In this document: positions 1 to 64,000 of the stretch, piece after piece
Layout of the letters: each line of letters begins with the position of its first letter
Numbering within the stretch: position 1 is the first letter of the stretch
Origin: Plectonema cf. radiosum LEGE 06105
GTDB taxonomy: Bacteria > Cyanobacteriota > Cyanobacteriia > Cyanobacteriales > Nostocaceae
Length of the DNA stretch: 64,000 nt
Assembly: GCF_015207665.1 (NCBI RefSeq)
Contig: NZ_JADEWL010000007.1
Coordinates: forward strand, 1-64,000
Direction of reading: 5' to 3'
Notes under the pieces: model-generated
Database searches by the model: none
The model's input: only the letters and a program-made list of their open reading frames with translations
What the model was told of the DNA's origin: nothing
Program-made: the position numbers and the translations under genes

Positions 1-545
1 CTGGCTTTCAAACAAATATATAGTTTTCTTGGTTCGGAACCCTTGAGTTGTCGTCGCTTTCGCGTCTCTCTCTCTCAGGCACTTATACATAGTATCGAGA
101 GAATTTGTTTGTGTCAACTCTTTTTTCCAAGTTTTTTGGATATTTTTTTTGTTGATTCCTCAAACTATTGCTGCGTAAGGGTTATGGGCGATAATTTTTT
201 TTGCGGTTTAGTCGAAATCGCTTGGTTGAAACTCCTCTTGATTCGATTTGCGGTAATTATGACGAAACTAAGTCCCAAGGAAACTCGAATAAGTAGAAGT
301 CTCGGTGCTAACCTTCCGCAAAATTAATCAATTAACTGAAAATCAAAAAAATTCATCTCATGAGTATCCATAAAACTTGAGTCTTAGGGTGCGGGAGTAC
401 ACTACGCCATTTGCTTCAAGTAGATAGATAGACCATCCGAGTTTTGTGACACTTGGGTAAGTCCTGTAAAACAGTAACCGCGCCAAAAATTCCGCAAACT
501 ATACAAGTACAGATTATTTGTGGTAACTATAGAGGTCAAAAAGTG
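1..545. other. Non-coding stretch, nothing recognised
   Basis: AT-rich sequence without a convincing gene. One 94-codon open frame from a TTG at 43 is rich in Cys, Phe and Ser and resembles no family I know. No RNA gene was recognised. Confidence 0.5.
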
Positions 546-571
546 ACAGCAAGCGTGATCACGCTTGCTGT
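546..571. repeat. Perfect 26-bp palindrome
   Basis: The half-site acagcaagcgtga is followed directly by its exact reverse complement, with no loop. No T-run follows, so it is a poor terminator candidate. It lies 3 bp outside the left end of the 132-bp inverted-repeat element at 575-706 and may belong to it. Confidence 0.75.
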
Positions 572-574
572 TGT

Positions 575-706
575 GCAAAATTAATTAGACATTCCAAAAC
601 GCTGAAATCCTTGCAATGAACCGCACCCCGAAGGATGAATGCTATCTCCCGGAGGGAGACGCTCGAAGAACGTTCCTCGCTTCGGACAACATATAATTAA
701 TTTTGC
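575..706. repeat. Inverted-repeat element, 132 bp (MITE-like)
   Basis: The ends are exact 12-bp inverted repeats: gcaaaattaatt at 575-586 and aattaattttgc at 695-706. The interior holds a small hairpin (tctccc-gga-gggaga). The right part (cttcgga, then aattaattttgc) recurs near 20056-20080, so this is a dispersed family rather than a unique hairpin. It contains no coding sequence. Confidence 0.55.
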
Positions 707-1286
707 CTAAGCACTTATTGCCCTAATCACAAACGATGATATATCTCAAAGTTGGTATTCAGATAAATCCGAAGCAATTAACTTATCAATTAGCTCCGTA
801 ACACCAGCACCACGACTATTCTTTGTTACAAAAGTCGCAGCTTCTTTCACTACTGGTAATGCATTATTTACTGCTACAGAGATTCCACACACATTAAGAA
901 AATCTAAATCATTTTCAGCATCACCAACACCAACAACATTCTCTGGTAATAACTGCATATCTTCCAAAGCTGCTGCTAAACCTGACGCTTTGTTGATACC
1001 AGTCGGTAAGATCATAAGTGCACCTTTATTCAAAATGATTTCTAAATCTAATCCTAACTCGTTAATAACTTCTGATACCGTTGCCTCGTGTTTATCCCAA
1101 GTAGCTACAATGACTTTTCCTATTGAAGGATTGACACCACGTTCTCGTAGCTTATCCACAAACTCTTGCGGTGGTTTTAGAGCTAATAATTTTTCCTGAT
1201 GATTCGCAGGTACATATAGTAAAGGACCATTTTCCGCTATTACAATATCAAATAAATCTATTTGAGAGAATGCTCTTATTGACACT

Positions 1287-1307
1287 CTCCGGTCTAAAGA
1301 CACGGAG
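1287..1307 (-). repeat. Right-end bulged-T hairpin of the 399-bp element
   Basis: On the minus strand, ctccg-T-gtct pairs with agac-cggag around a TT loop, 6-7 nt from the element end. It matches the architecture of the left-end hairpin at 1640-1660. Confidence 0.75.
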
Positions 1308-1639
1308 ATTCTTGATTCAATGAGTCCACTTAGACTAGACCCCTTGCGGTATCTAACCAAGAGGTGGTTCTCTCCCCAAGCGTTACTTTCCGAGTGCCCC
1401 TCGGTAGTTGGATTATTCCAAAAATTTGTTTGATTTAAATTCTGAACGTCTAGTCCCCATGAAGATTTTACCTATTCCTGGGAAGGAACTAAAACTATGG
1501 AATAGAACCCCATATCTTCAGTTGTCAAGGTACAGATTGCCGCTAGGCAGTTGGGTTTTTATACAGGTTGGTTACCGTTCCTGTTAATAAAATCGTACCA
1601 TAAATGACTGAGGCTTAAAAGCCTTTATGCAGTTTTCAT

Positions 1640-1660
1640 CCCTGGACTAAAGTCACAGGG
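1640..1660 (-). repeat. Left-end bulged-T hairpin of the 399-bp element
   Basis: On the minus strand, ccctg-T-gact pairs with agtc-caggg around a TT loop, 18 nt inside the left end. A second small stem, aggctt/aagcct, lies just inside it. Confidence 0.75.
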
Positions 1661-2063
1661 TTTTCAACCTTCCCTTTATAAATCATTTAACTCACGACCA
1701 GTAATCAAAATTAATTTTCTACCAGAAGAACGTAGACGCTTTAATGCTGCTATGGTTTCATCGTTGACATGACCATGTGTTGCTAATGTACCATCATAGT
1801 CTGTAGCTAGTGCTAGATAACGCATAATAAAGTTATGAAAGAAATACCAACAAATGTTACACATAGGATTTACCCTGCATGAAGCCGGTTTTTATACAAA
1901 ATCCTTGTCTTTAGCATCAGATATCACTGAATAATCCCGATTTATGACTTCACTTGTGTGAATAACGAGATGGATTTTAGTTGTGTAGCAACCATCCGAA
2001 CGCCTTTTATTTACCTAAAAAAGTCGGGACACTGAAAGCCATATTAACCAAGTAATTTTATTT

Positions 2064-2930
2064 ATGAAACCTATAACCCCTGCACTACCTTCATTTATAA
2101 TCTTGGATGACTATCTTAAAGATTGGTTACGAGAAGATATTGGAAGGGGCGATCGCACTACCCAAAGTCTGTTAATTCAAGATATAACATCAGGGTTAGC
2201 GCAGTGGACAGTTAAAGAGAACGGAATCATTGCTGGATTACCAATCGCAAGGAGAGTATTTCAACTTCTCAATGAAAAAGTTAGTTTTACTACATTGGTG
2301 AATGAAGGAGAATATTGTCAGTCAGGAACTGCGATCGCAAAAATCGAAGGTTCTCTTGATGCTTTGTTGACTGGGGAAAGAGTAGCTTTAAATTTAGCAA
2401 TGCGTTTGAGTGGTATTGCAACATTAACTCGAAAGTATGTAGAAAAAATTGCAGATTTACCTAGTTCATTTGTCGATACCCGCAAAACTACACCAGGATT
2501 GCGAATTTTAGAAAAGTATGCGACTCAAGTAGGTGGTGCAATTAATCATCGTATGGGTTTAGATGATGCGGTGATGATTAAAGATAACCACATTGTAGCT
2601 GCCGGTGGAATTGGTAAAGCAATAACTTCTATTCGACAACGAATACCTTATCCTTTAACTATAGAAGTGGAAACAGAAAGTTTAGAACAAGTAGAAGAAG
2701 CTTTGAAATATCAAGCCGAGATTATTATGTTAGACAATATGAAACCGAATATGATGCGCGAAGCTGTAGAAATTATTCGTCAGCATAATAATAAAGTGAA
2801 AATTGAAGCTTCCGGCAACGTCACCCTGGAAACCATTCGCACCATCGCTGAAACTGGGGTTGATTATATATCCAGTAGTGCGCCGATTACTCAATCAAAA
2901 TGGTTGGATTTGAGCATGAAAATCAATTAA
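2064..2930 (+). CDS. nadC: Nicotinate-nucleotide pyrophosphorylase (carboxylating)
   Basis: Quinolinate phosphoribosyltransferase of de novo NAD synthesis: quinolinate plus PRPP gives nicotinate mononucleotide, CO2 and PPi. The 288 residues are the normal family length. The N-terminal domain has LREDIGRGDRTT. The catalytic barrel has the signature VDTRKTTPGLRILEKYA, then GGAINHRMGLDD and IKDNH, and the late motifs IEVE, MLDNM and EASGN. The gene stands alone on the plus strand, without nadA or nadB nearby. A heptamer array (ATTTGAG) starts at the base after the stop codon. Confidence 0.96.
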   Translation: MKPITPALPSFIILDDYLKDWLREDIGRGDRTTQSLLIQDITSGLAQWTVKENGIIAGLPIARRVFQLLNEKVSFTTLVNEGEYCQSGTAIAKIEGSLDALLTGERVALNLAMRLSGIATLTRKYVEKIADLPSSFVDTRKTTPGLRILEKYATQVGGAINHRMGLDDAVMIKDNHIVAAGGIGKAITSIRQRIPYPLTIEVETESLEQVEEALKYQAEIIMLDNMKPNMMREAVEIIRQHNNKVKIEASGNVTLETIRTIAETGVDYISSSAPITQSKWLDLSMKIN

Positions 2931-2955
2931 ATTTGAGATTTGAGATTTGAGATTT
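2931..2955. repeat. Heptamer tandem repeat ATTTGAG x3.5
   Basis: Three full units plus a partial one, beginning immediately after the nadC stop codon. One of several heptameric short tandem repeats in the window that abut a stop codon. Confidence 0.85.
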
Positions 2956-2982
2956 TATTGGATTAAAAATTCAAATTATCAG

Positions 2983-3534
2983 TCAATTACTCACAATCAT
3001 ATTTACCGATACAGCAACATCCGGAAATGCTAATGGATAAATCGTCCCTTCAGTTACGGTAGATTTTGAAGCATATTCTCCATCTGATGGCTGTCGAAAT
3101 ATAATCAACTGTCTTTTTTTGAGATTTACCACCCAATATTCAATAATTCCTACTTCAGCATAGATTTTAGTTTTCGTTTCTAAATCTTTTTCTAAACTGG
3201 AATTGGAATACTCAATCAACCAAAAAATATTTTCCGGATAAGGATGATGTTCTAAATATTCGCGTCCTAAAGGTTCAACAATAGCAATATCGGGTTCAGG
3301 TTCGGAATTGTTCGGAAGCGTGATTGGCTTTGCTTGACGAACTTTTGCACGATTACCTAATAATTTACTTAAATACTCCCCTGCTTCAGTACTAAAATAA
3401 GCATGGGGTTTTCCTTGCGGTGACATTTCTACAATTTCTCCCCGAAGTAATTCAACTCGACGATTATCAAATATTCCCGCAGCAATCATCTGGTGATATT
3501 CTTCTATGCTCCATTTAGCTAAGGTTACTGTCAT
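2983..3534 (-). CDS. Uma2-family (DUF820) PD-(D/E)XK endonuclease-like protein
   Basis: A 183-residue member of the Uma2 family, which is very expanded in cyanobacteria and structurally related to PD-(D/E)XK nucleases; its biological role is unknown. Family landmarks are WSIEEYHQMIAAGIF at the N terminus, RVELLRGEIVEMSPQ, the acidic core motif EPDIAIVEP, FWLIEYSNSSLEKDL (the E-x-S form of the active-site strand) and the C-terminal EYWVVNLKKRQLIIFR. It converges with nadC with 52 bp between them and is otherwise a lone gene. Confidence 0.88.
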   Translation of the reverse strand: MTVTLAKWSIEEYHQMIAAGIFDNRRVELLRGEIVEMSPQGKPHAYFSTEAGEYLSKLLGNRAKVRQAKPITLPNNSEPEPDIAIVEPLGREYLEHHPYPENIFWLIEYSNSSLEKDLETKTKIYAEVGIIEYWVVNLKKRQLIIFRQPSDGEYASKSTVTEGTIYPLAFPDVAVSVNMIVSN

Positions 3535-3833
3535 AGTTAGTCTCCGATGAAACCATGTAATTTAATTGTCTTCTAACTTATATTTTATCCAAAATTAATC
3601 TTCAAAGCTTGAATATACCCAACCAATCAGTAAAAAATCATTGGTTATCTGCCGCCGCACAACTTCACTGTTAGCTATGATTGTAAAGAACAATTCAGCA
3701 AGCAAATAAATCAATCAAGGGCTGATAACTGTAATCTAAAATTTACCCATAAATGGACATAAATCACCATATTGTCCAGACGCATCTGCTTCTAGGAAGA
3801 AAAATAGGACAAGTTATACGGTAAATTACTCCA

Positions 3834-4280
3834 ATGGAAAATAATCAAAGCAAGAACAATTTAAATGAACCAAAGGCAACGCCATTTTCTCAGACATTCT
3901 TTCATGGAACAAAGGTTTCTCTAAAGATTGGAGACTTTATCGAAGTTGGTTTTGATTCGAATTTTGGACAGAGAAAAAAAGCTAAATATATCTTCCTGAC
4001 AGCAACATTAGATGCCGCAATCTGGGGTGCTGAACTTGCTTTTGGAGAAGGACGCGAAAGAATATATTTAGTAGAACCAACAGGACTTATTGAAGACGAT
4101 CCTGATTTAACTGACAGAAAATTCCCTGGCAATCCAACAAAATCATATCGTTCACTACATCCTTTTAAGGTTGTTGGCGAAGTTACAATTTGGCAAGGAC
4201 ATTCCCCAGAGCAAGTTAAAACAATGAAAGATGGATTAGCTAGGCTTAAAGAACAAGGAATTGAGTCATTAAATGACTAA
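3834..4280 (+). CDS. arr: Rifampin ADP-ribosyltransferase (Arr family)
   Basis: NAD-dependent enzyme family that ADP-ribosylates a rifamycin hydroxyl and inactivates the drug. The 148 residues match Arr length (about 140-150). Landmarks in order: FFHGTK (His24), GDF, KYIFLTA (Tyr52), WGAELAF, IYLVEPTG, EDDPDLTDRKFPGNPTKSYR (Asp88/89) and the C-terminal GHSPEQ. The His-Tyr-Asp set corresponds to the functional residues of characterised Arr enzymes. The gene is isolated, with its own spacer on both sides and no integron or IS ends next to it, so it looks like a chromosomal gene. The natural substrate in a cyanobacterium is unknown. Confidence 0.9.
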   Translation: MENNQSKNNLNEPKATPFSQTFFHGTKVSLKIGDFIEVGFDSNFGQRKKAKYIFLTATLDAAIWGAELAFGEGRERIYLVEPTGLIEDDPDLTDRKFPGNPTKSYRSLHPFKVVGEVTIWQGHSPEQVKTMKDGLARLKEQGIESLND

Positions 4281-4330
4281 CCGAAAGAAAAAGGGGGGTA
4301 TTTATTCCAATAGACATCTCCGGAAAAGAT

Positions 4331-4359
4331 GTAGAGACGCAGCATTACTACGTCTCTAC
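4331..4359. repeat. 29-bp interspersed hairpin repeat, single copy
   Basis: gtagagacg ... cgtctctac palindrome. It is a diverged copy of the unit present four times at 40702-40943, here without flanking heptamers. It lies between arr (+) and the LysR gene (-), which converge. Confidence 0.75.
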
Positions 4360-4427
4360 TCTACATGGGTTTTGGGGAACGCATAATTAAACTCGGTCGA
4401 TGTCTAATATATTTAGTCAGCCCGATG

Positions 4428-5354
4428 TCACTTGCGATCGCTATCGGGATAAAGGGAGGAAGTATTTGCTATGTCCCTAACAATTTCCAGAAATGCTGAT
4501 AATACTGGTGTCATATTTTCGGCTTTCCAAGTAATACCTAATCCCGCTATTGGAGCATCAGGAGTAAGTACGCGATAAACAACCCCAGCACGTTGAAAAT
4601 TTTTCACATGGGATGGTAATAAGGAAATACCAATTCCCGCAGCTACAAATCCTAACATCACTTGCATTTCTCTAGCTGCACAAACCACATTTGGACGTAA
4701 ACCTACTCTTTGATAAATATCGAAAATTTGCTCGTGTAACCCACAACCTCTGTCACGAGATGCTAAGATTAGCGGTTCGTTAGCAAGTGCAGTAATGGGA
4801 ATTTCTGCTTGTACAGCTAAAGGATGATTGTCTGGTAAAGCCAATACCAAGGGTTCTTGCAGCAAGATTTCCACCGCTAAATTTGCATCGGTAATGGGGG
4901 GTATGACAAAACCAATATCAAGATTATTTTCTGCGATCGCAATTACTTGTTTGCTTGTTTCCATCGGTTGCATGATTACCTCCACTTCAGGGAAGCGATC
5001 ACGAAATTCTTTAATGGAAATGGGTATAATGTCATACACAGAAGAGCCTTGAAATCCAACTGTTAATTGACCAATTTCTCCACGACTAGCTCTGTGGATT
5101 ATTCGTATTCCTTGATTAAAACGAGCGAGAATTTGCTCAACTTCTATAAGGAAAATTTGACCTGGTACAGTTAATTTTATTTGACGTTGGTTACGTTCAA
5201 ATAGTATAATACAAAGTTCTTTTTCTAAATTTTGAATTTGACGACTGAGGGATGGTTGGGTAATATTTAACCTTTCTGCTGCACGACCAAAATTTAATTC
5301 TTCGGCTACAGCTAAAAAATATCTCAAGTGACGTAATTCTATATTTTGATTCAT
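4428..5354 (-). CDS. LysR-family transcriptional regulator
   Basis: 308 residues. The N-terminal winged helix-turn-helix is MNQNIELRHLRYFLAVAEELNFGRAAERLNITQPSLSRQI, the LysR signature (quoted in part: RHLRYFLAVAEELNFGRAAE, then LNITQPSLSRQIQNLE). A periplasmic-binding-like effector domain covers about residues 90-290. It is transcribed divergently from azoR with 119 bp between the starts, the usual arrangement for a LysR protein controlling its neighbour. A LysR-type inverted repeat lies in that gap. The likely target is the azoR-porin-MFS operon; the inducer is unknown. Confidence 0.93.
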   Translation of the reverse strand: MNQNIELRHLRYFLAVAEELNFGRAAERLNITQPSLSRQIQNLEKELCIILFERNQRQIKLTVPGQIFLIEVEQILARFNQGIRIIHRASRGEIGQLTVGFQGSSVYDIIPISIKEFRDRFPEVEVIMQPMETSKQVIAIAENNLDIGFVIPPITDANLAVEILLQEPLVLALPDNHPLAVQAEIPITALANEPLILASRDRGCGLHEQIFDIYQRVGLRPNVVCAAREMQVMLGFVAAGIGISLLPSHVKNFQRAGVVYRVLTPDAPIAGLGITWKAENMTPVLSAFLEIVRDIANTSSLYPDSDRK

Positions 5355-5393
5355 GCTTAAAAGCTATCGATTACTAGCAAAGAAAGTATTGGA

Positions 5394-5416
5394 CTAGAAA
5401 ACAGGCATTATTCTAG
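5394..5416. promoter_or_regulatory. Candidate LysR operator between the LysR gene and azoR
   Basis: ctagaa (5394-5399), an 11-bp spacer and ttctag (5411-5416). This perfect interrupted dyad contains the T-N11-A core of LysR-type boxes and lies in the 119-bp divergent promoter region. Function is inferred from position and shape only. Confidence 0.5.
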
Positions 5417-5473
5417 AGTATTAAAGAATGTGGTAAATGCTGAATCTAGTTTTTAGGGTACAAGGTCAAAAAG

Positions 5474-6100
5474 ATGGTAAAAATTCTGCATATTGATACT
5501 AGTCCTAGAGGAGAACGTTCTCACTCAAGGACTTTAACAAATGACTTTGTGGCAAATTGGAAAAATTCTCATCTAGACTCGATAATTACTTACCGAGATA
5601 TTGGACATCAAATTATTCCCCCAGTCAGCGAAACATGGATTGCAGCAGCATTTTCTTCCCCAGATACACACACCCCAGAATTAACTGCTGCACTGCAACT
5701 TTCCAACGAATTAATTGATGAGTTGGTTGAATGCGATCGCTATATTTTCAGCGTCCCCATGTACAATTTTGGCATTCCCGCAAATTTCAAAGCATATATC
5801 GACCAAGTTTGTCGGGTTGGACGCACTTTTGTTGTCAATCAAGAAGGTGCTTATGACGGTTTATTAACTGGTAAAAAAATGTTGGTAATTACTGCACGGG
5901 GTGGTAGTTTTCCTGCGGGAACTCCTGCTGCGAATTTTGATTTTCAAGAACCTTATATACGAACTGTTTTTGGCTTAATGGGTGTAACTGATATTAACTT
6001 TGTTAATGCCGAAAATTTAGCGATGAAAGGTGATGTGCGGGAGCAATCTTTGCAAGAAGCCAAAGCAAAATTAACAGCATTAATAACAGAGTGGAATTAA
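5474..6100 (+). CDS. azoR: FMN-dependent NADH-azoreductase (AcpD/AzoR)
   Basis: A 208-residue flavodoxin-like quinone/azo reductase that transfers two electrons from NADH, usually protecting against quinone or thiol stress. The FMN phosphate loop region is HIDTSPRGERSHSR; MYNFGIPANFKAYIDQVCRVGRTF is the AzoR signature; TARGGSF follows the nucleotide site. It is first in a probable operon: the porin begins with a GTG that overlaps its last codons. It is probably controlled by the divergent LysR protein. Confidence 0.93.
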   Translation: MVKILHIDTSPRGERSHSRTLTNDFVANWKNSHLDSIITYRDIGHQIIPPVSETWIAAAFSSPDTHTPELTAALQLSNELIDELVECDRYIFSVPMYNFGIPANFKAYIDQVCRVGRTFVVNQEGAYDGLLTGKKMLVITARGGSFPAGTPAANFDFQEPYIRTVFGLMGVTDINFVNAENLAMKGDVREQSLQEAKAKLTALITEWN

Positions 6101-7647
6101 TACCAAAAGTCCGGTTTTTATCTTTTTCTGGAATCTTGATGGGTTCATTGGGTATCATGAATCCCTCATTTGCAGATACCAACAATGAATTTATCCCTGT
6201 TACTGCCGTCAGTCAATTAAAAGATGTCCAACCCACCGATTGGGCTTTTCAAGCATTGCGATCGCTAGTAGAGCGCTACGGTGTAATTTCTGGTTATCCC
6301 GACGCAAGCTTTCGCGGTCAAAATGCGATTACTCGTGATGAATTTGCTGCTGGTTTGAATGCTGCTTTAAACCGGATTAATGAATTAATTAGTACGGGAA
6401 AAGAAAGTTTAGTCTCCCCTGAAGATTTAATTACATTACAACGACTGCAAAAAGAGTTTGCAGGTGAATTAGCTACTTTGCGCGCAAGAATTGATATCTT
6501 AGAAACCAGTAATGTAGAACTTTCAGCAAATCAATTCTCCACCACTACCAAATTAACAGGACAGGTAGTAATAGCAGTTAATGCTGGTGAATTTGATGGA
6601 GACAAAATCATTGCTCCGAGAGGTGCGGTAATTAGTGAAAATGACCCCAATCCAACCTTCATTTACCGCAGCAGCTTGGATTTAAATAGCAGCTTTAAAG
6701 GGACAGATTTACTCAAAATTCGCTTAGTAACCGGAAGTGATGGTGCAAATGATAGTGCTACAGGTTTTCTAGAACCAAATTTTGGTAGCGTTTTAGATTA
6801 CTCAATTCAAGGACGAAATAATCAAATTAGTCTCGCTCGTTTATATTATACTTTCACCCCCAATCCTGATTTAAAAGTTACCATTGGTTCTGCATTAGTT
6901 GCACCCGATTTTGTTGATAAAAATCGCTATGCTAATGTTAGCTTTAAAGACTTTTCCACCCAAGCTTTTGCAAACAATTTCATTTTATTACCTAGAGCCG
7001 GAGGTGCTGGTGCTGTAATCGACTGGCATCCCAAAGGTAGTTCTGTAAAACTACGAGCCGCATATATAGCGGGAGATGCGACAAATCAACTACCAGACAA
7101 TCAACGATTAATTGGAGGAGGAGGTTCAGAAAATATTCGTTTATTTCCTAACGCTGGAGGTGGTGCGGATGGAGGTTTATTTGGAGATCCCTATCAAGGT
7201 TTTACAGAGTTAGAATATTCCCCCAGCAAAGCTTTCAATGTACGTTTGCAATACAGTAGTGGAAAAGTATTTGGGAGCAGTTTTCAAGGAGTTGGTGTCA
7301 ATTTTGACTATTCTTTAAATTCACAAATTGGTATATTTGGTCGCTATGGTTATGCAAGTTATCCAAATACTAGCTTAGGTGACATTAATCCTAATTATTG
7401 GATGGCAGGATTTAGCTTACAAGATTTATTTGTCAAAGGAGGTATTTTGGGTTTTGCAATTGGTCAACCATTTATTGAAAGTGCGGTGGGAAATAGTACA
7501 CAAACTAATTATGAAATTTTTTATAACTTGCCAGTGAATGACAATATTCGCCTCACACCATTACTGCAAATTGTCACAAATCCCAGCAATCAAGATGATA
7601 ACGGGAGGATTATTAGTGGGACATTGCGGACAGTATTTTCATTTTAA
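6091..7647 (+). CDS. SLH-domain porin (OprB-like / iron-uptake-porin type)
   Basis: 518 residues: a signal peptide ending near NPSFADT, one SLH domain at about residues 40-100 (LKDVQPTDWAFQALRSLVER, GYPDASFRG, ITRDEFAAGLNAAL), a short helical linker and a 16-18-strand beta barrel ending in aromatic FSF, as expected for an outer-membrane protein. It belongs to the cyanobacterial SLH/OprB porin family that anchors to peptidoglycan and passes inorganic ions and small solutes. The start is a GTG overlapping the azoR stop by 10 bp, which implies translational coupling; an internal ATG at 6139 would truncate the signal peptide. Confidence 0.92.
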   Translation: MELIPKVRFLSFSGILMGSLGIMNPSFADTNNEFIPVTAVSQLKDVQPTDWAFQALRSLVERYGVISGYPDASFRGQNAITRDEFAAGLNAALNRINELISTGKESLVSPEDLITLQRLQKEFAGELATLRARIDILETSNVELSANQFSTTTKLTGQVVIAVNAGEFDGDKIIAPRGAVISENDPNPTFIYRSSLDLNSSFKGTDLLKIRLVTGSDGANDSATGFLEPNFGSVLDYSIQGRNNQISLARLYYTFTPNPDLKVTIGSALVAPDFVDKNRYANVSFKDFSTQAFANNFILLPRAGGAGAVIDWHPKGSSVKLRAAYIAGDATNQLPDNQRLIGGGGSENIRLFPNAGGGADGGLFGDPYQGFTELEYSPSKAFNVRLQYSSGKVFGSSFQGVGVNFDYSLNSQIGIFGRYGYASYPNTSLGDINPNYWMAGFSLQDLFVKGGILGFAIGQPFIESAVGNSTQTNYEIFYNLPVNDNIRLTPLLQIVTNPSNQDDNGRIISGTLRTVFSF

Positions 7648-7714
7648 TTTTTGAATTTTTAGATATTTCATATCTCCCACTTTTGCGAATAGTTAAATCA
7701 CACTCTAAAATTTA

Positions 7715-8926
7715 ATGAAACAAGCAACTTTAAACTCAAATACTAACTCAATTTCTACCAAAATTACTCTATTAGTAATTAGCACCCTCACAGTCATGTC
7801 AGGTGCGACAATTGCCCCATCCTTACCTGCTATGCAGGAACATTTTGCTAACATAGAAAATGCTGATTATTTAGTCAAATTAGCCCTAACTTTACCTGCA
7901 TTATTCATTGCCTTGGGTGCGCCATTAGTTGGGATTATTATCGATAAACTTGGACGTAAACCCTTATTAATTATCGCCTTAATTCTCTACGGAATTGCGG
8001 GAAGTTCGGGTTTAATTCTCAATAGTTTGAACTTAATTCTCATGGGGCGGGCATTATTAGGTGTTAGTGTTGCCGGAATCATGACCACCGCTACAACCCT
8101 AATTGCAGATTACTATATTGGAGCAGCACGGGCGCAGTTTTTAGGATTACAAGCCGCATTTATGGGGTTGGGAGGGGTATTTTTCCTCTCATTTGGTGGT
8201 ATTATTGCTGACCAAAATTGGCGCTATCCTTTCGGTATTTACTCATTCTCCCTATTACTTGTACCATGCGCTTTCAGTTTTTTAGTAGAACCAAAACGTA
8301 ACCAACCTGTAAACTTAAATCCAGGAATGTTTACAGATACTCCTCAAAGGCTACCAATTAACTTAATCATTATCACCTATGGCATTGGTATACTGACCCA
8401 AATTGTATTTTATTTAATTCCCGTCCAACTACCGTTTTATCTCAAACAATTATTTAATGCGGGTGCATCTCAAAGTGGAATGGCGATCGCACTAGCAACT
8501 CTATTCTCAGCAATAGCTTCGCTATTATACAGACAAATCAAAGCCAAACTCAGCTTTATTGCCATTTACGGGATTGCCTTTCTCAATATGGGAATTGGTT
8601 ATTATTTTATTAGTTTGGGGCAAAATTATGCAATTGTCTTGTTTGGGTTAGCTATTGCAGGTTCCGGTTTGGGTTTATTAATGCCGAATATGAATTTTTA
8701 TTTGACTTCTGTCACACCCGATGAAATGCGAGGAAAAATATTAAGCGGGGTGACAACATCGTTATTTTTAGGACAGTTTCTCTCACCTTTGTTGAGCCAA
8801 CCCCTAAGTTTTAGATTAGGTTTAGCTAACACCTACGCATCCGGAGGTAGTTTTATGTTAGTTTTAGCAGCAGTTGCATTAATGACTTTATGGAACTTTA
8901 GAGGGAAAAAAATATCCCACAAGTAA
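7715..8926 (+). CDS. Major facilitator superfamily transporter
   Basis: 403 residues with 12 predicted membrane helices and the MFS loop 2-3 motif in the form GIIIDKLGRKPLLI. Helix 1 is followed by the drug-exporter-like ATIAPSLPAM. The family contains H+-coupled drug and metabolite exporters. It is third behind azoR and the porin, 67 bp after the porin stop, so it is probably co-transcribed. An operon with a reductase, an outer-membrane channel and an exporter under a LysR protein suggests detoxification, but the substrate cannot be read from sequence. Confidence 0.88.
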   Translation: MKQATLNSNTNSISTKITLLVISTLTVMSGATIAPSLPAMQEHFANIENADYLVKLALTLPALFIALGAPLVGIIIDKLGRKPLLIIALILYGIAGSSGLILNSLNLILMGRALLGVSVAGIMTTATTLIADYYIGAARAQFLGLQAAFMGLGGVFFLSFGGIIADQNWRYPFGIYSFSLLLVPCAFSFLVEPKRNQPVNLNPGMFTDTPQRLPINLIIITYGIGILTQIVFYLIPVQLPFYLKQLFNAGASQSGMAIALATLFSAIASLLYRQIKAKLSFIAIYGIAFLNMGIGYYFISLGQNYAIVLFGLAIAGSGLGLLMPNMNFYLTSVTPDEMRGKILSGVTTSLFLGQFLSPLLSQPLSFRLGLANTYASGGSFMLVLAAVALMTLWNFRGKKISHK

Positions 8927-9064
8927 TTAGTTATTTAAAAATTTATTCTGAACCTCATCTAACTTGAAAACTGTAGTTTTATTGCCAAAATTTTGTGATT
9001 GCTTCCTTAGTGGCAATGGCACAACAAAATAATCCAAAACTCCAAATTTCAACATGGTGGAGGT

Positions 9065-10045
9065 TTATTTAATTAACTGCAATTTCGCAACTACTGGAAG
9101 ATGATCTGAACCTGCTTCTTTCCCCACATAAGCATCTATTGCTTGAAGTTGTTTTGTATGCCATATATAATCAATCCTAAAAGTAGGAAAAAGTGGACTT
9201 AAGTATGTATGTCCGAAACCCCATCCCGCTTCATGAAAACTATCCCTCATTACATGATGCATTTGAGAATAAGTTTCTGATGTATCGGTAAAATTACAAT
9301 CACACATGAATATTACCGGCTCATTGTACTGTTTTATCATATTAGTTAAATAAGATACTTCCGCAGCGCGACTTGTATACCAATATTTAGCTAACTTAAA
9401 AAATTTGTAGTGGGGGTAATTTGGAGTCAAATGTGCAACGATTGCTTCTACAGGTTCTCCATTATTTAAGCGGAGTGTTACTTGGATTCCTCGTTGTATC
9501 GGTGGTGCAGGTAAAGTGATAAATTTATCAATGGGAAAGCGACTTAAAATACCTACATTATGAGAAAGTTCAACAGGATGGAAAGCATGATAAGGGTAAT
9601 CTTTAGTAAAACGTTCAATTAAAATAGGTATTGTTTGCGGAGCTACTTCTTGTAAACCGATAATATCAGGATTATTTTCAGCCACCATTTTATTTATTGA
9701 ATCATAATCATCATTATTAAAAAGCATATTGAAGGTCATTGCTTTGATAGTTTCTTGGTTATGAGGAACAGGAGCCGATAAAGACGGTAGAAAAAAAGAA
9801 CTGTACAAACCAATAAATATACCTAAAGGGAAACAAAGTCCCAAAGATAAGCGCCATCTACGTAATAAAACTACAAGCGGTAAGAATATAATTAATGGCA
9901 CAAATATATATAGCGCTACAGTATTAATTAACGCTAACCACCAGAAACTATCAAAGAAAATAATGCGGAGTAACATCCATAAACAAAACAAAAGAAGGTA
10001 AAACCATCCCAGAAGGAAAGTAAATTGAGAAAACTTCATTAGCAT
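9065..10045 (-). CDS. Membrane-anchored endonuclease/exonuclease/phosphatase-family protein
   Basis: 326 residues. Three hydrophobic helices at about 8-85 are followed by an EEP catalytic domain from about residue 100: MTFNML, NPDIIGLQEVAP (metal-binding Glu), VAHLTPNYP, MCDCNFTD (Asp/Asn pair), FRIDYIW and the terminal SDHLPVVA (catalytic Asp-His). All core motifs are intact. Family members cleave phosphodiester or phosphomonoester bonds in nucleic acids, lipids or inositides. The topology suggests a catalytic domain tethered to the cytoplasmic membrane, probably outside. Stand-alone gene. Confidence 0.87.
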   Translation of the reverse strand: MLMKFSQFTFLLGWFYLLLFCLWMLLRIIFFDSFWWLALINTVALYIFVPLIIFLPLVVLLRRWRLSLGLCFPLGIFIGLYSSFFLPSLSAPVPHNQETIKAMTFNMLFNNDDYDSINKMVAENNPDIIGLQEVAPQTIPILIERFTKDYPYHAFHPVELSHNVGILSRFPIDKFITLPAPPIQRGIQVTLRLNNGEPVEAIVAHLTPNYPHYKFFKLAKYWYTSRAAEVSYLTNMIKQYNEPVIFMCDCNFTDTSETYSQMHHVMRDSFHEAGWGFGHTYLSPLFPTFRIDYIWHTKQLQAIDAYVGKEAGSDHLPVVAKLQLIK

Positions 10046-10413
10046 TAATAAATCAAATATATATAATCACTCGTTTCAAAATAGCACTTCAAAATGCATT
10101 TTCACCGTTTAATAAAAAATATATATCTAATATTTTTTTATTTGTATACAGAATAAAGTATCTATAAATAATCAAAATACTCTTCAAAAAAAAATAGTCT
10201 TTTTAAAATATAGAAAGACTATAGCTCACAATCATTTTTGTATTTTTAAAAACTAATTATTCTACCTCTAGAACATCGCGATTCTTAAGCAGCATCGCTG
10301 AACGCAATATCAAAGCAATATAAAAAATTAAATCAAAGAGGTCCCATTATTAAATGAGACCACAAGATTAAAATTCAATTTAGCTGCATAGCAGCTTAAG
10401 TTTTTAGAAATCC
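10046..10413. other. AT-rich spacer with two hairpins
   Basis: No gene. It contains a near-perfect stem (ggtcccatt/aatgagacc) near 10340-10362 which, read on the minus strand downstream of the flotillin gene, precedes a T-rich run and may act as its terminator. A second, perfect stem is listed at 10382-10396. Confidence 0.45.
10382..10396. terminator. Possible terminator hairpin downstream of the flotillin operon
   Basis: agctgc-ata-gcagct is a perfect 6-bp stem lying 18 bp past the flotillin stop on the minus strand. On the plus strand it is followed by taagttttta. The operon end is a natural place for a terminator, but the stem is short and there is no canonical U-tract on the minus strand. 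Confidence 0.35.
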
Positions 10414-11697
10414 CTACTTCTTCGCGATCGCATTTAAATTTACATGGGGATTGGCGGTGATGGCTTGACCTTCTCCGAGACGTTTGAGTATTTCTGTTAC
10501 ATCTAAACCTGTGGTTTGCCGTAGTTGTTCAATGAAGGCAGCCATACGGGTAGCGGGACTACCACTGTTGGCATCAACAAAAGTGATATTTTTAACATTG
10601 ACTTCGGGAATACTGGATGCCATTGCTTTGAGTAGAACATCAAGTTTTTGCAGTAAGAAAATTTCTCTAGCGCTATCTCCGGCACTCTTCCAAGATTCGG
10701 CGAGTTTACGGATACCTTCGGCTTGAGCTTTACCGTCTTCGATAATTTGAGCAGCATTGGCTTTGGCGATCGCGATCGCCCGCTTACTTTCTGCTTCTGC
10801 GGGAGCGATGGTGTCGGCTTGGAGTTGTTGTTCGATTTGTTTAATCCGTTCGGTTTGTACGGCGACTTCGGCTTGGGTACGGGCAATTTCAGCACCGACT
10901 AAGGATTCAGCTTCAGCGACTAATGCAACTCGTTTGGTTAAGGCATCACGGACACGTCTTTCGGCATCGGCTTTGGCTATTTCTAAGTCGCGTTGGATAC
11001 GACGCAGAGCGGTAATTCGTTCGTTTTCGGAGGAACGAATTATAGATTCGGCTTGAGCTTTAGCTTCAGCGATGCGTGCATCCCGTAATAATTCGGCTTG
11101 TTGTTTGCGACCGATAGAATCTAAATAACGGACATCATCAGAAATATTTTGAATTTGTAAACTATCTAAAACTAAACCCAGTTTTTCTAAATCGTCTTCG
11201 GCTTCGTCTAATAATGTCCGTGCAAAGGTAATTTTATCCGCGTTAACTTGTTCTGGTGTTAAACTAGCGAGAACTCCGCGTAAATTTCCTTCTAATGTTT
11301 CTTGGGCTAATTTTTCGATATCCTTACGACTTTTACCAAGCAACCGTTCAATAGCATTATGAATTGTTGGTTCTTCCCCAGCAATTTTGATATTAGCAAC
11401 ACCTTCAACTGTTAGAGGAATACCACCTTTAGAATAGGCATTAACTACCTTTAAATCAATAATCATGTTGGTCAGATTCATCCGATAAGTCTGTTCCAAC
11501 AAGGGAGTTTGGATACTACTACCACCTTTGACTAAACGATAACCAACTTCCCGACCATCTGCAAGACGACGTTTTCCCCCAGCGAAAATCAAGACTTCAC
11601 TGGGTGGACAAATATGATACAAATTTTTAATTACTAAAAAACCTGCACCAGCCCCAGCCCCAAAAATTCCTAATAGTAATCCAATTAGTTCAATCAT
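10414..11697 (-). CDS. Flotillin-family SPFH protein
   Basis: 427 residues. It has an N-terminal membrane helix (LLGIFGAGAGAGFLVI), an SPFH/Band 7 domain at about residues 30-190 (GGKRRLADGREVGYRLVKGG, AIERLLGKSRKDIEKLAQETLEGNLRG, LTPEQVNADK), then a long Ala/Glu-rich coiled coil with EAKAQAE repeats and a C-terminal domain. Flotillins oligomerise on membranes and organise lipid microdomains. It is the last gene of an NfeD-flotillin-flotillin operon, 103 bp after its paralogue. Confidence 0.94.
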   Translation of the reverse strand: MIELIGLLLGIFGAGAGAGFLVIKNLYHICPPSEVLIFAGGKRRLADGREVGYRLVKGGSSIQTPLLEQTYRMNLTNMIIDLKVVNAYSKGGIPLTVEGVANIKIAGEEPTIHNAIERLLGKSRKDIEKLAQETLEGNLRGVLASLTPEQVNADKITFARTLLDEAEDDLEKLGLVLDSLQIQNISDDVRYLDSIGRKQQAELLRDARIAEAKAQAESIIRSSENERITALRRIQRDLEIAKADAERRVRDALTKRVALVAEAESLVGAEIARTQAEVAVQTERIKQIEQQLQADTIAPAEAESKRAIAIAKANAAQIIEDGKAQAEGIRKLAESWKSAGDSAREIFLLQKLDVLLKAMASSIPEVNVKNITFVDANSGSPATRMAAFIEQLRQTTGLDVTEILKRLGEGQAITANPHVNLNAIAKK

Positions 11698-11800
11698 TAT
11701 TTATTATCTCCATATATCGCAATTTGTAATTTGTGTAAGAAGTCTGGCTCTGAGGAAAAATATCCCTAATACCAGACAATCTTTGTAAAAACCCGACTTC

Positions 11801-13186
11801 TCATGAATCCAAGGTTTCAGTTGAGGCTAATAACCGTCTTTCTTGACTGCGGTTGAGGGTTCCGATTACATCAATTCCTAAAGTTTGATTCATCATTTCT
11901 AGAAACTGAGTGAGAATTTCTGGATAAACTTTCATTAAACTAGCGAGAGATTTTCCATCACCATTGTCAACCACATTGATATGTTCTAGTTGCAATCTTC
12001 TGGGAATTTGGGTTGCTTGATTTAGAATCATTTCTAACTGTTGAATCATAAATAATTCACCCGCATCAACACCAGTGTGATTCCATACTTGAGCAAATAT
12101 TTCATTGACTTGGGCAGCAGCTAAAGCATTTTCTGATAAGGCTGCGGCTTGTCCGCGTGCTAGTAATTCTTGAGCTTGACCTTTGGCTTCTGCTGGTAAT
12201 ACGGTGTCCGCTTCTAAACGCAATCTTTCTAATTCGGCGCGAATTTTTTGTAAAGTTTGTTCAAATTTAGCTCGTTTTTCATTTGCCGCAGCGATGGTAA
12301 TTTCTTCTTCCGATTTAGCTTGCTGTTCTAGTTTGGCTTTAATTTGACGTAATTCGTTTTCCTTTTCCACAACTATGATGCGATGTTGGGTTTTGGCAAC
12401 TTCCGCTTGTTGCTGACATTCAGCTTCAATCCGTTCAGCTTCGCCAATCGCATCCGATTCCGCAATTTCCGCATCTCTAATGACATGAGCGATAGATTTA
12501 CGACCGATAGAACGTAAGTAATCTACATCATCGGAAACACTTTGAATTTTCAGCGTATCGATTTGTAAACCCAACTTCATCAAATCACGACTGACATCCG
12601 AAGCAATACGTTCAGCAAATTGCAATCTATCTTCATTTACCTGTTCCGGTGTTAAAGTCGCTACGACACCGCGTAAATTACCTTCTAGGGTTTCCTGAGC
12701 AACACGAGCAATCGTCGAACGATCACAATCCAAAAAGCGCTCGATAGCGTTACCAACAATGTTCGGATCACCAGAAATTTTCACATTGGCGATCGCCTGA
12801 ATATTTAAGGGTGTTCCTCCTCTAGAATAAGCATTTGTCACCTCTACCCGTACCGGCATAGTTGTCACATCCATACGTTTAATCGTTTCCAGAATCGGGA
12901 TTCTAATCGCTCGTCCCCCCGGTAAAACGCGATAACCAATTTGATGACCATCCTTAGCTTTATATTTGCGTCCCGATATAATTACCACCTCATTCGGTTT
13001 GCAAATACACAAAAACGATTTCAAAAACAAAACTGCTGTGACACCAGCAAAAATAGCCAAAGCGATAGGAATACTAGTAGCCAAAAGTCCATCAATCCTA
13101 GACATTTGTACTCTAGTCGGAGTACTAACTGGAACTTGAGCAATTTGTACTACAGCCACATTATTATTTTCAAAATAGGAATTCAT
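11801..13186 (-). CDS. Flotillin-family SPFH protein (paralogue)
   Basis: 461 residues with the same architecture as the gene downstream: an extended N terminus and membrane helix at about 35-60, an SPFH domain (SGRKYKAKDGHQIGYRVLPG, AIERFLDCDRSTIARVAQE, LEGNLRGVVATLTPEQVNEDR), a coiled coil and a C-terminal region. Two adjacent flotillins probably form hetero-oligomers. NfeD is 101 bp upstream, the classic NfeD-flotillin pairing. A short aaacccgacttct repeat overlaps its stop codon. Confidence 0.94.
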   Translation of the reverse strand: MNSYFENNNVAVVQIAQVPVSTPTRVQMSRIDGLLATSIPIALAIFAGVTAVLFLKSFLCICKPNEVVIISGRKYKAKDGHQIGYRVLPGGRAIRIPILETIKRMDVTTMPVRVEVTNAYSRGGTPLNIQAIANVKISGDPNIVGNAIERFLDCDRSTIARVAQETLEGNLRGVVATLTPEQVNEDRLQFAERIASDVSRDLMKLGLQIDTLKIQSVSDDVDYLRSIGRKSIAHVIRDAEIAESDAIGEAERIEAECQQQAEVAKTQHRIIVVEKENELRQIKAKLEQQAKSEEEITIAAANEKRAKFEQTLQKIRAELERLRLEADTVLPAEAKGQAQELLARGQAAALSENALAAAQVNEIFAQVWNHTGVDAGELFMIQQLEMILNQATQIPRRLQLEHINVVDNGDGKSLASLMKVYPEILTQFLEMMNQTLGIDVIGTLNRSQERRLLASTETLDS

Positions 13187-13287
13187 AAAAAGAATTTTGG
13201 ATTTTAGATTGTGGATTTTGGATTAGGGAGTTGGAGTAAGAGAACTGTTCGACTTTCTAGCAATAACCCTCACCAACTCCTTTACTA

Positions 13288-13623
13288 TTAACTGTTAAGC
13301 GAATCTTCCGAGACGACCAAAACTTGATTTCTTCTGGCTTCGACAATCAAAACGCGATCGCCTTTGTTAAAAAATCCGGATTCTTCGGTAATTGCAGTGA
13401 AATCTATGATTGAACCATGAATCATCAATCGTACTTTTCCTTTTTCGGTGGAACTAAAAGGAACTTCAACTACCGCCAAACGTCCAATCAAAGTATTGGT
13501 TGACACCATACTATCCACTACTTCACGCTGTCGCCTCAGAGCAATTAAGGAGACAATTAAGAATCCCACAGCAACCCCAATCGCGATCGCAATTAGGGCA
13601 ATAAGTATTATTTGAAAATTCAT
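13288..13623 (-). CDS. NfeD-like OB-fold membrane protein
   Basis: 111 residues: one N-terminal membrane helix (residues about 5-28) and a small beta-rich OB-fold domain (GRLAVVEVPFSSTEKGKVRLM, IDFTAITEE, FNKGDRVLIVEARRNQVLVV). It is the short NfeD form without the protease domain. NfeD proteins work with flotillin/stomatin partners encoded next to them, here the next two genes. First gene of the operon. Confidence 0.85.
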   Translation of the reverse strand: MNFQIILIALIAIAIGVAVGFLIVSLIALRRQREVVDSMVSTNTLIGRLAVVEVPFSSTEKGKVRLMIHGSIIDFTAITEESGFFNKGDRVLIVEARRNQVLVVSEDSLNS

Positions 13624-14102
13624 GTAAACTAACTCGATTTGAACAAGCTAATCAAGTATTTCATCTTTTCCCGGCTCAAAAGCTCGAATTGTATTCAAAA
13701 ATTATTTTCTGTTCACATTTTTTATTAACTGCTGACAGTTAACGGTTGGCTAATACATATACAGCAAGAACTCAGAAAATTATGCAGTTATTCCGAACAC
13801 CGCAGCATCTTAGATAGAGTTCTATTTGTTAACCACATTAACAGATTGCTCAATTCCGCAAAGAACTGCTTTTTTACAAATTAATTAAAAATAAAAACTT
13901 TTTAAGTAATCTTTACCCTCAGACGTTCATCCTGGGGCTATACAAGCAAAGCCCACCGGATGTGGGCTAATTAATTAAAAAAGAAAATAGCAAAAATACT
14001 CACAACTAACTTACATTTATTTTGGGTAAGAATAGGCAAGACAATGTGATTTTTAGTTCCTAAAATTGATTAATAAACGTTTTATTCAGGTTTGATATCA
14101 AA
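13624..14102. other. Divergent spacer between the nfeD operon and comM, with a hairpin
   Basis: No gene. It should contain the two divergent promoters, but no confident -10/-35 pair can be read. A perfect stem, agcccac-cggat-gtgggct, lies at 13950-13968 without a T-run on the expected side. Confidence 0.5.
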
Positions 14103-15635
14103 ATGTTAGCAAGAGTTTGGAGTGCATCAATTGTCGGCATCGATGCGATTAAGGTGGGTGTGGAAGTGGATGTGTCTGGGGGTTTACCAGCAATTGTGAT
14201 GCTAGGGCTTCCCGATAGTGCGGTGCAGGAATCAAAAGAACGAGTCAAAGCAACTTTAAAAAATGCCGGTTTTGCTTTCCCGATGCGAAAGATTGTAATT
14301 AACTTGACTCCCGCTGATTTGCGGAAGGAAGGTCCTTGTTTCGATTTACCGATTAGTGTAGGTATTTTAGCGGCTTCCGATCAGGTTAATGGCGATTTGT
14401 TGGGAGATTTTTTATTTCTGGGGGAAGTTTCATTAGATGGAAGTTTGCGTCCGGTGGCTGGTGTCTTACCGATTGCAGCTGCGGCGCAAAATATGGGGAT
14501 TACAGCTTTGGTTGTACCTGCGGACAATGCTCAAGAAGCAGCGGTTGTCAAGGGATTACAGGTTTATGGATTTGAGAATATTTCTGATGTCGCTAATTTT
14601 TTGAATAATCCCGCACGTTGTCAACCTGTAGAACTTGATCAAATAGAAGCATCACACGACGCAACAGCTATTCATAAATTAGATTTAAAAGATGTTAAAG
14701 GACAAGCTCACGCACGTCGGGCTTTGGAAATAGCTGCTGCTGGAGGTCATAATTTGATTTTTGTCGGTCCTCCGGGAAGCGGTAAAACTATGTTAGCAAG
14801 GCGTTTACCGGATATTTTACCTCCGTTAGGCTTCGATGAATCTTTAGAAGTTACCCGGATTTACTCGGTAGCTGGGTTATTAAAAAATCGCGGTACATTA
14901 ATTCGCGATCGCCCTTTTCGCAGCCCCCATCATTCGGCAAGTGGTCCTTCTTTGGTAGGTGGTGGTGGTTATCCTCGTCCTGGTGAAATTTCTTTATCAC
15001 ATCGAGGCATACTTTTCCTAGATGAGTTAACAGAATTTAAAAGAGATGTTTTAGAATTTCTGCGTCAACCTTTAGAAGATGGACACGTTACCATTTCCCG
15101 CACCAAACAATCGGTAATGTTTCCCGCACAATTTACCTTGGTAGCGAGTACCAATCCTTGTCCTTGCGGTTTTTATGGCGATATTCTACAGCAGTGTACC
15201 TGTTCGCCGAATAAAAGAGAACAATATTGGGGCAAGTTATCAGGTCCGTTGATGGATAGAATTGATTTACAAGTTGCCGTGAATCGTTTAAAACCTGAAG
15301 AAATTACTCAGCAACCCAATGGGGAACCATCGGAAACAGTTAGAGAGCGAGTTTTAGTTGCACGGAAAAGAGCATCCGAGCGATTTATTCAAGAAAAAAC
15401 TTTAAACTGTAACGCTCAAATGCAAAGTCGTCATCTCCAAAAATGGTGCAAACTAGATGATGCATCTCGCAACTTATTAGAAATGGCAATTAGAAAATTA
15501 AATTTATCAGCCAGAGCTAGCGATCGCATTTTAAAAGTAGCGAGAACTATTGCAGATTTAGCTGGTGATGAAAATTTGCAGCCTCATCATGTTGCTGAAG
15601 CCGTTCAGTATCGGACGATAGATAGAATGCAGTAA
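14103..15635 (+). CDS. comM: YifB/ComM-family Mg-chelatase-like AAA+ ATPase
   Basis: 510 residues. An N-terminal ChlI-like domain (MLARVWSASIVGIDA, LPDSAVQESKERVKA) is followed by an AAA+ core with Walker A GPPGSGKTML and Walker B ILFLDELTEF, arginine-finger region motifs, four Cys in NPCPCGFYGDILQQCTCSP, and the C-terminal helical domain with LSARASDRILKVARTIADL. In naturally transformable bacteria ComM is a hexameric helicase that extends heteroduplex branches during integration of DNA. Stand-alone gene; a heptamer array begins just after its stop. Confidence 0.94.
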   Translation: MLARVWSASIVGIDAIKVGVEVDVSGGLPAIVMLGLPDSAVQESKERVKATLKNAGFAFPMRKIVINLTPADLRKEGPCFDLPISVGILAASDQVNGDLLGDFLFLGEVSLDGSLRPVAGVLPIAAAAQNMGITALVVPADNAQEAAVVKGLQVYGFENISDVANFLNNPARCQPVELDQIEASHDATAIHKLDLKDVKGQAHARRALEIAAAGGHNLIFVGPPGSGKTMLARRLPDILPPLGFDESLEVTRIYSVAGLLKNRGTLIRDRPFRSPHHSASGPSLVGGGGYPRPGEISLSHRGILFLDELTEFKRDVLEFLRQPLEDGHVTISRTKQSVMFPAQFTLVASTNPCPCGFYGDILQQCTCSPNKREQYWGKLSGPLMDRIDLQVAVNRLKPEEITQQPNGEPSETVRERVLVARKRASERFIQEKTLNCNAQMQSRHLQKWCKLDDASRNLLEMAIRKLNLSARASDRILKVARTIADLAGDENLQPHHVAEAVQYRTIDRMQ

Positions 15636-15636
15636 T

Positions 15637-15664
15637 AGTTAGGAGTTAGAAGTTAAGAGTTAAT
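15637..15664. repeat. Heptamer tandem repeat (AGTTAGG-type) after comM
   Basis: Four 7-bp units (agttagg, agttaga, agttaag, agttaat) start 2 bp after the comM stop codon. Confidence 0.8.
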
Positions 15665-15765
15665 TTTTTACTCCCTACTCCCTACATAAGTACAATTACC
15701 TTTATCTTTACCCAGAGTTGATACTAAACTAAAATAGATAAATCCCAAAATTCGCAGAACTATAA

Positions 15766-17475
15766 ATGGATTGGAGTTACGTACTGCGAAGTTTACAATC
15801 GGACTTTATCAAGCGCTTAGCTGATGGTTGTTTGCTGCATTGTGAAAGTATTGCTCAGTACAGTGAATTAACTGTAATTTCCGGAGACAGGTTAAAACAG
15901 CTACGAAATTTTTGCTGGGTGATGGCTGAAAAGTACAAGCGTGTTTCTTTAGTGCGCGATGTTTTTATTAGCTATCTGAAGGGAAAATTGGGTGAGGAAG
16001 TTGTTAAGGAAAGGTTGGCTGATTTTATTACTGAAGTCGATTATGAAAAACGCTTCGGCGGTGATGGTAATATTGATTTTACCTTAACTAATAATCCTTT
16101 AATTGGCATTGAAGTTAAATCTCGTCACGGTAATTTTGATAAGGTTAGATGGTCGGTTTCTGTTGATGAAGTACAAAAAAATGCGGTGATTGTTTGCGTT
16201 TTGATTCAAGAAGAGGTAAATGAAGCGCAATCTGAATATCATTTGGTTTTAGCTGGGTTTTTACCAACTGAAATGATTAAATTGAGAACTGGTAAAATTT
16301 CTTTTGGGATAGAACAGTTATTTTATGCTGGTGGGTTACGTTGTTATTTGGAACATTTACAGGCTTCGACTAATTATATCTCTCCGAATTTTCCTGGGCA
16401 GCAATTATTTAATAAGTCAATAAATCAAAATTTTGTCACTCAAGTAAAAATCGAAGAGAATTCAAACCAAGTTTATATTCAGCAGGGTGATGAATGTTGG
16501 GAAAAACAACTTTATGATGCTGCCATTGAAAATTATAGTCAAGCGTTACAAATTCATCATGGTGATGCTAATACTTATTACAAACGCGGTAATGTTTTTT
16601 ACTGTTTGCAAGATTATCAAAAGGCGATCGCAGATTATATTCAAGCAATTAATATTAATCCTAATTTTGCCAAAGCCTATATTAAAAGCGGCTTAGCGCG
16701 ATATCAATTAGCAGATTATTACGGAGCAATTGAAGATTATACTCAAGCAATTAGAATCAATTCTTACGATGCGGTAGCTTTTCAAAACCGTGGTGATGTA
16801 CGTTCTATTATCGGAGATAGTCAAGGTGCGATTGAAGATTATACTCAAGCAAGAAAAATTAATCCCCTTTTGGTAGAAGATTGCGGAAATAAAAACCGCA
16901 GCGAAAAGTGCGGTCTTGGGGTCTCCCCAAGTGGAGCAACTTTTCAAGAGAGAGACGCAAAGAACACTGAGGAAAGAGTTAAAAAAGGGTTGGTAATTTT
17001 AGACGGGGATAGGACAAATGAGCGCAAAAATCATCAACGAGCGATCGAAGTTTTTACTCAGGTAATCGAAATCAGTCCTAATGATGCAGTTGGTTACAAA
17101 AAACGCGGTAACGCACGTTGCGATTTGGGAGATTATAGAAGAGCCATTGAAGATTTTACTAAGGCAATTCAAATAAATCCCTATGATGCGGATGCTTATT
17201 TTTATCGGGGAAATGCTTTTTATGAGTTAGGAGATAAACCCGAAGCAATAGCAGATTATACTCAAGCAATTAAGATCAATCCCAATGATGCGGATGCTTA
17301 TATCAATAGGGGAAACCTGCGGGATGAATTAGGAGATACTCAAGGAGCAGTTGCAGATTTTCAGGTAGCAGCCGATTTATATCAGAAAGCTGGAAAAGTG
17401 CAAGAACATAAGGATACGAGAGAAAAGATTTTAGATTTGGAAATTGAAGAATCTTTGGATGTTCTGGATTTTTGA
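15766..17475 (+). CDS. Restriction-endonuclease-like domain fused to TPR repeats
   Basis: 569 residues. Residues about 65-200 look like a PD-(D/E)XK nuclease: E77/E78 on a helix, D104 in GDGNIDF and E116-V-K118 in IGIEVKSRHG. From about residue 235 there are 7-8 TPR units (for example GDANTYYKRGNVFY, KAIADYIQAININP). Between TPR units, residues about 372-410 are replaced by a Lys/Glu/Arg-rich stretch encoded by an interspersed DNA repeat (16896-16986), without loss of frame. The start ATG gives an intact nuclease domain. The role is unknown; nuclease plus TPR suggests a defence or DNA-handling scaffold. It lies at the edge of the higBA/CHAT/STAND island. Confidence 0.8.
   Translation: MDWSYVLRSLQSDFIKRLADGCLLHCESIAQYSELTVISGDRLKQLRNFCWVMAEKYKRVSLVRDVFISYLKGKLGEEVVKERLADFITEVDYEKRFGGDGNIDFTLTNNPLIGIEVKSRHGNFDKVRWSVSVDEVQKNAVIVCVLIQEEVNEAQSEYHLVLAGFLPTEMIKLRTGKISFGIEQLFYAGGLRCYLEHLQASTNYISPNFPGQQLFNKSINQNFVTQVKIEENSNQVYIQQGDECWEKQLYDAAIENYSQALQIHHGDANTYYKRGNVFYCLQDYQKAIADYIQAININPNFAKAYIKSGLARYQLADYYGAIEDYTQAIRINSYDAVAFQNRGDVRSIIGDSQGAIEDYTQARKINPLLVEDCGNKNRSEKCGLGVSPSGATFQERDAKNTEERVKKGLVILDGDRTNERKNHQRAIEVFTQVIEISPNDAVGYKKRGNARCDLGDYRRAIEDFTKAIQINPYDADAYFYRGNAFYELGDKPEAIADYTQAIKINPNDADAYINRGNLRDELGDTQGAVADFQVAADLYQKAGKVQEHKDTREKILDLEIEESLDVLDF
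16896..16986 (+). repeat. Interspersed hairpin repeat inserted in frame in the TPR gene
   Basis: It begins with the stem ccgca...tgcgg, then cttgggg-tc-tccccaag, and continues into gagacgcaaagaacactgag. The first 60 bp match, in reverse orientation, the copy at 28036-28094; the last part matches the repeat in the chelatase gene at 35082-35116. All reading in the host frame stays open. Confidence 0.75.
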
Positions 17476-17599
17476 CAGTAGTAATTTATGGTTCTTCAGT
17501 ACACAGTATGCTAAAAATAAAAATTAAAAACTTGAAACTCTTACTGTGCTTTAAAAATTAGCTTTATTAATCGGTTTTAAGAATAAATACTATTTTTTA

Positions 17600-17640
17600 T
17601 TCCCTCTTCCCTCTTCCCTCTTCCCTCTTCCCTCTTCCCT
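17600..17640. repeat. Heptamer tandem repeat TTCCCTC x5-6
   Basis: Uninterrupted copies of a 7-bp pyrimidine unit followed by a run of T. It lies between the nuclease-TPR gene (+) and higA (-), which converge. No gene is in the 230-bp spacer. Confidence 0.9.
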
Positions 17641-17705
17641 TTTTTTACTATTTTTTTAGCATACTAACTACTGATGAGCCTAATTTATTAAGATTTTACT
17701 TCAAA

Positions 17706-18107
17706 CTAATTCTTAGGAAAAAATGCAGCAGGTGAAAGATGGAACATTTCTGCACTTTTTTGAATATGTTCAGCCGTCATTTTTCGTTTCCCTTTGAGTA
17801 CATCAGAAACAATAGACTCAGTTTTAAAAATAGGAATTAAATCTTTTTGTTTCAGCCCTAATTCCACCATTAAAGCTTTGATAAGCTCTATTCCATAAAT
17901 ATCTGGAACTAAGTCTTGTTTTCCTTCGTACTCTTCAATCAACATTCCTAGTAAATATAAATAATCTTCTTCGTCTTCTGTTAGTTTTTCTTTATCGAGC
18001 AAGCTATCAACAATATTTTGAATCTTTACTAAGTCTTCTTCTGACTTTATAGGACGTGGAGGGAAAGATACAAGTAAATTTGTGTAGGTATTTTGTGTGT
18101 ATGACAT
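17706..18107 (-). CDS. higA: HigA-type antitoxin (XRE-family HTH)
   Basis: 133 residues. An acidic N-terminal half is followed by a helix-turn-helix: IKALMVELGLKQKDLIPIF, SIVSDVLKGKRKMTAEHI, then the typical HigA ending FHLSPAAFF. Antitoxins of this class bind the HigB RNase and repress their own operon. It lies 83 bp downstream of higB on the same strand, in the toxin-first order that is characteristic of higBA. Confidence 0.88.
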   Translation of the reverse strand: MSYTQNTYTNLLVSFPPRPIKSEEDLVKIQNIVDSLLDKEKLTEDEEDYLYLLGMLIEEYEGKQDLVPDIYGIELIKALMVELGLKQKDLIPIFKTESIVSDVLKGKRKMTAEHIQKSAEMFHLSPAAFFPKN

Positions 18108-18190
18108 TTGCCATTAATTTATTGTTTTCAGGAGAAAGAAAAATTGTCTAATACAATCTTCTTTCTATTTTAGAATAATGCTAGCTCGTA

Positions 18191-18499
18191 TTAGCTATCA
18201 AACCATTCGTCATTTTTCCATTTATCTTTGTCGTATTCCGCATGAGTCAGGAAGTCACGTATAAATATGATTCCTTTTTGGTAGTCTACATAAACTATTA
18301 ATCTATAATTATTGCCTCCAATATTAAAAACAACGAAGTTTTTAACTTTATCAGGCGAAAAGGGAGAATTTTCTTTTATATCATTAAAATTATTCCAAGT
18401 TTGTGATTTCGCAATTTTTTTCCAGGTTTTTATGCTTGCTTCAGCATCAGAATACTTTTCATAAGCTTCCTTAAGTCTAGTTTCTGAAATAATACGCAT
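18191..18499 (-). CDS. higB: HigB-type mRNA interferase toxin
   Basis: 102 residues matching the HigB_toxin family: MRIISETRLKEAYEKYSDAE, SLKTWK-like IKTWKKIAKSQTW, FNIGGNNYRLIVYVDYQKGI and the C-terminal LTHAEYDKDKWKND. The family cleaves mRNA in a ribosome-dependent or free manner when the antitoxin is lost. First gene of the two-gene operon with higA. Confidence 0.9.
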   Translation of the reverse strand: MRIISETRLKEAYEKYSDAEASIKTWKKIAKSQTWNNFNDIKENSPFSPDKVKNFVVFNIGGNNYRLIVYVDYQKGIIFIRDFLTHAEYDKDKWKNDEWFDS

Positions 18500-18898
18500 T
18501 TATAAAGTTTTTCCTTATTTTTTATAAAAAACATTGTTTAAATTCCTTTTTAAATTAATTGAACTCTAAAGATGACTGTCAGAGGATGTTTAAAAAGTAT
18601 AGTTTTTAGCCCAGCTTTCAGATTATCCCCCCTTCCCCCTTAAAAAAAGGGGGGTTAAAGTTGCCCTTTTTAAGGGGAGCCACTGCTGCACCAAGTTCCC
18701 TGAATGTGCAAGTGGCGTGGATTTAAGGGGATCTGAAAATTTACGAGTTTTATTTACAACTTCTTAAACATCCTCTAAAGATGGTTGCTAGCAATACGAA
18801 TGATTGCGACATGGAATAATCTTAGCAAATTGCGAAGTTTTCAGCAAGTACACAAAATTAGATGTTTTGGATTTTTGAGAATTATCAATTCTCCAACA
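18500..18898. other. Spacer between CHAT gene and higB, mostly a MITE
   Basis: No gene. About half of it is the inverted-repeat element listed at 18581-18776; the rest is AT-rich and contains the higB promoter region. Confidence 0.55.
18581..18776. mobile_element. MITE-like element of 196 bp with terminal inverted repeats
   Basis: The ends are agaggatgtttaaaaagt and its near-exact inverse acttcttaaacatcctct (17 of 18 bp). The interior carries a C-rich/G-rich palindrome (ccccttaaaaaaagggg). An 11-bp direct repeat, ctctaaagatg, occurs at 18564-18574 and 18773-18783 around the element and may mark a target duplication, although it overlaps the right end. No coding sequence. Confidence 0.65.
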
Positions 18899-19969
18899 TC
18901 AAATTGTTAAACCAACCAAACCGAGCAATTTATGCCAATTATCACCCAGCCAAGCGGTAGTTTTACTTAAATGGGGCTGGAGTTTTTCTACCACGGAAGC
19001 AAACCCTTCAGCTTTCTTGGCATATTTCAAAGCTCGGTTTAAGGCTTCACCGACTTCATCTTTATCTGGCTGTGGTTTTTTTATTTCTTCTTGAACATCT
19101 TCAAAAGCATTTTCTATTTTACGACGGTCTGAGGTTTCTAATTTCCCTATTATTTTACGTAAGCTGTTAATTTCTGCTTGGATGTTGACGGTTTCGGGTG
19201 CGGGTAAACTGACTTGTTGATAATTTATATTTGCACTGTCGTAATCTCCTGTTTGAATTGCACTACCAGTAACGCTACCCCCAATGGAAACTGAACGGTT
19301 TTGTCCGCTTTTATTGTCGTTACTTATATGATTGTTCTTATTAGCTTTTACAGGCACCGTCTCTGCTGGATTTTTTGACTTTTGACTTTCGACTTTTGAC
19401 TTTTGATAACTTCGTCGTCGAATTTTAATTTCTGGGGTTGCATATTCGGGAATTCCCTGTAAATCAATGGCAGCACAACCCATTTGAAAACAATCTTGGT
19501 AATCTCTCTCGCTAAATAAAGCAGTATAAAATCCAACACTAAATTTAATCGCGGCTTTATCGCCAATGGCTTTATTCATCCCCACCACGCAATCAATATG
19601 TTGGTGAATTGCAGCGGCTTGTTCTTTGCTATAGCAAGCGTTGAGTACAACACATTCAACCTGTTCTTGAAATAAATCAAATAGTTTTGCTAAAGATTGG
19701 GTACTGACAAGTTGTTGGTGTCCAAAATTATCTTCCAAGATTAATCCATCAGTACCAGTACCATGTCCGGAAAAGTGAACAATTGTCGGTTGATGGTGAG
19801 ATAAAAAGCGGGTTAAATCGTCAACTTGTGCGGCTGATTCAGTGATGATTTGAAATTCGTCTCGATGGGGAGATAGTTGGAGTGTTTTTTTGATTTCCCG
19901 CACTTCTTCATCTAAGCGGAGGTTGCTTGTGTTTTTGGGGTTAGAAGAGAGGATGAGGATTTTTTTCAT
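18899..19969 (-). CDS. CHAT-domain (caspase-like) protein
   Basis: 356 residues. Residues 1-180 form a CHAT peptidase-like domain: start KKILILSSNP, catalytic His69 in HFSGHG, catalytic Cys112 in LNACYS, with the expected GLILED strand between them. A linker at about 188-199 is encoded by a heptamer repeat. Residues 224-242 (NRSVSIGGSVTGSAIQTGD) closely match residues 5-23 of the STAND protein encoded 0.4 kb away. A helical C-terminal region (about 260-356) resembles a small effector-associated domain. CHAT proteases are typical effectors of NTPase-controlled conflict systems, so this is probably the effector of the neighbouring STAND protein. Confidence 0.85.
   Translation of the reverse strand: MKKILILSSNPKNTSNLRLDEEVREIKKTLQLSPHRDEFQIITESAAQVDDLTRFLSHHQPTIVHFSGHGTGTDGLILEDNFGHQQLVSTQSLAKLFDLFQEQVECVVLNACYSKEQAAAIHQHIDCVVGMNKAIGDKAAIKFSVGFYTALFSERDYQDCFQMGCAAIDLQGIPEYATPEIKIRRRSYQKSKVESQKSKNPAETVPVKANKNNHISNDNKSGQNRSVSIGGSVTGSAIQTGDYDSANINYQQVSLPAPETVNIQAEINSLRKIIGKLETSDRRKIENAFEDVQEEIKKPQPDKDEVGEALNRALKYAKKAEGFASVVEKLQPHLSKTTAWLGDNWHKLLGLVGLTI
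19373..19407. repeat. Heptamer repeat TTTGACT inside the CHAT gene
   Basis: Four to five imperfect 7-bp units encode the linker YQKSKVESQKSK (residues 188-199). The length keeps the CHAT frame open. Confidence 0.8.
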
Positions 19970-19989
19970 GGTGGTATTTTTTATTTCAA

Positions 19990-20080
19990 AATGTCATTGC
20001 GAGGGAAGCGAAGCAATCGCAGCACTTTGCGGTTGCATGGTTCCGCTATCTGCCTTCGGACAATGTACAATTAATTTTGC
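19990..20080. repeat. Interspersed repeat remnants upstream of the CHAT gene
   Basis: The segment cattgcgagggaagcgaagc is a hairpin-forming repeat type common in cyanobacterial genomes. The end, cttcgga...aattaattttgc (to 20080), matches the right end of the 575-706 element. Confidence 0.5.
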
Positions 20081-20122
20081 ACGACTACTTAATAAAGATG
20101 AACCAAGCTATTAAACCCAAAA

Positions 20123-20365
20123 ATGCAACAAATTGGTAGCAACGAATTACCCGAAAATCTCCAGAAATTATTTACAGAAGTACAACGTACTAAAACACCC
20201 TTAACTGTTATCCATGAGGGCAAACCATTAGTAATTATATCTCCTGCGACAACTCAACCCAAACGTGCAACTTTTGGAGTAATGAAAGGAAGTGGGGAAA
20301 TTTTAGGAGATTTAATAACTCCGGCAGTTTCCCTTAGTACCTGGGAAGTGCTTCAGTATAGATAG
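20123..20365 (+). CDS. Phd/YefM-like antitoxin, no toxin partner seen
   Basis: 80 residues: LPENLQKLFTEVQRTKTPLTVIHEGKPLVIISP is the DNA-binding antitoxin fold, and FGVMKGSGEILGDLITP with a terminal WEVLQ is the toxin-binding tail common in cyanobacterial VapB/Phd-type antitoxins. Normally a PIN-domain toxin follows within a few bases; here the next gene is on the opposite strand and ends 9 bp away. It lies alone on the plus strand between the CHAT and STAND genes. It could be a solitary antitoxin or the survivor of a deleted pair. Confidence 0.75.
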   Translation: MQQIGSNELPENLQKLFTEVQRTKTPLTVIHEGKPLVIISPATTQPKRATFGVMKGSGEILGDLITPAVSLSTWEVLQYR

Positions 20366-20373
20366 AATTTTTC

Positions 20374-22056
20374 TCAGCACCTTCGATCTTCTGTTGGAGT
20401 TTTTGTTTGGATGGTCTCTTTTTTCATTTGCTTTATCACTGATTTATAGCATTGTCTTTGTTTTTCTGCTTGCTGCCATTGCCACCAAGAAAACCAAAGA
20501 CTCAAGGCTAAGACCAAACCCACGGTCAGTCCTAAAATAGTCCCAAATCTTGCACGTTCCCGTTGGTTTTGTTCCCTATCTCTCTGTATTATACTTTTCT
20601 TAATAAACTCTTGCTCAGCTTGAGCAAGGTCATCTTGACGCTGTTTGAGCTTTTCTTCCGCCTCCGCCAACGCTGCACCCCGCAACAATGCCCCTTCATC
20701 CCCTTGCGTCTCTTCCCATTGATGTATTCGAGAACGCAGTCCCTCTTGCCAAGCCCGAAAACTCCTGTCTGTGTCCATCCATTGCCGTAATTCACCCCAG
20801 TTACGAATCAATGCCTCATGGACAACCTCTACTGTCTCTTGATTATCAGCATTACGACTTGTTACCACTAATCGCGCATCCGCTAACTGGTTTACTAATC
20901 CCCAGCTTGCTTGACTCAATTCGGCTTTAGTTGCCAATCGTCGCGTATCTTCTGTACCTTCTCCTGGACGGACTAATTGGATAAAAATTCGCTGTACCTG
21001 TTCTTGCTCAGTTTTACTCAATTTACGATAATTTTCATCAGCATGACGAGCCAAGGCACCTTGTACTTCACCAATTTCCTTATAAGCTGCATGAGTTAAC
21101 TGTTTACCTCTTCGCCGTTTCCACAATTCCGTTAATGCGAACTCCAAAAGAGGTAAATTTCCCGGTTCATCTTCCACGTCTTTCAAAATGCGTTCCACCA
21201 GTCCTCCTTCAAAACCTACTCCCAATTTTTCAGCAGGCTTTTCAATTACCTGTGTAAGTTCCTCACGGTTCATTGGTCCGAGCTTAATGTCAGCATTTTG
21301 TAATACATCTGCAAATGGACGATAGGAGAGGGCATTTCCCAAAAAATCTGCCCGCATTGTTGCAGCTAGCACATGATTATATTGGCATTGAGCAGAGCAA
21401 GATTGAAAGCTGGCTAATAAAGTATCTAGAAAACTATGACGAATCTTATTATCCGCGCATAAAGTATAAATTTCTTCAAATTGGTCTGCAATCAACAACA
21501 CCCGATGATTGGGATGCTGGCGCTGGATATGGGAAAGTATATTAGGAAGAGTGATATCACCATTCCCCAAGGATTTTGCTAGCTTGCTAGTTTGAACTAT
21601 CTGTGTAGTAGAATCGCCAGATGTATAAAGTGGAACTAACGCCTCAGCTAAGGCATAAAAAGGGTCAGAACCTGGACGAAAATGAGTAAATAACCAATGA
21701 CCTTCATTTTGTAGTTTTGGCACTAATCCAGCCAACACCACCGAAGATTTTCCACTTCCCGACGCACCCAACACGGGTATAAAGTTACGGTTTTGAGTTG
21801 CAACAAATAGTTCTTGTACAAATACCTCACGTCCAAAGAAAACATCCGCATCATCGGGACCAAAGTGAAACAAACCCCGATAAGGGCAAAGGAGATTGTC
21901 ATCAGCAGCATTAGTAGATTCAACAGGTATTACTGTTGTCTGTTCGCGGTAATAGTAATTGGTGATGGTAATAGTCGCAGTATTCCCATCACCAGTTTGA
22001 ATAGCGCTACTATCAGCACTACCCCCAAGGCTGGCGCTGCGATTTTCTTCTGTCAT
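20374..22056 (-). CDS. STAND-family NTPase (nSTAND1-type) with a C-terminal membrane helix
   Basis: 560 residues. The N terminus (5-23, NRSASLGGSADSSAIQTGD) shares a motif with the CHAT protein. CPYRGLFHFGPDDADVFFGRE leads into the NTPase: Walker A GASGSGKSS at 97-105, Walker B VLLIADQFEE at 186-195, then the nSTAND helical region with FALTELWKRR and VVHEALIRNW. A membrane helix lies at about 504-525 (GTILGLTVGLVLALSLWF). Relatives usually continue into a WD40 beta-propeller sensor; here the protein stops about 35 residues after the helix with an unrelated basic tail, so the sensor seems to be missing. Its role is probably a signal-gated switch for the CHAT protein; this is inferred. Confidence 0.85.
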   Translation of the reverse strand: MTEENRSASLGGSADSSAIQTGDGNTATITITNYYYREQTTVIPVESTNAADDNLLCPYRGLFHFGPDDADVFFGREVFVQELFVATQNRNFIPVLGASGSGKSSVVLAGLVPKLQNEGHWLFTHFRPGSDPFYALAEALVPLYTSGDSTTQIVQTSKLAKSLGNGDITLPNILSHIQRQHPNHRVLLIADQFEEIYTLCADNKIRHSFLDTLLASFQSCSAQCQYNHVLAATMRADFLGNALSYRPFADVLQNADIKLGPMNREELTQVIEKPAEKLGVGFEGGLVERILKDVEDEPGNLPLLEFALTELWKRRRGKQLTHAAYKEIGEVQGALARHADENYRKLSKTEQEQVQRIFIQLVRPGEGTEDTRRLATKAELSQASWGLVNQLADARLVVTSRNADNQETVEVVHEALIRNWGELRQWMDTDRSFRAWQEGLRSRIHQWEETQGDEGALLRGAALAEAEEKLKQRQDDLAQAEQEFIKKSIIQRDREQNQRERARFGTILGLTVGLVLALSLWFSWWQWQQAEKQRQCYKSVIKQMKKETIQTKTPTEDRRC

Positions 22057-22449
22057 CCTTGTCTCATTTATGAGTTCTGTACTGCTGGTACAGGTTTAAT
22101 CCGTCATACTAATATATAGGTGACAGTAAAAACAGCATATGCATTTAAATGAGTAAAGTTTAGTATATGGGATTACTCTGCAATAATTCTTTACTATAGT
22201 TGTAGTTGTAGGTTGGGTTAGACGCACGAAAAGATAATGATTAACCTTATAATTTATATCGCGTCGTAACCCAACATAAATTTTTGGATGAAGCGCGTTG
22301 TTTTGTTAGGTATTTTATATTGTTTTTAGTTGAATCATTTGGTTTAATCTCTAGATTATGTTGGGCTTCACTACGTTCAACCCAACCTACAATATTACAT
22401 TGACTACTAAAAAAAATAGGAGCCAGAAATAACTCCTAACTCCTAACTC
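22057..22449. other. Spacer with an inverted-repeat element
   Basis: No gene. It contains the STAND promoter region, the 187-bp inverted-repeat element at 22206-22392 and the heptamer run at 22431-22452. Confidence 0.55.
22206..22392. repeat. Inverted-repeat element, 187 bp (GTAGGTTGGGTT family)
   Basis: Exact 14-bp inverted repeats, ttgtaggttgggtt (22206-22219) and aacccaacctacaa (22379-22392), bound an AT-rich interior that holds internal gtaacccaaca and gttgggcttc copies. It has no coding capacity. It looks like the dispersed GTTGGGTT repeat type common in filamentous cyanobacteria. Confidence 0.7.
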
Positions 22450-22452
22450 CTA
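22431..22452. repeat. Heptamer tandem repeat AACTCCT reaching the PRC-barrel stop codon
   Basis: Three 7-bp units; the last bases form the TAG stop of the minus-strand gene ending at 22450. Confidence 0.8.
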
Positions 22453-23430
22453 ATATCCGCCTTCTTCTTCATATTCTGGTTGTTTTTCTTTAACTTTCTT
22501 GGGAATAATAATTGGTTTTGGTGCTTCCTCTTCTTCCCAAGCGTCTTTTTCTAAGTCGTCGTCGTAGGTTTCGTAGTCTTCGTATGCAGCAGTTGGGTAA
22601 GGCTGGGGTGATGGTGTTTGATACCTATCTTTACCCGTTGCTTCGCTCCAGTTGTCGTCTGGCTCTTCCTCGTAGCGGACGGTTTCTTCGTAAGGACGTG
22701 CTTCCATTGCGCGACGACGGGGAGCTTCCTCATAAGTGTCGTCTTCTGTCCAAACTTCTTCTGCTACGGGTTCTGGACGACGGACTCTGGGCTGCGGTGC
22801 TTCTAAAGGTACTCCCGATGGTAGTTGATTGGATGGTGCTATGGTACGAGGAGCAACGTTGTAACCTTCTTCTTCGCGCTCCCAAGGTGCTTTGCCGATA
22901 CCCAAACGTTCTAGTATACCAACGCTCAATTGAGTTACTCGTTCTTCTGCCCCTTCAAATACTATCAGTCGATTCGGACCGACGCTGACTACTTCGTCCA
23001 TTGATAGTTCGTAGGTGCTGAGAACTTGTTCAGGTATTTGGGGTAATCCTAAAGAAGCAATGACTATAGATTTTATGCTACCGTTAAGACCGTCAAATTT
23101 AAAGCCGCGTACTCTACCCAACACTTCCCCAGCTTCGGTAATTACTTCCCAGTTAACGAGGTTACTGTAAAGTTGGGTGTCTATATCTTCGATTACGTCT
23201 TCGTTGCCAACCAAAATCACGTCACCGATTTGGTCAACGCTGCCTAAATACATATACCGTGGTATTCCAGAAACGGAGATCAGGCTGTCTCGTAAACCAA
23301 GTGCCACAACCTCTCGTCTATCAATATCAACCCACAACTGATTGACAATACCAAGTCTTCTCCCGTTGTCGCGGGTGATGACTTGGGTGTTTAAAATGTC
23401 CGAGCGCCGAATAATTTGTTCAGAGGTCAT
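22450..23430 (-). CDS. PRC-barrel domain protein with an acidic C-terminal tail
   Basis: 326 residues. Two PRC-barrel domains are visible at about residues 3-75 (VITRDNGRRLGIVNQLWVD) and 90-165 (VNWEVITEAGEVLGRVRGFK), followed by a long, disordered, Glu/Pro/Arg/Tyr-rich tail (about 200-326). PRC barrels are beta-barrel adaptors found in photosynthetic reaction centres and RNA-processing proteins. This cyanobacterial protein has no assigned function. It is 59 bp downstream of smc on the same strand and probably co-transcribed with it. Confidence 0.85.
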   Translation of the reverse strand: MTSEQIIRRSDILNTQVITRDNGRRLGIVNQLWVDIDRREVVALGLRDSLISVSGIPRYMYLGSVDQIGDVILVGNEDVIEDIDTQLYSNLVNWEVITEAGEVLGRVRGFKFDGLNGSIKSIVIASLGLPQIPEQVLSTYELSMDEVVSVGPNRLIVFEGAEERVTQLSVGILERLGIGKAPWEREEEGYNVAPRTIAPSNQLPSGVPLEAPQPRVRRPEPVAEEVWTEDDTYEEAPRRRAMEARPYEETVRYEEEPDDNWSEATGKDRYQTPSPQPYPTAAYEDYETYDDDLEKDAWEEEEAPKPIIIPKKVKEKQPEYEEEGGY

Positions 23431-23489
23431 TTTATACCGAGTCCCGATCTCGAATCCGGTTTATCTATACACTATTATTAACAGATCGA

Positions 23490-26400
23490 TCAAGCAGATG
23501 TATTGTCGGTTTTTAACTTAATCCCTAAAACTTGTGTATAAGCTCCTCGGGCTTGGGTTACTCCGATTGTACGTTCGGCTGATTCTATCATTGGGCGACG
23601 CAAGCTTACAACTATAAATTGTGCTTGTTGTGCCTGTTGCTTAATCATTTTAGCTAATCGTTCTACGTTTGCCCCATCTAAAAACATATCTACTTCATCA
23701 AATGCGTAAAATGGCGATGGACGATACCTTTGCAGGGCGAAAATAAAGCTTAATGCTGTTAATGATTTTTCTCCCCCTGACATGGATGCTAAGCGCTGTA
23801 CGGGCTTTCCTTTGGGGTGTGCGACTAAGTTTAAGCCGCTGTTAAATGGATCTTCGGGATTATCTAATTGTAAGTAACCGTCACCGTCGGAAAGTACGGC
23901 GAAAATTGATTGAAAGTTCTCATTTACTGCGTCAAATGCTTCTTTAAAAGCTCTTTGTCGTAAGGTAGTAAAGTTTTCAATTCTTAATAATAATTCGGTT
24001 CGTTCTGCTTCTAATGTTTCGAGTTTTTCGCTGAGTTCTGCTAAACGTTGTTGAGTGCGATCGTATTGTTCTAAAGCTAACATATTGACTGGTTCCATCG
24101 CTTGTAGACGTTTGGCAAGGGATTTTAATTCTTTTTGGAGTTCTTCTAAATCGACTTTTTCTGGTACTTCCGGTAAAGGATTGGGTAATTCTCCGGAAAT
24201 TATTTGTAATTCTGCTAACACCCGGTCTAATTCTTCACGACGGTTTTGTTGGCTTTCTTGCAGTTTTTGCACTTCCCATTCCAACTGTTGTTGACGTAAT
24301 AATAACTGTCGCAATTGTGCTTCTACTGCATCGCGTTTTTGTTTTTCTTCACCTAAATTGGCTTCCATTTCCTGGATGCGTTGACGAGTTTCGGCTAGTA
24401 CTGCGATTAATGTTGTTTCTTGTTCTTTAAGATTATTAATTTGATTTTGCTGATTTACTTGCTGTTGTTGGTATTCTTCAACTCGTCGTGTTGCATCAGT
24501 AATTTTTTCTTGCAATACTTGCTGTTGAACTTCGAGATTTTTTAACTTTTCTGTTTGTTCTCTCAAAGCTGCATCTTGCTGCTGTAACAGAATTTCTTGA
24601 CTTTTAATTGTGGCTTGAATTTGCTGCCATTCGCTTGGGGTTTGGGATTCTTCTAACTGGGCTAATTCCTGACGTAATTGTTGTAATTGTTGCTCTTGTG
24701 TCGGTAATTCCCTTTCTAATATTTCCAAACGTGATTGAGCGGTATTTAAACGTTCTGTATTCTGTGATAGTTGATTTTTGGCATCTTCTACCCGTTTAGT
24801 TAAATTCTTGACTTCTGTTTTTAACTGTTCTCCTCGCAACTGCTGTTCTCTTTTTCCTTGTCGGGTTTCAGTAAGTTGGGCAGATAATTCTTTTGTTCTT
24901 TTTTCAAGAGTATTGATTGCTTCCGTACAACGTTGCAAAACTCGCTCGATTTCTACCAAACGGTTTCTTAAAGCTTTCACTTCCTCAGATTCCGTCGTCT
25001 CTACAGTACCAAAACGTAACGTCGATCGCTGTGTAATGCTACCACCAGTCATAGCACCGCTGGTTTCTAATAATTCCCCTTCTAAAGTTACAATCCGAAA
25101 TTGTCCCAAATGGTTTCTGGCTTGATTCACGGTTTCAAAAACCACCGTATTCCCGAAAACATAAGCAAATACATCATCGTAACGGGGTTCGCAATCAATT
25201 AAATTTACAGCATAATCGATAAAACCATTTGCGTGACGCAGGTTAGCAGCTTCCGAAATACGCGGCGAGCGAATTTTATTCAAAGGTAGAAAAGTGGCTC
25301 TCCCGGCGCGTTTTTGCTTGAGTAATTGAATCCCAGCCGCACCAACGCTGTCATCTTCTACCACAATATGTCCCAAACGTCCACCGGCGGCAATTTCTAA
25401 TGCTAACTGAAAATTCGGCTCTACCCTTCCTAATTGCGCCACCAAACCGCACACACCGCTTAATCCTGATTGTAAAATAATCTGACTTGCATGGGTTCCC
25501 TGAGCTTCCTGTTGTGCTTGGGCTTGGGCTTCTAATTTATCAAGAGTTCGCTGTTTATCTCTTTGTTCTTGTAACAACCGCTTTTGAGTTTGCTGCTGAA
25601 TTTGTAATTCCTGTTCGGTTGCGGCTAAATTTTCCGCTAAATCTTGAATTGGTGTGACGGTGGAATTAGAATCGGCTTCAAGTTGATTTAACTGGGTTTG
25701 TTTTTCAGCTAATTGCGGCTCTAAATTTTGCACTAACTCAGTTTGTTCTTGAATTTGAGCGAGTAACTGACTATTCCTTTCCCGTAACTGCGCTCTTTCG
25801 GTGCGTTGGGGTTCTAAAGTTTGCAGTACAGTTTCAATTTGACGGTTTAAATTTGTCTGCTGTACTACCCAAGCTTCGGATGCAGAAGCAATATTTGTGG
25901 CAGCTTCGCGAGATTTTTCTAAATTTTGACCTATTGACTCGCGCTCTTGTTGTAAGGATGCGGTATTTTGCGTTTCTGCATCTTTCTGCTGCGCGTATTG
26001 TGTCAGAGAATTCTGATATTGCTGAATTTCCTGCTGAGTTTGGGTTGTTTTGACAACAGCTTCCGTAAGAGACGTTTGTAATTCCCGTTGACGACGCTGA
26101 ACTTGCTTGTATTCTGCATCTTGAGTTGCTAGCTGCGACTGTACCGTTAAAAGTTCTTCTTCACCCAAAGCTTTGACATGAGCATTTAATTGCTCAAGCT
26201 CTTGGTTTTTTTGCTCAATATTGCTGTTCACCACACCCAACTGCTGGGTATTTTCTGAAAAATGGCGATCGCCATCTTGAATTTGCTGGGATAATCGTTC
26301 CTGATGTCCTTGTAAAGTCCGCCATGATAGGACAACTTCCCATTTCTGCTTTTCTAGAAATTCGGTTCGCAATCGTTGATATTTCTCGGCTTTGGCTTTA

Positions 26401-27203
26401 TCCTGGGAAAGCCTTTCGCACTGAGCCGTTAATTCCGTTTCAATAATTCGACAGCTATCTTCTTTCTCTTTAACTTCTTCTAAAGTTTTCCTCGCTTGAA
26501 TAATTTTTCTGTCAAAGGCTGCAACGCCCGCTAATTCATCGATAATTTCCCTTCTTTCGCGAGATTTCATCGAAATAATGCTGGTTACATCCCCTTGCAG
26601 AACAACGTTATATCCTTCTGGATTAATCCGAATACTGCTTAACTCTTCATGTAACTCATTTAAGTTACAAGCAATACCATTAATGTAATAACTTGAAGAA
26701 TAAGTCCCTTGTTTTGTCACCCTTAACCTGCGGGTAACACTCCATTCTTCACCAGGTTTAGCCCGGATTTGTTCACGACGGTTTCTAATTTCTTCCTCTT
26801 GTTCTATTGCGGTTGTTATTTCCTGTTCTTCTTCCTCTTCTTCTAGACAATCTTCCTGATTTTCGTCGGATTCATCATCATCTACAACAACCGTAGAAAC
26901 AATCTGCTGGTCATCAAAAGTATCAGCATCATAATCGGACAAATCAAACGTCACCGTAACGCTAGCTTCCACAGTCGCACGAGATTTACTCACCTGATTG
27001 GTATTCACCAAATCCGGGAGTCTATCTGCACGCATTCCCTTGGAACTAGAAAGTCCCAAACAAAACAGTAATGCATCAAGAATATTTGACTTACCAGAAC
27101 CGTTAGGACCAGAAATCACCGTAAATTCCGGCAGTAACGGTACGGAAGTAGTACCACCGAAAGACTTAAAGTTCGTGAGTTCTACGCGCTTTATATGAAC
27201 CAT
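23490..27203 (-). CDS. smc: Chromosome segregation protein SMC
   Basis: 1237 residues. The N-terminal ATPase half has Walker A GPNGSGKSN (32-40). Two long coiled-coil arms flank the hinge (about 540-680: SGVCGLVAQLGRVEP, GRLGHIVVEDD, ATFLPLNKI, SGAMTGGSI). The C-terminal half carries signature SMSGGEKSLTALSF and Walker B FYAFDEVDMFLD, so all ATPase motifs are present. A Glu/Asp-rich insert at about 110-150 (EEEEEEQEI) in the head domain is typical of cyanobacterial SMC. The complex condenses and segregates the chromosome with ScpA/B, which are not in this window. PRC-barrel gene downstream. Confidence 0.97.
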   Translation of the reverse strand: MVHIKRVELTNFKSFGGTTSVPLLPEFTVISGPNGSGKSNILDALLFCLGLSSSKGMRADRLPDLVNTNQVSKSRATVEASVTVTFDLSDYDADTFDDQQIVSTVVVDDDESDENQEDCLEEEEEEQEITTAIEQEEEIRNRREQIRAKPGEEWSVTRRLRVTKQGTYSSSYYINGIACNLNELHEELSSIRINPEGYNVVLQGDVTSIISMKSRERREIIDELAGVAAFDRKIIQARKTLEEVKEKEDSCRIIETELTAQCERLSQDKAKAEKYQRLRTEFLEKQKWEVVLSWRTLQGHQERLSQQIQDGDRHFSENTQQLGVVNSNIEQKNQELEQLNAHVKALGEEELLTVQSQLATQDAEYKQVQRRQRELQTSLTEAVVKTTQTQQEIQQYQNSLTQYAQQKDAETQNTASLQQERESIGQNLEKSREAATNIASASEAWVVQQTNLNRQIETVLQTLEPQRTERAQLRERNSQLLAQIQEQTELVQNLEPQLAEKQTQLNQLEADSNSTVTPIQDLAENLAATEQELQIQQQTQKRLLQEQRDKQRTLDKLEAQAQAQQEAQGTHASQIILQSGLSGVCGLVAQLGRVEPNFQLALEIAAGGRLGHIVVEDDSVGAAGIQLLKQKRAGRATFLPLNKIRSPRISEAANLRHANGFIDYAVNLIDCEPRYDDVFAYVFGNTVVFETVNQARNHLGQFRIVTLEGELLETSGAMTGGSITQRSTLRFGTVETTESEEVKALRNRLVEIERVLQRCTEAINTLEKRTKELSAQLTETRQGKREQQLRGEQLKTEVKNLTKRVEDAKNQLSQNTERLNTAQSRLEILERELPTQEQQLQQLRQELAQLEESQTPSEWQQIQATIKSQEILLQQQDAALREQTEKLKNLEVQQQVLQEKITDATRRVEEYQQQQVNQQNQINNLKEQETTLIAVLAETRQRIQEMEANLGEEKQKRDAVEAQLRQLLLRQQQLEWEVQKLQESQQNRREELDRVLAELQIISGELPNPLPEVPEKVDLEELQKELKSLAKRLQAMEPVNMLALEQYDRTQQRLAELSEKLETLEAERTELLLRIENFTTLRQRAFKEAFDAVNENFQSIFAVLSDGDGYLQLDNPEDPFNSGLNLVAHPKGKPVQRLASMSGGEKSLTALSFIFALQRYRPSPFYAFDEVDMFLDGANVERLAKMIKQQAQQAQFIVVSLRRPMIESAERTIGVTQARGAYTQVLGIKLKTDNTSA

Positions 27204-27492
27204 AGGCGCTGGTTAATAAAGGGGATTGAAGTTCAAGTGTATCAGTCAAAGACCTAAATTAGTTAAGGAATTTCGATTTTGAAATTTTAATTATTGTGTG
27301 AGCGCAATAGTTTTTTTTCATTAACAACAGGGAATGTCAGTTCAAACGTATCACTCACATAGTTTGATTACTTAATCAATTTGAATTTGCAATTTGGATA
27401 AAATTTTAATTATTGTGGGATTAACTTGATTTTTTATCCTTGAAACGAGAGGCACTGTTACCACCAAATTAAGAATTATCTATTATCAATCA
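27204..27492. other. smc upstream region with a diverged duplication
   Basis: No gene. Two related AT-rich segments, at about 27227-27298 and 27337-27417, both begin gttcaa..gtatca and both end attttaattattgtg, so the region looks like an old tandem duplication of about 115 bp. It must contain the smc promoter. Confidence 0.5.
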
Positions 27493-27996
27493 TCAATCAA
27501 CTTCAGTTACTAATAATTGCCACTCAATAACAACAGTTTTAGGAATTTCTAAAATCTTCTTTTGTTTACCTAATAATGGTAAATCTAATTGCAATGATTC
27601 GATTGTAGTTAATTTTGGTAAAACATCAGTTAAATTATATTCTCCAACATTTGGTGCTGGGGATGAAGAAGCGTAAACATCATCTGCACTAAGTAATTTA
27701 CCTCCGGTTGTAATGATTTCTAATGAATGAGGATGAGCAAACTCAAACACACCAGGAAAGCCTACCAACCTTAAACTTAACTCTGTTTTAGCACCGGGAT
27801 TAATCTTTTTAAAAAGTAATACTTGCCAAGTATATTCTTGCTTATCTTTAATAGATACCTGGGAATGATAGCGTAGTACTCCCGGTGCATCATGATGCTG
27901 ACGAAGGGTAGCTGTAGATGATTGGCTATTTAATCCGATTCCAATTAAGCATAAAATTATAATTACAAAACAGCGCCAGAATAACTTTTTCAGCAT
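27493..27996 (-). CDS. DUF3122 secreted protein
   Basis: 167 residues. An N-terminal signal peptide (LFWRCFVIIILCLIGIGL, cleavage near SSTA) is followed by the DUF3122 domain: LRQHHDAPGVLRYHSQVSIKD, TWQVLLFKK, LRLVGFPGVFEFAHPHSLEI, LPLLGK and a C-terminal VVIEWQLL. The family is restricted to cyanobacteria and its function is unknown. Probable periplasmic or lipoprotein location. It lies 3' of miaB on the same strand, separated by a repeat. Confidence 0.85.
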   Translation of the reverse strand: MLKKLFWRCFVIIILCLIGIGLNSQSSTATLRQHHDAPGVLRYHSQVSIKDKQEYTWQVLLFKKINPGAKTELSLRLVGFPGVFEFAHPHSLEIITTGGKLLSADDVYASSSPAPNVGEYNLTDVLPKLTTIESLQLDLPLLGKQKKILEIPKTVVIEWQLLVTEVD

Positions 27997-28035
27997 TAGT
28001 TTGAAATTGGAATTTACTATTTCTCTTTATTTCTT

Positions 28036-28114
28036 GTCTCTGTCTTGAAAAGTTGTTCATGGAGGAAACCCCCAAGACCACACTTTTCGCTGCGTCCTCC
28101 GCGTCATTGCGGTT
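28036..28114 (-). repeat. Interspersed hairpin repeat between miaB and the DUF3122 gene
   Basis: Read on the minus strand it starts aaccgcaatgacgcggagga, then cgcagcgaaaagtg, ggtcttgggg and aacttttcaaga-agagac. It is the same family as the in-frame repeat in the TPR gene (16896-16956) and shares its first part with the repeat in the chelatase gene. Confidence 0.75.
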
Positions 28115-28128
28115 TTTTTCATCCGTAA

Positions 28129-29490
28129 TCAAACGCTGACAATTTCCCTTACTTCCACCACTTCCCCAGTCAAACTAAACGGACGCACCACAGTGATTTT
28201 CACCTTGACTAATTTACCTTTGAGTTGATTAATATCCCCGGTAAAGAAAGTAAGACGATTTCCTCTTGTACGCCCCATTACTTGGTTTTGATCTTTGGGG
28301 TTTTCATCTTCTACCAACACTTCTTCGATACGTCCCATATAACGTTGCGATCGCTCTGCTGCTTTGATGTTCACAAGCTGATTCAATCGCTGTAATCTAT
28401 CGCTTTTGACTTCTTCGCTCAATTGTTCTGACCATTCTGCTGCTGGTGTATTGGGACGTGGTGAATATGCGGCTGTATTTAATAAATCGAAACCGATATC
28501 TTCTGTTAGCTGCATTGTTTTTTGAAATTGTTCTTCCGTTTCTCCGGGAAAAGCAACAATAGCATCCGCACTAAGTGACGCATCTGGCATATACTCGCGA
28601 ATTTTATCGATAATTCTACGATATTTTTCATGGGTATAACCCCGTGCCATGCGTTTCAAAACTTCATTATCTCCCGATTGAAAGGGTATATGAAAATGCT
28701 CGCAAACCTTGGGTAACTCCGCACAAGCTTTAATTAATCTCTCTGTAAAATAACGGGGATGAGAAGTTGCAAATCGGATTCTTTCAATACCAGGTACATC
28801 GTGAACGAAATAAAGCAAATCCGTCAAAGTATTCTCACGACGACCCTCTGGGGTTAATCCTGGTAAATCTCGTCCATAAGCATCAATATTTTGACCAAGT
28901 AAAGTAACTTCCTTGTAACCCTCTCTTGCCAACTCTTCCATTTCAGCCCGAATGGCTTCTGGTGTCCGCGACTGTTCCACCCCCCGCACCCCAGGAACTA
29001 CACAGTAAGTACAGCGTTCGTTGCAACCGTAAATTACATTTACCCAAGCTGTGACTTTACTATCCCGACGCGGCTTAGTAATATCTTCCATAATATGCAC
29101 CGGCTCAGTTGCCACAACTTGATTACCATCAAACACTTGATGCAGTAAATCCTGTAAACGGTTAGCGTGTTGCGGTCCCATTACCAAATCCAATTCTGGA
29201 ACCCGTCGTAATAAAGTTTCTCCTTCCTGCTGAGCTACACAACCTGCTATCACCAAAGTTAAATCTGGCTTTTGCCGTTTCCGTCTTGCTTGTCTGCCCA
29301 AATAAGAATATACTTTTTGCTCAGCATTATCTCGTATTGAACAAGTATTGCAAATTACTACATCTGCGTCATACTGGTCTTCCGACCACTCAAAACCCAT
29401 GTCTTCTAAGATGCCAGCCATGCGTTCTGAATCGGCTTTGTTCATTTGGCAACCGAAGGTAATAATGTGGTATTGGCGTTTGGTGGTCAT
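28129..29490 (-). CDS. miaB: tRNA-2-methylthio-N6-dimethylallyladenosine synthase
   Basis: Radical-SAM methylthiotransferase that converts i6A37 to ms2i6A37 in tRNAs. The N-terminal UPF0004 domain holds three cluster Cys ([30 protein letters not shown]). The radical-SAM CxxxCxxC is in [17 protein letters not shown]. The TRAM domain is C-terminal ([22 protein letters not shown]). The start at 29490 ([15 protein letters not shown]) matches the family; an in-frame ATG at 29532 would add 14 residues, and neither has a clear Shine-Dalgarno sequence. Confidence 0.96.
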
Positions 29491-29678
29491 TGGTAATTTT
29501 TCGTTGGGAAATGTAGTATTTACTGATTTCATGATTTATTCTAATTAATAAATTATCGCTGTTATCTGGTAAGTGCGACAAAACTCAATATTAAATAATG
29601 TTATGTTCTATTTCGCTAAAATTACAAATCTTGCCACTGACTTCTAAGAATTTAAAGCCTCTAAATTGTATATACAAA

Positions 29679-29695
29679 GCGGGCAGGATGCCCGC
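29679..29695. repeat. Small hairpin repeat gcgggca-gga-tgcccgc
   Basis: A perfect 7-bp stem with a 3-nt loop in the 370-bp gap between miaB and the next gene, followed by a T-rich stretch (catattttt). It could terminate plus-strand transcription, but no plus-strand gene precedes it, so it is more likely the dispersed gcgggcaggatgcccgc repeat. Confidence 0.6.
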
Positions 29696-29863
29696 ACTAC
29701 AATCATATTTTTAACCTATACAATCAACGCTGAGTATTAACTTATCTATGGAACTCCTTGGAGGAATCAAGCTACAGAATGATTTTGATACAACCTTGGA
29801 CTTGATAAATATCCTCTGATAAAATTTTCGCGTTTCACAACCGTAGACTATCAAAACTTAATT

Positions 29864-30424
29864 TTAACAAGATGCTGCCACCAAGCTAATTTGTTTAATT
29901 ATTTTTTGTTTATCACTAGAAAATGATAAACCGCCATGAAATTCAGTAGTATAATATCCTAAATAATCTAAATCTTTTCCCCGATTAAATTGTGATAATA
30001 AATTAGAATATGCCTTTTGAGCTTTACTAATATTATCGCCAACTTTTATCCCTTTTTCGGTAGGATAACGGGAACTAGAAGTAAACATTGACTCTACTCG
30101 ACTTTGGCTGGAATTATTGGTATCAGAAAGTCCTGTAATCTCTAATCCATCATATTTCCACGTTGTAACATATGAATTATAACAACCATCGTCATATTTG
30201 ATAGTTCGGCTTTTGGGTTTACCTAATTTTTGAATCAGTTCCTTTTCCTGCATCCCCAGTTTGATACCACCTATAGATATTTTAGTGACATCAATTTCTT
30301 TTTTATTGGACTTATCGAAAAGGTAATTAATATTATTCTTGAGACTATTATTTTCACCGATAGCGCTAGGACTTACAGCAAGTAGTATTCCCAAATAAAT
30401 ACCAGGTGCTATTTTTTTTAACAT
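29864..30424 (-). CDS. Secreted protein with a BamE/SmpA-like segment, function unknown
   Basis: 186 residues from the ATG at 30424 (MLKKIAPGIYLGILLAVSPS, a clean signal peptide); an upstream in-frame ATG at 30463 would add 13 residues. After a variable stretch comes GGIKLGMQEKELIQKLGKPKS, a pattern seen in BamE/SmpA-like folds, then Cys in DDGCYNSYVTTWKYDGLEI and a terminal Cys. A disulphide is possible. No catalytic motif recognised. Stand-alone gene. Confidence 0.65.
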   Translation of the reverse strand: MLKKIAPGIYLGILLAVSPSAIGENNSLKNNINYLFDKSNKKEIDVTKISIGGIKLGMQEKELIQKLGKPKSRTIKYDDGCYNSYVTTWKYDGLEITGLSDTNNSSQSRVESMFTSSSRYPTEKGIKVGDNISKAQKAYSNLLSQFNRGKDLDYLGYYTTEFHGGLSFSSDKQKIIKQISLVAASC

Positions 30425-30588
30425 TACTATATTCTTAGTATTACTGATTAAAAATTTTATCAAAGTGCCGATTTATTCTGCGTATTCCCATACACCTTTG
30501 TCCATTAGGAACTGAGAGCGGGGTAATGAGTAATTCAATCCGTGAAATCCGTGGAATCCCTTTCAATCCGTGTTCCCCCTCCCCCTCC

Positions 30589-31689
30589 TTAAAGCAGCAA
30601 GGTGGCATGATTATCAATAAATGAGTGATAACCATCAGAAGTAACTGCACCGTATTTTTCAAAATGAAGACGTACTTTTTCGGGAAATTCGGGATATTCA
30701 AATAAGGCATCTCCAGCAGCAATATTCGCCCAAAAGTCTCGTAATCTAGGGGCTAGTTGTTCGGCTGTTTCTTCGGTGAGATTTAGTGGGGGTAAAGTTA
30801 GTAGTTTGACTATAAACGGAGAACTGCGATCGCCCATCCATTGCCGCGAAGTTTGCTGTAAGTTGGGAAAATTAGTAACTGATTCTACCTTACAAGATGA
30901 TATGTGTAACTTATTATTACCGTGTTTGTCCTGACGATACTCCAATAACCGATAAGGATGGGGATAACTGACTAAAGAACCTGTGGTAATGTCATATACA
31001 TTATTGCTGTAAGCGATATCTTGGATATGTAGGTGTCCGGTAAAGACTAATTGAACGTTGTAACGTCTGAGAATTTGTAAGAGTTCCGCTGCATTATCTA
31101 ACATATAGCGGTGTGCCATCGGGTGACGAGCTTGGTTGGGCAAATGCTCGACTACATTATGATGAACCATTACTAAAATTAATTCTTCCCTAGCTGCTGC
31201 TAAAACCTTTTCTAACCAGCGCAACTGGATATCATCTAAACATCCTATCTGCTTAGCTTCGTCATCAAAATTATTAGAATTAAGAGCAATTAGTCTAACC
31301 GACGGTAGTAATTTACAAGTATAGTAAAGCTCTTCTGTATGTTCATAACCAAATTTACGATAGAACTGGGGAAATTCGCTAAAAGCGATGGATTGCTCGT
31401 TGGCATTGAGAACAGGAACATCGTGATTACCCGGTATCACATAAGTCGGAAAAGGCAGTTTTGCCAAACGTTCTTGCAACCAGGTATGATTTTCTGGTTC
31501 CCCGTGTTGAGTTAAATCTCCCGGTAGTAAAAGAAAATCTAAATCTAATTGTGTCAAATGTTCCAATACACTATCAAAAGCCGGGATACTAACTTCCACC
31601 AGATGAAAGCGACTCGGATGATCCCAGATAGTATGGGGAAGCGCAACGTGTAAATCGCTAGCGATCGCAAAACGAAAGTTTAGACTCAT
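30589..31689 (-). CDS. Calcineurin-like metallophosphoesterase
   Basis: 366 residues with the five metallophosphoesterase blocks: ASDLH, LLPGDLTQHG, VIPGNHDVPV, VMVHHNVVEH and FTGHLHIQD. The spacing resembles class III (CpdA/3',5'-cyclic-nucleotide phosphodiesterase-like) enzymes, although the substrate cannot be assigned. The C-terminal 100 residues are outside the catalytic core. Stand-alone, divergent from trmB. Confidence 0.9.
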   Translation of the reverse strand: MSLNFRFAIASDLHVALPHTIWDHPSRFHLVEVSIPAFDSVLEHLTQLDLDFLLLPGDLTQHGEPENHTWLQERLAKLPFPTYVIPGNHDVPVLNANEQSIAFSEFPQFYRKFGYEHTEELYYTCKLLPSVRLIALNSNNFDDEAKQIGCLDDIQLRWLEKVLAAAREELILVMVHHNVVEHLPNQARHPMAHRYMLDNAAELLQILRRYNVQLVFTGHLHIQDIAYSNNVYDITTGSLVSYPHPYRLLEYRQDKHGNNKLHISSCKVESVTNFPNLQQTSRQWMGDRSSPFIVKLLTLPPLNLTEETAEQLAPRLRDFWANIAAGDALFEYPEFPEKVRLHFEKYGAVTSDGYHSFIDNHATLLL

Positions 31690-31782
31690 TGAAGTAAATA
31701 AAATATTATATAGGGTGTAAAAAAGCGCTTTTTAAATAGAGTATAACGCTTGCTCGATCCTACAGCGTGGGAACGGGGAAAA

Positions 31783-31861
31783 GTTAGGAGTTAGGAGTTG
31801 GGAGTTATGAGTTATGAGTTATGAGTTATGAGTTGGGAGTTGGGAGTTGGGAGTTGGGAGT
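31783..31861. repeat. Heptamer tandem repeat (GGAGTTR / GAGTTAT) upstream of trmB
   Basis: About eleven 7-bp units in three blocks (ttaggag, gagttat, gggagtt). An in-frame ATG at 31828 falls inside the array, so the upstream extension of the trmB frame ([12 protein letters not shown]) is repeat-derived. Confidence 0.85.
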
Positions 31862-31889
31862 TCTTACCTTTAACCTTGAACCTTGAAGC

Positions 31890-31905
31890 AAGGAGAAAAT
31901 TATTG
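31890..31905 (+). promoter_or_regulatory. Shine-Dalgarno and TTG start deciding the trmB start
   Basis: aaggag at 31890-31895, 7 nt, then TTG at 31903. It places the start at the residue where TrmB homologues begin ([11 protein letters not shown]) and makes the upstream ATG at 31828 unnecessary. Confidence 0.7.
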
Positions 31906-32541
31906 AATCGCGTTCGAGTTCGTCAGCACGTTAATCCATTAGGAATAAAATATCAAACACCGATCAATCCGATTGATTGGGAAAAAATTTATGTAGATAG
32001 GAATCAACCTTTACTTTTGGATATTGGTTGTGCTAGGGGTCAATTTTTAATGGAAATGGCTCAATTAGAACCCAATTGGAATTTTCTGGGTTTAGAAATT
32101 CGTGAACCTCTGGTAGAAGCAGCCAACAAAATCCGCTCAGAGTTAGGATTAACAAACTTACATTATGTATTTTGTAATGCGAATAACTCGTTAAAACCGC
32201 TTTTATCTTCCTTGCCAAAAGGAATTTTACAGCGAGTAACAATCCAATTCCCCGACCCTTGGTTTAAGCATCGTCACGCAAAAAGGCGCGTCGCACAACC
32301 GCAATTAGTTGCAGAATTAGCAGATTATCTAACACCTGGGGGAACGGTATTTTTACAATCGGATGTTAAATTTGTAGCGCTAGAAATGTGCGAACGTTTT
32401 GATGAAAATTCTGCTTTTCAAAGAGAAAGAAAAGAATGGTTAGCAGAAAATCCCTTAAAAGTTGCAACGGAACGGGAATTATTTACTTTAGAAAAAAGCG
32501 AACCCGTTTATCGTGCTGTGTTTACAAGAGTTATCAGTTAG
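31903..32541 (+). CDS. trmB: tRNA (guanine-N7-)-methyltransferase
   Basis: 212 residues from the TTG at 31903. It methylates G46 in tRNA variable loops with SAM. Landmarks: [13 protein letters not shown] (SAM motif I), [26 protein letters not shown], and the TrmB signature [16 protein letters not shown], then [17 protein letters not shown]. Family length is about 210-220, which fits the TTG start rather than the ATG at 31828 inside the heptamer array. Stand-alone. Confidence 0.94.
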
Positions 32542-32965
32542 GAATTTGCAATTAAAATAGACTTAAATCTTACTTCTATTTCCAAAGGCTCTGTGTACCT
32601 CTATCTATGAAGACAGAGCCTCTAAATAATCTATTCCCAGCCTGGAGGTTGGGAATCAGTCAATATGAGATAGTGATGATTTTTTTGTGATGTTTTGTTT
32701 AACTATCAATAAAGATTAAGTTTTCAACTATCAGTAGTCTATTTTTGTTGTAGATAATGTAAGGTAAATATGAATTTTTACTTCAAATATGATGAATTAT
32801 AATTCAAGGGGAAAAAACAGTATTAAAAGTTACATAAGTAGATAAATCTTTTTAAAGATGTAATTTAAAGTAAAAGATTAAAAATGAGTAAATTACTGTA
32901 TTTTAATGTGATTTTGTGCGAGATTAAATTTAAATAGATCCTCTGATACTCAAAAAACAAATTTC
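32542..32965. other. Spacer with two hairpins
   Basis: No gene. aggctct-gt...ac-agagcct forms a 9-bp stem (32586-32594/32613-32621), and attccca...tgggaat forms a 7-bp stem (32633-32639/32650-32656). They lie just 3' of trmB and could act as terminator or processing structures, but no T-run follows. The remaining 300 bp are AT-rich. Confidence 0.5.
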
Positions 32966-33436
32966 ATGGATTCTTTATTTATCAACTCATTACTTGAAGA
33001 CTTGAAAAATCCCTCGGAGGTAGTTCGCGAAGAAGCGACGAGGAAATTATGGCGTTTATGGTTCCAGCAGAAGGGAGTTTATGGGTTAGAAAAAATAGAA
33101 ACTAGCCAAAAACTATTGGATGCAGGTAAAATTGCCGAAGCCGAAGAAATGTTGACGCAGTTGATTGAAAACCAGCCCGATTTTGCTGAAGCTTGGAATC
33201 GTCGTGCTTTTCTTTACTATACTAATCATCAGTACGAAAAATCTTTAGCTGATACTCAAGTAGCAGTGGAACTCAATCCACTACATTTTGGCGCACTTCA
33301 CGGCATGGGTTTATGTTATGCAGCTTTAGGAGAGTATGCCAGAGCAATAAATTGTTTTCAACGTGCTTTGGAGATTCAGCCTTATTCTTTAATCAACCAA
33401 AAATTGATTTTGGAATGTACTTTACGAATCAGTTAA
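32966..33436 (+). CDS. Small TPR-repeat protein
   Basis: 156 residues: an N-terminal helical segment (SLLEDLKNPSEVVREEATRKL, HEAT-like) followed by two to three TPR units (GKIAEAEEMLTQLIENQPDFAEAWNRRAFLYY, YEKSLADTQVAVELNPLHFGALHGMGLCYA, YARAINCFQRALEIQP; each quoted in part elsewhere as motif cores AEAWNRRA and ALHGMGL). It is probably a cytoplasmic protein-protein interaction module; no partner is evident. Stand-alone gene converging with the chelatase paralogue. Confidence 0.82.
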   Translation: MDSLFINSLLEDLKNPSEVVREEATRKLWRLWFQQKGVYGLEKIETSQKLLDAGKIAEAEEMLTQLIENQPDFAEAWNRRAFLYYTNHQYEKSLADTQVAVELNPLHFGALHGMGLCYAALGEYARAINCFQRALEIQPYSLINQKLILECTLRIS

Positions 33437-33762
33437 AAGTTTTTACTTTCTTCAAATACTGTACTAATTGAAGGATTTATTACTGTTTTTAGAGAGGAGA
33501 ATTCTTTGAACAGCAGATAGGTAGGTCTGCTGGCGCAATTATTTGATAGTTTATTTTATCTGGTAAATGTCTAGCCGGAGCGCTACAAAGTGTAATTAGA
33601 ATTTAATTAGCAATTACACTCTCACGCCCGTAAATTTTATGGTCTGTACGCTCCGCGTGACCGTCAGGTCATAGCCCCCGGATTTATCCGTGGATGTCCT
33701 GATTGTAGGCAATGTTGAAGCACCATTATTTTATTTATGGGGCAATAATTACGAATTACGAA
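33437..33762. other. Convergent spacer with inverted repeats and a heptamer array
   Basis: No gene. agtgtaatt (33589-33597) and aattacact (33612-33620) form a 9-bp stem with a 14-nt loop, and other short palindromes (tgacc-gtca-ggtca, cggatttatccg) follow. It sits between two converging genes. The right end runs into the AATTACG array. Confidence 0.5.
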
Positions 33763-33780
33763 TTACGAATTACGAATTAT
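33747..33780. repeat. Heptamer tandem repeat AATTACG across the chelatase stop codon
   Basis: Four exact units plus a partial one. The minus-strand TAA at 33763-33765 and the last codons (IIRNS) of the chelatase gene are made of array sequence. Confidence 0.9.
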
Positions 33781-36700
33781 ATTCACTCCTTCCAACTCCT
33801 CATCTGTCAACTCATACAACTCCCGCAACTTGTCTAACTTTTCATCAGTAGCATCCCAAAAACCCCTCCCGTGAGCTTCCAACATTCTTCCCACAATATT
33901 TTTAAACGCTTCCGGATTAGCTTTCCTCAATTTATCCGCCATTTGAGCATCCAAAGCATAAGTATCAGCTGCTTGGTTGTATACCCACTCATCCGTAAAA
34001 TCCGCAGTACCAGCCCAACCAATCAAAGCCGTCATCCGTTGCGATACTTCAAATGCACCACCGCTACCTTGATTTACCATCGCTTCAGCCCATTTGGGAT
34101 TAAGTAACTTAGTACGATACTCCATCCGCAATAAATCATCCAAGTCACGGGGAGTAGTATTTTGAGAAAAACTTTCCACAAAGCTAGCTTTAACCTTCTT
34201 GCCCTGGTATTTTTCCGCAGCTTTTTTCAAACCACCAGTATTACCGTAATATTCTTGAATATCAGTTAAACCATACTCCACCGAATCAATTTCTTGAACA
34301 ATCCGACTAGTACTTGCCAAAAGCTGATTTAATACTTCCGGACGTGCTTGTCCCTTATCTTGTCTACCATAACTGAATACATTGCGACTTTTCCAAGTAT
34401 TTGCTAACTCCTCCCCAGATTCCCAATTACCATCAACAACTTGGTCATTCACTAACGAACCAAAATCACCCGCAGGATTAGAAAACAACCTTGCACAAAT
34501 ATTCTCCACACCTTTTTGCTTCAACTCCAAAGCGTGCTTGCGAACAAAATTTTGATCTAAAGGTTCATCGAGTTCCGCAGCACGTTGAAACAAATCATCC
34601 AACAACTCAATAATATTCACAAAACTATCACGAAAAATTCCTGAAAGATTACCCAAAATATCAATGCGCGGATGTCCAACTTCCGCTAAAGGTTTCAACT
34701 GATAACGAACAATCCTACCCGTTGCTTCCTTCAAAGGTTCCGCACCCACTAACTCCAACAAAATACCCAAAGATTCACCCTTAGTCTTAATTGCATCCAA
34801 GCCCCATAACATTACAGCCACCGTCTCCGGATAGCTGCCATTTTCTTGTAAATGCTGCTGAATAATCTTCCTTCCAATCTCCCTTCCCCGTTCATAAGCA
34901 GCAGGAGAAGGCATTCTATAGGGGTCTAAAGCATGAATATTCCTTCCCGTCGGTAACACACCAGCACCATCCCGTAACAAATCTCCCCCTGGTGCAGGCA
35001 AAATATACTCACCATTCAAACCCCGTAACAAATTACTCAACTCATCCGTACTTCTTCCCAACAAACCCCTAATCTCCTCTTCCTCTCTTTCTCTGTGTTC
35101 TCCGCGTCTCTGCGGTTGATTTTCTTCCTGCTCCTTGCCAAAATAAGCATCCAAATAACACCTCATCTCCTCCTCATCCGGAGCCTCCCCTAAAATATGT
35201 AACCCCGAAGAAAACAACCGATTCTCCAAAACCTGTAAATACTCATACAACTTCACCAAATAATCATTAAAAGCGCGATCGCTAAACATTCCGATATTCT
35301 CAACCGTAAACTCAATTCCCAACTTCTTCGCTTCCGCAAACGGACAATCGACATCCAAACCAGCATCAATAATTTTTTTACAAATTGCTTCCTTGAGTAA
35401 ATAATTCTTCTGCGGATCTTCCCGATACTCCGAGATTAAATCCCGCAAAGCCATCAACTCCTTATACAAACCCGCACGAGCGTAAGGAGGTACATTATGA
35501 GAAATCAACACCCCATAACCGCGACGCTTTGCTAAAATCGACTCCGAAGGATTATTCGCTGCATATATATACAGATTTGGCAAATCTCCGAGTAAAATAT
35601 CAGACCAAGAATAACCAGTATTACCCAACGGCGAACCGGGCAACCATTCCACAGTACCGTGCATTCCAAAATGAACTAGTGCATCAGCAGCAAACTCATT
35701 CTGTAACCACTTATAATAGGCTGCATACTGGGGATGGGGCGTTAAATCTCGTTCAAACATCAACCGCATCGGGTCTCCTTGAATCCCTAACGGTGGCTGA
35801 ACCCCTATCCAAACATTACCTAATTGAATCCCGCCAATATGGAAATTATCACCATAAGTTTTGATACCCGAACCCGTAAGTGATTTCCACTGTTTTTCAA
35901 CGCGGTTTGTTTGCAGATATCCCAACCATTTTTCCAACGTTCTCACATTTACAGAGGCGAACCCTTGCGTCTCTAAATTTTGCGGGGATAATTCATCGGC
36001 TTCTTTAATCAAACGAATCAACTCTTCCCCATCTGCGGGTAATTCTCCCACGTTGTAACCTTGCTCTTTTAAAGCCTGGAGAAACTTTAATAAACTGCGG
36101 GGAACATTCAATAAAGCAGCAGTCCCCGTTGCACCATATCCTGGTGGAAAGCCGTAGAGAATAACAGCAATTTTGCGTTCCGATATCGGTTTTTTTCTTA
36201 AATTTACCCAACTTTTGACTCTACCAACTAACCGCTGTACCCTTTCGGGAACCAAGTAAATATCTTCTCCTACCAAACCACCCAAAGCAACCGTGTCGAT
36301 CGCTCCATCAAGTTCCGGTAATGCATATAAAACAACACTTTGCAAACCGCCAATACCTTGACGAGTCCAGGAATGAATATCTTGAATTAACAAAGGTGCG
36401 GCAACAATATAAGGTACATTTTTAGCAGCGAGAATGGTTTTTGCAACATCAACTTGTCTTCCTGCTTCCATGGAACCCGCTGGCCCTCCTACCAAAGGAA
36501 ATCCAATGGTAGAAACAATTGCATCAACTTGAACTGCTTCTGGGGAAAGAGAAACAGTTTGCAAATTACCTTGTTGACGTTGTTGGGTTTCGTAATCTGT
36601 AGTCATCCAGTCACGAACAGCAACGTGTCCTTCTACACCGTTGATAAATATGGGTAAGGGAATTAAACCAGCTTTTTCAAAGTGTTTAATTAATTGAGGA

Positions 36701-37449
36701 ATATAAGGTTGTTTAGTAATAACGTGTTTTCTATACAAAATAATTCCAATTACTGGATTATAAATATTTACAATTCTTTTTTTGTACCAATCTAAATAAC
36801 CCTTGGGTGATTCAAAATAACCATTGTAATCAGGATGAAGCAATCCCATATTTGGAGTTTGCAAAGGTGCGGGAATCTCACCAACTTTTAAATCTAAATA
36901 TTTTTCTGCTAAAGTCCAAAATAATGCAGCGACGTTTTCGCAACCACCAGCATTCCAATAACCGTAAATAATCAACCAGTTGCGTAAATCTTGAACCTTT
37001 TGTACTGGTATATATTTTAATAATTTGGGACCAATTTTTAAAAAACTAATATAACCTGCAAGTTTATCTTCTTCCCTTCCATTGCTGAACTTATCCAGAA
37101 TAAATTTTACTGGTTTGGGCATTCCTTTGGGTTTGTCACCAATTGCAAATGTACCAATTTGATTACAACTCATCAACTCCAAAGCTGACTCGAACACCAA
37201 ACGAATGGGAATCTTGCTGATTCGTTCCTTTAACCATACAACTTGGTCGTAATCGAATAGCAAACTACCAAAAAACACATCAGCATCTTGAAGTGCTGTT
37301 TCCACTGTACTTGGTTTGCTGTTGATATCGCGATCGCAAAATATCCAAATATCCAAATCAGTACAGCGAGATACAGCCATATCAGCAGCTTTGCGGTATA
37401 AACCAGCATTGAAAGATTCAAATCCTGCAATCAAGACAATGCGCTTCAT
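33763..37449 (-). CDS. Magnesium-chelatase H-subunit (BchH/ChlH) paralogue
   Basis: 1228 residues of the CobN/Mg-chelatase family. The N-terminal DUF3479 region starts MKRIVLIAGFESFNAGLYRK; then FAIGDKPKGMPKPVKFIL, KFSNGREEDKLAGYISFLK and ENVAALFW; in the CobN core, HFGMHGTVEWLPGSPLGNTGYSWSDILLGDLPN (quoted in part: HFGMHGTVEWLPG), LDAIKTKGES and FVESFSQNTTPRDLDDLL. The main cyanobacterial ChlH is about 1330 residues, so this shorter type is probably the second paralogue found in many heterocystous species. Its role may be Mg insertion under other conditions or another metal. Residues about 778-790 (QPQRRGEHREREEEE) are an in-frame interspersed repeat. Confidence 0.85.
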   Translation of the reverse strand: MKRIVLIAGFESFNAGLYRKAADMAVSRCTDLDIWIFCDRDINSKPSTVETALQDADVFFGSLLFDYDQVVWLKERISKIPIRLVFESALELMSCNQIGTFAIGDKPKGMPKPVKFILDKFSNGREEDKLAGYISFLKIGPKLLKYIPVQKVQDLRNWLIIYGYWNAGGCENVAALFWTLAEKYLDLKVGEIPAPLQTPNMGLLHPDYNGYFESPKGYLDWYKKRIVNIYNPVIGIILYRKHVITKQPYIPQLIKHFEKAGLIPLPIFINGVEGHVAVRDWMTTDYETQQRQQGNLQTVSLSPEAVQVDAIVSTIGFPLVGGPAGSMEAGRQVDVAKTILAAKNVPYIVAAPLLIQDIHSWTRQGIGGLQSVVLYALPELDGAIDTVALGGLVGEDIYLVPERVQRLVGRVKSWVNLRKKPISERKIAVILYGFPPGYGATGTAALLNVPRSLLKFLQALKEQGYNVGELPADGEELIRLIKEADELSPQNLETQGFASVNVRTLEKWLGYLQTNRVEKQWKSLTGSGIKTYGDNFHIGGIQLGNVWIGVQPPLGIQGDPMRLMFERDLTPHPQYAAYYKWLQNEFAADALVHFGMHGTVEWLPGSPLGNTGYSWSDILLGDLPNLYIYAANNPSESILAKRRGYGVLISHNVPPYARAGLYKELMALRDLISEYREDPQKNYLLKEAICKKIIDAGLDVDCPFAEAKKLGIEFTVENIGMFSDRAFNDYLVKLYEYLQVLENRLFSSGLHILGEAPDEEEMRCYLDAYFGKEQEENQPQRRGEHREREEEEIRGLLGRSTDELSNLLRGLNGEYILPAPGGDLLRDGAGVLPTGRNIHALDPYRMPSPAAYERGREIGRKIIQQHLQENGSYPETVAVMLWGLDAIKTKGESLGILLELVGAEPLKEATGRIVRYQLKPLAEVGHPRIDILGNLSGIFRDSFVNIIELLDDLFQRAAELDEPLDQNFVRKHALELKQKGVENICARLFSNPAGDFGSLVNDQVVDGNWESGEELANTWKSRNVFSYGRQDKGQARPEVLNQLLASTSRIVQEIDSVEYGLTDIQEYYGNTGGLKKAAEKYQGKKVKASFVESFSQNTTPRDLDDLLRMEYRTKLLNPKWAEAMVNQGSGGAFEVSQRMTALIGWAGTADFTDEWVYNQAADTYALDAQMADKLRKANPEAFKNIVGRMLEAHGRGFWDATDEKLDKLRELYELTDEELEGVNIIRNS
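35082..35116 (-). repeat. Interspersed repeat in frame inside the chelatase gene
   Basis: On the minus strand: ccgcagagacgcggagaa, then cacagagaaagagag. It encodes the charged stretch RRGEHREREEEE at about residues 778-790. It is related to the repeats at 16957-16986 and 28091-28114. Confidence 0.75.
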
Positions 37450-38026
37450 ATCCTAAACCCATATAATGCTTCATTCTACAACTTTAGCGAAGTTCAAGAC
37501 TCAAGCAACGTCGATTGCTCGGTTTTTGGTCAAAAATTATCTATTAAAAACCGCCCAGATGCGCTCATAGACACAGAGAAGACATAAAGAGAGATACATA
37601 GTTATAAATTGGGTGCGGAATAATAACTGTTTAAAAATAGAGATATTAATCCCGCATTTCTCATAAACAACAAGGAAGTTGGAGTGATTAGTGAGTAGTG
37701 GGAAAATCAATCCGCCACTCAACGCTTACCACTTACTTGTGAGAAATCCAGGTAATGCTTATGTCTATGAAAATATCTTTAAATTCAATATTTATCTATT
37801 CTCAACTTCGGTTGTTTAAAAACGATTTTATACTTGTTTCTTTAAAATAAATAATTAATAATATAGTTGAGTTTTATCTTGGAAGTTAATATATTTTCCA
37901 AAGAAAAAGCTGAATATCAATATTGTTTGAATAATTCAATATTATTGATAATAATGTTATCTAATTATCTTGACAATGACTATATTGAATGTTTTAAAAG
38001 TAATATTTAATGCTTGAGGTAAGTCA
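37450..38026. other. Divergent spacer between the chelatase and amidase genes
   Basis: 577 bp, very AT-rich on the amidase side (37780-38000). A short segment, gacacagagaagacataaag (37570-37590), resembles the interspersed repeat family. No gene or clear promoter motif recognised. Confidence 0.5.
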
Positions 38027-38968
38027 ATGAGATTTGGAATTGATATTGGACATAATTGTCCTCCAGACACAGGAGCAAATGGAATCAAATTTGAAGATAA
38101 TTTGACTTTGGATGTCGGAAATAGAGTTATGGGTAAACTGAAAGATTTGGGACATCAAGTTATAGATTGTAAACCAGGAAAATCTAATAGTGTCGGAAAT
38201 TCCTTGCAACAAAGATGCAAGAGCGCCAATGCAAGTAAAGTTGATATTTTTGTTTCGATACATTTTAATGCTTTTAATGGATTTGCCAACGGTACAGAAA
38301 TATTTGCTATCAGCGATATAGCGAAAAAGATTGCTAAACCAGTATTAGATGAAATTCTGCAAATGGGGTATTTTAATCGCGGGATTAAAAATGGTTCTCA
38401 TCTATACGTTTTGAAAAATACAAATATGCCTGGAATTTTAATTGAATGTTGCTTTCTTGATTCAGCAAAAGATATGAAATTGTTTGATTCGGAAGCAATG
38501 GCAAATGCGATTGTCAAAGGATTAACAGGTAAATTACCTTCTGCTCCGGTTATCTCGGTACCTGATGAATCATTAAATCCTGATGTATCTTTATTGAGAT
38601 TGCAAAAAGCTTTAAATCGTCTCAGAATCACCGACTCAAAGGGTAATCCTTTAGATGAAGATAATATAATTGGTCCATCAACTGTATTTGCAATCACAAA
38701 ATTTCAAGAAATAGTTGGTATTCAACAAACAGGAATTGCTGGTGATACTACATGGGGTGCGATTAATCAAATTTTAGCAAAACCAGTAATTAGGAAGAAC
38801 CATGCTGCCGGTATCGTCATGAAATATTTACAATACCGTTTAGGTGCTGAACCTGATGGTATATATGGTTCTGACACAGAAGCTGCAATTAAGCAATTTC
38901 AGCGGGCAAATGGTTTGTCTGCTGATGGAATTATCGGAAATATCACTTGGCAGAAATTGATAGGGTAA
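38027..38968 (+). CDS. N-acetylmuramoyl-L-alanine amidase with peptidoglycan-binding repeats
   Basis: 313 residues. The Amidase_3 domain (1-180) has Zn ligands His9 (DIGHN), Glu23 (FEDN) and His79 (VSIHFNAF) and catalytic Glu140 (GILIECCF), all present. Two PG_binding_1 repeats follow at about 190-250 (LLRLQKALNRL, GPSTVFAITKFQEIVG) and 262-313 (YLQYRLGAEPDGIYGSDTEAAIKQFQRANGL...GNITWQKLIG). No signal peptide at the ATG, so export, if any, is by another route; cytoplasmic storage or lysis-dependent release is possible. The role is cutting the peptide from the glycan in peptidoglycan. Confidence 0.9.
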   Translation: MRFGIDIGHNCPPDTGANGIKFEDNLTLDVGNRVMGKLKDLGHQVIDCKPGKSNSVGNSLQQRCKSANASKVDIFVSIHFNAFNGFANGTEIFAISDIAKKIAKPVLDEILQMGYFNRGIKNGSHLYVLKNTNMPGILIECCFLDSAKDMKLFDSEAMANAIVKGLTGKLPSAPVISVPDESLNPDVSLLRLQKALNRLRITDSKGNPLDEDNIIGPSTVFAITKFQEIVGIQQTGIAGDTTWGAINQILAKPVIRKNHAAGIVMKYLQYRLGAEPDGIYGSDTEAAIKQFQRANGLSADGIIGNITWQKLIG

Positions 38969-39130
38969 TTTTAAATAATCAGGGGTTAATAGTTAGGAGT
39001 TAAAGTTTTATATTTTGTAAATCCAGCTAAATAATATTGACAGTAATAATATGCCTTTTACTCCATTTATAAATTAAATTATATAATTTAAAAGGTCTAT
39101 TTATAATTGTTTTTATACTTATAAATAATT

Positions 39131-39223
39131 CTAACTATTAACTATTAACTATTAACTCTTAACTCCTAACTCCTAACTCCTAACTCCTAACTCCTAACTC
39201 TTAACTCTTAACTCTTAACTCCT
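39131..39223. repeat. Heptamer tandem repeat (CTATTAA / CTCCTAA / CTCTTAA), about 13 units
   Basis: Three variant 7-bp units occur in blocks: ctattaa, then ctcctaa, then ctcttaa. The array supplies the TAA stop and the last two codons of the minus-strand gene ending at 39215. The preceding 160 bp (38969-39130) are AT-rich and without a gene. Confidence 0.9.
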
Positions 39224-40645
39224 AAATTTATTCTGCTCGTGTACATGGTAATTATGTCCGGCTAACGCAATACCCAAAAAGCCCCATAACACCATACCAG
39301 CAACACCTAACATCCCACTGTTACCAGCTAAAGTTGATATCATACCGATACCAATACCACGGGATGCAGCCATAAAAGAATCAAAACGACATTCATTAAA
39401 TTGAAATATTTGAAAAACTAATAGCAGCATTCCACCTAAATAAAACACTGCTCCAAACCAACCTAAAGTGAAAAATGTATCGAGGAATCCACTATCAATT
39501 ACAATTGGTTCTAAGATACCTTGTTCATTTACAACAAAAGTATTTCCGACTCCATTACCTAAACCGTTGGTAAGGGCTTGATTCAAACCTTCCTCGTAAA
39601 TTTTTTGTCGAACTTGGGCGCTATCGTCTTTTTCCAGATTAGAAAAAGTTTCAAAGCGTTGTGAAATTGTTTCCGAAAATGGCTCAATTGTTGTTAAAGG
39701 TACAACAAAAAGTACCATCAACAAAATAACCACAACCAGGCGCATTTGAGAGCGTGCTTTGAGGGAGCCAAATAGAGTTACTAATCCTACTAACCAAGCA
39801 CCCCATAATGTCCGTACTGATGTTAGCAAAAATGCCAAATAACCGGCAGCCGTTGCAGGAATATTGAGATAGTGAGCGTGAGTCAATAACAATAATAAAC
39901 CAGCCATCATTACAGCCCCAAAAGGTGCGGGAGAAGCCATTGTACTCCATACCCGCAATCCCAAAGGTTCTGGATCTCCCATACTTTTCAACTCGGTTTC
40001 TATCAGCCAAAATACATCCCATTCAGGTGCTACTATAAATTGCCAAACACCATAAGCACCCATCACCAGTACACCCCAGATAAAGGTGCGTTGAATTACC
40101 TGACGATACTGAGGATATTCTCGCCATTTGATAAACAAAAAGAAAGCAAACACAATCGGGGGTAGCCAATCGAAAATTCCCCTAACCGCAGTCATTGGGC
40201 TAGTTTTAATTAGTCCGATTAAAGAACCGTAAAACACACCTAAAAATGCCAAAACAAAAGGTAAACCACCTTGACTTAAGGACTTGGGAAGATATTTTAA
40301 AAAGGTATGTAAAGTAAATAAAGTGATTAAATATGGTGAAATCAGCATCAGACGACTGGGATCAAAACCGCTTTTTAAATCAACTAAGCGAGTTACAAAT
40401 GGTGTAACGAACCACATCCACCATGTAAACCCGATATAGAGGATAGGATATCGCAGATACAAAAACAGACCTACTGCAAGGGAGAGTGCTATATAGCTAT
40501 TGCGAAGAATAGCTGTAGCCCCTGAAAAAATACATAGTGCTGTGAACAATACCAATGCAAGTATTGCTGTCCAACCCAAAGGTGGTTCTAAACCAAAGGA
40601 AAATCCTTTTTTAGGAGTGTTATTTTGCGTTTGTATATAATTCAC
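39215..40645 (-). CDS. O-antigen polymerase/ligase-like membrane protein (HEP cluster)
   Basis: 476 residues with about 12 hydrophobic helices and a large loop containing the Wzy_C-type region (EEGLNQALTNGLGNGVGNTFV). The position as last gene of the polysaccharide cluster suggests a Wzy polymerase or chain ligase; it corresponds in order to alr2841 of Anabaena PCC 7120, as I recall that map. The C-terminal residues RS and the stop come from the heptamer array. The start is separated from the upstream glycosyltransferase by 360 bp of repeats. Confidence 0.8.
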   Translation of the reverse strand: MNYIQTQNNTPKKGFSFGLEPPLGWTAILALVLFTALCIFSGATAILRNSYIALSLAVGLFLYLRYPILYIGFTWWMWFVTPFVTRLVDLKSGFDPSRLMLISPYLITLFTLHTFLKYLPKSLSQGGLPFVLAFLGVFYGSLIGLIKTSPMTAVRGIFDWLPPIVFAFFLFIKWREYPQYRQVIQRTFIWGVLVMGAYGVWQFIVAPEWDVFWLIETELKSMGDPEPLGLRVWSTMASPAPFGAVMMAGLLLLLTHAHYLNIPATAAGYLAFLLTSVRTLWGAWLVGLVTLFGSLKARSQMRLVVVILLMVLFVVPLTTIEPFSETISQRFETFSNLEKDDSAQVRQKIYEEGLNQALTNGLGNGVGNTFVVNEQGILEPIVIDSGFLDTFFTLGWFGAVFYLGGMLLLVFQIFQFNECRFDSFMAASRGIGIGMISTLAGNSGMLGVAGMVLWGFLGIALAGHNYHVHEQNKFRS

Positions 40646-40660
40646 TGTTAAACTCGTGAA

Positions 40661-40971
40661 AAAGTTAGGGGTTAGGAGTTAGGGGTTAGGAGTTAGGAGT
40701 TGTAGAGACGTAGCAATGCTACGTCTGTACGGGAGTTAGGAGTTAGGAGTTGGGAGTTGGGAGTTAGGAGTTAGGAGTTGGGGGTTGGGAGTTGTAGAGA
40801 CGTAGCAATGCTACGTCTGTACGGGAGTTGGGAGTTGGGAGTTGGGAGTTGGGAGTTGGGAGTTGTAGAGACGTAGCAATGCTACGTCTGTACGGGAGTT
40901 GGGAGTTGGGAGTTGTAGAGACGTAGCAATGCTACGTCTGTACGGGAGTTGGGAGTTAGGAGTTAGGAGTT
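40661..40971. repeat. Composite array: four 29-bp hairpins in a heptamer field
   Basis: The 29-bp unit (gtagagacg ... cgtctgtac, near-palindromic) occurs at 40702-40730, 40794-40822, 40865-40893 and 40915-40943 and the four copies are identical. The gaps are 63, 42 and 21 bp, exactly 9, 6 and 3 heptamers of the type GGGAGTT/AGGAGTT, in unbroken phase. More heptamers flank the block on both sides. It is inside the HEP operon. Confidence 0.95.
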
Positions 40972-41007
40972 ATAATTTATTAATGCCTAATGCCTGATTA
41001 ATATGTA

Positions 41008-41946
41008 TTAATTGATAATAGATTTAGAGGCTTGCCAAGTTTGTAAACCTTGCCAACGACCGCGTAAAGATGCAAATAGCTTTTTACCTGCTAATAAACC
41101 TTGAGAAGGTAGAAATCGCAACCACTGAATAAAACCCACCGCTTCTCTGGTTCCTACTGTTATGGCCCAGAATAAAAATGCTAGTTTTTGTAATGGTGAG
41201 AAGTATTCTAACAAAGCTACAGTTTCATTGTGTACGGCATTGGCAAAGGCTATTTGATTGAAACTTTGACGTTGGTCTTCGTCAAATCGTTTCGCAGGAT
41301 AATGATTAACTGCTATTTTGGGGTCGTAAATTAATTTCCAACCAGCCCGTTTTAATTTTAGGGAAAAAGCTAATTCAAAGTGAACTTGAGCGCCGGTACC
41401 TCGCATTCTTTCGTCAAAATGCCATCCCTCAATCGCCCCACGTCGAAAGCTCATGTTTACTCCTTTGAGTACATCTACTTCCCGCGCTTCACCACTACCT
41501 ATATGATGATTACCAATAACTTTACCAAACCAACGTACTTGCCCAACTGTTGACGAATTTCCATCTTCTAAGTCAGTGCCATGATATACCCAATCGCGTC
41601 CACCTACACCACCGACACATTTATCTGCTAGATAATAACTTTCAATACGTGCTAACCAGTCAATATGGGGGGCTGCATCATCATCCGTAAAAGCCACAAT
41701 ATCAGTTGTTGCTGTATCGAGACCAGTATTCATGGCTGCAACTACCCCGGTAATACTGACCTTTGCGGTGCGTAATGGTAAATTTTTACGATCAAAGGCT
41801 GCAAGGAATGACCAAGTTTCAGTATCCGTATCGCGAACTACTACTATGACCTCATCAGCCGATCGAGTTTGATTTTGCAGTGCTTGCAAACAGCGAGCCA
41901 AGTCTTGGCTGCGTCGGTAAGTTGGTACAATGACCGCGATCGACAT
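41008..41946 (-). CDS. Glycosyltransferase family 2 (HEP cluster)
   Basis: 312 residues. GT-A fold with the nucleotide-binding start IAVIVPTYRRSQDLARCL, the metal-binding DXD-like FTDDDAAPH, GGVGGRDWVY and NMSFRRGAIEGW, where the acceptor site is expected. Probably adds one sugar to the lipid-linked HEP repeat. It starts 2 bp after the preceding GT4 gene, so they are co-translated. Donor and acceptor are unknown. Confidence 0.9.
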   Translation of the reverse strand: MSIAVIVPTYRRSQDLARCLQALQNQTRSADEVIVVVRDTDTETWSFLAAFDRKNLPLRTAKVSITGVVAAMNTGLDTATTDIVAFTDDDAAPHIDWLARIESYYLADKCVGGVGGRDWVYHGTDLEDGNSSTVGQVRWFGKVIGNHHIGSGEAREVDVLKGVNMSFRRGAIEGWHFDERMRGTGAQVHFELAFSLKLKRAGWKLIYDPKIAVNHYPAKRFDEDQRQSFNQIAFANAVHNETVALLEYFSPLQKLAFLFWAITVGTREAVGFIQWLRFLPSQGLLAGKKLFASLRGRWQGLQTWQASKSIIN

Positions 41947-41948
41947 GA

Positions 41949-43097
41949 CTAATTGATCTCCTCAAATAAATCTACATATTGTTGTGCCATATTTTTCCAG
42001 GTATGTTGGAGGGCGATCGCTCTTGCCGTTTGACCCATTTTAATTCTTAAATCCGGATTGGTGCTTAATTTTTGCATCGCTTCTGCTAAAGCTTTACTAT
42101 CGTCTGGATCTGGTAAAACGATTCCGGCTTCGGGAGTTACTAAGAAAGCGGCTCCGGTACAACCTGCGGTAATTACTGGTATTCCTGTAGCCATTGCTTC
42201 AGTAAGTACTAAACCAAAAGGTTCGTACCGTGAAGGAAACACAAAGAAATCCACAACTTTCATAATCGCTGGGACATCACGACGGAATCCCAAAAAATGC
42301 ACTCTTTGAGTTAATCCTAAAGATGCTGCTAGCTGCGGATAAGGGCTACCATCGGTAACACCAACCACTGCTAAATGCAAATCGGCAACTTGGACTAAAG
42401 CTCGTAGCACTGTGTCTAAATTTTTCCGAGGTAGTCTGATGTCTCCAGCAAACATTGCTAAGGGAACGCCAGTGGGTAAGTTCCATGTTTCACGATTACC
42501 AGCGCTACCGGGTGAAAATTCTTCGATATCTACCCCATTACTAATGACTCGAATAGCATCTTGAGGTACGCCAATTTCTCGTAAGTCTTCAGCAACTTGA
42601 TTAGAAACTGCAATTACTACTTTGGTATTGTCAAATGCTGATTTTTCCCAACTAGCGTTGAGTGTCGTATACAACCACTGATAAAAATTATATAAAAAAA
42701 GGCGTGGATTGAGGATATTGTTTTTTGCAGCAGGTGTAGTTTGTAAGCTGGAAAACTTCAGCCAAGAGTTATGTACGAAATGTACTGCATTCACATCTGA
42801 ATTTGCCCAGGTAATAGCACCATTAGTTTTAATTAAATCGAGTTGATCCCGATGTTTTTTTAGCCAATGGTTGCTTGCAAAAGCAAACTTAATGTTCCTG
42901 ATTAATTCTGTTGGTAAACCTTCCACAGAAATAGGAACCCAATCAACTTGATGATGTTGTTCTAATTCTGGAGCAATTTTACTTGACAATACAGTCAAAT
43001 GATGACCGCGCTTAATTGCTTCCCAAGCAACTTCATAATTGACTCTTCCTTGACCATCACCTTTAATTAAACTGTGAGTAATAATGCAAAGCTTCAC
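41949..43097 (-). CDS. Glycosyltransferase family 4 (HEP cluster)
   Basis: 382 residues with a two-Rossmann GT-B fold. The N-terminal KGDGQGRVNYEVAWE and VVIAVSNQVAEDLREIGV are acceptor-side features, and the C-terminal donor domain has FPSRYEPFGLVLTEAMATGIPVI with the E-x7-E motif and AGDIRLPRKNLDTVLRAL. A retaining sugar transferase. It begins 34 bp after the upstream GT2 gene and ends 2 bp before the next. Confidence 0.92.
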   Translation of the reverse strand: MKLCIITHSLIKGDGQGRVNYEVAWEAIKRGHHLTVLSSKIAPELEQHHQVDWVPISVEGLPTELIRNIKFAFASNHWLKKHRDQLDLIKTNGAITWANSDVNAVHFVHNSWLKFSSLQTTPAAKNNILNPRLFLYNFYQWLYTTLNASWEKSAFDNTKVVIAVSNQVAEDLREIGVPQDAIRVISNGVDIEEFSPGSAGNRETWNLPTGVPLAMFAGDIRLPRKNLDTVLRALVQVADLHLAVVGVTDGSPYPQLAASLGLTQRVHFLGFRRDVPAIMKVVDFFVFPSRYEPFGLVLTEAMATGIPVITAGCTGAAFLVTPEAGIVLPDPDDSKALAEAMQKLSTNPDLRIKMGQTARAIALQHTWKNMAQQYVDLFEEIN

Positions 43098-43131
43098 GAT
43101 ATCAGCCTGCTGTAAAAATCAGGTACAAATT

Positions 43132-44043
43132 TCAAGAAATAATCACTGAAGAAGCAGATTCTGGTTGAGGAATATTTTCCTGCTGCCATAATAGTTGAAT
43201 GCGAGAACGACGAATAATTTCTGGCCAAGCTTGGATTGCTCCTTTTTTTAATAAATACCCGCTCATATGAACAAAATATATAGTTAAAAAAGCTAGTAAC
43301 TTAATCGGATTTGGGAATAGATTTTTATAGCGTTTAATGCCTACATAAAGTCTAGCAGCTTCTATGTGTAATTCATAATTACTAATACCACTAATACCCG
43401 GTGCGTCAAGCACACTCTGGGTACTTTTAACATTTACTTGTAATTCTGGACAAGAAACTATTTTGTAACCGTACTTAATAGCTCGCAAGCAAAGTTCTGC
43501 ATCTTCATAACCGAAATATATATCTTCATCCCACTGTTCTTGAATAAAAAACTGTCTGGGGAATAATGCTGCATGAATTACGACTGTTTCGGGAGTCTCT
43601 TCGGTGGCAGAAAAGTATCCTCGAAAAGTTAACTTTGATGGTAGTAATTTTTCTCCTTTAGTACCTGTACTAACACCTGTAATAATAGTATATTTTCTTT
43701 GCTCGTTTGACATTTGAGAATATTTATCTATGGCATTAGCAATAAAGTCTGGTTCTACACAAATATCATCATCAACAAAAGCCACAAAATCTGTTTCTAA
43801 CACAGAAGTTGCATTGACTGCGTTATTACGGTTAGCACAAACACCGCGCTGAGGACCTGTAATATAAGTTGTTCCTGGATATTGTTGAACAACTTGCAAA
43901 TTTGTTTGCTGAATTTCAATATCTTGCGAGTCATCAGAAACAATAACAGTATGGGGCTTAACTGTAGAATTCCACAAAGCTTTTAAACAATCATCAAGCT
44001 GTAGGGAACGATTTCTAGTTGTAATACAAGCTGCAATTCGCAT
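43132..44043 (-). CDS. Glycosyltransferase family 2 (HEP cluster)
   Basis: 303 residues from the ATG at 44043 (MRIAACITTRNRS), which has an aaggaag Shine-Dalgarno 11 nt upstream; an ATG at 44070 would add 9 residues. GT-A core: IVSDDS, the ring RGVCANRNNAVN, the DXD motif FVDDDICVEPDF and EDAELCLRAIKYG with the catalytic ED. Short C-terminal hydrophobic stretch. Cytoplasmic-face sugar transferase of HEP assembly, by context. Confidence 0.9.
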   Translation of the reverse strand: MRIAACITTRNRSLQLDDCLKALWNSTVKPHTVIVSDDSQDIEIQQTNLQVVQQYPGTTYITGPQRGVCANRNNAVNATSVLETDFVAFVDDDICVEPDFIANAIDKYSQMSNEQRKYTIITGVSTGTKGEKLLPSKLTFRGYFSATEETPETVVIHAALFPRQFFIQEQWDEDIYFGYEDAELCLRAIKYGYKIVSCPELQVNVKSTQSVLDAPGISGISNYELHIEAARLYVGIKRYKNLFPNPIKLLAFLTIYFVHMSGYLLKKGAIQAWPEIIRRSRIQLLWQQENIPQPESASSVIIS

Positions 44044-44109
44044 TTGTGTAAAAACTTCCTTGATTTGCAAATAATATTGATTACGAAATATATGTGATGT
44101 CAGTTACAA

Positions 44110-45099
44110 CTAAAATTTAGCTGCGATTTTCGGAGGAATAAAACTGAGTATTAGTGCGGCTATTGTCCGTAAACTAAAGTGCTGACGTAAAGAATGCCAA
44201 AAACTAATACGTGCTTCTCTTAAGTTTTCACCCCGCATCAAGCCAATTCCTAAATTCGTACTAATATATCCCCATTGCTTCTGAAAATAAGGATGTAATT
44301 CTTTTAATCGGTCATCTTTGAGAAACTGCTCGTAACAGAAAAGGTCAGCTTTGGCTTTGCGGATTTTAGCCTGAAAATTGCGTCTTCCACTTAGCATTGT
44401 GTCTGTTTGTTCGTGTTCGCGATATCTGGTCAATTTAGCAGGATAATAATAAGCACCATTACCAGAACGACAGCACAGATAATTCAGATAAATATCCCAC
44501 GAACCACCTACTTCTGCTGGAATGCTATCCCAATCAATTATTTCTCGACGAATTACAGCCGCAGTCGCGCTGGAAACTGCTCTATCAATTAAGCTTAATT
44601 TATAAAAAGGTTGGTAAATTCCTTCTTTCAAATCTACACGTTTATAGAATTGAGAACACTTTTGTGTTGCAGCAATATCTATTGTGCCATCTGCTTTGAT
44701 AACGTAGTGGTCGCAGAAAGCTAAAGCTAAATTGGAATTGGCTTCTAATGGTGGTACAAGCTTAGCTAAGAAGTCTTTTTCCCATATATCATCGTCTAAT
44801 AAGCTTGCAACATATTTACCTCGCGCCTTTTTAAAAGCATTCATTGTATTCACCAACATTCCTAGGTTGCTTTCATTACGAAAAAAGCGAATTCTAGAAT
44901 CTGCAAAAGACTCAATTATCGATTGAGGATTTTCATAGCTACAATTATCAGAAACAATAATTTCGATATTTTGATATGTTTGTTGAACGGCACTTATCAG
45001 AGCTAATTTTAAATATTCCGGACGATTATAAGTAGGAATGATCACGCTGACTAAAGGTTGATTATGACAATAATTATCGGTCATTTCTTTAAATTTCAA
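44110..45099 (-). CDS. Glycosyltransferase family 2 (HEP cluster)
   Basis: 329 residues: VSVIIPTYNRPEYLKLAL, IIVSDNCSYEN, FFRNESNLGM, SLLDDDIWEKDFL (DXD) and GGSWDIYLNYLCCR. The annotated start overlaps the upstream gene by 11 bp; an ATG at 45084 would remove 5 residues and the overlap. Similar in layout to the upstream GT2, so the two probably arose by duplication. Confidence 0.9.
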   Translation of the reverse strand: MKFKEMTDNYCHNQPLVSVIIPTYNRPEYLKLALISAVQQTYQNIEIIVSDNCSYENPQSIIESFADSRIRFFRNESNLGMLVNTMNAFKKARGKYVASLLDDDIWEKDFLAKLVPPLEANSNLALAFCDHYVIKADGTIDIAATQKCSQFYKRVDLKEGIYQPFYKLSLIDRAVSSATAAVIRREIIDWDSIPAEVGGSWDIYLNYLCCRSGNGAYYYPAKLTRYREHEQTDTMLSGRRNFQAKIRKAKADLFCYEQFLKDDRLKELHPYFQKQWGYISTNLGIGLMRGENLREARISFWHSLRQHFSLRTIAALILSFIPPKIAAKF

Positions 45100-46126
45100 T
45101 AGTTGTTTTATACTCGTCAGATTTTACCACTTTTTGTAGCAGACTAATCGTTCTATTCCAGAATAATATACGACTTGCTGACCTAATTACTTTGTAAGAT
45201 TTACTATATTTTATTGCTGTTTTCAGTTGAAGCATAGCTCCGGAGATATCGCCTTTTTTAATTAAAAAATCAGCAGACTCTAAAGCTAAAAAAGCACAAT
45301 TTTGTTTTGCGGTTCGAGCCAGTTTGTGATTATTCTCTTGGGTAAAATAAGAATTCAATATAGTCTCTACGGTATTATAATTTTCCTGAATGAAAATATT
45401 ACTTTTGGCGTTAACATTGTTTGCAGAATTTAAATGTACTCGCCACATAGCCAAAGGTTCTGCTTCAAACCACATTGGATAATGACTAAAAATTCTCACC
45501 CACATCTCCCAATCTCCACTGATACCACAGCGCCGGTCAAATCCTCCCAGATTTTCATAAACTTCACGTCGTACTACGGCAAGGGAAGGCACGGAAATAC
45601 AGCAAAGTTCCGCAATTCTATGCAACCATTTTTTAGGTAAGATACCACTGGTGGGCATCTCAAAATCTGATAAACCTTGCCATTGATTGTATTGATCGAT
45701 CGCAATACTTCGGCAAAATGCAGCACCTAGTTCTGGATGTTTTTCAAAAGGTTGTGCCATCTTTTCATAAAATCCCTCTCTTACACCATCGTCACTGCAC
45801 ATTAAATGAATCAACTTCCCCCTAGATAATTCAAAACAGGTTTGAAAATTATTCATCATACCGACATTACTGCTTTGACGGTAAAATTCTATACGGTTCG
45901 CCCCTAATTCTTTTACAACTGCTTCTGGGTTATCTTCCGTAGAGTAATTATCAACAACTACGATTTGCATCTGATCTACACCAGGGTCTTGTGCCAAAAT
46001 ACTCTTGAGTGTATACCGCAAGTATTCTGCACAATTGTAAGTAGGAATCATTACAGACCACAGAGGACGTTTTACTTCTGGGGAAACTGGCAAAATGCTC
46101 GGACGATAAGGATTTAACTGATTCAT
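45089..46126 (-). CDS. Glycosyltransferase family 2 (HEP cluster)
   Basis: 345 residues: WSVMIPTYNCAEYLRYTLKS, VVDNYSTEDNPEAVV, FYRQSSNVGM, HLMCSDDGVREGF (DXD variant SDD) and GISGDWEMWVRIF. The C-terminal 80 residues are helical. It is first in the run of five GT genes after hepA. A 678-bp spacer separates it from hepA, so it may have its own promoter. Confidence 0.9.
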   Translation of the reverse strand: MNQLNPYRPSILPVSPEVKRPLWSVMIPTYNCAEYLRYTLKSILAQDPGVDQMQIVVVDNYSTEDNPEAVVKELGANRIEFYRQSSNVGMMNNFQTCFELSRGKLIHLMCSDDGVREGFYEKMAQPFEKHPELGAAFCRSIAIDQYNQWQGLSDFEMPTSGILPKKWLHRIAELCCISVPSLAVVRREVYENLGGFDRRCGISGDWEMWVRIFSHYPMWFEAEPLAMWRVHLNSANNVNAKSNIFIQENYNTVETILNSYFTQENNHKLARTAKQNCAFLALESADFLIKKGDISGAMLQLKTAIKYSKSYKVIRSASRILFWNRTISLLQKVVKSDEYKTTIEI

Positions 46127-46804
46127 AGCTTATTTAACAGGGATTTTGCGTAAAAAAAGTCGTATATATTCGCAATTGTGAGTATTTGTCTAAATTAATA
46201 CTCTTATTTATGTTTTAAAGATTACAAGTCGCCAGAGCGTAAATACATAAAAATACACGTATTGAAGTAGTGTATGTAGTATTACGGACATTTATCAGCT
46301 ACGACTACCAAGTAAGTTGTTTACAGATAGTTGCCATGTGTATCTTTTGAATAGGTTATACCAAAATATATGTATATTAGGCGAGAGGTTTTGCGTTATT
46401 TTTTGAAATCAAAATCTTAGAGATAATCTTCTTTATAAAAGCTTTAAATTAGGGTTCGGTAATTACAAACGATATCCCTAAAAAGCACTTTAAGTATTCA
46501 AAATATTAATACCGTTTCTGTATGAATATGCACTTAATTAATCCATCTCCGTGGTTTTTAATCAGCATATAGCAAATTTCAGTTGAGTCCAATACACTAA
46601 AACCTCACTCCCTCCTCTCTCCGATGTCTTGGAGAGGGGTGGCTAAGAGAGGTAAAATTTGTATTGCACCCAAGTGAAAACCGCTATATTACAAATATTT
46701 CAGGCAAAAACCCCGACTTCTAAGGGAACTAACCTTAAAAAATAAGGCTTGCTATTAGCAAACCCTATGATTAATATTGTAAATTAACCAGCCATTCCTA
46801 CTCT
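46127..46804. other. Spacer between hepA and the GT genes, with a MITE
   Basis: No gene. AT-rich sequence to 46560 and the 123-bp MITE listed at 46567-46689; a short aaaccccgacttct repeat follows near 46706. No promoter motif is convincing. Confidence 0.5.
46567..46689. mobile_element. MITE copy A (123 bp), imperfect terminal inverted repeats
   Basis: The left end atatagcaaatttcagttg and the right end (reverse complement of) atatagcggttttcacttg form TIRs of about 29 bp with mismatches. In the centre is a hairpin, ctctcc-gatgtctt-ggagag. The first 42 bp are identical to copy B at 62667-62814 (opposite strand). Between the first GT2 gene and hepA. Confidence 0.8.
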
Positions 46805-48646
46805 TTAATTTGTTTGACCGACTTCATTTTGCATTTGATGATATTTCCATAACTTGCCACGTTGTTGTAGTAAGTCTTGGTATTTTCCTTGCTCGACAAT
46901 ATTTCCTGCTTCTAATACAACTACCTTATCGGCTTTAGCAATTGTAGAAAGTCTATGAGCGATCGCAATCACTGTTCTACCAACAGAAAGCTTTTCTAAA
47001 GATTCTTGAATCAACCGTTCTGATACAGAATCCAAAGCACTGGTGGCTTCATCCAAAATCAAAATTTGGGGATCGCGAAGTAATGCACGTGCGATGGCGA
47101 TTCGCTGTCTTTGTCCCCCGGATAATCGGACACCGCGATCGCCAAGTTGAGTATCAAAACCTTCAGGCATATCTTCGATAAATTCTAATGCATTGGCAAG
47201 TCTGGCGGCTTCTTTGATTTGGGCTTCGGAAGCGCTGAGTGTACCGTAAGCAATATTATTCCAAACTGAAGTATTGAAAATAAATGTATCTTGACTGACA
47301 ACAGCCATGTTTTTTCGCAACGAGTAGATGTCAAAATCTTTTAAATCGACTCCATCAACAAAAATATGTCCTTCTGTTGGATCGTAAAATCGAGGAATCA
47401 AATCTGCAAGGGTGGTTTTTCCAGCACCAGATGCTCCTACCAAAGCAGTTGTTTTTCCCTTTTCAATGGTAAGAGTAATATTTTGTAATACTAAATTACT
47501 GGGTTCGTAACCAAAATCAACAGATACTATGTCAATAGAACGATTCAACTGCTTAAATTCAATAGAGCCATTTTGGAAGTACTCTTGGTCATCGCTTTCA
47601 AGTAGTTTTGTGACATTATCTAAGGAACCATTCAAGGTACTCATGAATGCTACCGTTCCATTGATGTCTTGAATACTGGGTACAAGACGAGTCATCACAA
47701 AGAAAAATGTTAATAAAGACTCAACTGGTAAAGTAAATTTCGCAAAGGAAAGAATAATTAAACCAATCAGCGCGGTAGTTGCAATTGATTCAGTGATGGG
47801 TTTTACCAAAGTCCAAGCTCTTGCAACTTTTATTGAAGCATTAAGCAATTTACCGCTAACGCTATAAAAACGCTCCCGTTCAAAATCTTGGGTACCTGAT
47901 GCTTGAACTGTGCGGATACCATTAATAAACTCTGTGGCTGTTGAATGAAAAAGACCGTTAGCATTAGAAATTCCAAAGCTTGATTCTCGAACACGAGCAT
48001 TAAGGGTTGAAAGTCCTACTCCTAAAAGTGTAAACAGCAACACCGAAACTATCGAGAGTTCCCATGATATCAAAAACATGGAGATAAAATAAACCGAAAC
48101 TGCCATTCCCCTAGTAATCAGGAAAGCAGCACCACCAAAACCTTGTTTCAATCTCTCTATTTCAGTGGTTATCGTGTTTATCAGTTCACCGGAACGAGTT
48201 TTAACAAAATAGCTTAAGGGTAATGCTTGTAAATGTTCAAACATTCGTTTACGCAAACGGTCTGCTAGATGCAATTGTGCCGATTCGGTATAGATTGCAC
48301 CAAAATAATTGAATGCAGAACGCAGCCAAGTACTTAATAAAATTAATATTGATATTCTATATAAACGACTTGTTGCCGAAGTTTTGACTCCTAATATCCA
48401 GATATCAAACCAAGCAATACCTGTGTGAATCGGTTCTGCATTACTCCCGGCTGTGAGACTTTGTAAAAAAGTTAACAAAAAACCAATAGTAAAACCTTCA
48501 AAAGCCGCTGCTAGTATAGAAAAAACTAAAGCAAATATAGTAACCTTACGAAAATGTTTAAATTCTCGTAATATTAAATAGTTATCCTTCCAGAAGTTAG
48601 TCGCTTTAAGTAAATTGCTGAATGGCTGATATATTTTTCTCTGCAT
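46805..48646 (-). CDS. hepA: ABC exporter for heterocyst envelope polysaccharide
   Basis: 613 residues: a type-I exporter half transporter with six membrane helices (about 35-330) and a C-terminal ATPase: Walker A GASGAGKTT at 404-412, signature LSGGQRQRIAIARALL, Walker B ILILDEATSALDS and the H-loop IAHRLST. The MsbA-like architecture and about 610-residue length fit HepA of Anabaena PCC 7120 (alr2835), mutants of which fail to lay down the envelope polysaccharide. The neighbour hepC on the upstream side and the GT genes on the downstream side reproduce that locus. Confidence 0.88.
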   Translation of the reverse strand: MQRKIYQPFSNLLKATNFWKDNYLILREFKHFRKVTIFALVFSILAAAFEGFTIGFLLTFLQSLTAGSNAEPIHTGIAWFDIWILGVKTSATSRLYRISILILLSTWLRSAFNYFGAIYTESAQLHLADRLRKRMFEHLQALPLSYFVKTRSGELINTITTEIERLKQGFGGAAFLITRGMAVSVYFISMFLISWELSIVSVLLFTLLGVGLSTLNARVRESSFGISNANGLFHSTATEFINGIRTVQASGTQDFERERFYSVSGKLLNASIKVARAWTLVKPITESIATTALIGLIILSFAKFTLPVESLLTFFFVMTRLVPSIQDINGTVAFMSTLNGSLDNVTKLLESDDQEYFQNGSIEFKQLNRSIDIVSVDFGYEPSNLVLQNITLTIEKGKTTALVGASGAGKTTLADLIPRFYDPTEGHIFVDGVDLKDFDIYSLRKNMAVVSQDTFIFNTSVWNNIAYGTLSASEAQIKEAARLANALEFIEDMPEGFDTQLGDRGVRLSGGQRQRIAIARALLRDPQILILDEATSALDSVSERLIQESLEKLSVGRTVIAIAHRLSTIAKADKVVVLEAGNIVEQGKYQDLLQQRGKLWKYHQMQNEVGQTN

Positions 48647-49033
48647 ATATATATTTTTAACTGTTAGAGTAGTAGCTAATCAAGGATTGATTCTTTTTTA
48701 ACAGGATAGCAGTGTGAGATCAACAATCATCCCCTTTACTAAATAGTTAAGCAGAAATATTTAGCTATTTTTGGACAGGAATGAAATTGCTATATTTTAT
48801 GAATTTTTCTTGCAATTTGCGTGGTCGCCAGCTAGTATCCTTGTTACCTCCTCTAACTAAATAATTTATTTTACACGGCTACTTAGCAGCATTTTTGTAA
48901 TTATTCCCCCAGGATACAATGCCAACACGAAAGCTGAAATATAGTTTTTACAGGTGTTGGCAGTGATGATTTTGTTGAATTGGCAAGATAATGTATGAAT
49001 AAGATTTATTAACATTTATAGACAACACATCAA
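48647..49033. promoter_or_regulatory. Upstream region of hepA
   Basis: 387 bp without a gene. It contains an inverted repeat, tgccaacac (48921-48929) and gtgttggca (48955-48963), separated by 25 bp. hepA in Anabaena is developmentally induced through a long upstream region; this dyad is a candidate site, but nothing in the sequence proves it. Confidence 0.35.
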
Positions 49034-49807
49034 TTACGATATTTGGCTATCTAGATGTAAGATGCTTGATTCAGTCTCTACTTCCCACGAACTCATGATT
49101 CCTGGTAGATGATTCAGTTGTTTTTGTGCCTCCGGAGTTAGCTTAATCGCATCTTCCAAAGTCCAGCAACGAGAACCAAACAAGCCGATTTCACCTCGAA
49201 GCACATTTAACAACTGTGGTAAGTTTTCTAAACCGGATTTATGCATCCACTTACCTATTTGTGTGGTGTTTTGGTTTATTGCTTCTCTATTGGCGGATTT
49301 TGTCCGATATTTGATTATTTTGAATAATTTACCTCTTTCACCAACGTGCCAAGTACGTTCAAATATTGGTGCTTGAGTGTCTACTTTCATGAATAAAGCT
49401 AATAGTAACATCAGCGGACTTAATACTAGTAGAAAAATACTGGCGATCGCCCACTCAATTAAACGTTTGGAACCCCACAAAAATAAACTATTTGGCTTGG
49501 GCTGCTTTTTGTCAGCACTTAGAGACAAATATATTGGTTTAGAAATGGACGCACAAGCATCTGCCCAAAGTCTTACTTTTTCTTCACCCAATTTGGGATC
49601 TATGCGAACTAACTTAACGGCAGAATGTTTTAAGCATTCCTTCAAAGATTCATGATGATCTAATGAAGGCATATAGGGCTGCTTGATTGTACCCGAAGAT
49701 TTAACTAATAATTGATTGCGTCGCCATTGAAGGGTGCAGTAGATCGAACTCTTAGATTCAAGTCCACTGGGGTTATTGTATAAATTTGGAGCTATTGAAA
49801 TTGTCAT
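49034..49807 (-). CDS. hepC: HepC-like heterocyst polysaccharide sugar transferase
   Basis: 257 residues. The N-terminal 110 residues are a small STAS-like domain. Then a membrane helix (IEWAIASIFLLVLSPLMLLLAL) leads into the bacterial sugar transferase domain (PF02397 type): PIFERTWHVGERGKLFKIIKYRT, LENLPQLLNVLRGEIGLFGSR and LPGIMSSWEVE. Such enzymes start a polysaccharide by adding sugar-1-phosphate to undecaprenyl phosphate. HepC in Anabaena PCC 7120 (alr2834) precedes hepA as here. Confidence 0.85.
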   Translation of the reverse strand: MTISIAPNLYNNPSGLESKSSIYCTLQWRRNQLLVKSSGTIKQPYMPSLDHHESLKECLKHSAVKLVRIDPKLGEEKVRLWADACASISKPIYLSLSADKKQPKPNSLFLWGSKRLIEWAIASIFLLVLSPLMLLLALFMKVDTQAPIFERTWHVGERGKLFKIIKYRTKSANREAINQNTTQIGKWMHKSGLENLPQLLNVLRGEIGLFGSRCWTLEDAIKLTPEAQKQLNHLPGIMSSWEVETESSILHLDSQIS

Positions 49808-50730
49808 ATAAATTTTAAATTGTGTGGTGGTAGACAGCTTGTTTGATCATAAAATACCGGGGAAATGCCTATATTCTCCGTAATTATTGTTTTTACTTGC
49901 ATCAAAATAAATAATGCAGGCAAATAATAACTCATAAAATTTCCGTTGCGGTAATTACATAACTTTTATCAATTCAATGGAAAAACTATCTTAATAAAAG
50001 ATAGGGGACTACCAATAAACCGACGAAATTGTGCTATTACCTTTTTTTGTAACGGTATTCAATAAACAGGATATAGGAAACTATATGAATAACGCTATTT
50101 AAAATAGATTCTTTATTTATTCTTTAAACAGTAACTGCTTTATTACACTTATTATCAAGGTACGATGAATTAAATTTGCGTAACACTTAATAACTAGACT
50201 ATGTTCAATTTCTAAGTAATTGTAACATACATATTTTTCACAACTTAATAAAGTTTTTTTTATTTGCAGAGCTTTACCTAAAAAAAACAAATATACTAAA
50301 GAATTCACGTAAAATTCATATATACTTCGTTTGTTCTGCTGTCATTTCGTTTAACCTCAAATACCCTTTGAGATTATGTTAACGTGAGTACCCCTGAGTG
50401 GAACACACTTACGAAAAATAAATATTCCTGCGCTTCTTATTTTCGAGAGGGCTATTGAAGCATATTGGGTAATAGTTTGAATTCAACAACTATCTTAAGT
50501 AATACATATAGCTTCCATAACCAAGTTTAATTGACAATATAAAAGGCATACGATTAAATGAAAACTTTGCCTGAATAAATCAAATATTATTAACTATTTA
50601 CTCACACCCACTTCTAAGACTTGATAAGTCGGGTTTTTAAAATCAGTATTTGTAAACACCCTGATAGAAATAGAAACCCGACTATCTTAGATTGCTATGT
50701 GGGTTCCGAAGGGATACTCAGATTAAATAT
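49808..50730. other. 923-bp spacer in the HEP cluster, promoter region of hepC
   Basis: No gene recognised. By eye I found no GTA-N8-TAC (NtcA) site. A long-loop inverted repeat, agtcgggttt (50627-50636) and aaacccgact (50674-50683), lies just after the BY-kinase stop and may be its termination or processing structure. The length suggests a regulated internal promoter for hepC-hepA. Confidence 0.45.
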
Positions 50731-52989
50731 CTACTCTTCCACCGCTCCTTTGAGTGCAAGTTGCTGTTGTTTGACATGGGGAACATAACTAAAATTAGAG
50801 TTTGAGACTCCATTTGCCACAACCCCAAGTAAATTCAACTTACCAAGCATCGCAGTAGCTTGTGCAACTTGGGTACGAGTTACCTTGCCAATACTTGCTA
50901 CCATGATTACACCGCGACAAGTTGATGCTGTGAGTAAAGCATCCACCAAACCAAGCACTGAAGACCCATCCAAGATGACTAAATCGTAATTTTCTTCAAA
51001 TGCACTCATCAATTCTTCCATACGAGGAGAGCTTAATAGATTCGCTGGGTCTTCTGGAATTGGTCCTGCGGTTAAGATGTCTATATAAGATGAGCCTGAA
51101 GATTGAAGAGTTATCTGGTTCGGTAGAGCTACATCGCTTGTTAACAAAGTAGAAAGACCTTGTTCGTTGGGAAGATTGAGATTTTTATGTACGCTAGGGT
51201 CGCGTAAATTGGCATCAATTAATAATACCTTTTTATGCAAGCGAGCAGCACTCATGGCTAAACCCAAAGCTAAAGCTGATTTACCTTCATCGGGTAACGC
51301 TGAAGTTACCATCAAAGATTTAAAGGTAGAAACAGAATTGAGCAATTCTATATTTTTATAGATTAGGTCGAGGGATTCCCAACGCGGTGGTGATTGCAAC
51401 ACCTGAATTGTCCAAGGAGCAAGAACTTCTGGCTTGCCAAAGGGTAATCTAAATATGGGTTCTTTGGCTTTTGCAGGAGGTAATTTAGGAGTTGTTCCTA
51501 ACAAGGGGATGGCAATTTGTTTTTCTAATTCAGCAGTAGTCCGAACCGCATCATCACCGGCTTCGCGAGCAAAAGCTGCTATCCCTCCTAACATCAAACC
51601 AACTACTCCACCCAACATCAGGTTTTGTTGCAGATTTGGACCTAAGTAATTTCCTTCTTGGGGTTCTTCCACTACTTCCCAGTTAAATCCACCTTTGTCC
51701 AGTTCTTGCTCCAATTCTTGTTCTACTTTCAAAAGCTGCTGTAAGCGTTGACGGGTCAAGTCTACCTGGGGCTGTAAGCGGTTATACTGAGCTAATAGGA
51801 GAGGAAATTTTTTCAGTGCTTCGTTAAGCTGTTCTTCTCTTTGCGCCAAACTTTGGTCACGAGCAGCTAAAGCAAACAAATTTGTTTGGGTTTCTGCTAA
51901 GCTACTAGCTAGGTTCAGGTCTGTTTGAGAAAGCTGTCCTTGATTGAGTATTTCACCCGAATCGATCGCGCTTGCATCGGTATTACTCCCTCCTAAAGCC
52001 CGTCCGACTTCTTGTTGTAATAACTGTTTTTGTTCTACAAGCTGTTCTTTGAGCTTTAAAACGTCCGGATGACTTTCTGTAAAACGCAAATTGGCTTGGG
52101 CGATCGCCAGTTCGGTTTTTTGGATTTCGTTGAGCAAGGATTGGTAGCGAGTTGACTGACTCAAACGAGAAGAGACCAGTGCATTTTGAGGAGTTTGTTT
52201 TAATTGTTGTTGTAAAGAGTTGAGCCGAGCTTGAGCTTCTTTATATTGATTACGAGTTGTGGTTCGTTCTTGCTGAATATTATTTAAAGCGTCTTCATAA
52301 GCTTTAGCTTGTGTAGAAGGATCTGTTAAATTCTCAGTTTTGCGAAACCTTAATAATTGCGCTTCTGCTTTGTTTAGCTCGTCAGCGACATTTTTTTTCT
52401 GTTCCCTGACAACTCTCAGACCATTTCCTAAACGCTTTCTCTGCTGCTCTTTGTTGTAATCGAGATAAACTTGCCGTATAGCTTCTAATACTTTTTGAGT
52501 CTTTACTGGGTCTTGACCTGTATACTCAATGCGGAATATTTTAGTTGCAGTATTATCTTCTTTTGACCTTAGTTGCTCTAAGGATAAAGCACTTTTAATA
52601 TTATTTACACTTATCTCCGGATATTCAGGCTTGAGTTTCTCAACTGCTTCTTTTATAAGTGAAGAACTACCCATTAAATTCAACTGAGTAGCGGTATCTA
52701 TCTTCACATTAGAGTCCGTAAACTGATTTTTGCCTATTTCCGTTCCTTCTGCTTTTGCTTGATAATTTGGCTCTACTAGCAGTTCCATTGAACTCTTGTA
52801 TGTAGGCGCGGTTCTTTTGTATATATAATAACCCGCTCCTACGGAAGCCAGAAATACGATCAAAAACCAAGGAAATCGCCGGATTAATACCGCAAACAGT
52901 TGTCCGTAACCCGGTTCTGTATCAGCCGCTGGATTTACATGGGGACTTAGACTGGCTTGATTCACTTTATTAATTTCCTCAGCTAACAA
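50731..52989 (-). CDS. Wzz-type chain-length protein fused to a BY-kinase (tyrosine autokinase)
   Basis: 752 residues: a membrane helix near 35-55, a Wzz/GNVR domain, a long coiled coil (about 180-440), a second helix (about 455-475), and a cytoplasmic P-loop kinase domain with Walker A TSALPDEGKSALAL, Walker A' VLLIDANLRDP and Walker B LVILDGSSVLG. The C terminus has only one nearby Tyr (NSNFSYVPHV) instead of a Tyr cluster, so autophosphorylation control may be reduced. It overlaps the upstream GT gene by 7 bp. It regulates polymer length and export. Confidence 0.9.
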   Translation of the reverse strand: MLAEEINKVNQASLSPHVNPAADTEPGYGQLFAVLIRRFPWFLIVFLASVGAGYYIYKRTAPTYKSSMELLVEPNYQAKAEGTEIGKNQFTDSNVKIDTATQLNLMGSSSLIKEAVEKLKPEYPEISVNNIKSALSLEQLRSKEDNTATKIFRIEYTGQDPVKTQKVLEAIRQVYLDYNKEQQRKRLGNGLRVVREQKKNVADELNKAEAQLLRFRKTENLTDPSTQAKAYEDALNNIQQERTTTRNQYKEAQARLNSLQQQLKQTPQNALVSSRLSQSTRYQSLLNEIQKTELAIAQANLRFTESHPDVLKLKEQLVEQKQLLQQEVGRALGGSNTDASAIDSGEILNQGQLSQTDLNLASSLAETQTNLFALAARDQSLAQREEQLNEALKKFPLLLAQYNRLQPQVDLTRQRLQQLLKVEQELEQELDKGGFNWEVVEEPQEGNYLGPNLQQNLMLGGVVGLMLGGIAAFAREAGDDAVRTTAELEKQIAIPLLGTTPKLPPAKAKEPIFRLPFGKPEVLAPWTIQVLQSPPRWESLDLIYKNIELLNSVSTFKSLMVTSALPDEGKSALALGLAMSAARLHKKVLLIDANLRDPSVHKNLNLPNEQGLSTLLTSDVALPNQITLQSSGSSYIDILTAGPIPEDPANLLSSPRMEELMSAFEENYDLVILDGSSVLGLVDALLTASTCRGVIMVASIGKVTRTQVAQATAMLGKLNLLGVVANGVSNSNFSYVPHVKQQQLALKGAVEE

Positions 52990-54092
52990 ATCAGAGACTG
53001 CGATCGCTGTATTTCACTAGTTTGGTCGATGACTTGTTCGACTTTACTAAAAAATGCCTCTTCCGAAAAATTGGCTACAGCATGATTGCGGATGTTATCG
53101 TAATTCCAATAGATTTCCCTGGCTTCTAATAATGCGGTTTGTAGAGAATCAGGTGTTTGCCTTTTGAAAAAGACTCCTGTTTTACCAGGTACCTGAGTAT
53201 CTAAAACTCCTCCGGCTCCGAAAGCTACTACTGGTGTTCCACTAGCATTTGCTTCTACCGGAACCAATCCGTAATCTTCTAAGGCTGCAACTATTACTGA
53301 TTTTGCCTTAGAAAACAATTGGGTACGTTCTAAATCTGATACGTGACCCACAAATTCGATATTTTTCAAAGCTTTTGATTGTAAGCGTTCTTTTTCTGGA
53401 CCGTCACCTGATATTTTGAGATGCCATCCCAGCCAGTTAAAAGCTTCTACTATTATATCAAGTCGTTTGTAACCGATCATTCTTGCAGATGCAAGAAAAT
53501 AATCATCTTTGGAATCTGAATAAACAAATTTACTCGTATCAATCGGGTAGTTAATAACTATTGCTTTTTTACCATAAGTACTTTTGATCCGTCGTGCAAC
53601 AACACTAGAATTCGCAATGTACAGGTCTGGTTCTTGTGCATAAGTTAAGTCTACATTTCTCATCAACTGAAAAACTTTCTCAATTAATGGAGCAAAGTAC
53701 TGATAGTCAGCATATTCTCTTAAATAAGTTTCTGTATCCCAAAGAAAACGAGTCACATTATGACAAAAGCAAATATGCCGTGCTTTGGGGCTTTTTCGTA
53801 CAGCTTTGGCAAAGCTAGTACTACTACTAATAATTAAATCATATTCTTGTAAATCTAAAGCCCTAAAAGCAGGAAAATACAAAGGAGCCATGAGGCGAAA
53901 GTATTTTGCAGCACCAGGAATATTTTGTAAGTAAGTCGTGTTGACTATCCGTTCACCTAGGTCAATAGTTTTTTGAGCATCGTATAAAGATGTAAAAATA
54001 TCAGCTTCAGGAAAACGTTTACAAAGCAATTCAAATACTCGTTCTGCGCCACCTTTTTGGGTTAAATAATCATGGACTAAAGCAACTTTCAT
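52983..54092 (-). CDS. Glycosyltransferase family 4 (HEP cluster)
   Basis: 369 residues from the ATG at 54092 (MKVALVHDYLTQKGGAERVF), which has an agggа-like Shine-Dalgarno 6 nt upstream; an ATG at 54125 adds 11 residues. GT-B fold with PDLYIANSSVVARRI, SARMIGYKRLDIIVEAFNWL and the donor-site ALEDYGLVPVEANASGTPVVAFG (E-x7-E). Second GT of the upstream half of the cluster; it overlaps the kinase gene, implying coupled translation. Confidence 0.92.
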   Translation of the reverse strand: MKVALVHDYLTQKGGAERVFELLCKRFPEADIFTSLYDAQKTIDLGERIVNTTYLQNIPGAAKYFRLMAPLYFPAFRALDLQEYDLIISSSTSFAKAVRKSPKARHICFCHNVTRFLWDTETYLREYADYQYFAPLIEKVFQLMRNVDLTYAQEPDLYIANSSVVARRIKSTYGKKAIVINYPIDTSKFVYSDSKDDYFLASARMIGYKRLDIIVEAFNWLGWHLKISGDGPEKERLQSKALKNIEFVGHVSDLERTQLFSKAKSVIVAALEDYGLVPVEANASGTPVVAFGAGGVLDTQVPGKTGVFFKRQTPDSLQTALLEAREIYWNYDNIRNHAVANFSEEAFFSKVEQVIDQTSEIQRSQSLIC

Positions 54093-54239
54093 GTTGTTCC
54101 CTATAAAATTACACTTCGACCGCAAGCAAGAAAAAAAACTTAATTTGGAAAGTGTTTTTTACATTTAAATCCTGAATAATTATTACTGTTTTTTGTTTAT
54201 TTAATAAATGATTTTTACTACCAATGGCAATAGATAAAT

Positions 54240-55001
54240 TTAATCTTTAAAAAATATTTCGTGACTGGAAAACATTGCTTGCTTCAAGCTAGAAGGTAAA
54301 TTTGGGGTTTGTGAATTGTAGACTGCAATTGCTTGATGTTTTGTTTCTTTAAAATTGCCAATAAACAAGCGATAAGCTTTACTTTTTTTCTGCAAATATT
54401 TATGAGAAGATAAGGGATTTCGCCACAACATCCAAATCGGATATTGTAAAAGTTCTATAGGCATTTTAGAAGCTTTAATCGCACTGTCAACTAAAGAGTA
54501 AGTTGCTTCATGATCTGGATGTCCATCGTGATGATGAGGAACGTAAACTTCTTGCGGTTCAAAAGATTGAATAATTTCAACTAATTTATTAATTAATAAG
54601 TTCCGTTGTTCGGGAGATAATTGAGCTAGGCTTCCATCGGCTGCACCGAGGAATTGCGTTTGCGATGGTTGAATACCCAAAATATTCAAAGCGCTTGATG
54701 CTTCTTGTTGACGGTATTCGATAATATTTTCTGGTTCAATCCAATTTGGTCTACCATAACGTCCATCTGTGAGGAACACTACTTTGACTGGTATTCCTTG
54801 GGAACGCTTCAGGGCGATCGCTCCTCCACAACCGATAGTTTCGTCATCCTGGTGGGGAGAAAAGACTATGGCTGGCTTGTTACTCACCTCGATAGGTTTG
54901 CTTTTAAAACGTAAAAGCCAATTGTAATGTACATTATAATTAGTATCTCTAAGTGCGGCTCCTAAACTAATTCGCAATTGATTTAAAGACAGTTTAAACA
55001 T
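54240..55001 (-). CDS. PIG-L family deacetylase
   Basis: 253 residues. The zinc-binding signature AIVFSPHQDDETIGCGGAI (HxDDE form) and YVPHHHDGHPDHEA (distal His) are intact. PIG-L enzymes remove acetyl groups from GlcNAc-containing lipids and glycoconjugates, so it may deacetylate an amino sugar in the HEP precursor. It overlaps the upstream glycosyltransferase by 8 bp. Confidence 0.9.
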   Translation of the reverse strand: MFKLSLNQLRISLGAALRDTNYNVHYNWLLRFKSKPIEVSNKPAIVFSPHQDDETIGCGGAIALKRSQGIPVKVVFLTDGRYGRPNWIEPENIIEYRQQEASSALNILGIQPSQTQFLGAADGSLAQLSPEQRNLLINKLVEIIQSFEPQEVYVPHHHDGHPDHEATYSLVDSAIKASKMPIELLQYPIWMLWRNPLSSHKYLQKKSKAYRLFIGNFKETKHQAIAVYNSQTPNLPSSLKQAMFSSHEIFFKD

Positions 55002-56202
55002 ATGTTAATAAATCTTTTTTTATACCTTGTTGTAACATGATTTTTTCAATGGTTTCTCGATACACCTGAGCAAATCTATCTCTGGTATGATTTTTTCGGA
55101 CAAACTCCCAAGATTTTCTGGCCATTTGTTCAAGTTGTGATGGATTTAAACTAGAAATATTCTGAATACTCTGTTTAATTTCTTCGACAGTATTTTCTTT
55201 TAAAATAACTCCATAATCATCGCTAACATCTACACTTGATTCATAACTAACAATGGGAATTAAACCTGTATGCATACAATTTATAACGCATCCGCCACCA
55301 CCTTCGGAGCATGTTGGATAAACAATTCCTAGACAACTATTAACAATGTCTATAAATTTTTGCGAGTTCACATCAACCCAACCAATTGTATGAATATTCG
55401 GAGTTTGATAAAGTTCTTGATAAAAAGCTGTTTTAAAATCGTCTTCTCGTTCAATTGGTCCGCAAATAGTTAAATTGTAATCTGGCATTTGGGAAAAGGC
55501 ATCTAAAAGTAAGTCTAATCCTTTGTGAACCAAACCACCGCTACCAAACCAAAGAAAGTTTTTCCGACAAGCTGCAAAATCTTTATCTTCAGGAAAAGGA
55601 TAAAGCCTTGGAGCAGAAATAGGAATTCGATACAGGGGTTTATTTGCGTATTTAAATGTGTTTAGAGTAAACTCGTTACCAAGAACTGTCGCGCAATCGG
55701 CGTATTCGATGGCTTGATTTGGTTGCTCGAATCTTTTCGGACTTAAAGTAATGCCGCGTCGTTGCTGTAATCTTAATAATCTATTTGCTTCAGCAGCATT
55801 GTGGAATAAAATATGCGCTGTATCGGAATGAAATATTTTTAGACAATCTTTATTCAGAAAGGGTACACATCTTTGTAAGTTCCAACGTGTTTCAATAAAA
55901 AACGTATAATCTTTGCTCGGAAGAAATACATCGTTATAAAACCATATAACATCAACGTTGTAGCCGAAGTCTAAAAAAGTTTTAGCCATTTGCAAGCATT
56001 CCCAATGTTGAGTATGGGAAGTTGGAACGGGTTCACCTGGTTTCAAAGTAAATGGATTGACAACGTAAGAAATAAGTACGTTTCCAATTGCTGGTTTATC
56101 TGGTTGAATTGAAACCATACGCCGTCTTTCGAGACGACCTTGGATTCTATCTGCGACTACACTAATATTATCTGCTACGCGCTTAACTAAATTGGTTTGC
56201 AT
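54994..56202 (-). CDS. GT-B glycosyltransferase (HEP cluster)
   Basis: 402 residues. The C-terminal domain has WFGSGGLVHKGLDLLLDAF and PTCSEGGGGCVINCMHTGL (a GT4-like donor loop with the acidic pair); the N-terminal half is divergent. No membrane helix. Probable sugar transferase for HEP; family assignment is looser than for the other GTs. Confidence 0.8.
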   Translation of the reverse strand: MQTNLVKRVADNISVVADRIQGRLERRRMVSIQPDKPAIGNVLISYVVNPFTLKPGEPVPTSHTQHWECLQMAKTFLDFGYNVDVIWFYNDVFLPSKDYTFFIETRWNLQRCVPFLNKDCLKIFHSDTAHILFHNAAEANRLLRLQQRRGITLSPKRFEQPNQAIEYADCATVLGNEFTLNTFKYANKPLYRIPISAPRLYPFPEDKDFAACRKNFLWFGSGGLVHKGLDLLLDAFSQMPDYNLTICGPIEREDDFKTAFYQELYQTPNIHTIGWVDVNSQKFIDIVNSCLGIVYPTCSEGGGGCVINCMHTGLIPIVSYESSVDVSDDYGVILKENTVEEIKQSIQNISSLNPSQLEQMARKSWEFVRKNHTRDRFAQVYRETIEKIMLQQGIKKDLLTYV

Positions 56203-56365
56203 AAATACCCCTGGGAAAACTCTATTAAATTTTAACTAACTAAGAGAAGTGGAGTGAAGGATATTTAATCTTTTAATTAACAAAAATCCTTCACTACCCA
56301 AATTATTTATTCTCTACTACTTCGGTCAACTTATTAGATAATCCATGATATGTTTGGTGGTTATT

Positions 56366-57679
56366 TTATCTAGCTAGTGCCAAAGTTTTGCTGTTGGCAA
56401 ATGTTGTATTTTGTTCTTCCCGTAACTTGTCGCAAAGTCTATCTTGTGGTAGTTCTACATCATCGTAGGTAAGAACTTGGTCTTTGACAATATCTTGCTT
56501 TAAACGGCATCCTTCTGCTAGACCCATTGGGAGTAGATTTTGTTCGCGAACAATTTCGGAATTTTCGCATTGACCGTAGGTCATGTAGTACCCAATACCA
56601 TCAAGGGTATCACCAGCTTTGAGGTCAATTTTGGCAGTAGTTACCACATCGACTAAGGGGCCTCCCAAGGGAGAGATCACAGCGTCTTTAAATAGTACGG
56701 CTCTGGCTACTGATAAAGGTACTTCAAAATGGCATAAGTGATAAGGAGTATAAAAGCTGTAAAGAGGTCCTTCACCCAATTTATATAAATTCAGATAGTG
56801 CTGCTGTTTGGGGTCGTCGTGAGTTGCAAAAACGAATACTCCGGGACCGGGTTTAGCACCGACAACATAATCAACAATACCGCCAAGTTGCTTTAATTGT
56901 TCCACATCATACATCGAGGTCATTTCATCAACATGACCTTTAAAGTCGTATCCCAGCATTCCCCGTTGAGCAACTTTCATTCCCGTAGCGTTAGCAACAA
57001 TGGCTTGCTCAAAGGAAATTTTGCTTCCATCAGCGAAGCTAGTCACCATGTGAGGCTTTTGTCCCCAACGTTTAGCAAATGCTTCTTGAGTGGTAGGATT
57101 ACGATAGGGGTCTTGTAGCCCTTTGATGTTTCCACACAGCAACGGAGTTAAACCAATGCTCTTAACAAACCGATAAAGGTTCATTTCGACCCCCGGTTGG
57201 TCTCCGTCACAAGCTGAGAGGATAACTCCGGCTTTATCGGCATACACTTTCAAAATAGAACCGATAGTACCGTCAAGTTCCGCATTCATCATAATGATAT
57301 GCTTATGATGAGCGATGGCTTCCATGACAACGTGAGCGCCAAACTCGATCGCCCCAGTGACTTCAATAATTGCATCAATACCTTCAGCGCGACACAGCAA
57401 CATTGCATCTTCAGTTACTGCATATCCACCTTGTCTGATGACATCTTCCAAATCCGTAACACCGGAAATTTCTTTAACAGTTTCAATTCCGGCTTCTGTA
57501 TAAGCCCGTTTCGCAGCATCTATATTCCGGTTAGAAATTGCCACTAATTCCATTCCAGGAACCGAATTAGCAATTTGATTGGCAATTCCGCGACCCATAA
57601 AACCAGCACCAATCATTGCTACTTTTACCGGGTTTGCGGCTTCGGCGCGTGCTTGTAAAGCGCGGTCTACAATAATCAT
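56366..57679 (-). CDS. NAD(P)-dependent oxidoreductase with SAF domain (HEP cluster)
   Basis: 437 residues. The N-terminal Rossmann domain (VAMIGAGFMGRGIANQIAN) resembles homoserine dehydrogenase. A central domain (GDQPGVEMNLYRFVKSIGL, KGLQDPYRNPTTQEAFA) is followed by a C-terminal SAF-like region (KAGDTLDGIGYYMTYG). Members occur in polysaccharide clusters and probably make an unusual branched or deoxy sugar, but the reaction is not established. In my recollection it corresponds to alr2829 in the HEP island. Confidence 0.82.
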   Translation of the reverse strand: MIIVDRALQARAEAANPVKVAMIGAGFMGRGIANQIANSVPGMELVAISNRNIDAAKRAYTEAGIETVKEISGVTDLEDVIRQGGYAVTEDAMLLCRAEGIDAIIEVTGAIEFGAHVVMEAIAHHKHIIMMNAELDGTIGSILKVYADKAGVILSACDGDQPGVEMNLYRFVKSIGLTPLLCGNIKGLQDPYRNPTTQEAFAKRWGQKPHMVTSFADGSKISFEQAIVANATGMKVAQRGMLGYDFKGHVDEMTSMYDVEQLKQLGGIVDYVVGAKPGPGVFVFATHDDPKQQHYLNLYKLGEGPLYSFYTPYHLCHFEVPLSVARAVLFKDAVISPLGGPLVDVVTTAKIDLKAGDTLDGIGYYMTYGQCENSEIVREQNLLPMGLAEGCRLKQDIVKDQVLTYDDVELPQDRLCDKLREEQNTTFANSKTLALAR

Positions 57680-57788
57680 TAATTTAACTCCTGTTAGATA
57701 TTATATTTTTCTGAATCAAGGGAGTAGGCACTCAACATGACCGTTTTTCTCACTACTCCCTACTCACTTACAAGTCAGTAGGGAGTAA

Positions 57789-58340
57789 TTAGGAAGCACC
57801 ACCAACAGTCATCATTCTCATCAAAGGCCACTTCGTATCTTTTTCAGACATTTCAGTTGCTTCAAGAGGCCATTGGATGTTGAAAAATGGGTCATCATAG
57901 CGTAAACCCTTTTCGTATCCGGGGGTATAAAATTCACCTACCATATACATAACTTCACAGCCATCGGTTAGTGCTTGATAGCCGTGAGCAAACATTTCTG
58001 GTACATACAAAGCACGATGATTGTCTGCTGTTAATTCCACACCGAAATGTTGTAAATAAGTAGGAGATTCAGGACGCATATCAATAATTACGTCATAAAT
58101 AGCACCTTTTGTGCAGCGAATTAACTTTGTTTCTGCGGCTGGAGCTACTTGATAGTGCATTCCCCGTAAAGTACCTTTCTTATGGTTAAAGGATAAATTA
58201 CATTGGGCAACTGTTGACTTTAAACCATGTGCTTCGAGTTCTTGAGCGCAGAAAGTACGAGCAAAGAAGCCACGAGTATCGTGTTTTTCTTCTAAGTCGA
58301 TCATGTAAGCTCCTTGCAGTTCAGTTTCGGTAAAAATCAT
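57789..58340 (-). CDS. rfbC: dTDP-4-dehydrorhamnose 3,5-epimerase-like (RmlC/RfbC)
   Basis: 183 residues of the RmlC cupin. GTLRGMHYQ carries the active-site His, followed by KLIRCTKGAIYDVIIDMRP and FAHGYQALTDGCEVMYMV; catalytic Tyr/His positions are present. The family epimerises C3 and C5 of 4-keto-6-deoxy nucleotide sugars. In this cluster, whose nucleotidyltransferase makes CDP-glucose, it may act on a CDP-linked sugar instead of dTDP. Confidence 0.88.
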   Translation of the reverse strand: MIFTETELQGAYMIDLEEKHDTRGFFARTFCAQELEAHGLKSTVAQCNLSFNHKKGTLRGMHYQVAPAAETKLIRCTKGAIYDVIIDMRPESPTYLQHFGVELTADNHRALYVPEMFAHGYQALTDGCEVMYMVGEFYTPGYEKGLRYDDPFFNIQWPLEATEMSEKDTKWPLMRMMTVGGAS

Positions 58341-58450
58341 GGCAACCTAATCAAAGAATAATTGTGTTTTGAGATATTATTTTTAGATATTTGGGTACGG
58401 TTATTTATCTTTCCGTACCCGTTTGATTTATGAGATGAAATATAGCTTTG

Positions 58451-59488
58451 CTATTTCTTAGCCCAGAAGAAATCTTTGTCAATTTGTTGCGTGCGAATCA
58501 AATACTCTAACTGTTTTAAACGAGTAAAACCTCTAGAGAAAAATATTTCCTCTGTCAGATCAATTTGACTAAACACATCAAATAATTGTTTAGCTCCCGA
58601 ACGTGCATCCCAATCGCATTTAAAGCCAGGTAAAATAGTATTGATTTTTTCAAAAGAAACTCGATAGCTACGGTTATCTGAACCACTATCGCCAAAGCTC
58701 AATTTACATCCAGGAAAGGCTTCAGCAACAAATTCAGCTATTTCCTTAACTCGATAATTATTATTCGTATCTCCGACGTTAAATATTTGGTTGTGTACAA
58801 TATCACGAGGAGATTCTATTGCACAAATAATTGCTTTAGAAATATCCAAGGCATGAACTAATGGTCTCCAAGGAGTACCATCGCTAGTCATTTTGATTTC
58901 TTTGGTAGTCCAGGCTAAACCTGCTAAATTATTTAAAACAATATCAAACCGCATTCTTGGAGAAGCACCGAAAGCTGTTGCATTCCGCATGAAGGTTGGG
59001 GAAAAATCATCGCTAGCAAGTGGTTTGACATCTCGTTCTACAAAGGTTTTACATTCTGCGTAAGCAGTTTGCGGATTAACCGGCGATTCTTCGGTAACAT
59101 CACCTTCCGTAGCAACACCATAAACACTACAGGAAGACATATACACGAAGCGACGGACACCCGCTTGTTTCGCTAGTTTGGCAAGACGAACCGAACCAGC
59201 ATGGTTGATATCGTAGGTAATATTTGGTGATAATTGTCCGGTAGGATCATTTGATAGTTCAGCCATGTGAACTATTGCTTCGACACCTTGTAAGTCTTCT
59301 ATAGTAATATGGCGAATATCTTTATTTAAAGTTTTAGCAGTAGTTTGGGTACCGTTGTACAACCAACCAACTTTGTAATAACCAGTGTCTACACCAATAA
59401 CTTCATGTCCTCGTTCCATTAACAAAGGAGCTAGCAAACAACCAAGATAACCTTCAGTACCAGTAACAAGAATTTTCATTGATTTCAA
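58451..59488 (-). CDS. NAD-dependent epimerase/dehydratase (extended SDR)
   Basis: 345 residues. The nucleotide-binding start is KILVTGTEGYLGCLLAPLL (GxxGxxG). YAECK is the active-site YxxxK with Ser/Cys upstream in YMSSCSVYG, and the substrate domain includes FNVGDTNNNYRV. It belongs to the extended SDR sugar epimerases. It could supply the 4,6-dehydratase or epimerase step after CDP-glucose, since no dedicated CDP-glucose 4,6-dehydratase is seen in the window. Confidence 0.88.
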   Translation of the reverse strand: MKSMKILVTGTEGYLGCLLAPLLMERGHEVIGVDTGYYKVGWLYNGTQTTAKTLNKDIRHITIEDLQGVEAIVHMAELSNDPTGQLSPNITYDINHAGSVRLAKLAKQAGVRRFVYMSSCSVYGVATEGDVTEESPVNPQTAYAECKTFVERDVKPLASDDFSPTFMRNATAFGASPRMRFDIVLNNLAGLAWTTKEIKMTSDGTPWRPLVHALDISKAIICAIESPRDIVHNQIFNVGDTNNNYRVKEIAEFVAEAFPGCKLSFGDSGSDNRSYRVSFEKINTILPGFKCDWDARSGAKQLFDVFSQIDLTEEIFFSRGFTRLKQLEYLIRTQQIDKDFFWAKK

Positions 59489-59528
59489 TACCTATGGATA
59501 ACTATTTAATGATTAACTTTTAAACCTA

Positions 59529-60746
59529 CTAGCAATTAACTGCTACTGATTTTAGATGTGCTTGTTCGGGAATTTCTGCGACTACAGCTTTACCAATTTC
59601 AATCGAAGAAGTAGCTGCTGGAGAAGGAGCATTGCACACATGAACGGAGTTTTGACCTTTGACAATCAAAAAGTCGTCTACTAATTTACCGTCATTCATC
59701 AAAGCTTGAGCGCGGACACCCGCATGGGTAGGAAGCACATCTTGCGATCGCACTTCGGGAATCAAGTTTTGCAAGCTTTTCACAAAGGCTGCTTTACTGA
59801 ATGATCGAATAATTTCTTTGATTCCTTCATCTGAGTGCTTTGCTGCTAGTTTCCAGAAGCCCGGATAACTCATCACTTCCGCAAAATCACGTAAATCAAA
59901 ATCTGTTTTCTTATAACCTTCACGCTTGAGACTAAGTACAGCGTTCGGTCCTGCGTGAACTGTACCGTCTATCATTCGGGTAAAGTGAACACCAAGAAAG
60001 GGAAAATCTGGATTAGGTACGGGATAAATTAAGCCCTTGACTAAATGACGTTTTTCTGGAGTTAATTCGTAATATTCTCCCCGGAAAGGTACAATTTTAG
60101 CTTGGGGATCGACATTACCTAATTTAGCTACACGGTCGGAATATAATCCAGCGCAGTTAATTACAAAACGAGTTTCAAAGCTACCATTATTGGTTTCTAA
60201 AACCTGGTTTTCACCGCTATTAACTATTTTCTGAACTTTGGTGTTAAATTTAATTTCACCACCTTGTTTTTCGATGATTTGGGCGTATTTCTGGCAAACT
60301 TGCTTATAATTTACAATACCAGTTGATGCTACCCAAATTCCTGCTACACTACTTACATGGGGTTCGATTTCTTTGACTTGTTCACTGGTAATTCTTTTTA
60401 CTTCTATACCATTTTCTAAACCTCGCTTGTAGAGGTTGTCCAAACGAGGCAGTTCTTGAGGAGAAGTTGCCACAATCACTTTACCGCATACTTCATGGTC
60501 GATATCGTGTTCTTGGCAAAACTGTACCATCGAACGACAACCTTCACGGGAAAATTTAGCTTTGAAACTACCAGGTTTATAGTAAATACCTGAATGAATA
60601 ACGCCGCTATTATTACCAGTTTGGTGAAACGCTACTTCCAACTCTTTTTCCAAAACTAAAATTCTTGCTTTTGGATAGCGTTTACCTAAAGCCATACTGG
60701 TAGAAAGACCGACTATACCCCCACCAACAATAATGAAATCATACAT
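59529..60746 (-). CDS. L-2-hydroxyglutarate oxidase-like FAD oxidoreductase
   Basis: 405 residues of the DAO/LhgO family: an FAD-binding N terminus, DFIIVGGGIVGLSTSMAL, ILVLEKE, NNSGVIHSGIYYKPGS, IGYVR-type substrate loop FPFLGVHFTRMIDG and the C-terminal FLIVKGQNSVHVCNAPSPAAT. In other bacteria the enzyme oxidises L-2-hydroxyglutarate. Its place inside a sugar-nucleotide cluster suggests that here it oxidises a sugar hydroxyl; that is inference. Confidence 0.85.
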   Translation of the reverse strand: MYDFIIVGGGIVGLSTSMALGKRYPKARILVLEKELEVAFHQTGNNSGVIHSGIYYKPGSFKAKFSREGCRSMVQFCQEHDIDHEVCGKVIVATSPQELPRLDNLYKRGLENGIEVKRITSEQVKEIEPHVSSVAGIWVASTGIVNYKQVCQKYAQIIEKQGGEIKFNTKVQKIVNSGENQVLETNNGSFETRFVINCAGLYSDRVAKLGNVDPQAKIVPFRGEYYELTPEKRHLVKGLIYPVPNPDFPFLGVHFTRMIDGTVHAGPNAVLSLKREGYKKTDFDLRDFAEVMSYPGFWKLAAKHSDEGIKEIIRSFSKAAFVKSLQNLIPEVRSQDVLPTHAGVRAQALMNDGKLVDDFLIVKGQNSVHVCNAPSPAATSSIEIGKAVVAEIPEQAHLKSVAVNC

Positions 60747-60880
60747 TTGTCAAATCGGCTCCCCTGTAACTAAAGTAATCAAAAAATTTACAATAATCAA
60801 TCTGAGTTTAGAAGTTAAAAGTTACAATTATGATACTTAATAATTAAAAACTCATAACTCATAATTATTTACCTAGTTAT

Positions 60881-61654
60881 TTACCAAACCTTCCAAGGAG
60901 CTTCGTTATTCTTCCAAAGGGTTTCTAAATAATTTTTATCTCGCAAAGTATCCATTGGTTGCCAAAAGCCATCATGTTTATAAGCTGATAACTGTTCCAT
61001 CTCAGCTAACTTTTCTAATGGTTCTTTTTCCCAAACTGTGGAATCACCTTGGATAAAATCAATGACTTGGGGTTCTAAGATAAAGAAGCCACCATTAATC
61101 CAAGCATTGTCTCCTTCTGGTTTTTCCCGGAAGCTGGTAATTTTAGTTTGCTCCTGTCCTAGAACAATTGCACCAAAACGTCCTGGTGGCTGTACTGCGC
61201 TTAAAGTTGCTAAAGATTGTTGTTCTTTGTGGAATTTTATCAGGTTAGTCACATTAACGTTACTAACACCATCACCATAGGTAAAGCAAAAAGTTTCGTT
61301 ACCAATATGTTCTTTGACTCGTTTTAATCGTCCACCCGTTAAGGTATTATCTCCTGTATCTACTAAGGTGACTCGCCAAGGTTCTGCATAACCAGAATGC
61401 ACGTTCATCTGATTAAACCGCATATCAAAGGTTACGTCGGACATATGTAAGAAGTAGTTAGCAAAATACTCTTTAATTACGTACCCTTTATAACCACAAC
61501 AGATAATAAAGTCATTAATACCGTGAGCGGAATAGATTTTCATGATGTGCCAAAGAATCGGCTTACCACCAATTTCTACCATTGGCTTCGGTCTAACGCT
61601 GGTTTCTTCACTTAAGCGTGTACCAAGACCTCCAGCCAAAATTACTGCTTTCAT
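60881..61654 (-). CDS. rfbF: Glucose-1-phosphate cytidylyltransferase
   Basis: 257 residues. The nucleotidyltransferase signature is [30 protein letters not shown] (quoted in part: [19 protein letters not shown]), with YGDGVSNVN metal site and the RfbF-specific [11 protein letters not shown]. It makes CDP-glucose from CTP and glucose-1-phosphate, the entry to CDP-deoxyhexoses. It is the first gene of the cluster, behind a 1.3-kb non-coding region. Confidence 0.93.
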
Positions 61655-62521
61655 AAAAACTGCCTCTAGTTTTTTCGGTAGATGATTGAATAGTTTTTTT
61701 TATGATTCATATAGAGAAAACCTATTTTTTTATTTTCTCAGTATATAATCTAACCGTATTTTTACTGTAAATTATAAAGACGAGATAAATATAGCTGTTT
61801 TCTCTATGAAAAAATCAAAAAGCTTGGTTTCATTAAAAGGTAGGCATCAAAAATAAATAATTTTACCAGAACAAAGCCTGTCAAATCACTTTGTTTAGTT
61901 TCATAAAGTTAAGACTAAATAAATTTATTTTCATAAAAAACTAATATGACAAAAGACCGAAATATTATTGATTAATTGCTGATAACTGTTACCCGGTAGT
62001 CGCCCCAATAGTTATCACATCAATTCCTATTAATTACGTATTTTTCTCTGGTAAGAATTTAAATTAAATCCTTTCTTTCTGCTTAAACTTACCTTTAAGG
62101 GCATTTTATCGTTAATTAACCTCATCTGTTGTACTTTTGCTCGCAAAATCAAAGAATAATCAACAAAGCAAAACCTATTTTAATTGCCGTTTTTATTCCT
62201 CACAATCTTCCTCTGAAATTTTGATATCAGTTACTCTCAACTACTCGTACTTTAGCTTTGTTTGATATTACAAATTTTACAGCCTTGATGAGGAACTAGT
62301 AGGTCGGAAAGACACAGTAGACAATATGCCATTCTTACATAACTGTGATGCAATTACAAACAACATCACCAGTAATAAATCATCATAAATCGAAGAATAT
62401 AGTAAATCTATCTAGTCAATTGACATCAGTAATATAACTGATTAACTATGAAAATATATATAAATTATTAGGTATTTGTATCAGTATTTTTCTGGTGATG
62501 AACAAGCAAAAGTTTAAGTTG

Positions 62522-62583
62522 AAAATGGCGATAGGCGTTCACCGCAGGTGCGGCTTAGCCTTGCCCGAAGGGATCGCCATTTT
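62522..62583. repeat. Hairpin repeat with an 11-bp perfect stem (HIP-like)
   Basis: aaaatggcgat (62522-62532) pairs with atcgccatttt (62573-62583), around an interior with smaller stems. It is the ggcgat...cttgcccgaaggg dispersed repeat type. It lies within a spurious 93-codon frame. Confidence 0.8.
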
Positions 62584-62645
62584 GATGTTTGGGATGCTGC
62601 TAATCAGTTCTGTTTATTCAACCATAAAGTGCTGTATTTATAATG

Positions 62646-62832
62646 AATCAGCGCGGATGCGATATTATAGCGGTTTTCAATTTGGTGTAATACAAATTTA
62701 CCTCACAAATTACGAATTATATTCACCCTGCCCAAAGCCTCCCCTCTCCGATGCCTTGGAGAGGGGAAGGGCGTGAGGTTTTAGTGTATTGGACTCAACT
62801 GAAATTTGCTATATTTCGCATCCGCGCTGATT
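62646..62832. mobile_element. Nested palindromic elements (outer inverted repeat around MITE copy B)
   Basis: Outer exact inverted repeat: aatcagcgcggatgcga (62646-62662) and tcgcatccgcgctgatt (62816-62832). Inside is MITE copy B, 62667-62814, whose minus strand starts atatagcaaatttcagttg and matches copy A for 42 bp. Copy B carries about 25 extra bases, including an aattacgaattat segment. The central hairpin loop is inverted relative to copy A. Confidence 0.8.
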
Positions 62833-62870
62833 AATTTAATTTAATTTAATTTAATTTAATTTAATTTAAT
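62831..62870. repeat. Pentamer microsatellite TTAAT x8
   Basis: Eight exact 5-bp units, directly following the outer palindrome. Could vary in length by slippage. Confidence 0.95.
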
Positions 62871-62989
62871 TGTTTTGAAATAAAATTAAAATATTACTTA
62901 CTTAATGTTAATTACGCAGTACAAATTATTAGCTTCTAATATACTTATAGCAGCTAACAACAAATAAAAATTGGATATCCGAACTATTT

Positions 62990-64000
62990 TTATTGTGCGG
63001 TTACACTTGTCCTTTGAAATAAAGTATCGCATTTGTTGTCAACAACAACGCAAATGCTGCTAAGGGCTTGCTGATAATTATCCATGTCATCTTGCTCCAG
63101 AGAGATTTTAGCTGCTTTTTGTAAATCTTCAATCGCTTGTTGACGATACAGATTAGATTCTCCTCCGCCATACTGAGCTAGTTCGTAACGAACTAAACCT
63201 CGTTTGAGATAGACTTTTGGCAATTTAGAATTAAGCTGCAATGCTTGATTAAAATCTTCAAGAGCTTTTTTATATTCTTGGTCAAAGTTGCTGCTATATT
63301 GAGCTAATTGATAGCGAACTAAACCTCTTTGATAAAAAGCTTCGGGTCTTGAGGATTCAATTTGTAACGCTCGGTTAAAATCGTCAATTGCTCGTAAATA
63401 ATCTTTCTGGGAATCACCACTGAATTTAGCGATTTGAGAACGGACGATACCTCTTCTGATATAAGCTTCTACCTCGTCACTGTCAATGGAAAGCGCATGA
63501 TTGTAATCTTCAACTGCCAATTTATATTCTTTGTCTGGGTCGCTACTATATTCAGCAAGCATATAGCGGACGTTACCACGATTGACAAAAGCTTTGACTT
63601 CGTTTGGATTTAATTTTACAGCATGAGTGTAGTCTGTAAGGGCTGCTTCATATTCTTTTAAGTTGTAATGGGAATTACCACGATTGACGTAAGCCCTGGA
63701 ATTTTGAGGATTTTTTTGAATTTCTTGGGCAAAATTAGCAATAGCTTCTTCGTATTTCTGTAGTTTATAGGCAGCACGACCCTGCTTATAATAATCTGTG
63801 AAGCTGTTATTATGATCGATTTCTTTGGAACTAACCAAAGTTTGTTGAGCGTACTGATTTTTCTCAACGGTAGAACTTGTAAACTTTGTCGCTATATCTA
63901 AATAGCCCAATGTCAAAAAGCCAAGCAAGCACAAAATCACCGGGTAAAATCTGGGTTTGTTATTCGGTTGATAGTAAGAAATATTCTGAATAATTTGCGG
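62990..64000 (-). CDS. TPR-repeat membrane protein, N terminus cut by the window edge
   Basis: At least 336 residues; the frame stays open to base 64000, and the GTG at 63940 is probably an internal Val. A short N-terminal part (PRFYPVILCLLGFLTLGYLDI) contains one membrane helix. Five to six TPR units follow, in an unusual alternation with 9-10-residue inserts (AEYSSDPDKEYKLA, SGDSQKDYLRA, SSNFDQEYKKA). The C terminus has two Cys. The true start lies outside. Probably a membrane-anchored TPR scaffold. Confidence 0.82.
   Translation of the reverse strand, partial: PQIIQNISYYQPNNKPRFYPVILCLLGFLTLGYLDIATKFTSSTVEKNQYAQQTLVSSKEIDHNNSFTDYYKQGRAAYKLQKYEEAIANFAQEIQKNPQNSRAYVNRGNSHYNLKEYEAALTDYTHAVKLNPNEVKAFVNRGNVRYMLAEYSSDPDKEYKLAVEDYNHALSIDSDEVEAYIRRGIVRSQIAKFSGDSQKDYLRAIDDFNRALQIESSRPEAFYQRGLVRYQLAQYSSNFDQEYKKALEDFNQALQLNSKLPKVYLKRGLVRYELAQYGGGESNLYRQQAIEDLQKAAKISLEQDDMDNYQQALSSICVVVDNKCDTLFQRTSVTAQ

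Follow-up and report, generated by a model that had tools for sequence, protein, structure and literature searches.

What is the 399-bp sequence that splits a HAD-family phosphatase gene near one end of the window (the whole stretch of DNA analysed, 64,000 nt), and does its interior, in which the longest listed frame (frames of at least 40 aa were listed) has 59 aa and no transposase gene is found, do anything of its own? The first-pass annotation had described a 399-bp insert at 1280-1678 that splits the gene and restores its frame on excision. The features needed to examine this description are:

1279..1677, minus strand (sense): the whole element, 399 bp, AAAGGG...GTGTCAA, delimited by its copies, two split genes and the phage allele pair of a relative
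1678..1825, minus strand: 5' part of the HAD-family phosphatase gene, from the list of open reading frames and the alignment across the joint
746..1278, minus strand: 3' part of the same gene, from Pfam matches to Hydrolase_3 and S6PP and the alignment across the joint

The 399-bp unit can be drawn in two registers, both of which keep the phosphatase frame. Removal of 1280-1678 gives D-L-I-R-A-F and removal of 1279-1677 gives D-L-L-R-A-F, and among ten aligned uninterrupted homologues the residue at the joint was L in seven, Q in three and I in none. Nine of these ten homologues are free of gaps across the 29 residues shown and the remaining one has a single gap past the joint. For the copy on C127, which lies in a TnpB gene, register 1279-1677 yields Y and register 1280-1678 yields F, and the same place in 13 other TnpB rows of the genome is occupied by Y (10), Q (1), W (1) or A (1) and never by F. 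In an occupied/empty allele pair of a phage relative the insertion lies directly 3' of TTAT and its last base is the final A of TCAA, without ambiguity. Because the phosphatase homologues, the split TnpB gene and the phage allele pair agree, the element in the window was placed at 1279-1677. The length and the restored frame of the first-pass annotation thus stand, whereas its boundaries are one base off, and the joint that it proposed (RELNDL followed by IRAFSQIDLFD) puts at the junction a residue seen in 0/10 uninterrupted homologues. Intact homologues containing the same 399 bp, which would speak against an insertion, were not encountered: the phosphatase homologues lack the insert.

A search of the 7.6-Mb genome for further copies, as the first-pass annotation had suggested, returned eight full-length copies of the 399-bp element, of which six are identical and two have one substitution in common, along with many relatives; in the same genome C231 holds a 68% relative, and C275 and C138 are matches to the ends only. 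The flanks of the eight copies look unrelated, and the absence of a target duplication, already noted in the window, holds at 8/8 copies and at the phage allele pair of the relative. On the minus strand all copies read TTAT/AAAGGG...GTGTCAA/ (8/8), with T (5), C (2) or A (1) before TTAT, so that ends, target and copy number can be read directly. The C127 copy (L004) splits a 413-aa TnpB gene and the C130 copy (L003) splits a 277-residue frame that by eye resembles an AraC-type regulator; both genes run antisense to the element RNA described below. A length that is a multiple of three and an excision that restores the frame could be explained by an IStron, i.e. an intron-like element that is removed from the message and leaves the split gene functional. 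We regard this as extremely improbable, given that the joined flanks form frames of 248-298 residues at three copies, of which two (C130 and C127) are antisense and would gain nothing from splicing of the sense RNA, that the remaining five joints cross frames of only 41-128 residues (stop to stop), and that a scan of the whole window against Rfam at the gathering threshold gave no match of any kind.

The element is defined by its ends and by the sequence that it follows:

1678..1681, minus strand: left flanking target TTAT, found at 8/8 copies; presumed TnpA target and TnpB target-adjacent motif
1640..1660, minus strand: left-end hairpin with a bulged T in the 5' arm, CCCTG-T-GACT-TT-AGTC-CAGGG, with 8 exact copies in the genome
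1287..1307, minus strand: right-end hairpin with a bulged T in the 5' arm, CTCCG-T-GTCT-TT-AGAC-CGGAG, with strong covariation between relatives

Instead of terminal inverted repeats there are subterminal hairpins at both ends, each of 21 nt with 5 bp, a bulged T in the 5' arm of the sense strand, 4 bp and a TT loop, precisely the geometry given in the first-pass annotation. The right-end hairpin is preceded by GAAT (1308-1311) and followed by AGTGTCAA. TTAT also precedes several relatives with a similar left end, with TTAC at L133 and other letters at some. Hairpins of this 5'-arm bulge class recur in the genome on C231, C275, C138, C174, C208 and C210 and vary by compensation (e.g. CCCCG-T-GTTT-TT-AAAC-CGGGG); selection at the level of single-stranded DNA may account for the covariation of the right-end hairpin.

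As a member of the IS200/IS605 group without a transposase, the element is a PATE. The earlier assignment to a non-autonomous IS200/IS605 derivative gains support from the lack of a transposase gene and from ends common to TnpA/TnpB-encoding elements, and the search for such elements with the same kind of ends yielded L132, L133 and L028. Locus L132, from a genome of the same family, has both ends within 1.6 kb, with an intact Y1 transposase of 134 aa and a piece of TnpB between them, and the hairpin of its right end has a bulged C; L133 and the own-genome locus L028 have similar ends and a TnpB, with no TnpA frame listed. Since these ends are common to TnpA-bearing elements such as L132, mobilisation by a TnpA from elsewhere is likely. 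The genome, a draft assembly of 323 contigs, gave 10 matches to Y1_Tnp, among which we found no intact TnpA of the 5'-bulge class. The closest TnpA of that class, in an element on C22 with a 5'-bulge right hairpin, is frameshifted; in this genome the tnpA most similar to the L132 gene (two blocks at 53% and 52%) carries a frameshift. Beside the own-genome TnpAs on C25, C55, C157 and C322 no hairpins of either bulge class were found. On C104 and C263, where tnpA is intact, the right hairpin of the element has its bulged T in the 3' arm, and own-genome elements with intact tnpA were rejected as direct parents because this bulge lies in the opposite arm.

Between the ends lies a conserved structured RNA that is homologous to TnpB guide-RNA scaffolds. 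Its parts in the window are:

1279..1585, minus strand: structured RNA, about 307 nt long, interpreted as a free-standing TnpB guide RNA whose guide would be the flank beyond 1279; 35/70 pairs with compensatory changes in 22 rows
1592..1600, minus strand: extended -10-like promoter motif TGGTACGAT, conserved upstream of the RNA
1259..1278, minus strand: predicted guide of the window copy, about 20 nt of flanking gene sequence adjoining the right end, proposed by analogy with TnpB guide RNAs as described in the available part of PMC10097598

BLAST detected at least part of the element in 39/60 genomes, own included. Thirty-five members were aligned once nine names (duplicate, split or partial rows) had been taken out, of which two were re-extended and restored; removal of near-duplicates (≥95%) and of the partial or divergent rows L128, L095, L099, L103, L089 and L126 left 25 rows, and subsequent removal of rows with long insertions gave sets of 23, 24 and 22 rows. 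Counted on the 22 distinct rows, the structure has 12 helices, including one pseudoknot and one single pair. Paired cells amounted to 93.8% compared with 82.1% in shuffled alignments, pairs with double (compensatory) changes to 35/70 compared with 23.7, and the covariation score was 0.383 compared with 0.167; the observed value was reached by 0/500 shuffles on four of five measures and by 9/500 on the fifth, the rows being related. When partners were slid by one to three columns pairing fell to 29-46%, a comparison in which the true register is favoured because the structure was partly derived from the sequences on which it was counted. The minus strand was taken as the RNA strand because many of its G-U pairs would be A-C on the other strand. 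Upstream of the RNA TGNTANNNT occurs in 21 of 34 members, where 1.4 would be expected from mononucleotide shuffles (these rows are related as well), and judging from this promoter-like motif the element probably has its own promoter. Sub-threshold Rfam matches to SL2 and GHRLOS within 1200-1760 were judged to be due to chance.

The RNA consists of two domains:

1441..1585, minus strand: 5' RNA domain, about 145 nt; model R2 has 9 matches in the own genome and none in 44 TnpA/TnpB loci
1279..1410, minus strand: 3' RNA domain, 132 nt, a TnpB guide-RNA scaffold by the matches of model R1 to TnpB 3' ends

The covariance models R1 (3' domain) and R2 (5' domain) were both built from gene-less copies only, and R1 scores therefore favour gene-less copies. 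At the 3' ends of TnpB genes R1 nevertheless scored 100.7 bits (L110), 83.6 (L028), 76.3 (L030 and L035) and 75.7 (L040), followed by 66.0 (L026), 55.3 (L029), 55.1 (L111), 43.5 (L036) and weaker ones besides. In the 44 TnpA/TnpB loci R1 gave 17 matches at E up to 0.5 and R2 none at the same threshold. In the own genome the nine R2 matches are the eight copies and the relative on C231, and the 16 R1 matches comprise nine gene-less elements and seven sites just behind TnpB domains. Taking the R1 matches and the absence of R2 at TnpB loci together, the 3' domain is, by homology, a TnpB guide-RNA scaffold and the 5' domain appears to be specific to the gene-less form. A 3' domain follows the 5' domain on the same strand within 300 nt in 82/96 loci (median gap 39 nt); of the 14/96 loci without one, seven are truncated where the stretch ends and seven are not. 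The 96 loci were fetched for holding the 5' domain or a stretch of it, and the presence of this domain in them is no independent count.

The RNA is not a standard cis TnpB guide RNA, as there is no overlap with tnpB in cis in the 96 loci. Within 600 nt of the 5' domain no TnpB match was found at any of the 96 loci, some of which are cut by contig ends, and the TnpB pieces at 776 and 998 nt in two of them are on the opposite strand. A search for TnpB near the element RNA at 29 loci gave matches at five loci only: L084, whose query frame includes the element, and L104, L108, L110 and L111, which match the element only in part. The seven TnpB-linked R1 sites in the own genome (E up to 0.001) compare with 36 TnpB domain matches, and only some TnpBs of this genome are therefore candidates for a supply in trans. 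The best own-genome candidate that we infer is the TnpB of C174/L028, whose element has the same right-hairpin class, TTAT target and scaffold as the 399-bp element and a similar, imperfect left hairpin. The TnpBs of L028, L030 and L110 keep, by eye, what we take to be the RuvC D-E-D motifs.

In Nodularia phages the insertion of a relative can be observed exactly. The RNA is complete, at 82% identity, in five phage records that represent four distinct phages. A relative of 437 bp is present in kac68v162 and absent in kac68v161 (same host strain) and in 2AV2, and the allele boundaries, AATTAT/AAGAAAATAGG...GTGTCAA/TATAAGG, show that exactly 437 bp were inserted. All five recorded kac65/kac68 phages contain a TnpB-only element, at positions that differ between the two groups; it is preceded by TTAT, ends in GTGTCAA and resembles the phage PATE at its left end. 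The scaffold of this element scored 84.6 bits with R1 in kac65v151; the TnpB elements of kac68v161 and kac68v162 are 99% identical to the one scored, and the phage TnpB is 66.7% identical over 327 residues to the own-genome L028 TnpB. In 2AV2 the PATE site is empty, and nothing closely matching the TnpB element was found. Sister phages therefore have between them a gene-less element, a TnpB element that looks cognate, and empty alleles. In Aphanizomenon phage CL131 (L298, 2924-3054) there is a 3' scaffold of 96.7 bits, accompanied by neither a 5' domain nor a TnpB match over the 6 kb retrieved, and a second kind of free-standing scaffold may therefore exist; a TnpB elsewhere in this phage is reported in the part of its description available to us (PMC6293099).

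With 10 or 11 candidates per genome scored, R2 matched 34/291 cyanobacterial genomes from 25/131 genera of the class (in six of the 34 the best match was weak, E 4e-5 to 6e-4) and R1 matched 116/291. Among the matches listed, R1 sites outnumber R2 sites in 30/34 genomes, which is compatible with a cognate TnpB, the link of the extra R1 sites to TnpB genes being established for the own genome only; in G284, G302, G277 and G077 R1 sites are not more than R2 sites among the matches listed, and there is therefore no sign of a cognate TnpB there. Named carriers include Nostoc, Calothrix, Mastigocoleus, Dolichospermum, Anabaena, Sphaerospermopsis, Nodularia and Brasilonema. Partial matches were found in four plasmid records, and a pattern scan of viral contigs gave no matches. 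At L124 (G003:C391, about 381-2663) a 2.3-kb insert interrupts the RNA copy near element position 289; it starts GGCGCGATTCG, which resembles the start of a group II intron. At L295 (AP018315.1, 3210-3593) a frame annotated as 'transposase' overlaps the RNA in antisense, and this annotation is probably wrong. A Nodularia MAG has seven matches to the 5' domain. For Nodularia spumigena CCY9414 the available portion of PMC3610870 reports 70 copies of an ncRNA element (≥98% identical) that has a strong TSS and is interpreted in that paper as a retroelement RNA; this ncRNA could be an element of the present kind.

These data bear on the simplest alternative, that the element is a mere deletion derivative of a TnpB element whose guide-RNA-like part is a passive remnant and whose mobility depends on TnpA alone. 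PATEs that arose by deletion are known (PMC3119063 and PMC7290912, both in the parts available), and the ends would suffice to explain mobility. A passive remnant is nevertheless unlikely: compensatory change maintains 35/70 pairs, including helices far from the ends, the promoter-like motif is conserved, and so is the 5' domain that is absent from the 44 TnpA/TnpB loci searched. The scaffold phylogeny points the same way. In a tree of 50 rows one branch parts all 40 gene-less scaffolds from 10 others (support 88/95, and 93/88 without the right hairpin), with L298, a gene-less phage element lacking the 5' domain, counted on the TnpB-linked side. This single split was obtained only after eight short, low-scoring rows (<57 bits) on long branches had been removed from a first tree of 58 rows, in which there was no such split and the labels needed six changes, an outcome that we attributed to rows of this kind. 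As the gene-less scaffolds fall on one side of a branch, the form seems to be persistent rather than repeatedly remade.

We consider it likely that the element, a PATE, is moved by a TnpA from elsewhere and that its RNA directs a TnpB, likewise from elsewhere, to cleave empty sites, the trans action of both being what we infer. An IS200-type TnpA made elsewhere would bind both bulged hairpins on single-stranded DNA, excise the element after TTAT and TCAA and reinsert it 3' of another TTAT. From the internal promoter the element would produce its own RNA of about 307 nt, the 3' domain of which would serve as scaffold for a TnpB nuclease supplied in trans. If the transcript passes the right end, the first ~16-20 nt of flanking DNA would become the guide, with the TTAT target acting as TAM, and TnpB would cut empty sites and spare occupied ones, because TTAT is joined to the guide sequence only at sites that lack the element. 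In a cell with more than one chromosome copy, or with co-infecting phages, repair templated by an occupied copy would re-establish the element or let it spread. The 5' domain would probably stabilise the RNA or aid its loading, in place of the 3' part of the tnpB message that precedes ordinary scaffolds, and this is the least certain step. The most far-reaching form of the proposal, an RNA-only mobile element whose sole product is a promoter-driven two-domain guide RNA and which homes between chromosomes or co-infecting phages through cleavage of empty sites by TnpB in trans, is put forward tentatively, as plausible rather than probable.

Two other roles for the RNA can be weighed against the same observations. 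It could be a decoy, binding TnpB so that the nuclease of rival autonomous elements is blocked rather than guided, as would suit a scaffold homologue without TnpB in cis and a 5' domain that could block loading. This is quite improbable in our view, since the scaffold reaches the right end GTGTCAA, so that a flanking guide would be included, and a decoy would not need an exact 3' end, though transposition itself fixes the same end. Alternatively the RNA could serve a host or phage regulator, e.g. a nuclease-dead TnpB-like repressor, with copies kept for their guides. The wide distribution (34/291 genomes) and the presence in phages would fit such a role, but the eight guides of the own genome differ and are simply whatever flanks the insertion, and the candidate TnpBs keep their presumed catalytic motifs, which makes it very unlikely. 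For the preferred reading, a guide RNA used in trans, kac68v162 (occupied) and kac68v161 (empty), both with the TnpB element, would be a ready natural test of homing, and trans-guided retention or homing becomes testable with existing phages and strains. The element also provides a longer natural TnpB scaffold for study and bears on the release of guide RNAs from the nuclease gene, a step that the transition from TnpB to CRISPR effectors requires as well.

PATEs have been described in Haloquadratum (PMC3119063) and Halanaerobium (PMC7290912), and in one PATE-like copy of the latter the final 58 nt of tnpB survive along with the right end (PMC7290912). As far as the available parts of these two papers go, those elements are like the present one in being short and transposase-free, with near-terminal hairpins or palindromes related to the IS605 type and no target duplication, and no guide RNA is mentioned in these parts (PMC3119063, PMC7290912). 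The present element differs in that its interior is a conserved two-domain RNA with a promoter-like motif, found across a bacterial class and in phages.

In TnpB guide RNAs the guide is taken from beyond the transposon boundary and the target-adjacent motif is the TnpA target. TnpB cuts DNA that has a TAM and matches the guide, using a scaffold RNA from the transposon right end, according to the sections available of PMC10097598 and PMC10711439. The omega or reRNA of ISDra2 resembles the present RNA in its structured right-end scaffold and in a target-adjacent motif upstream of the target; it comprises the tnpB 3' end and the right end (247 nt), and its nucleotides -231 to -117 are unseen in the structure (PMC10097598, as available). 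The covariance-model homology of the 3' domain to TnpB 3' ends is a further likeness. Unlike TnpB guide RNAs, the present RNA has no overlap with tnpB, an extra 5' structured domain and its own promoter-like motif. RAGATH-18 is the guide RNA of IS607 TnpB and co-occurs with IS607 TnpB only, in the portion available of PMC11061315. The scaffold aligns over 72 nt (1309-1380) to the whole Rfam model of RAGATH-18 (RF03064), and membership was rejected as the score of 22.9 bits is below the gathering score of 44.9.

IS608/ISHp608 of Helicobacter has GAAT before the right hairpin, a TCAA right end, a TTAC-like target and a bulged T; that bulge is in the 3' arm, whereas here it is in the 5' arm and the target is TTAT. 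The standalone omega RNAs of IscB genomes are guide-RNA copies without a nuclease gene in cis; in the IscB type the guide is at the 5' end, whereas the present RNA is of the TnpB type and lies within a transposable unit. A literature search (titles and openings of abstracts, with few subscription papers) returned no free-standing TnpB guide RNA in a transposon among the matches listed. PATEs and TnpB guide RNAs are thus each known, and what joins them here is a conserved lineage without a protein gene, with a second RNA domain and probably with its own promoter.
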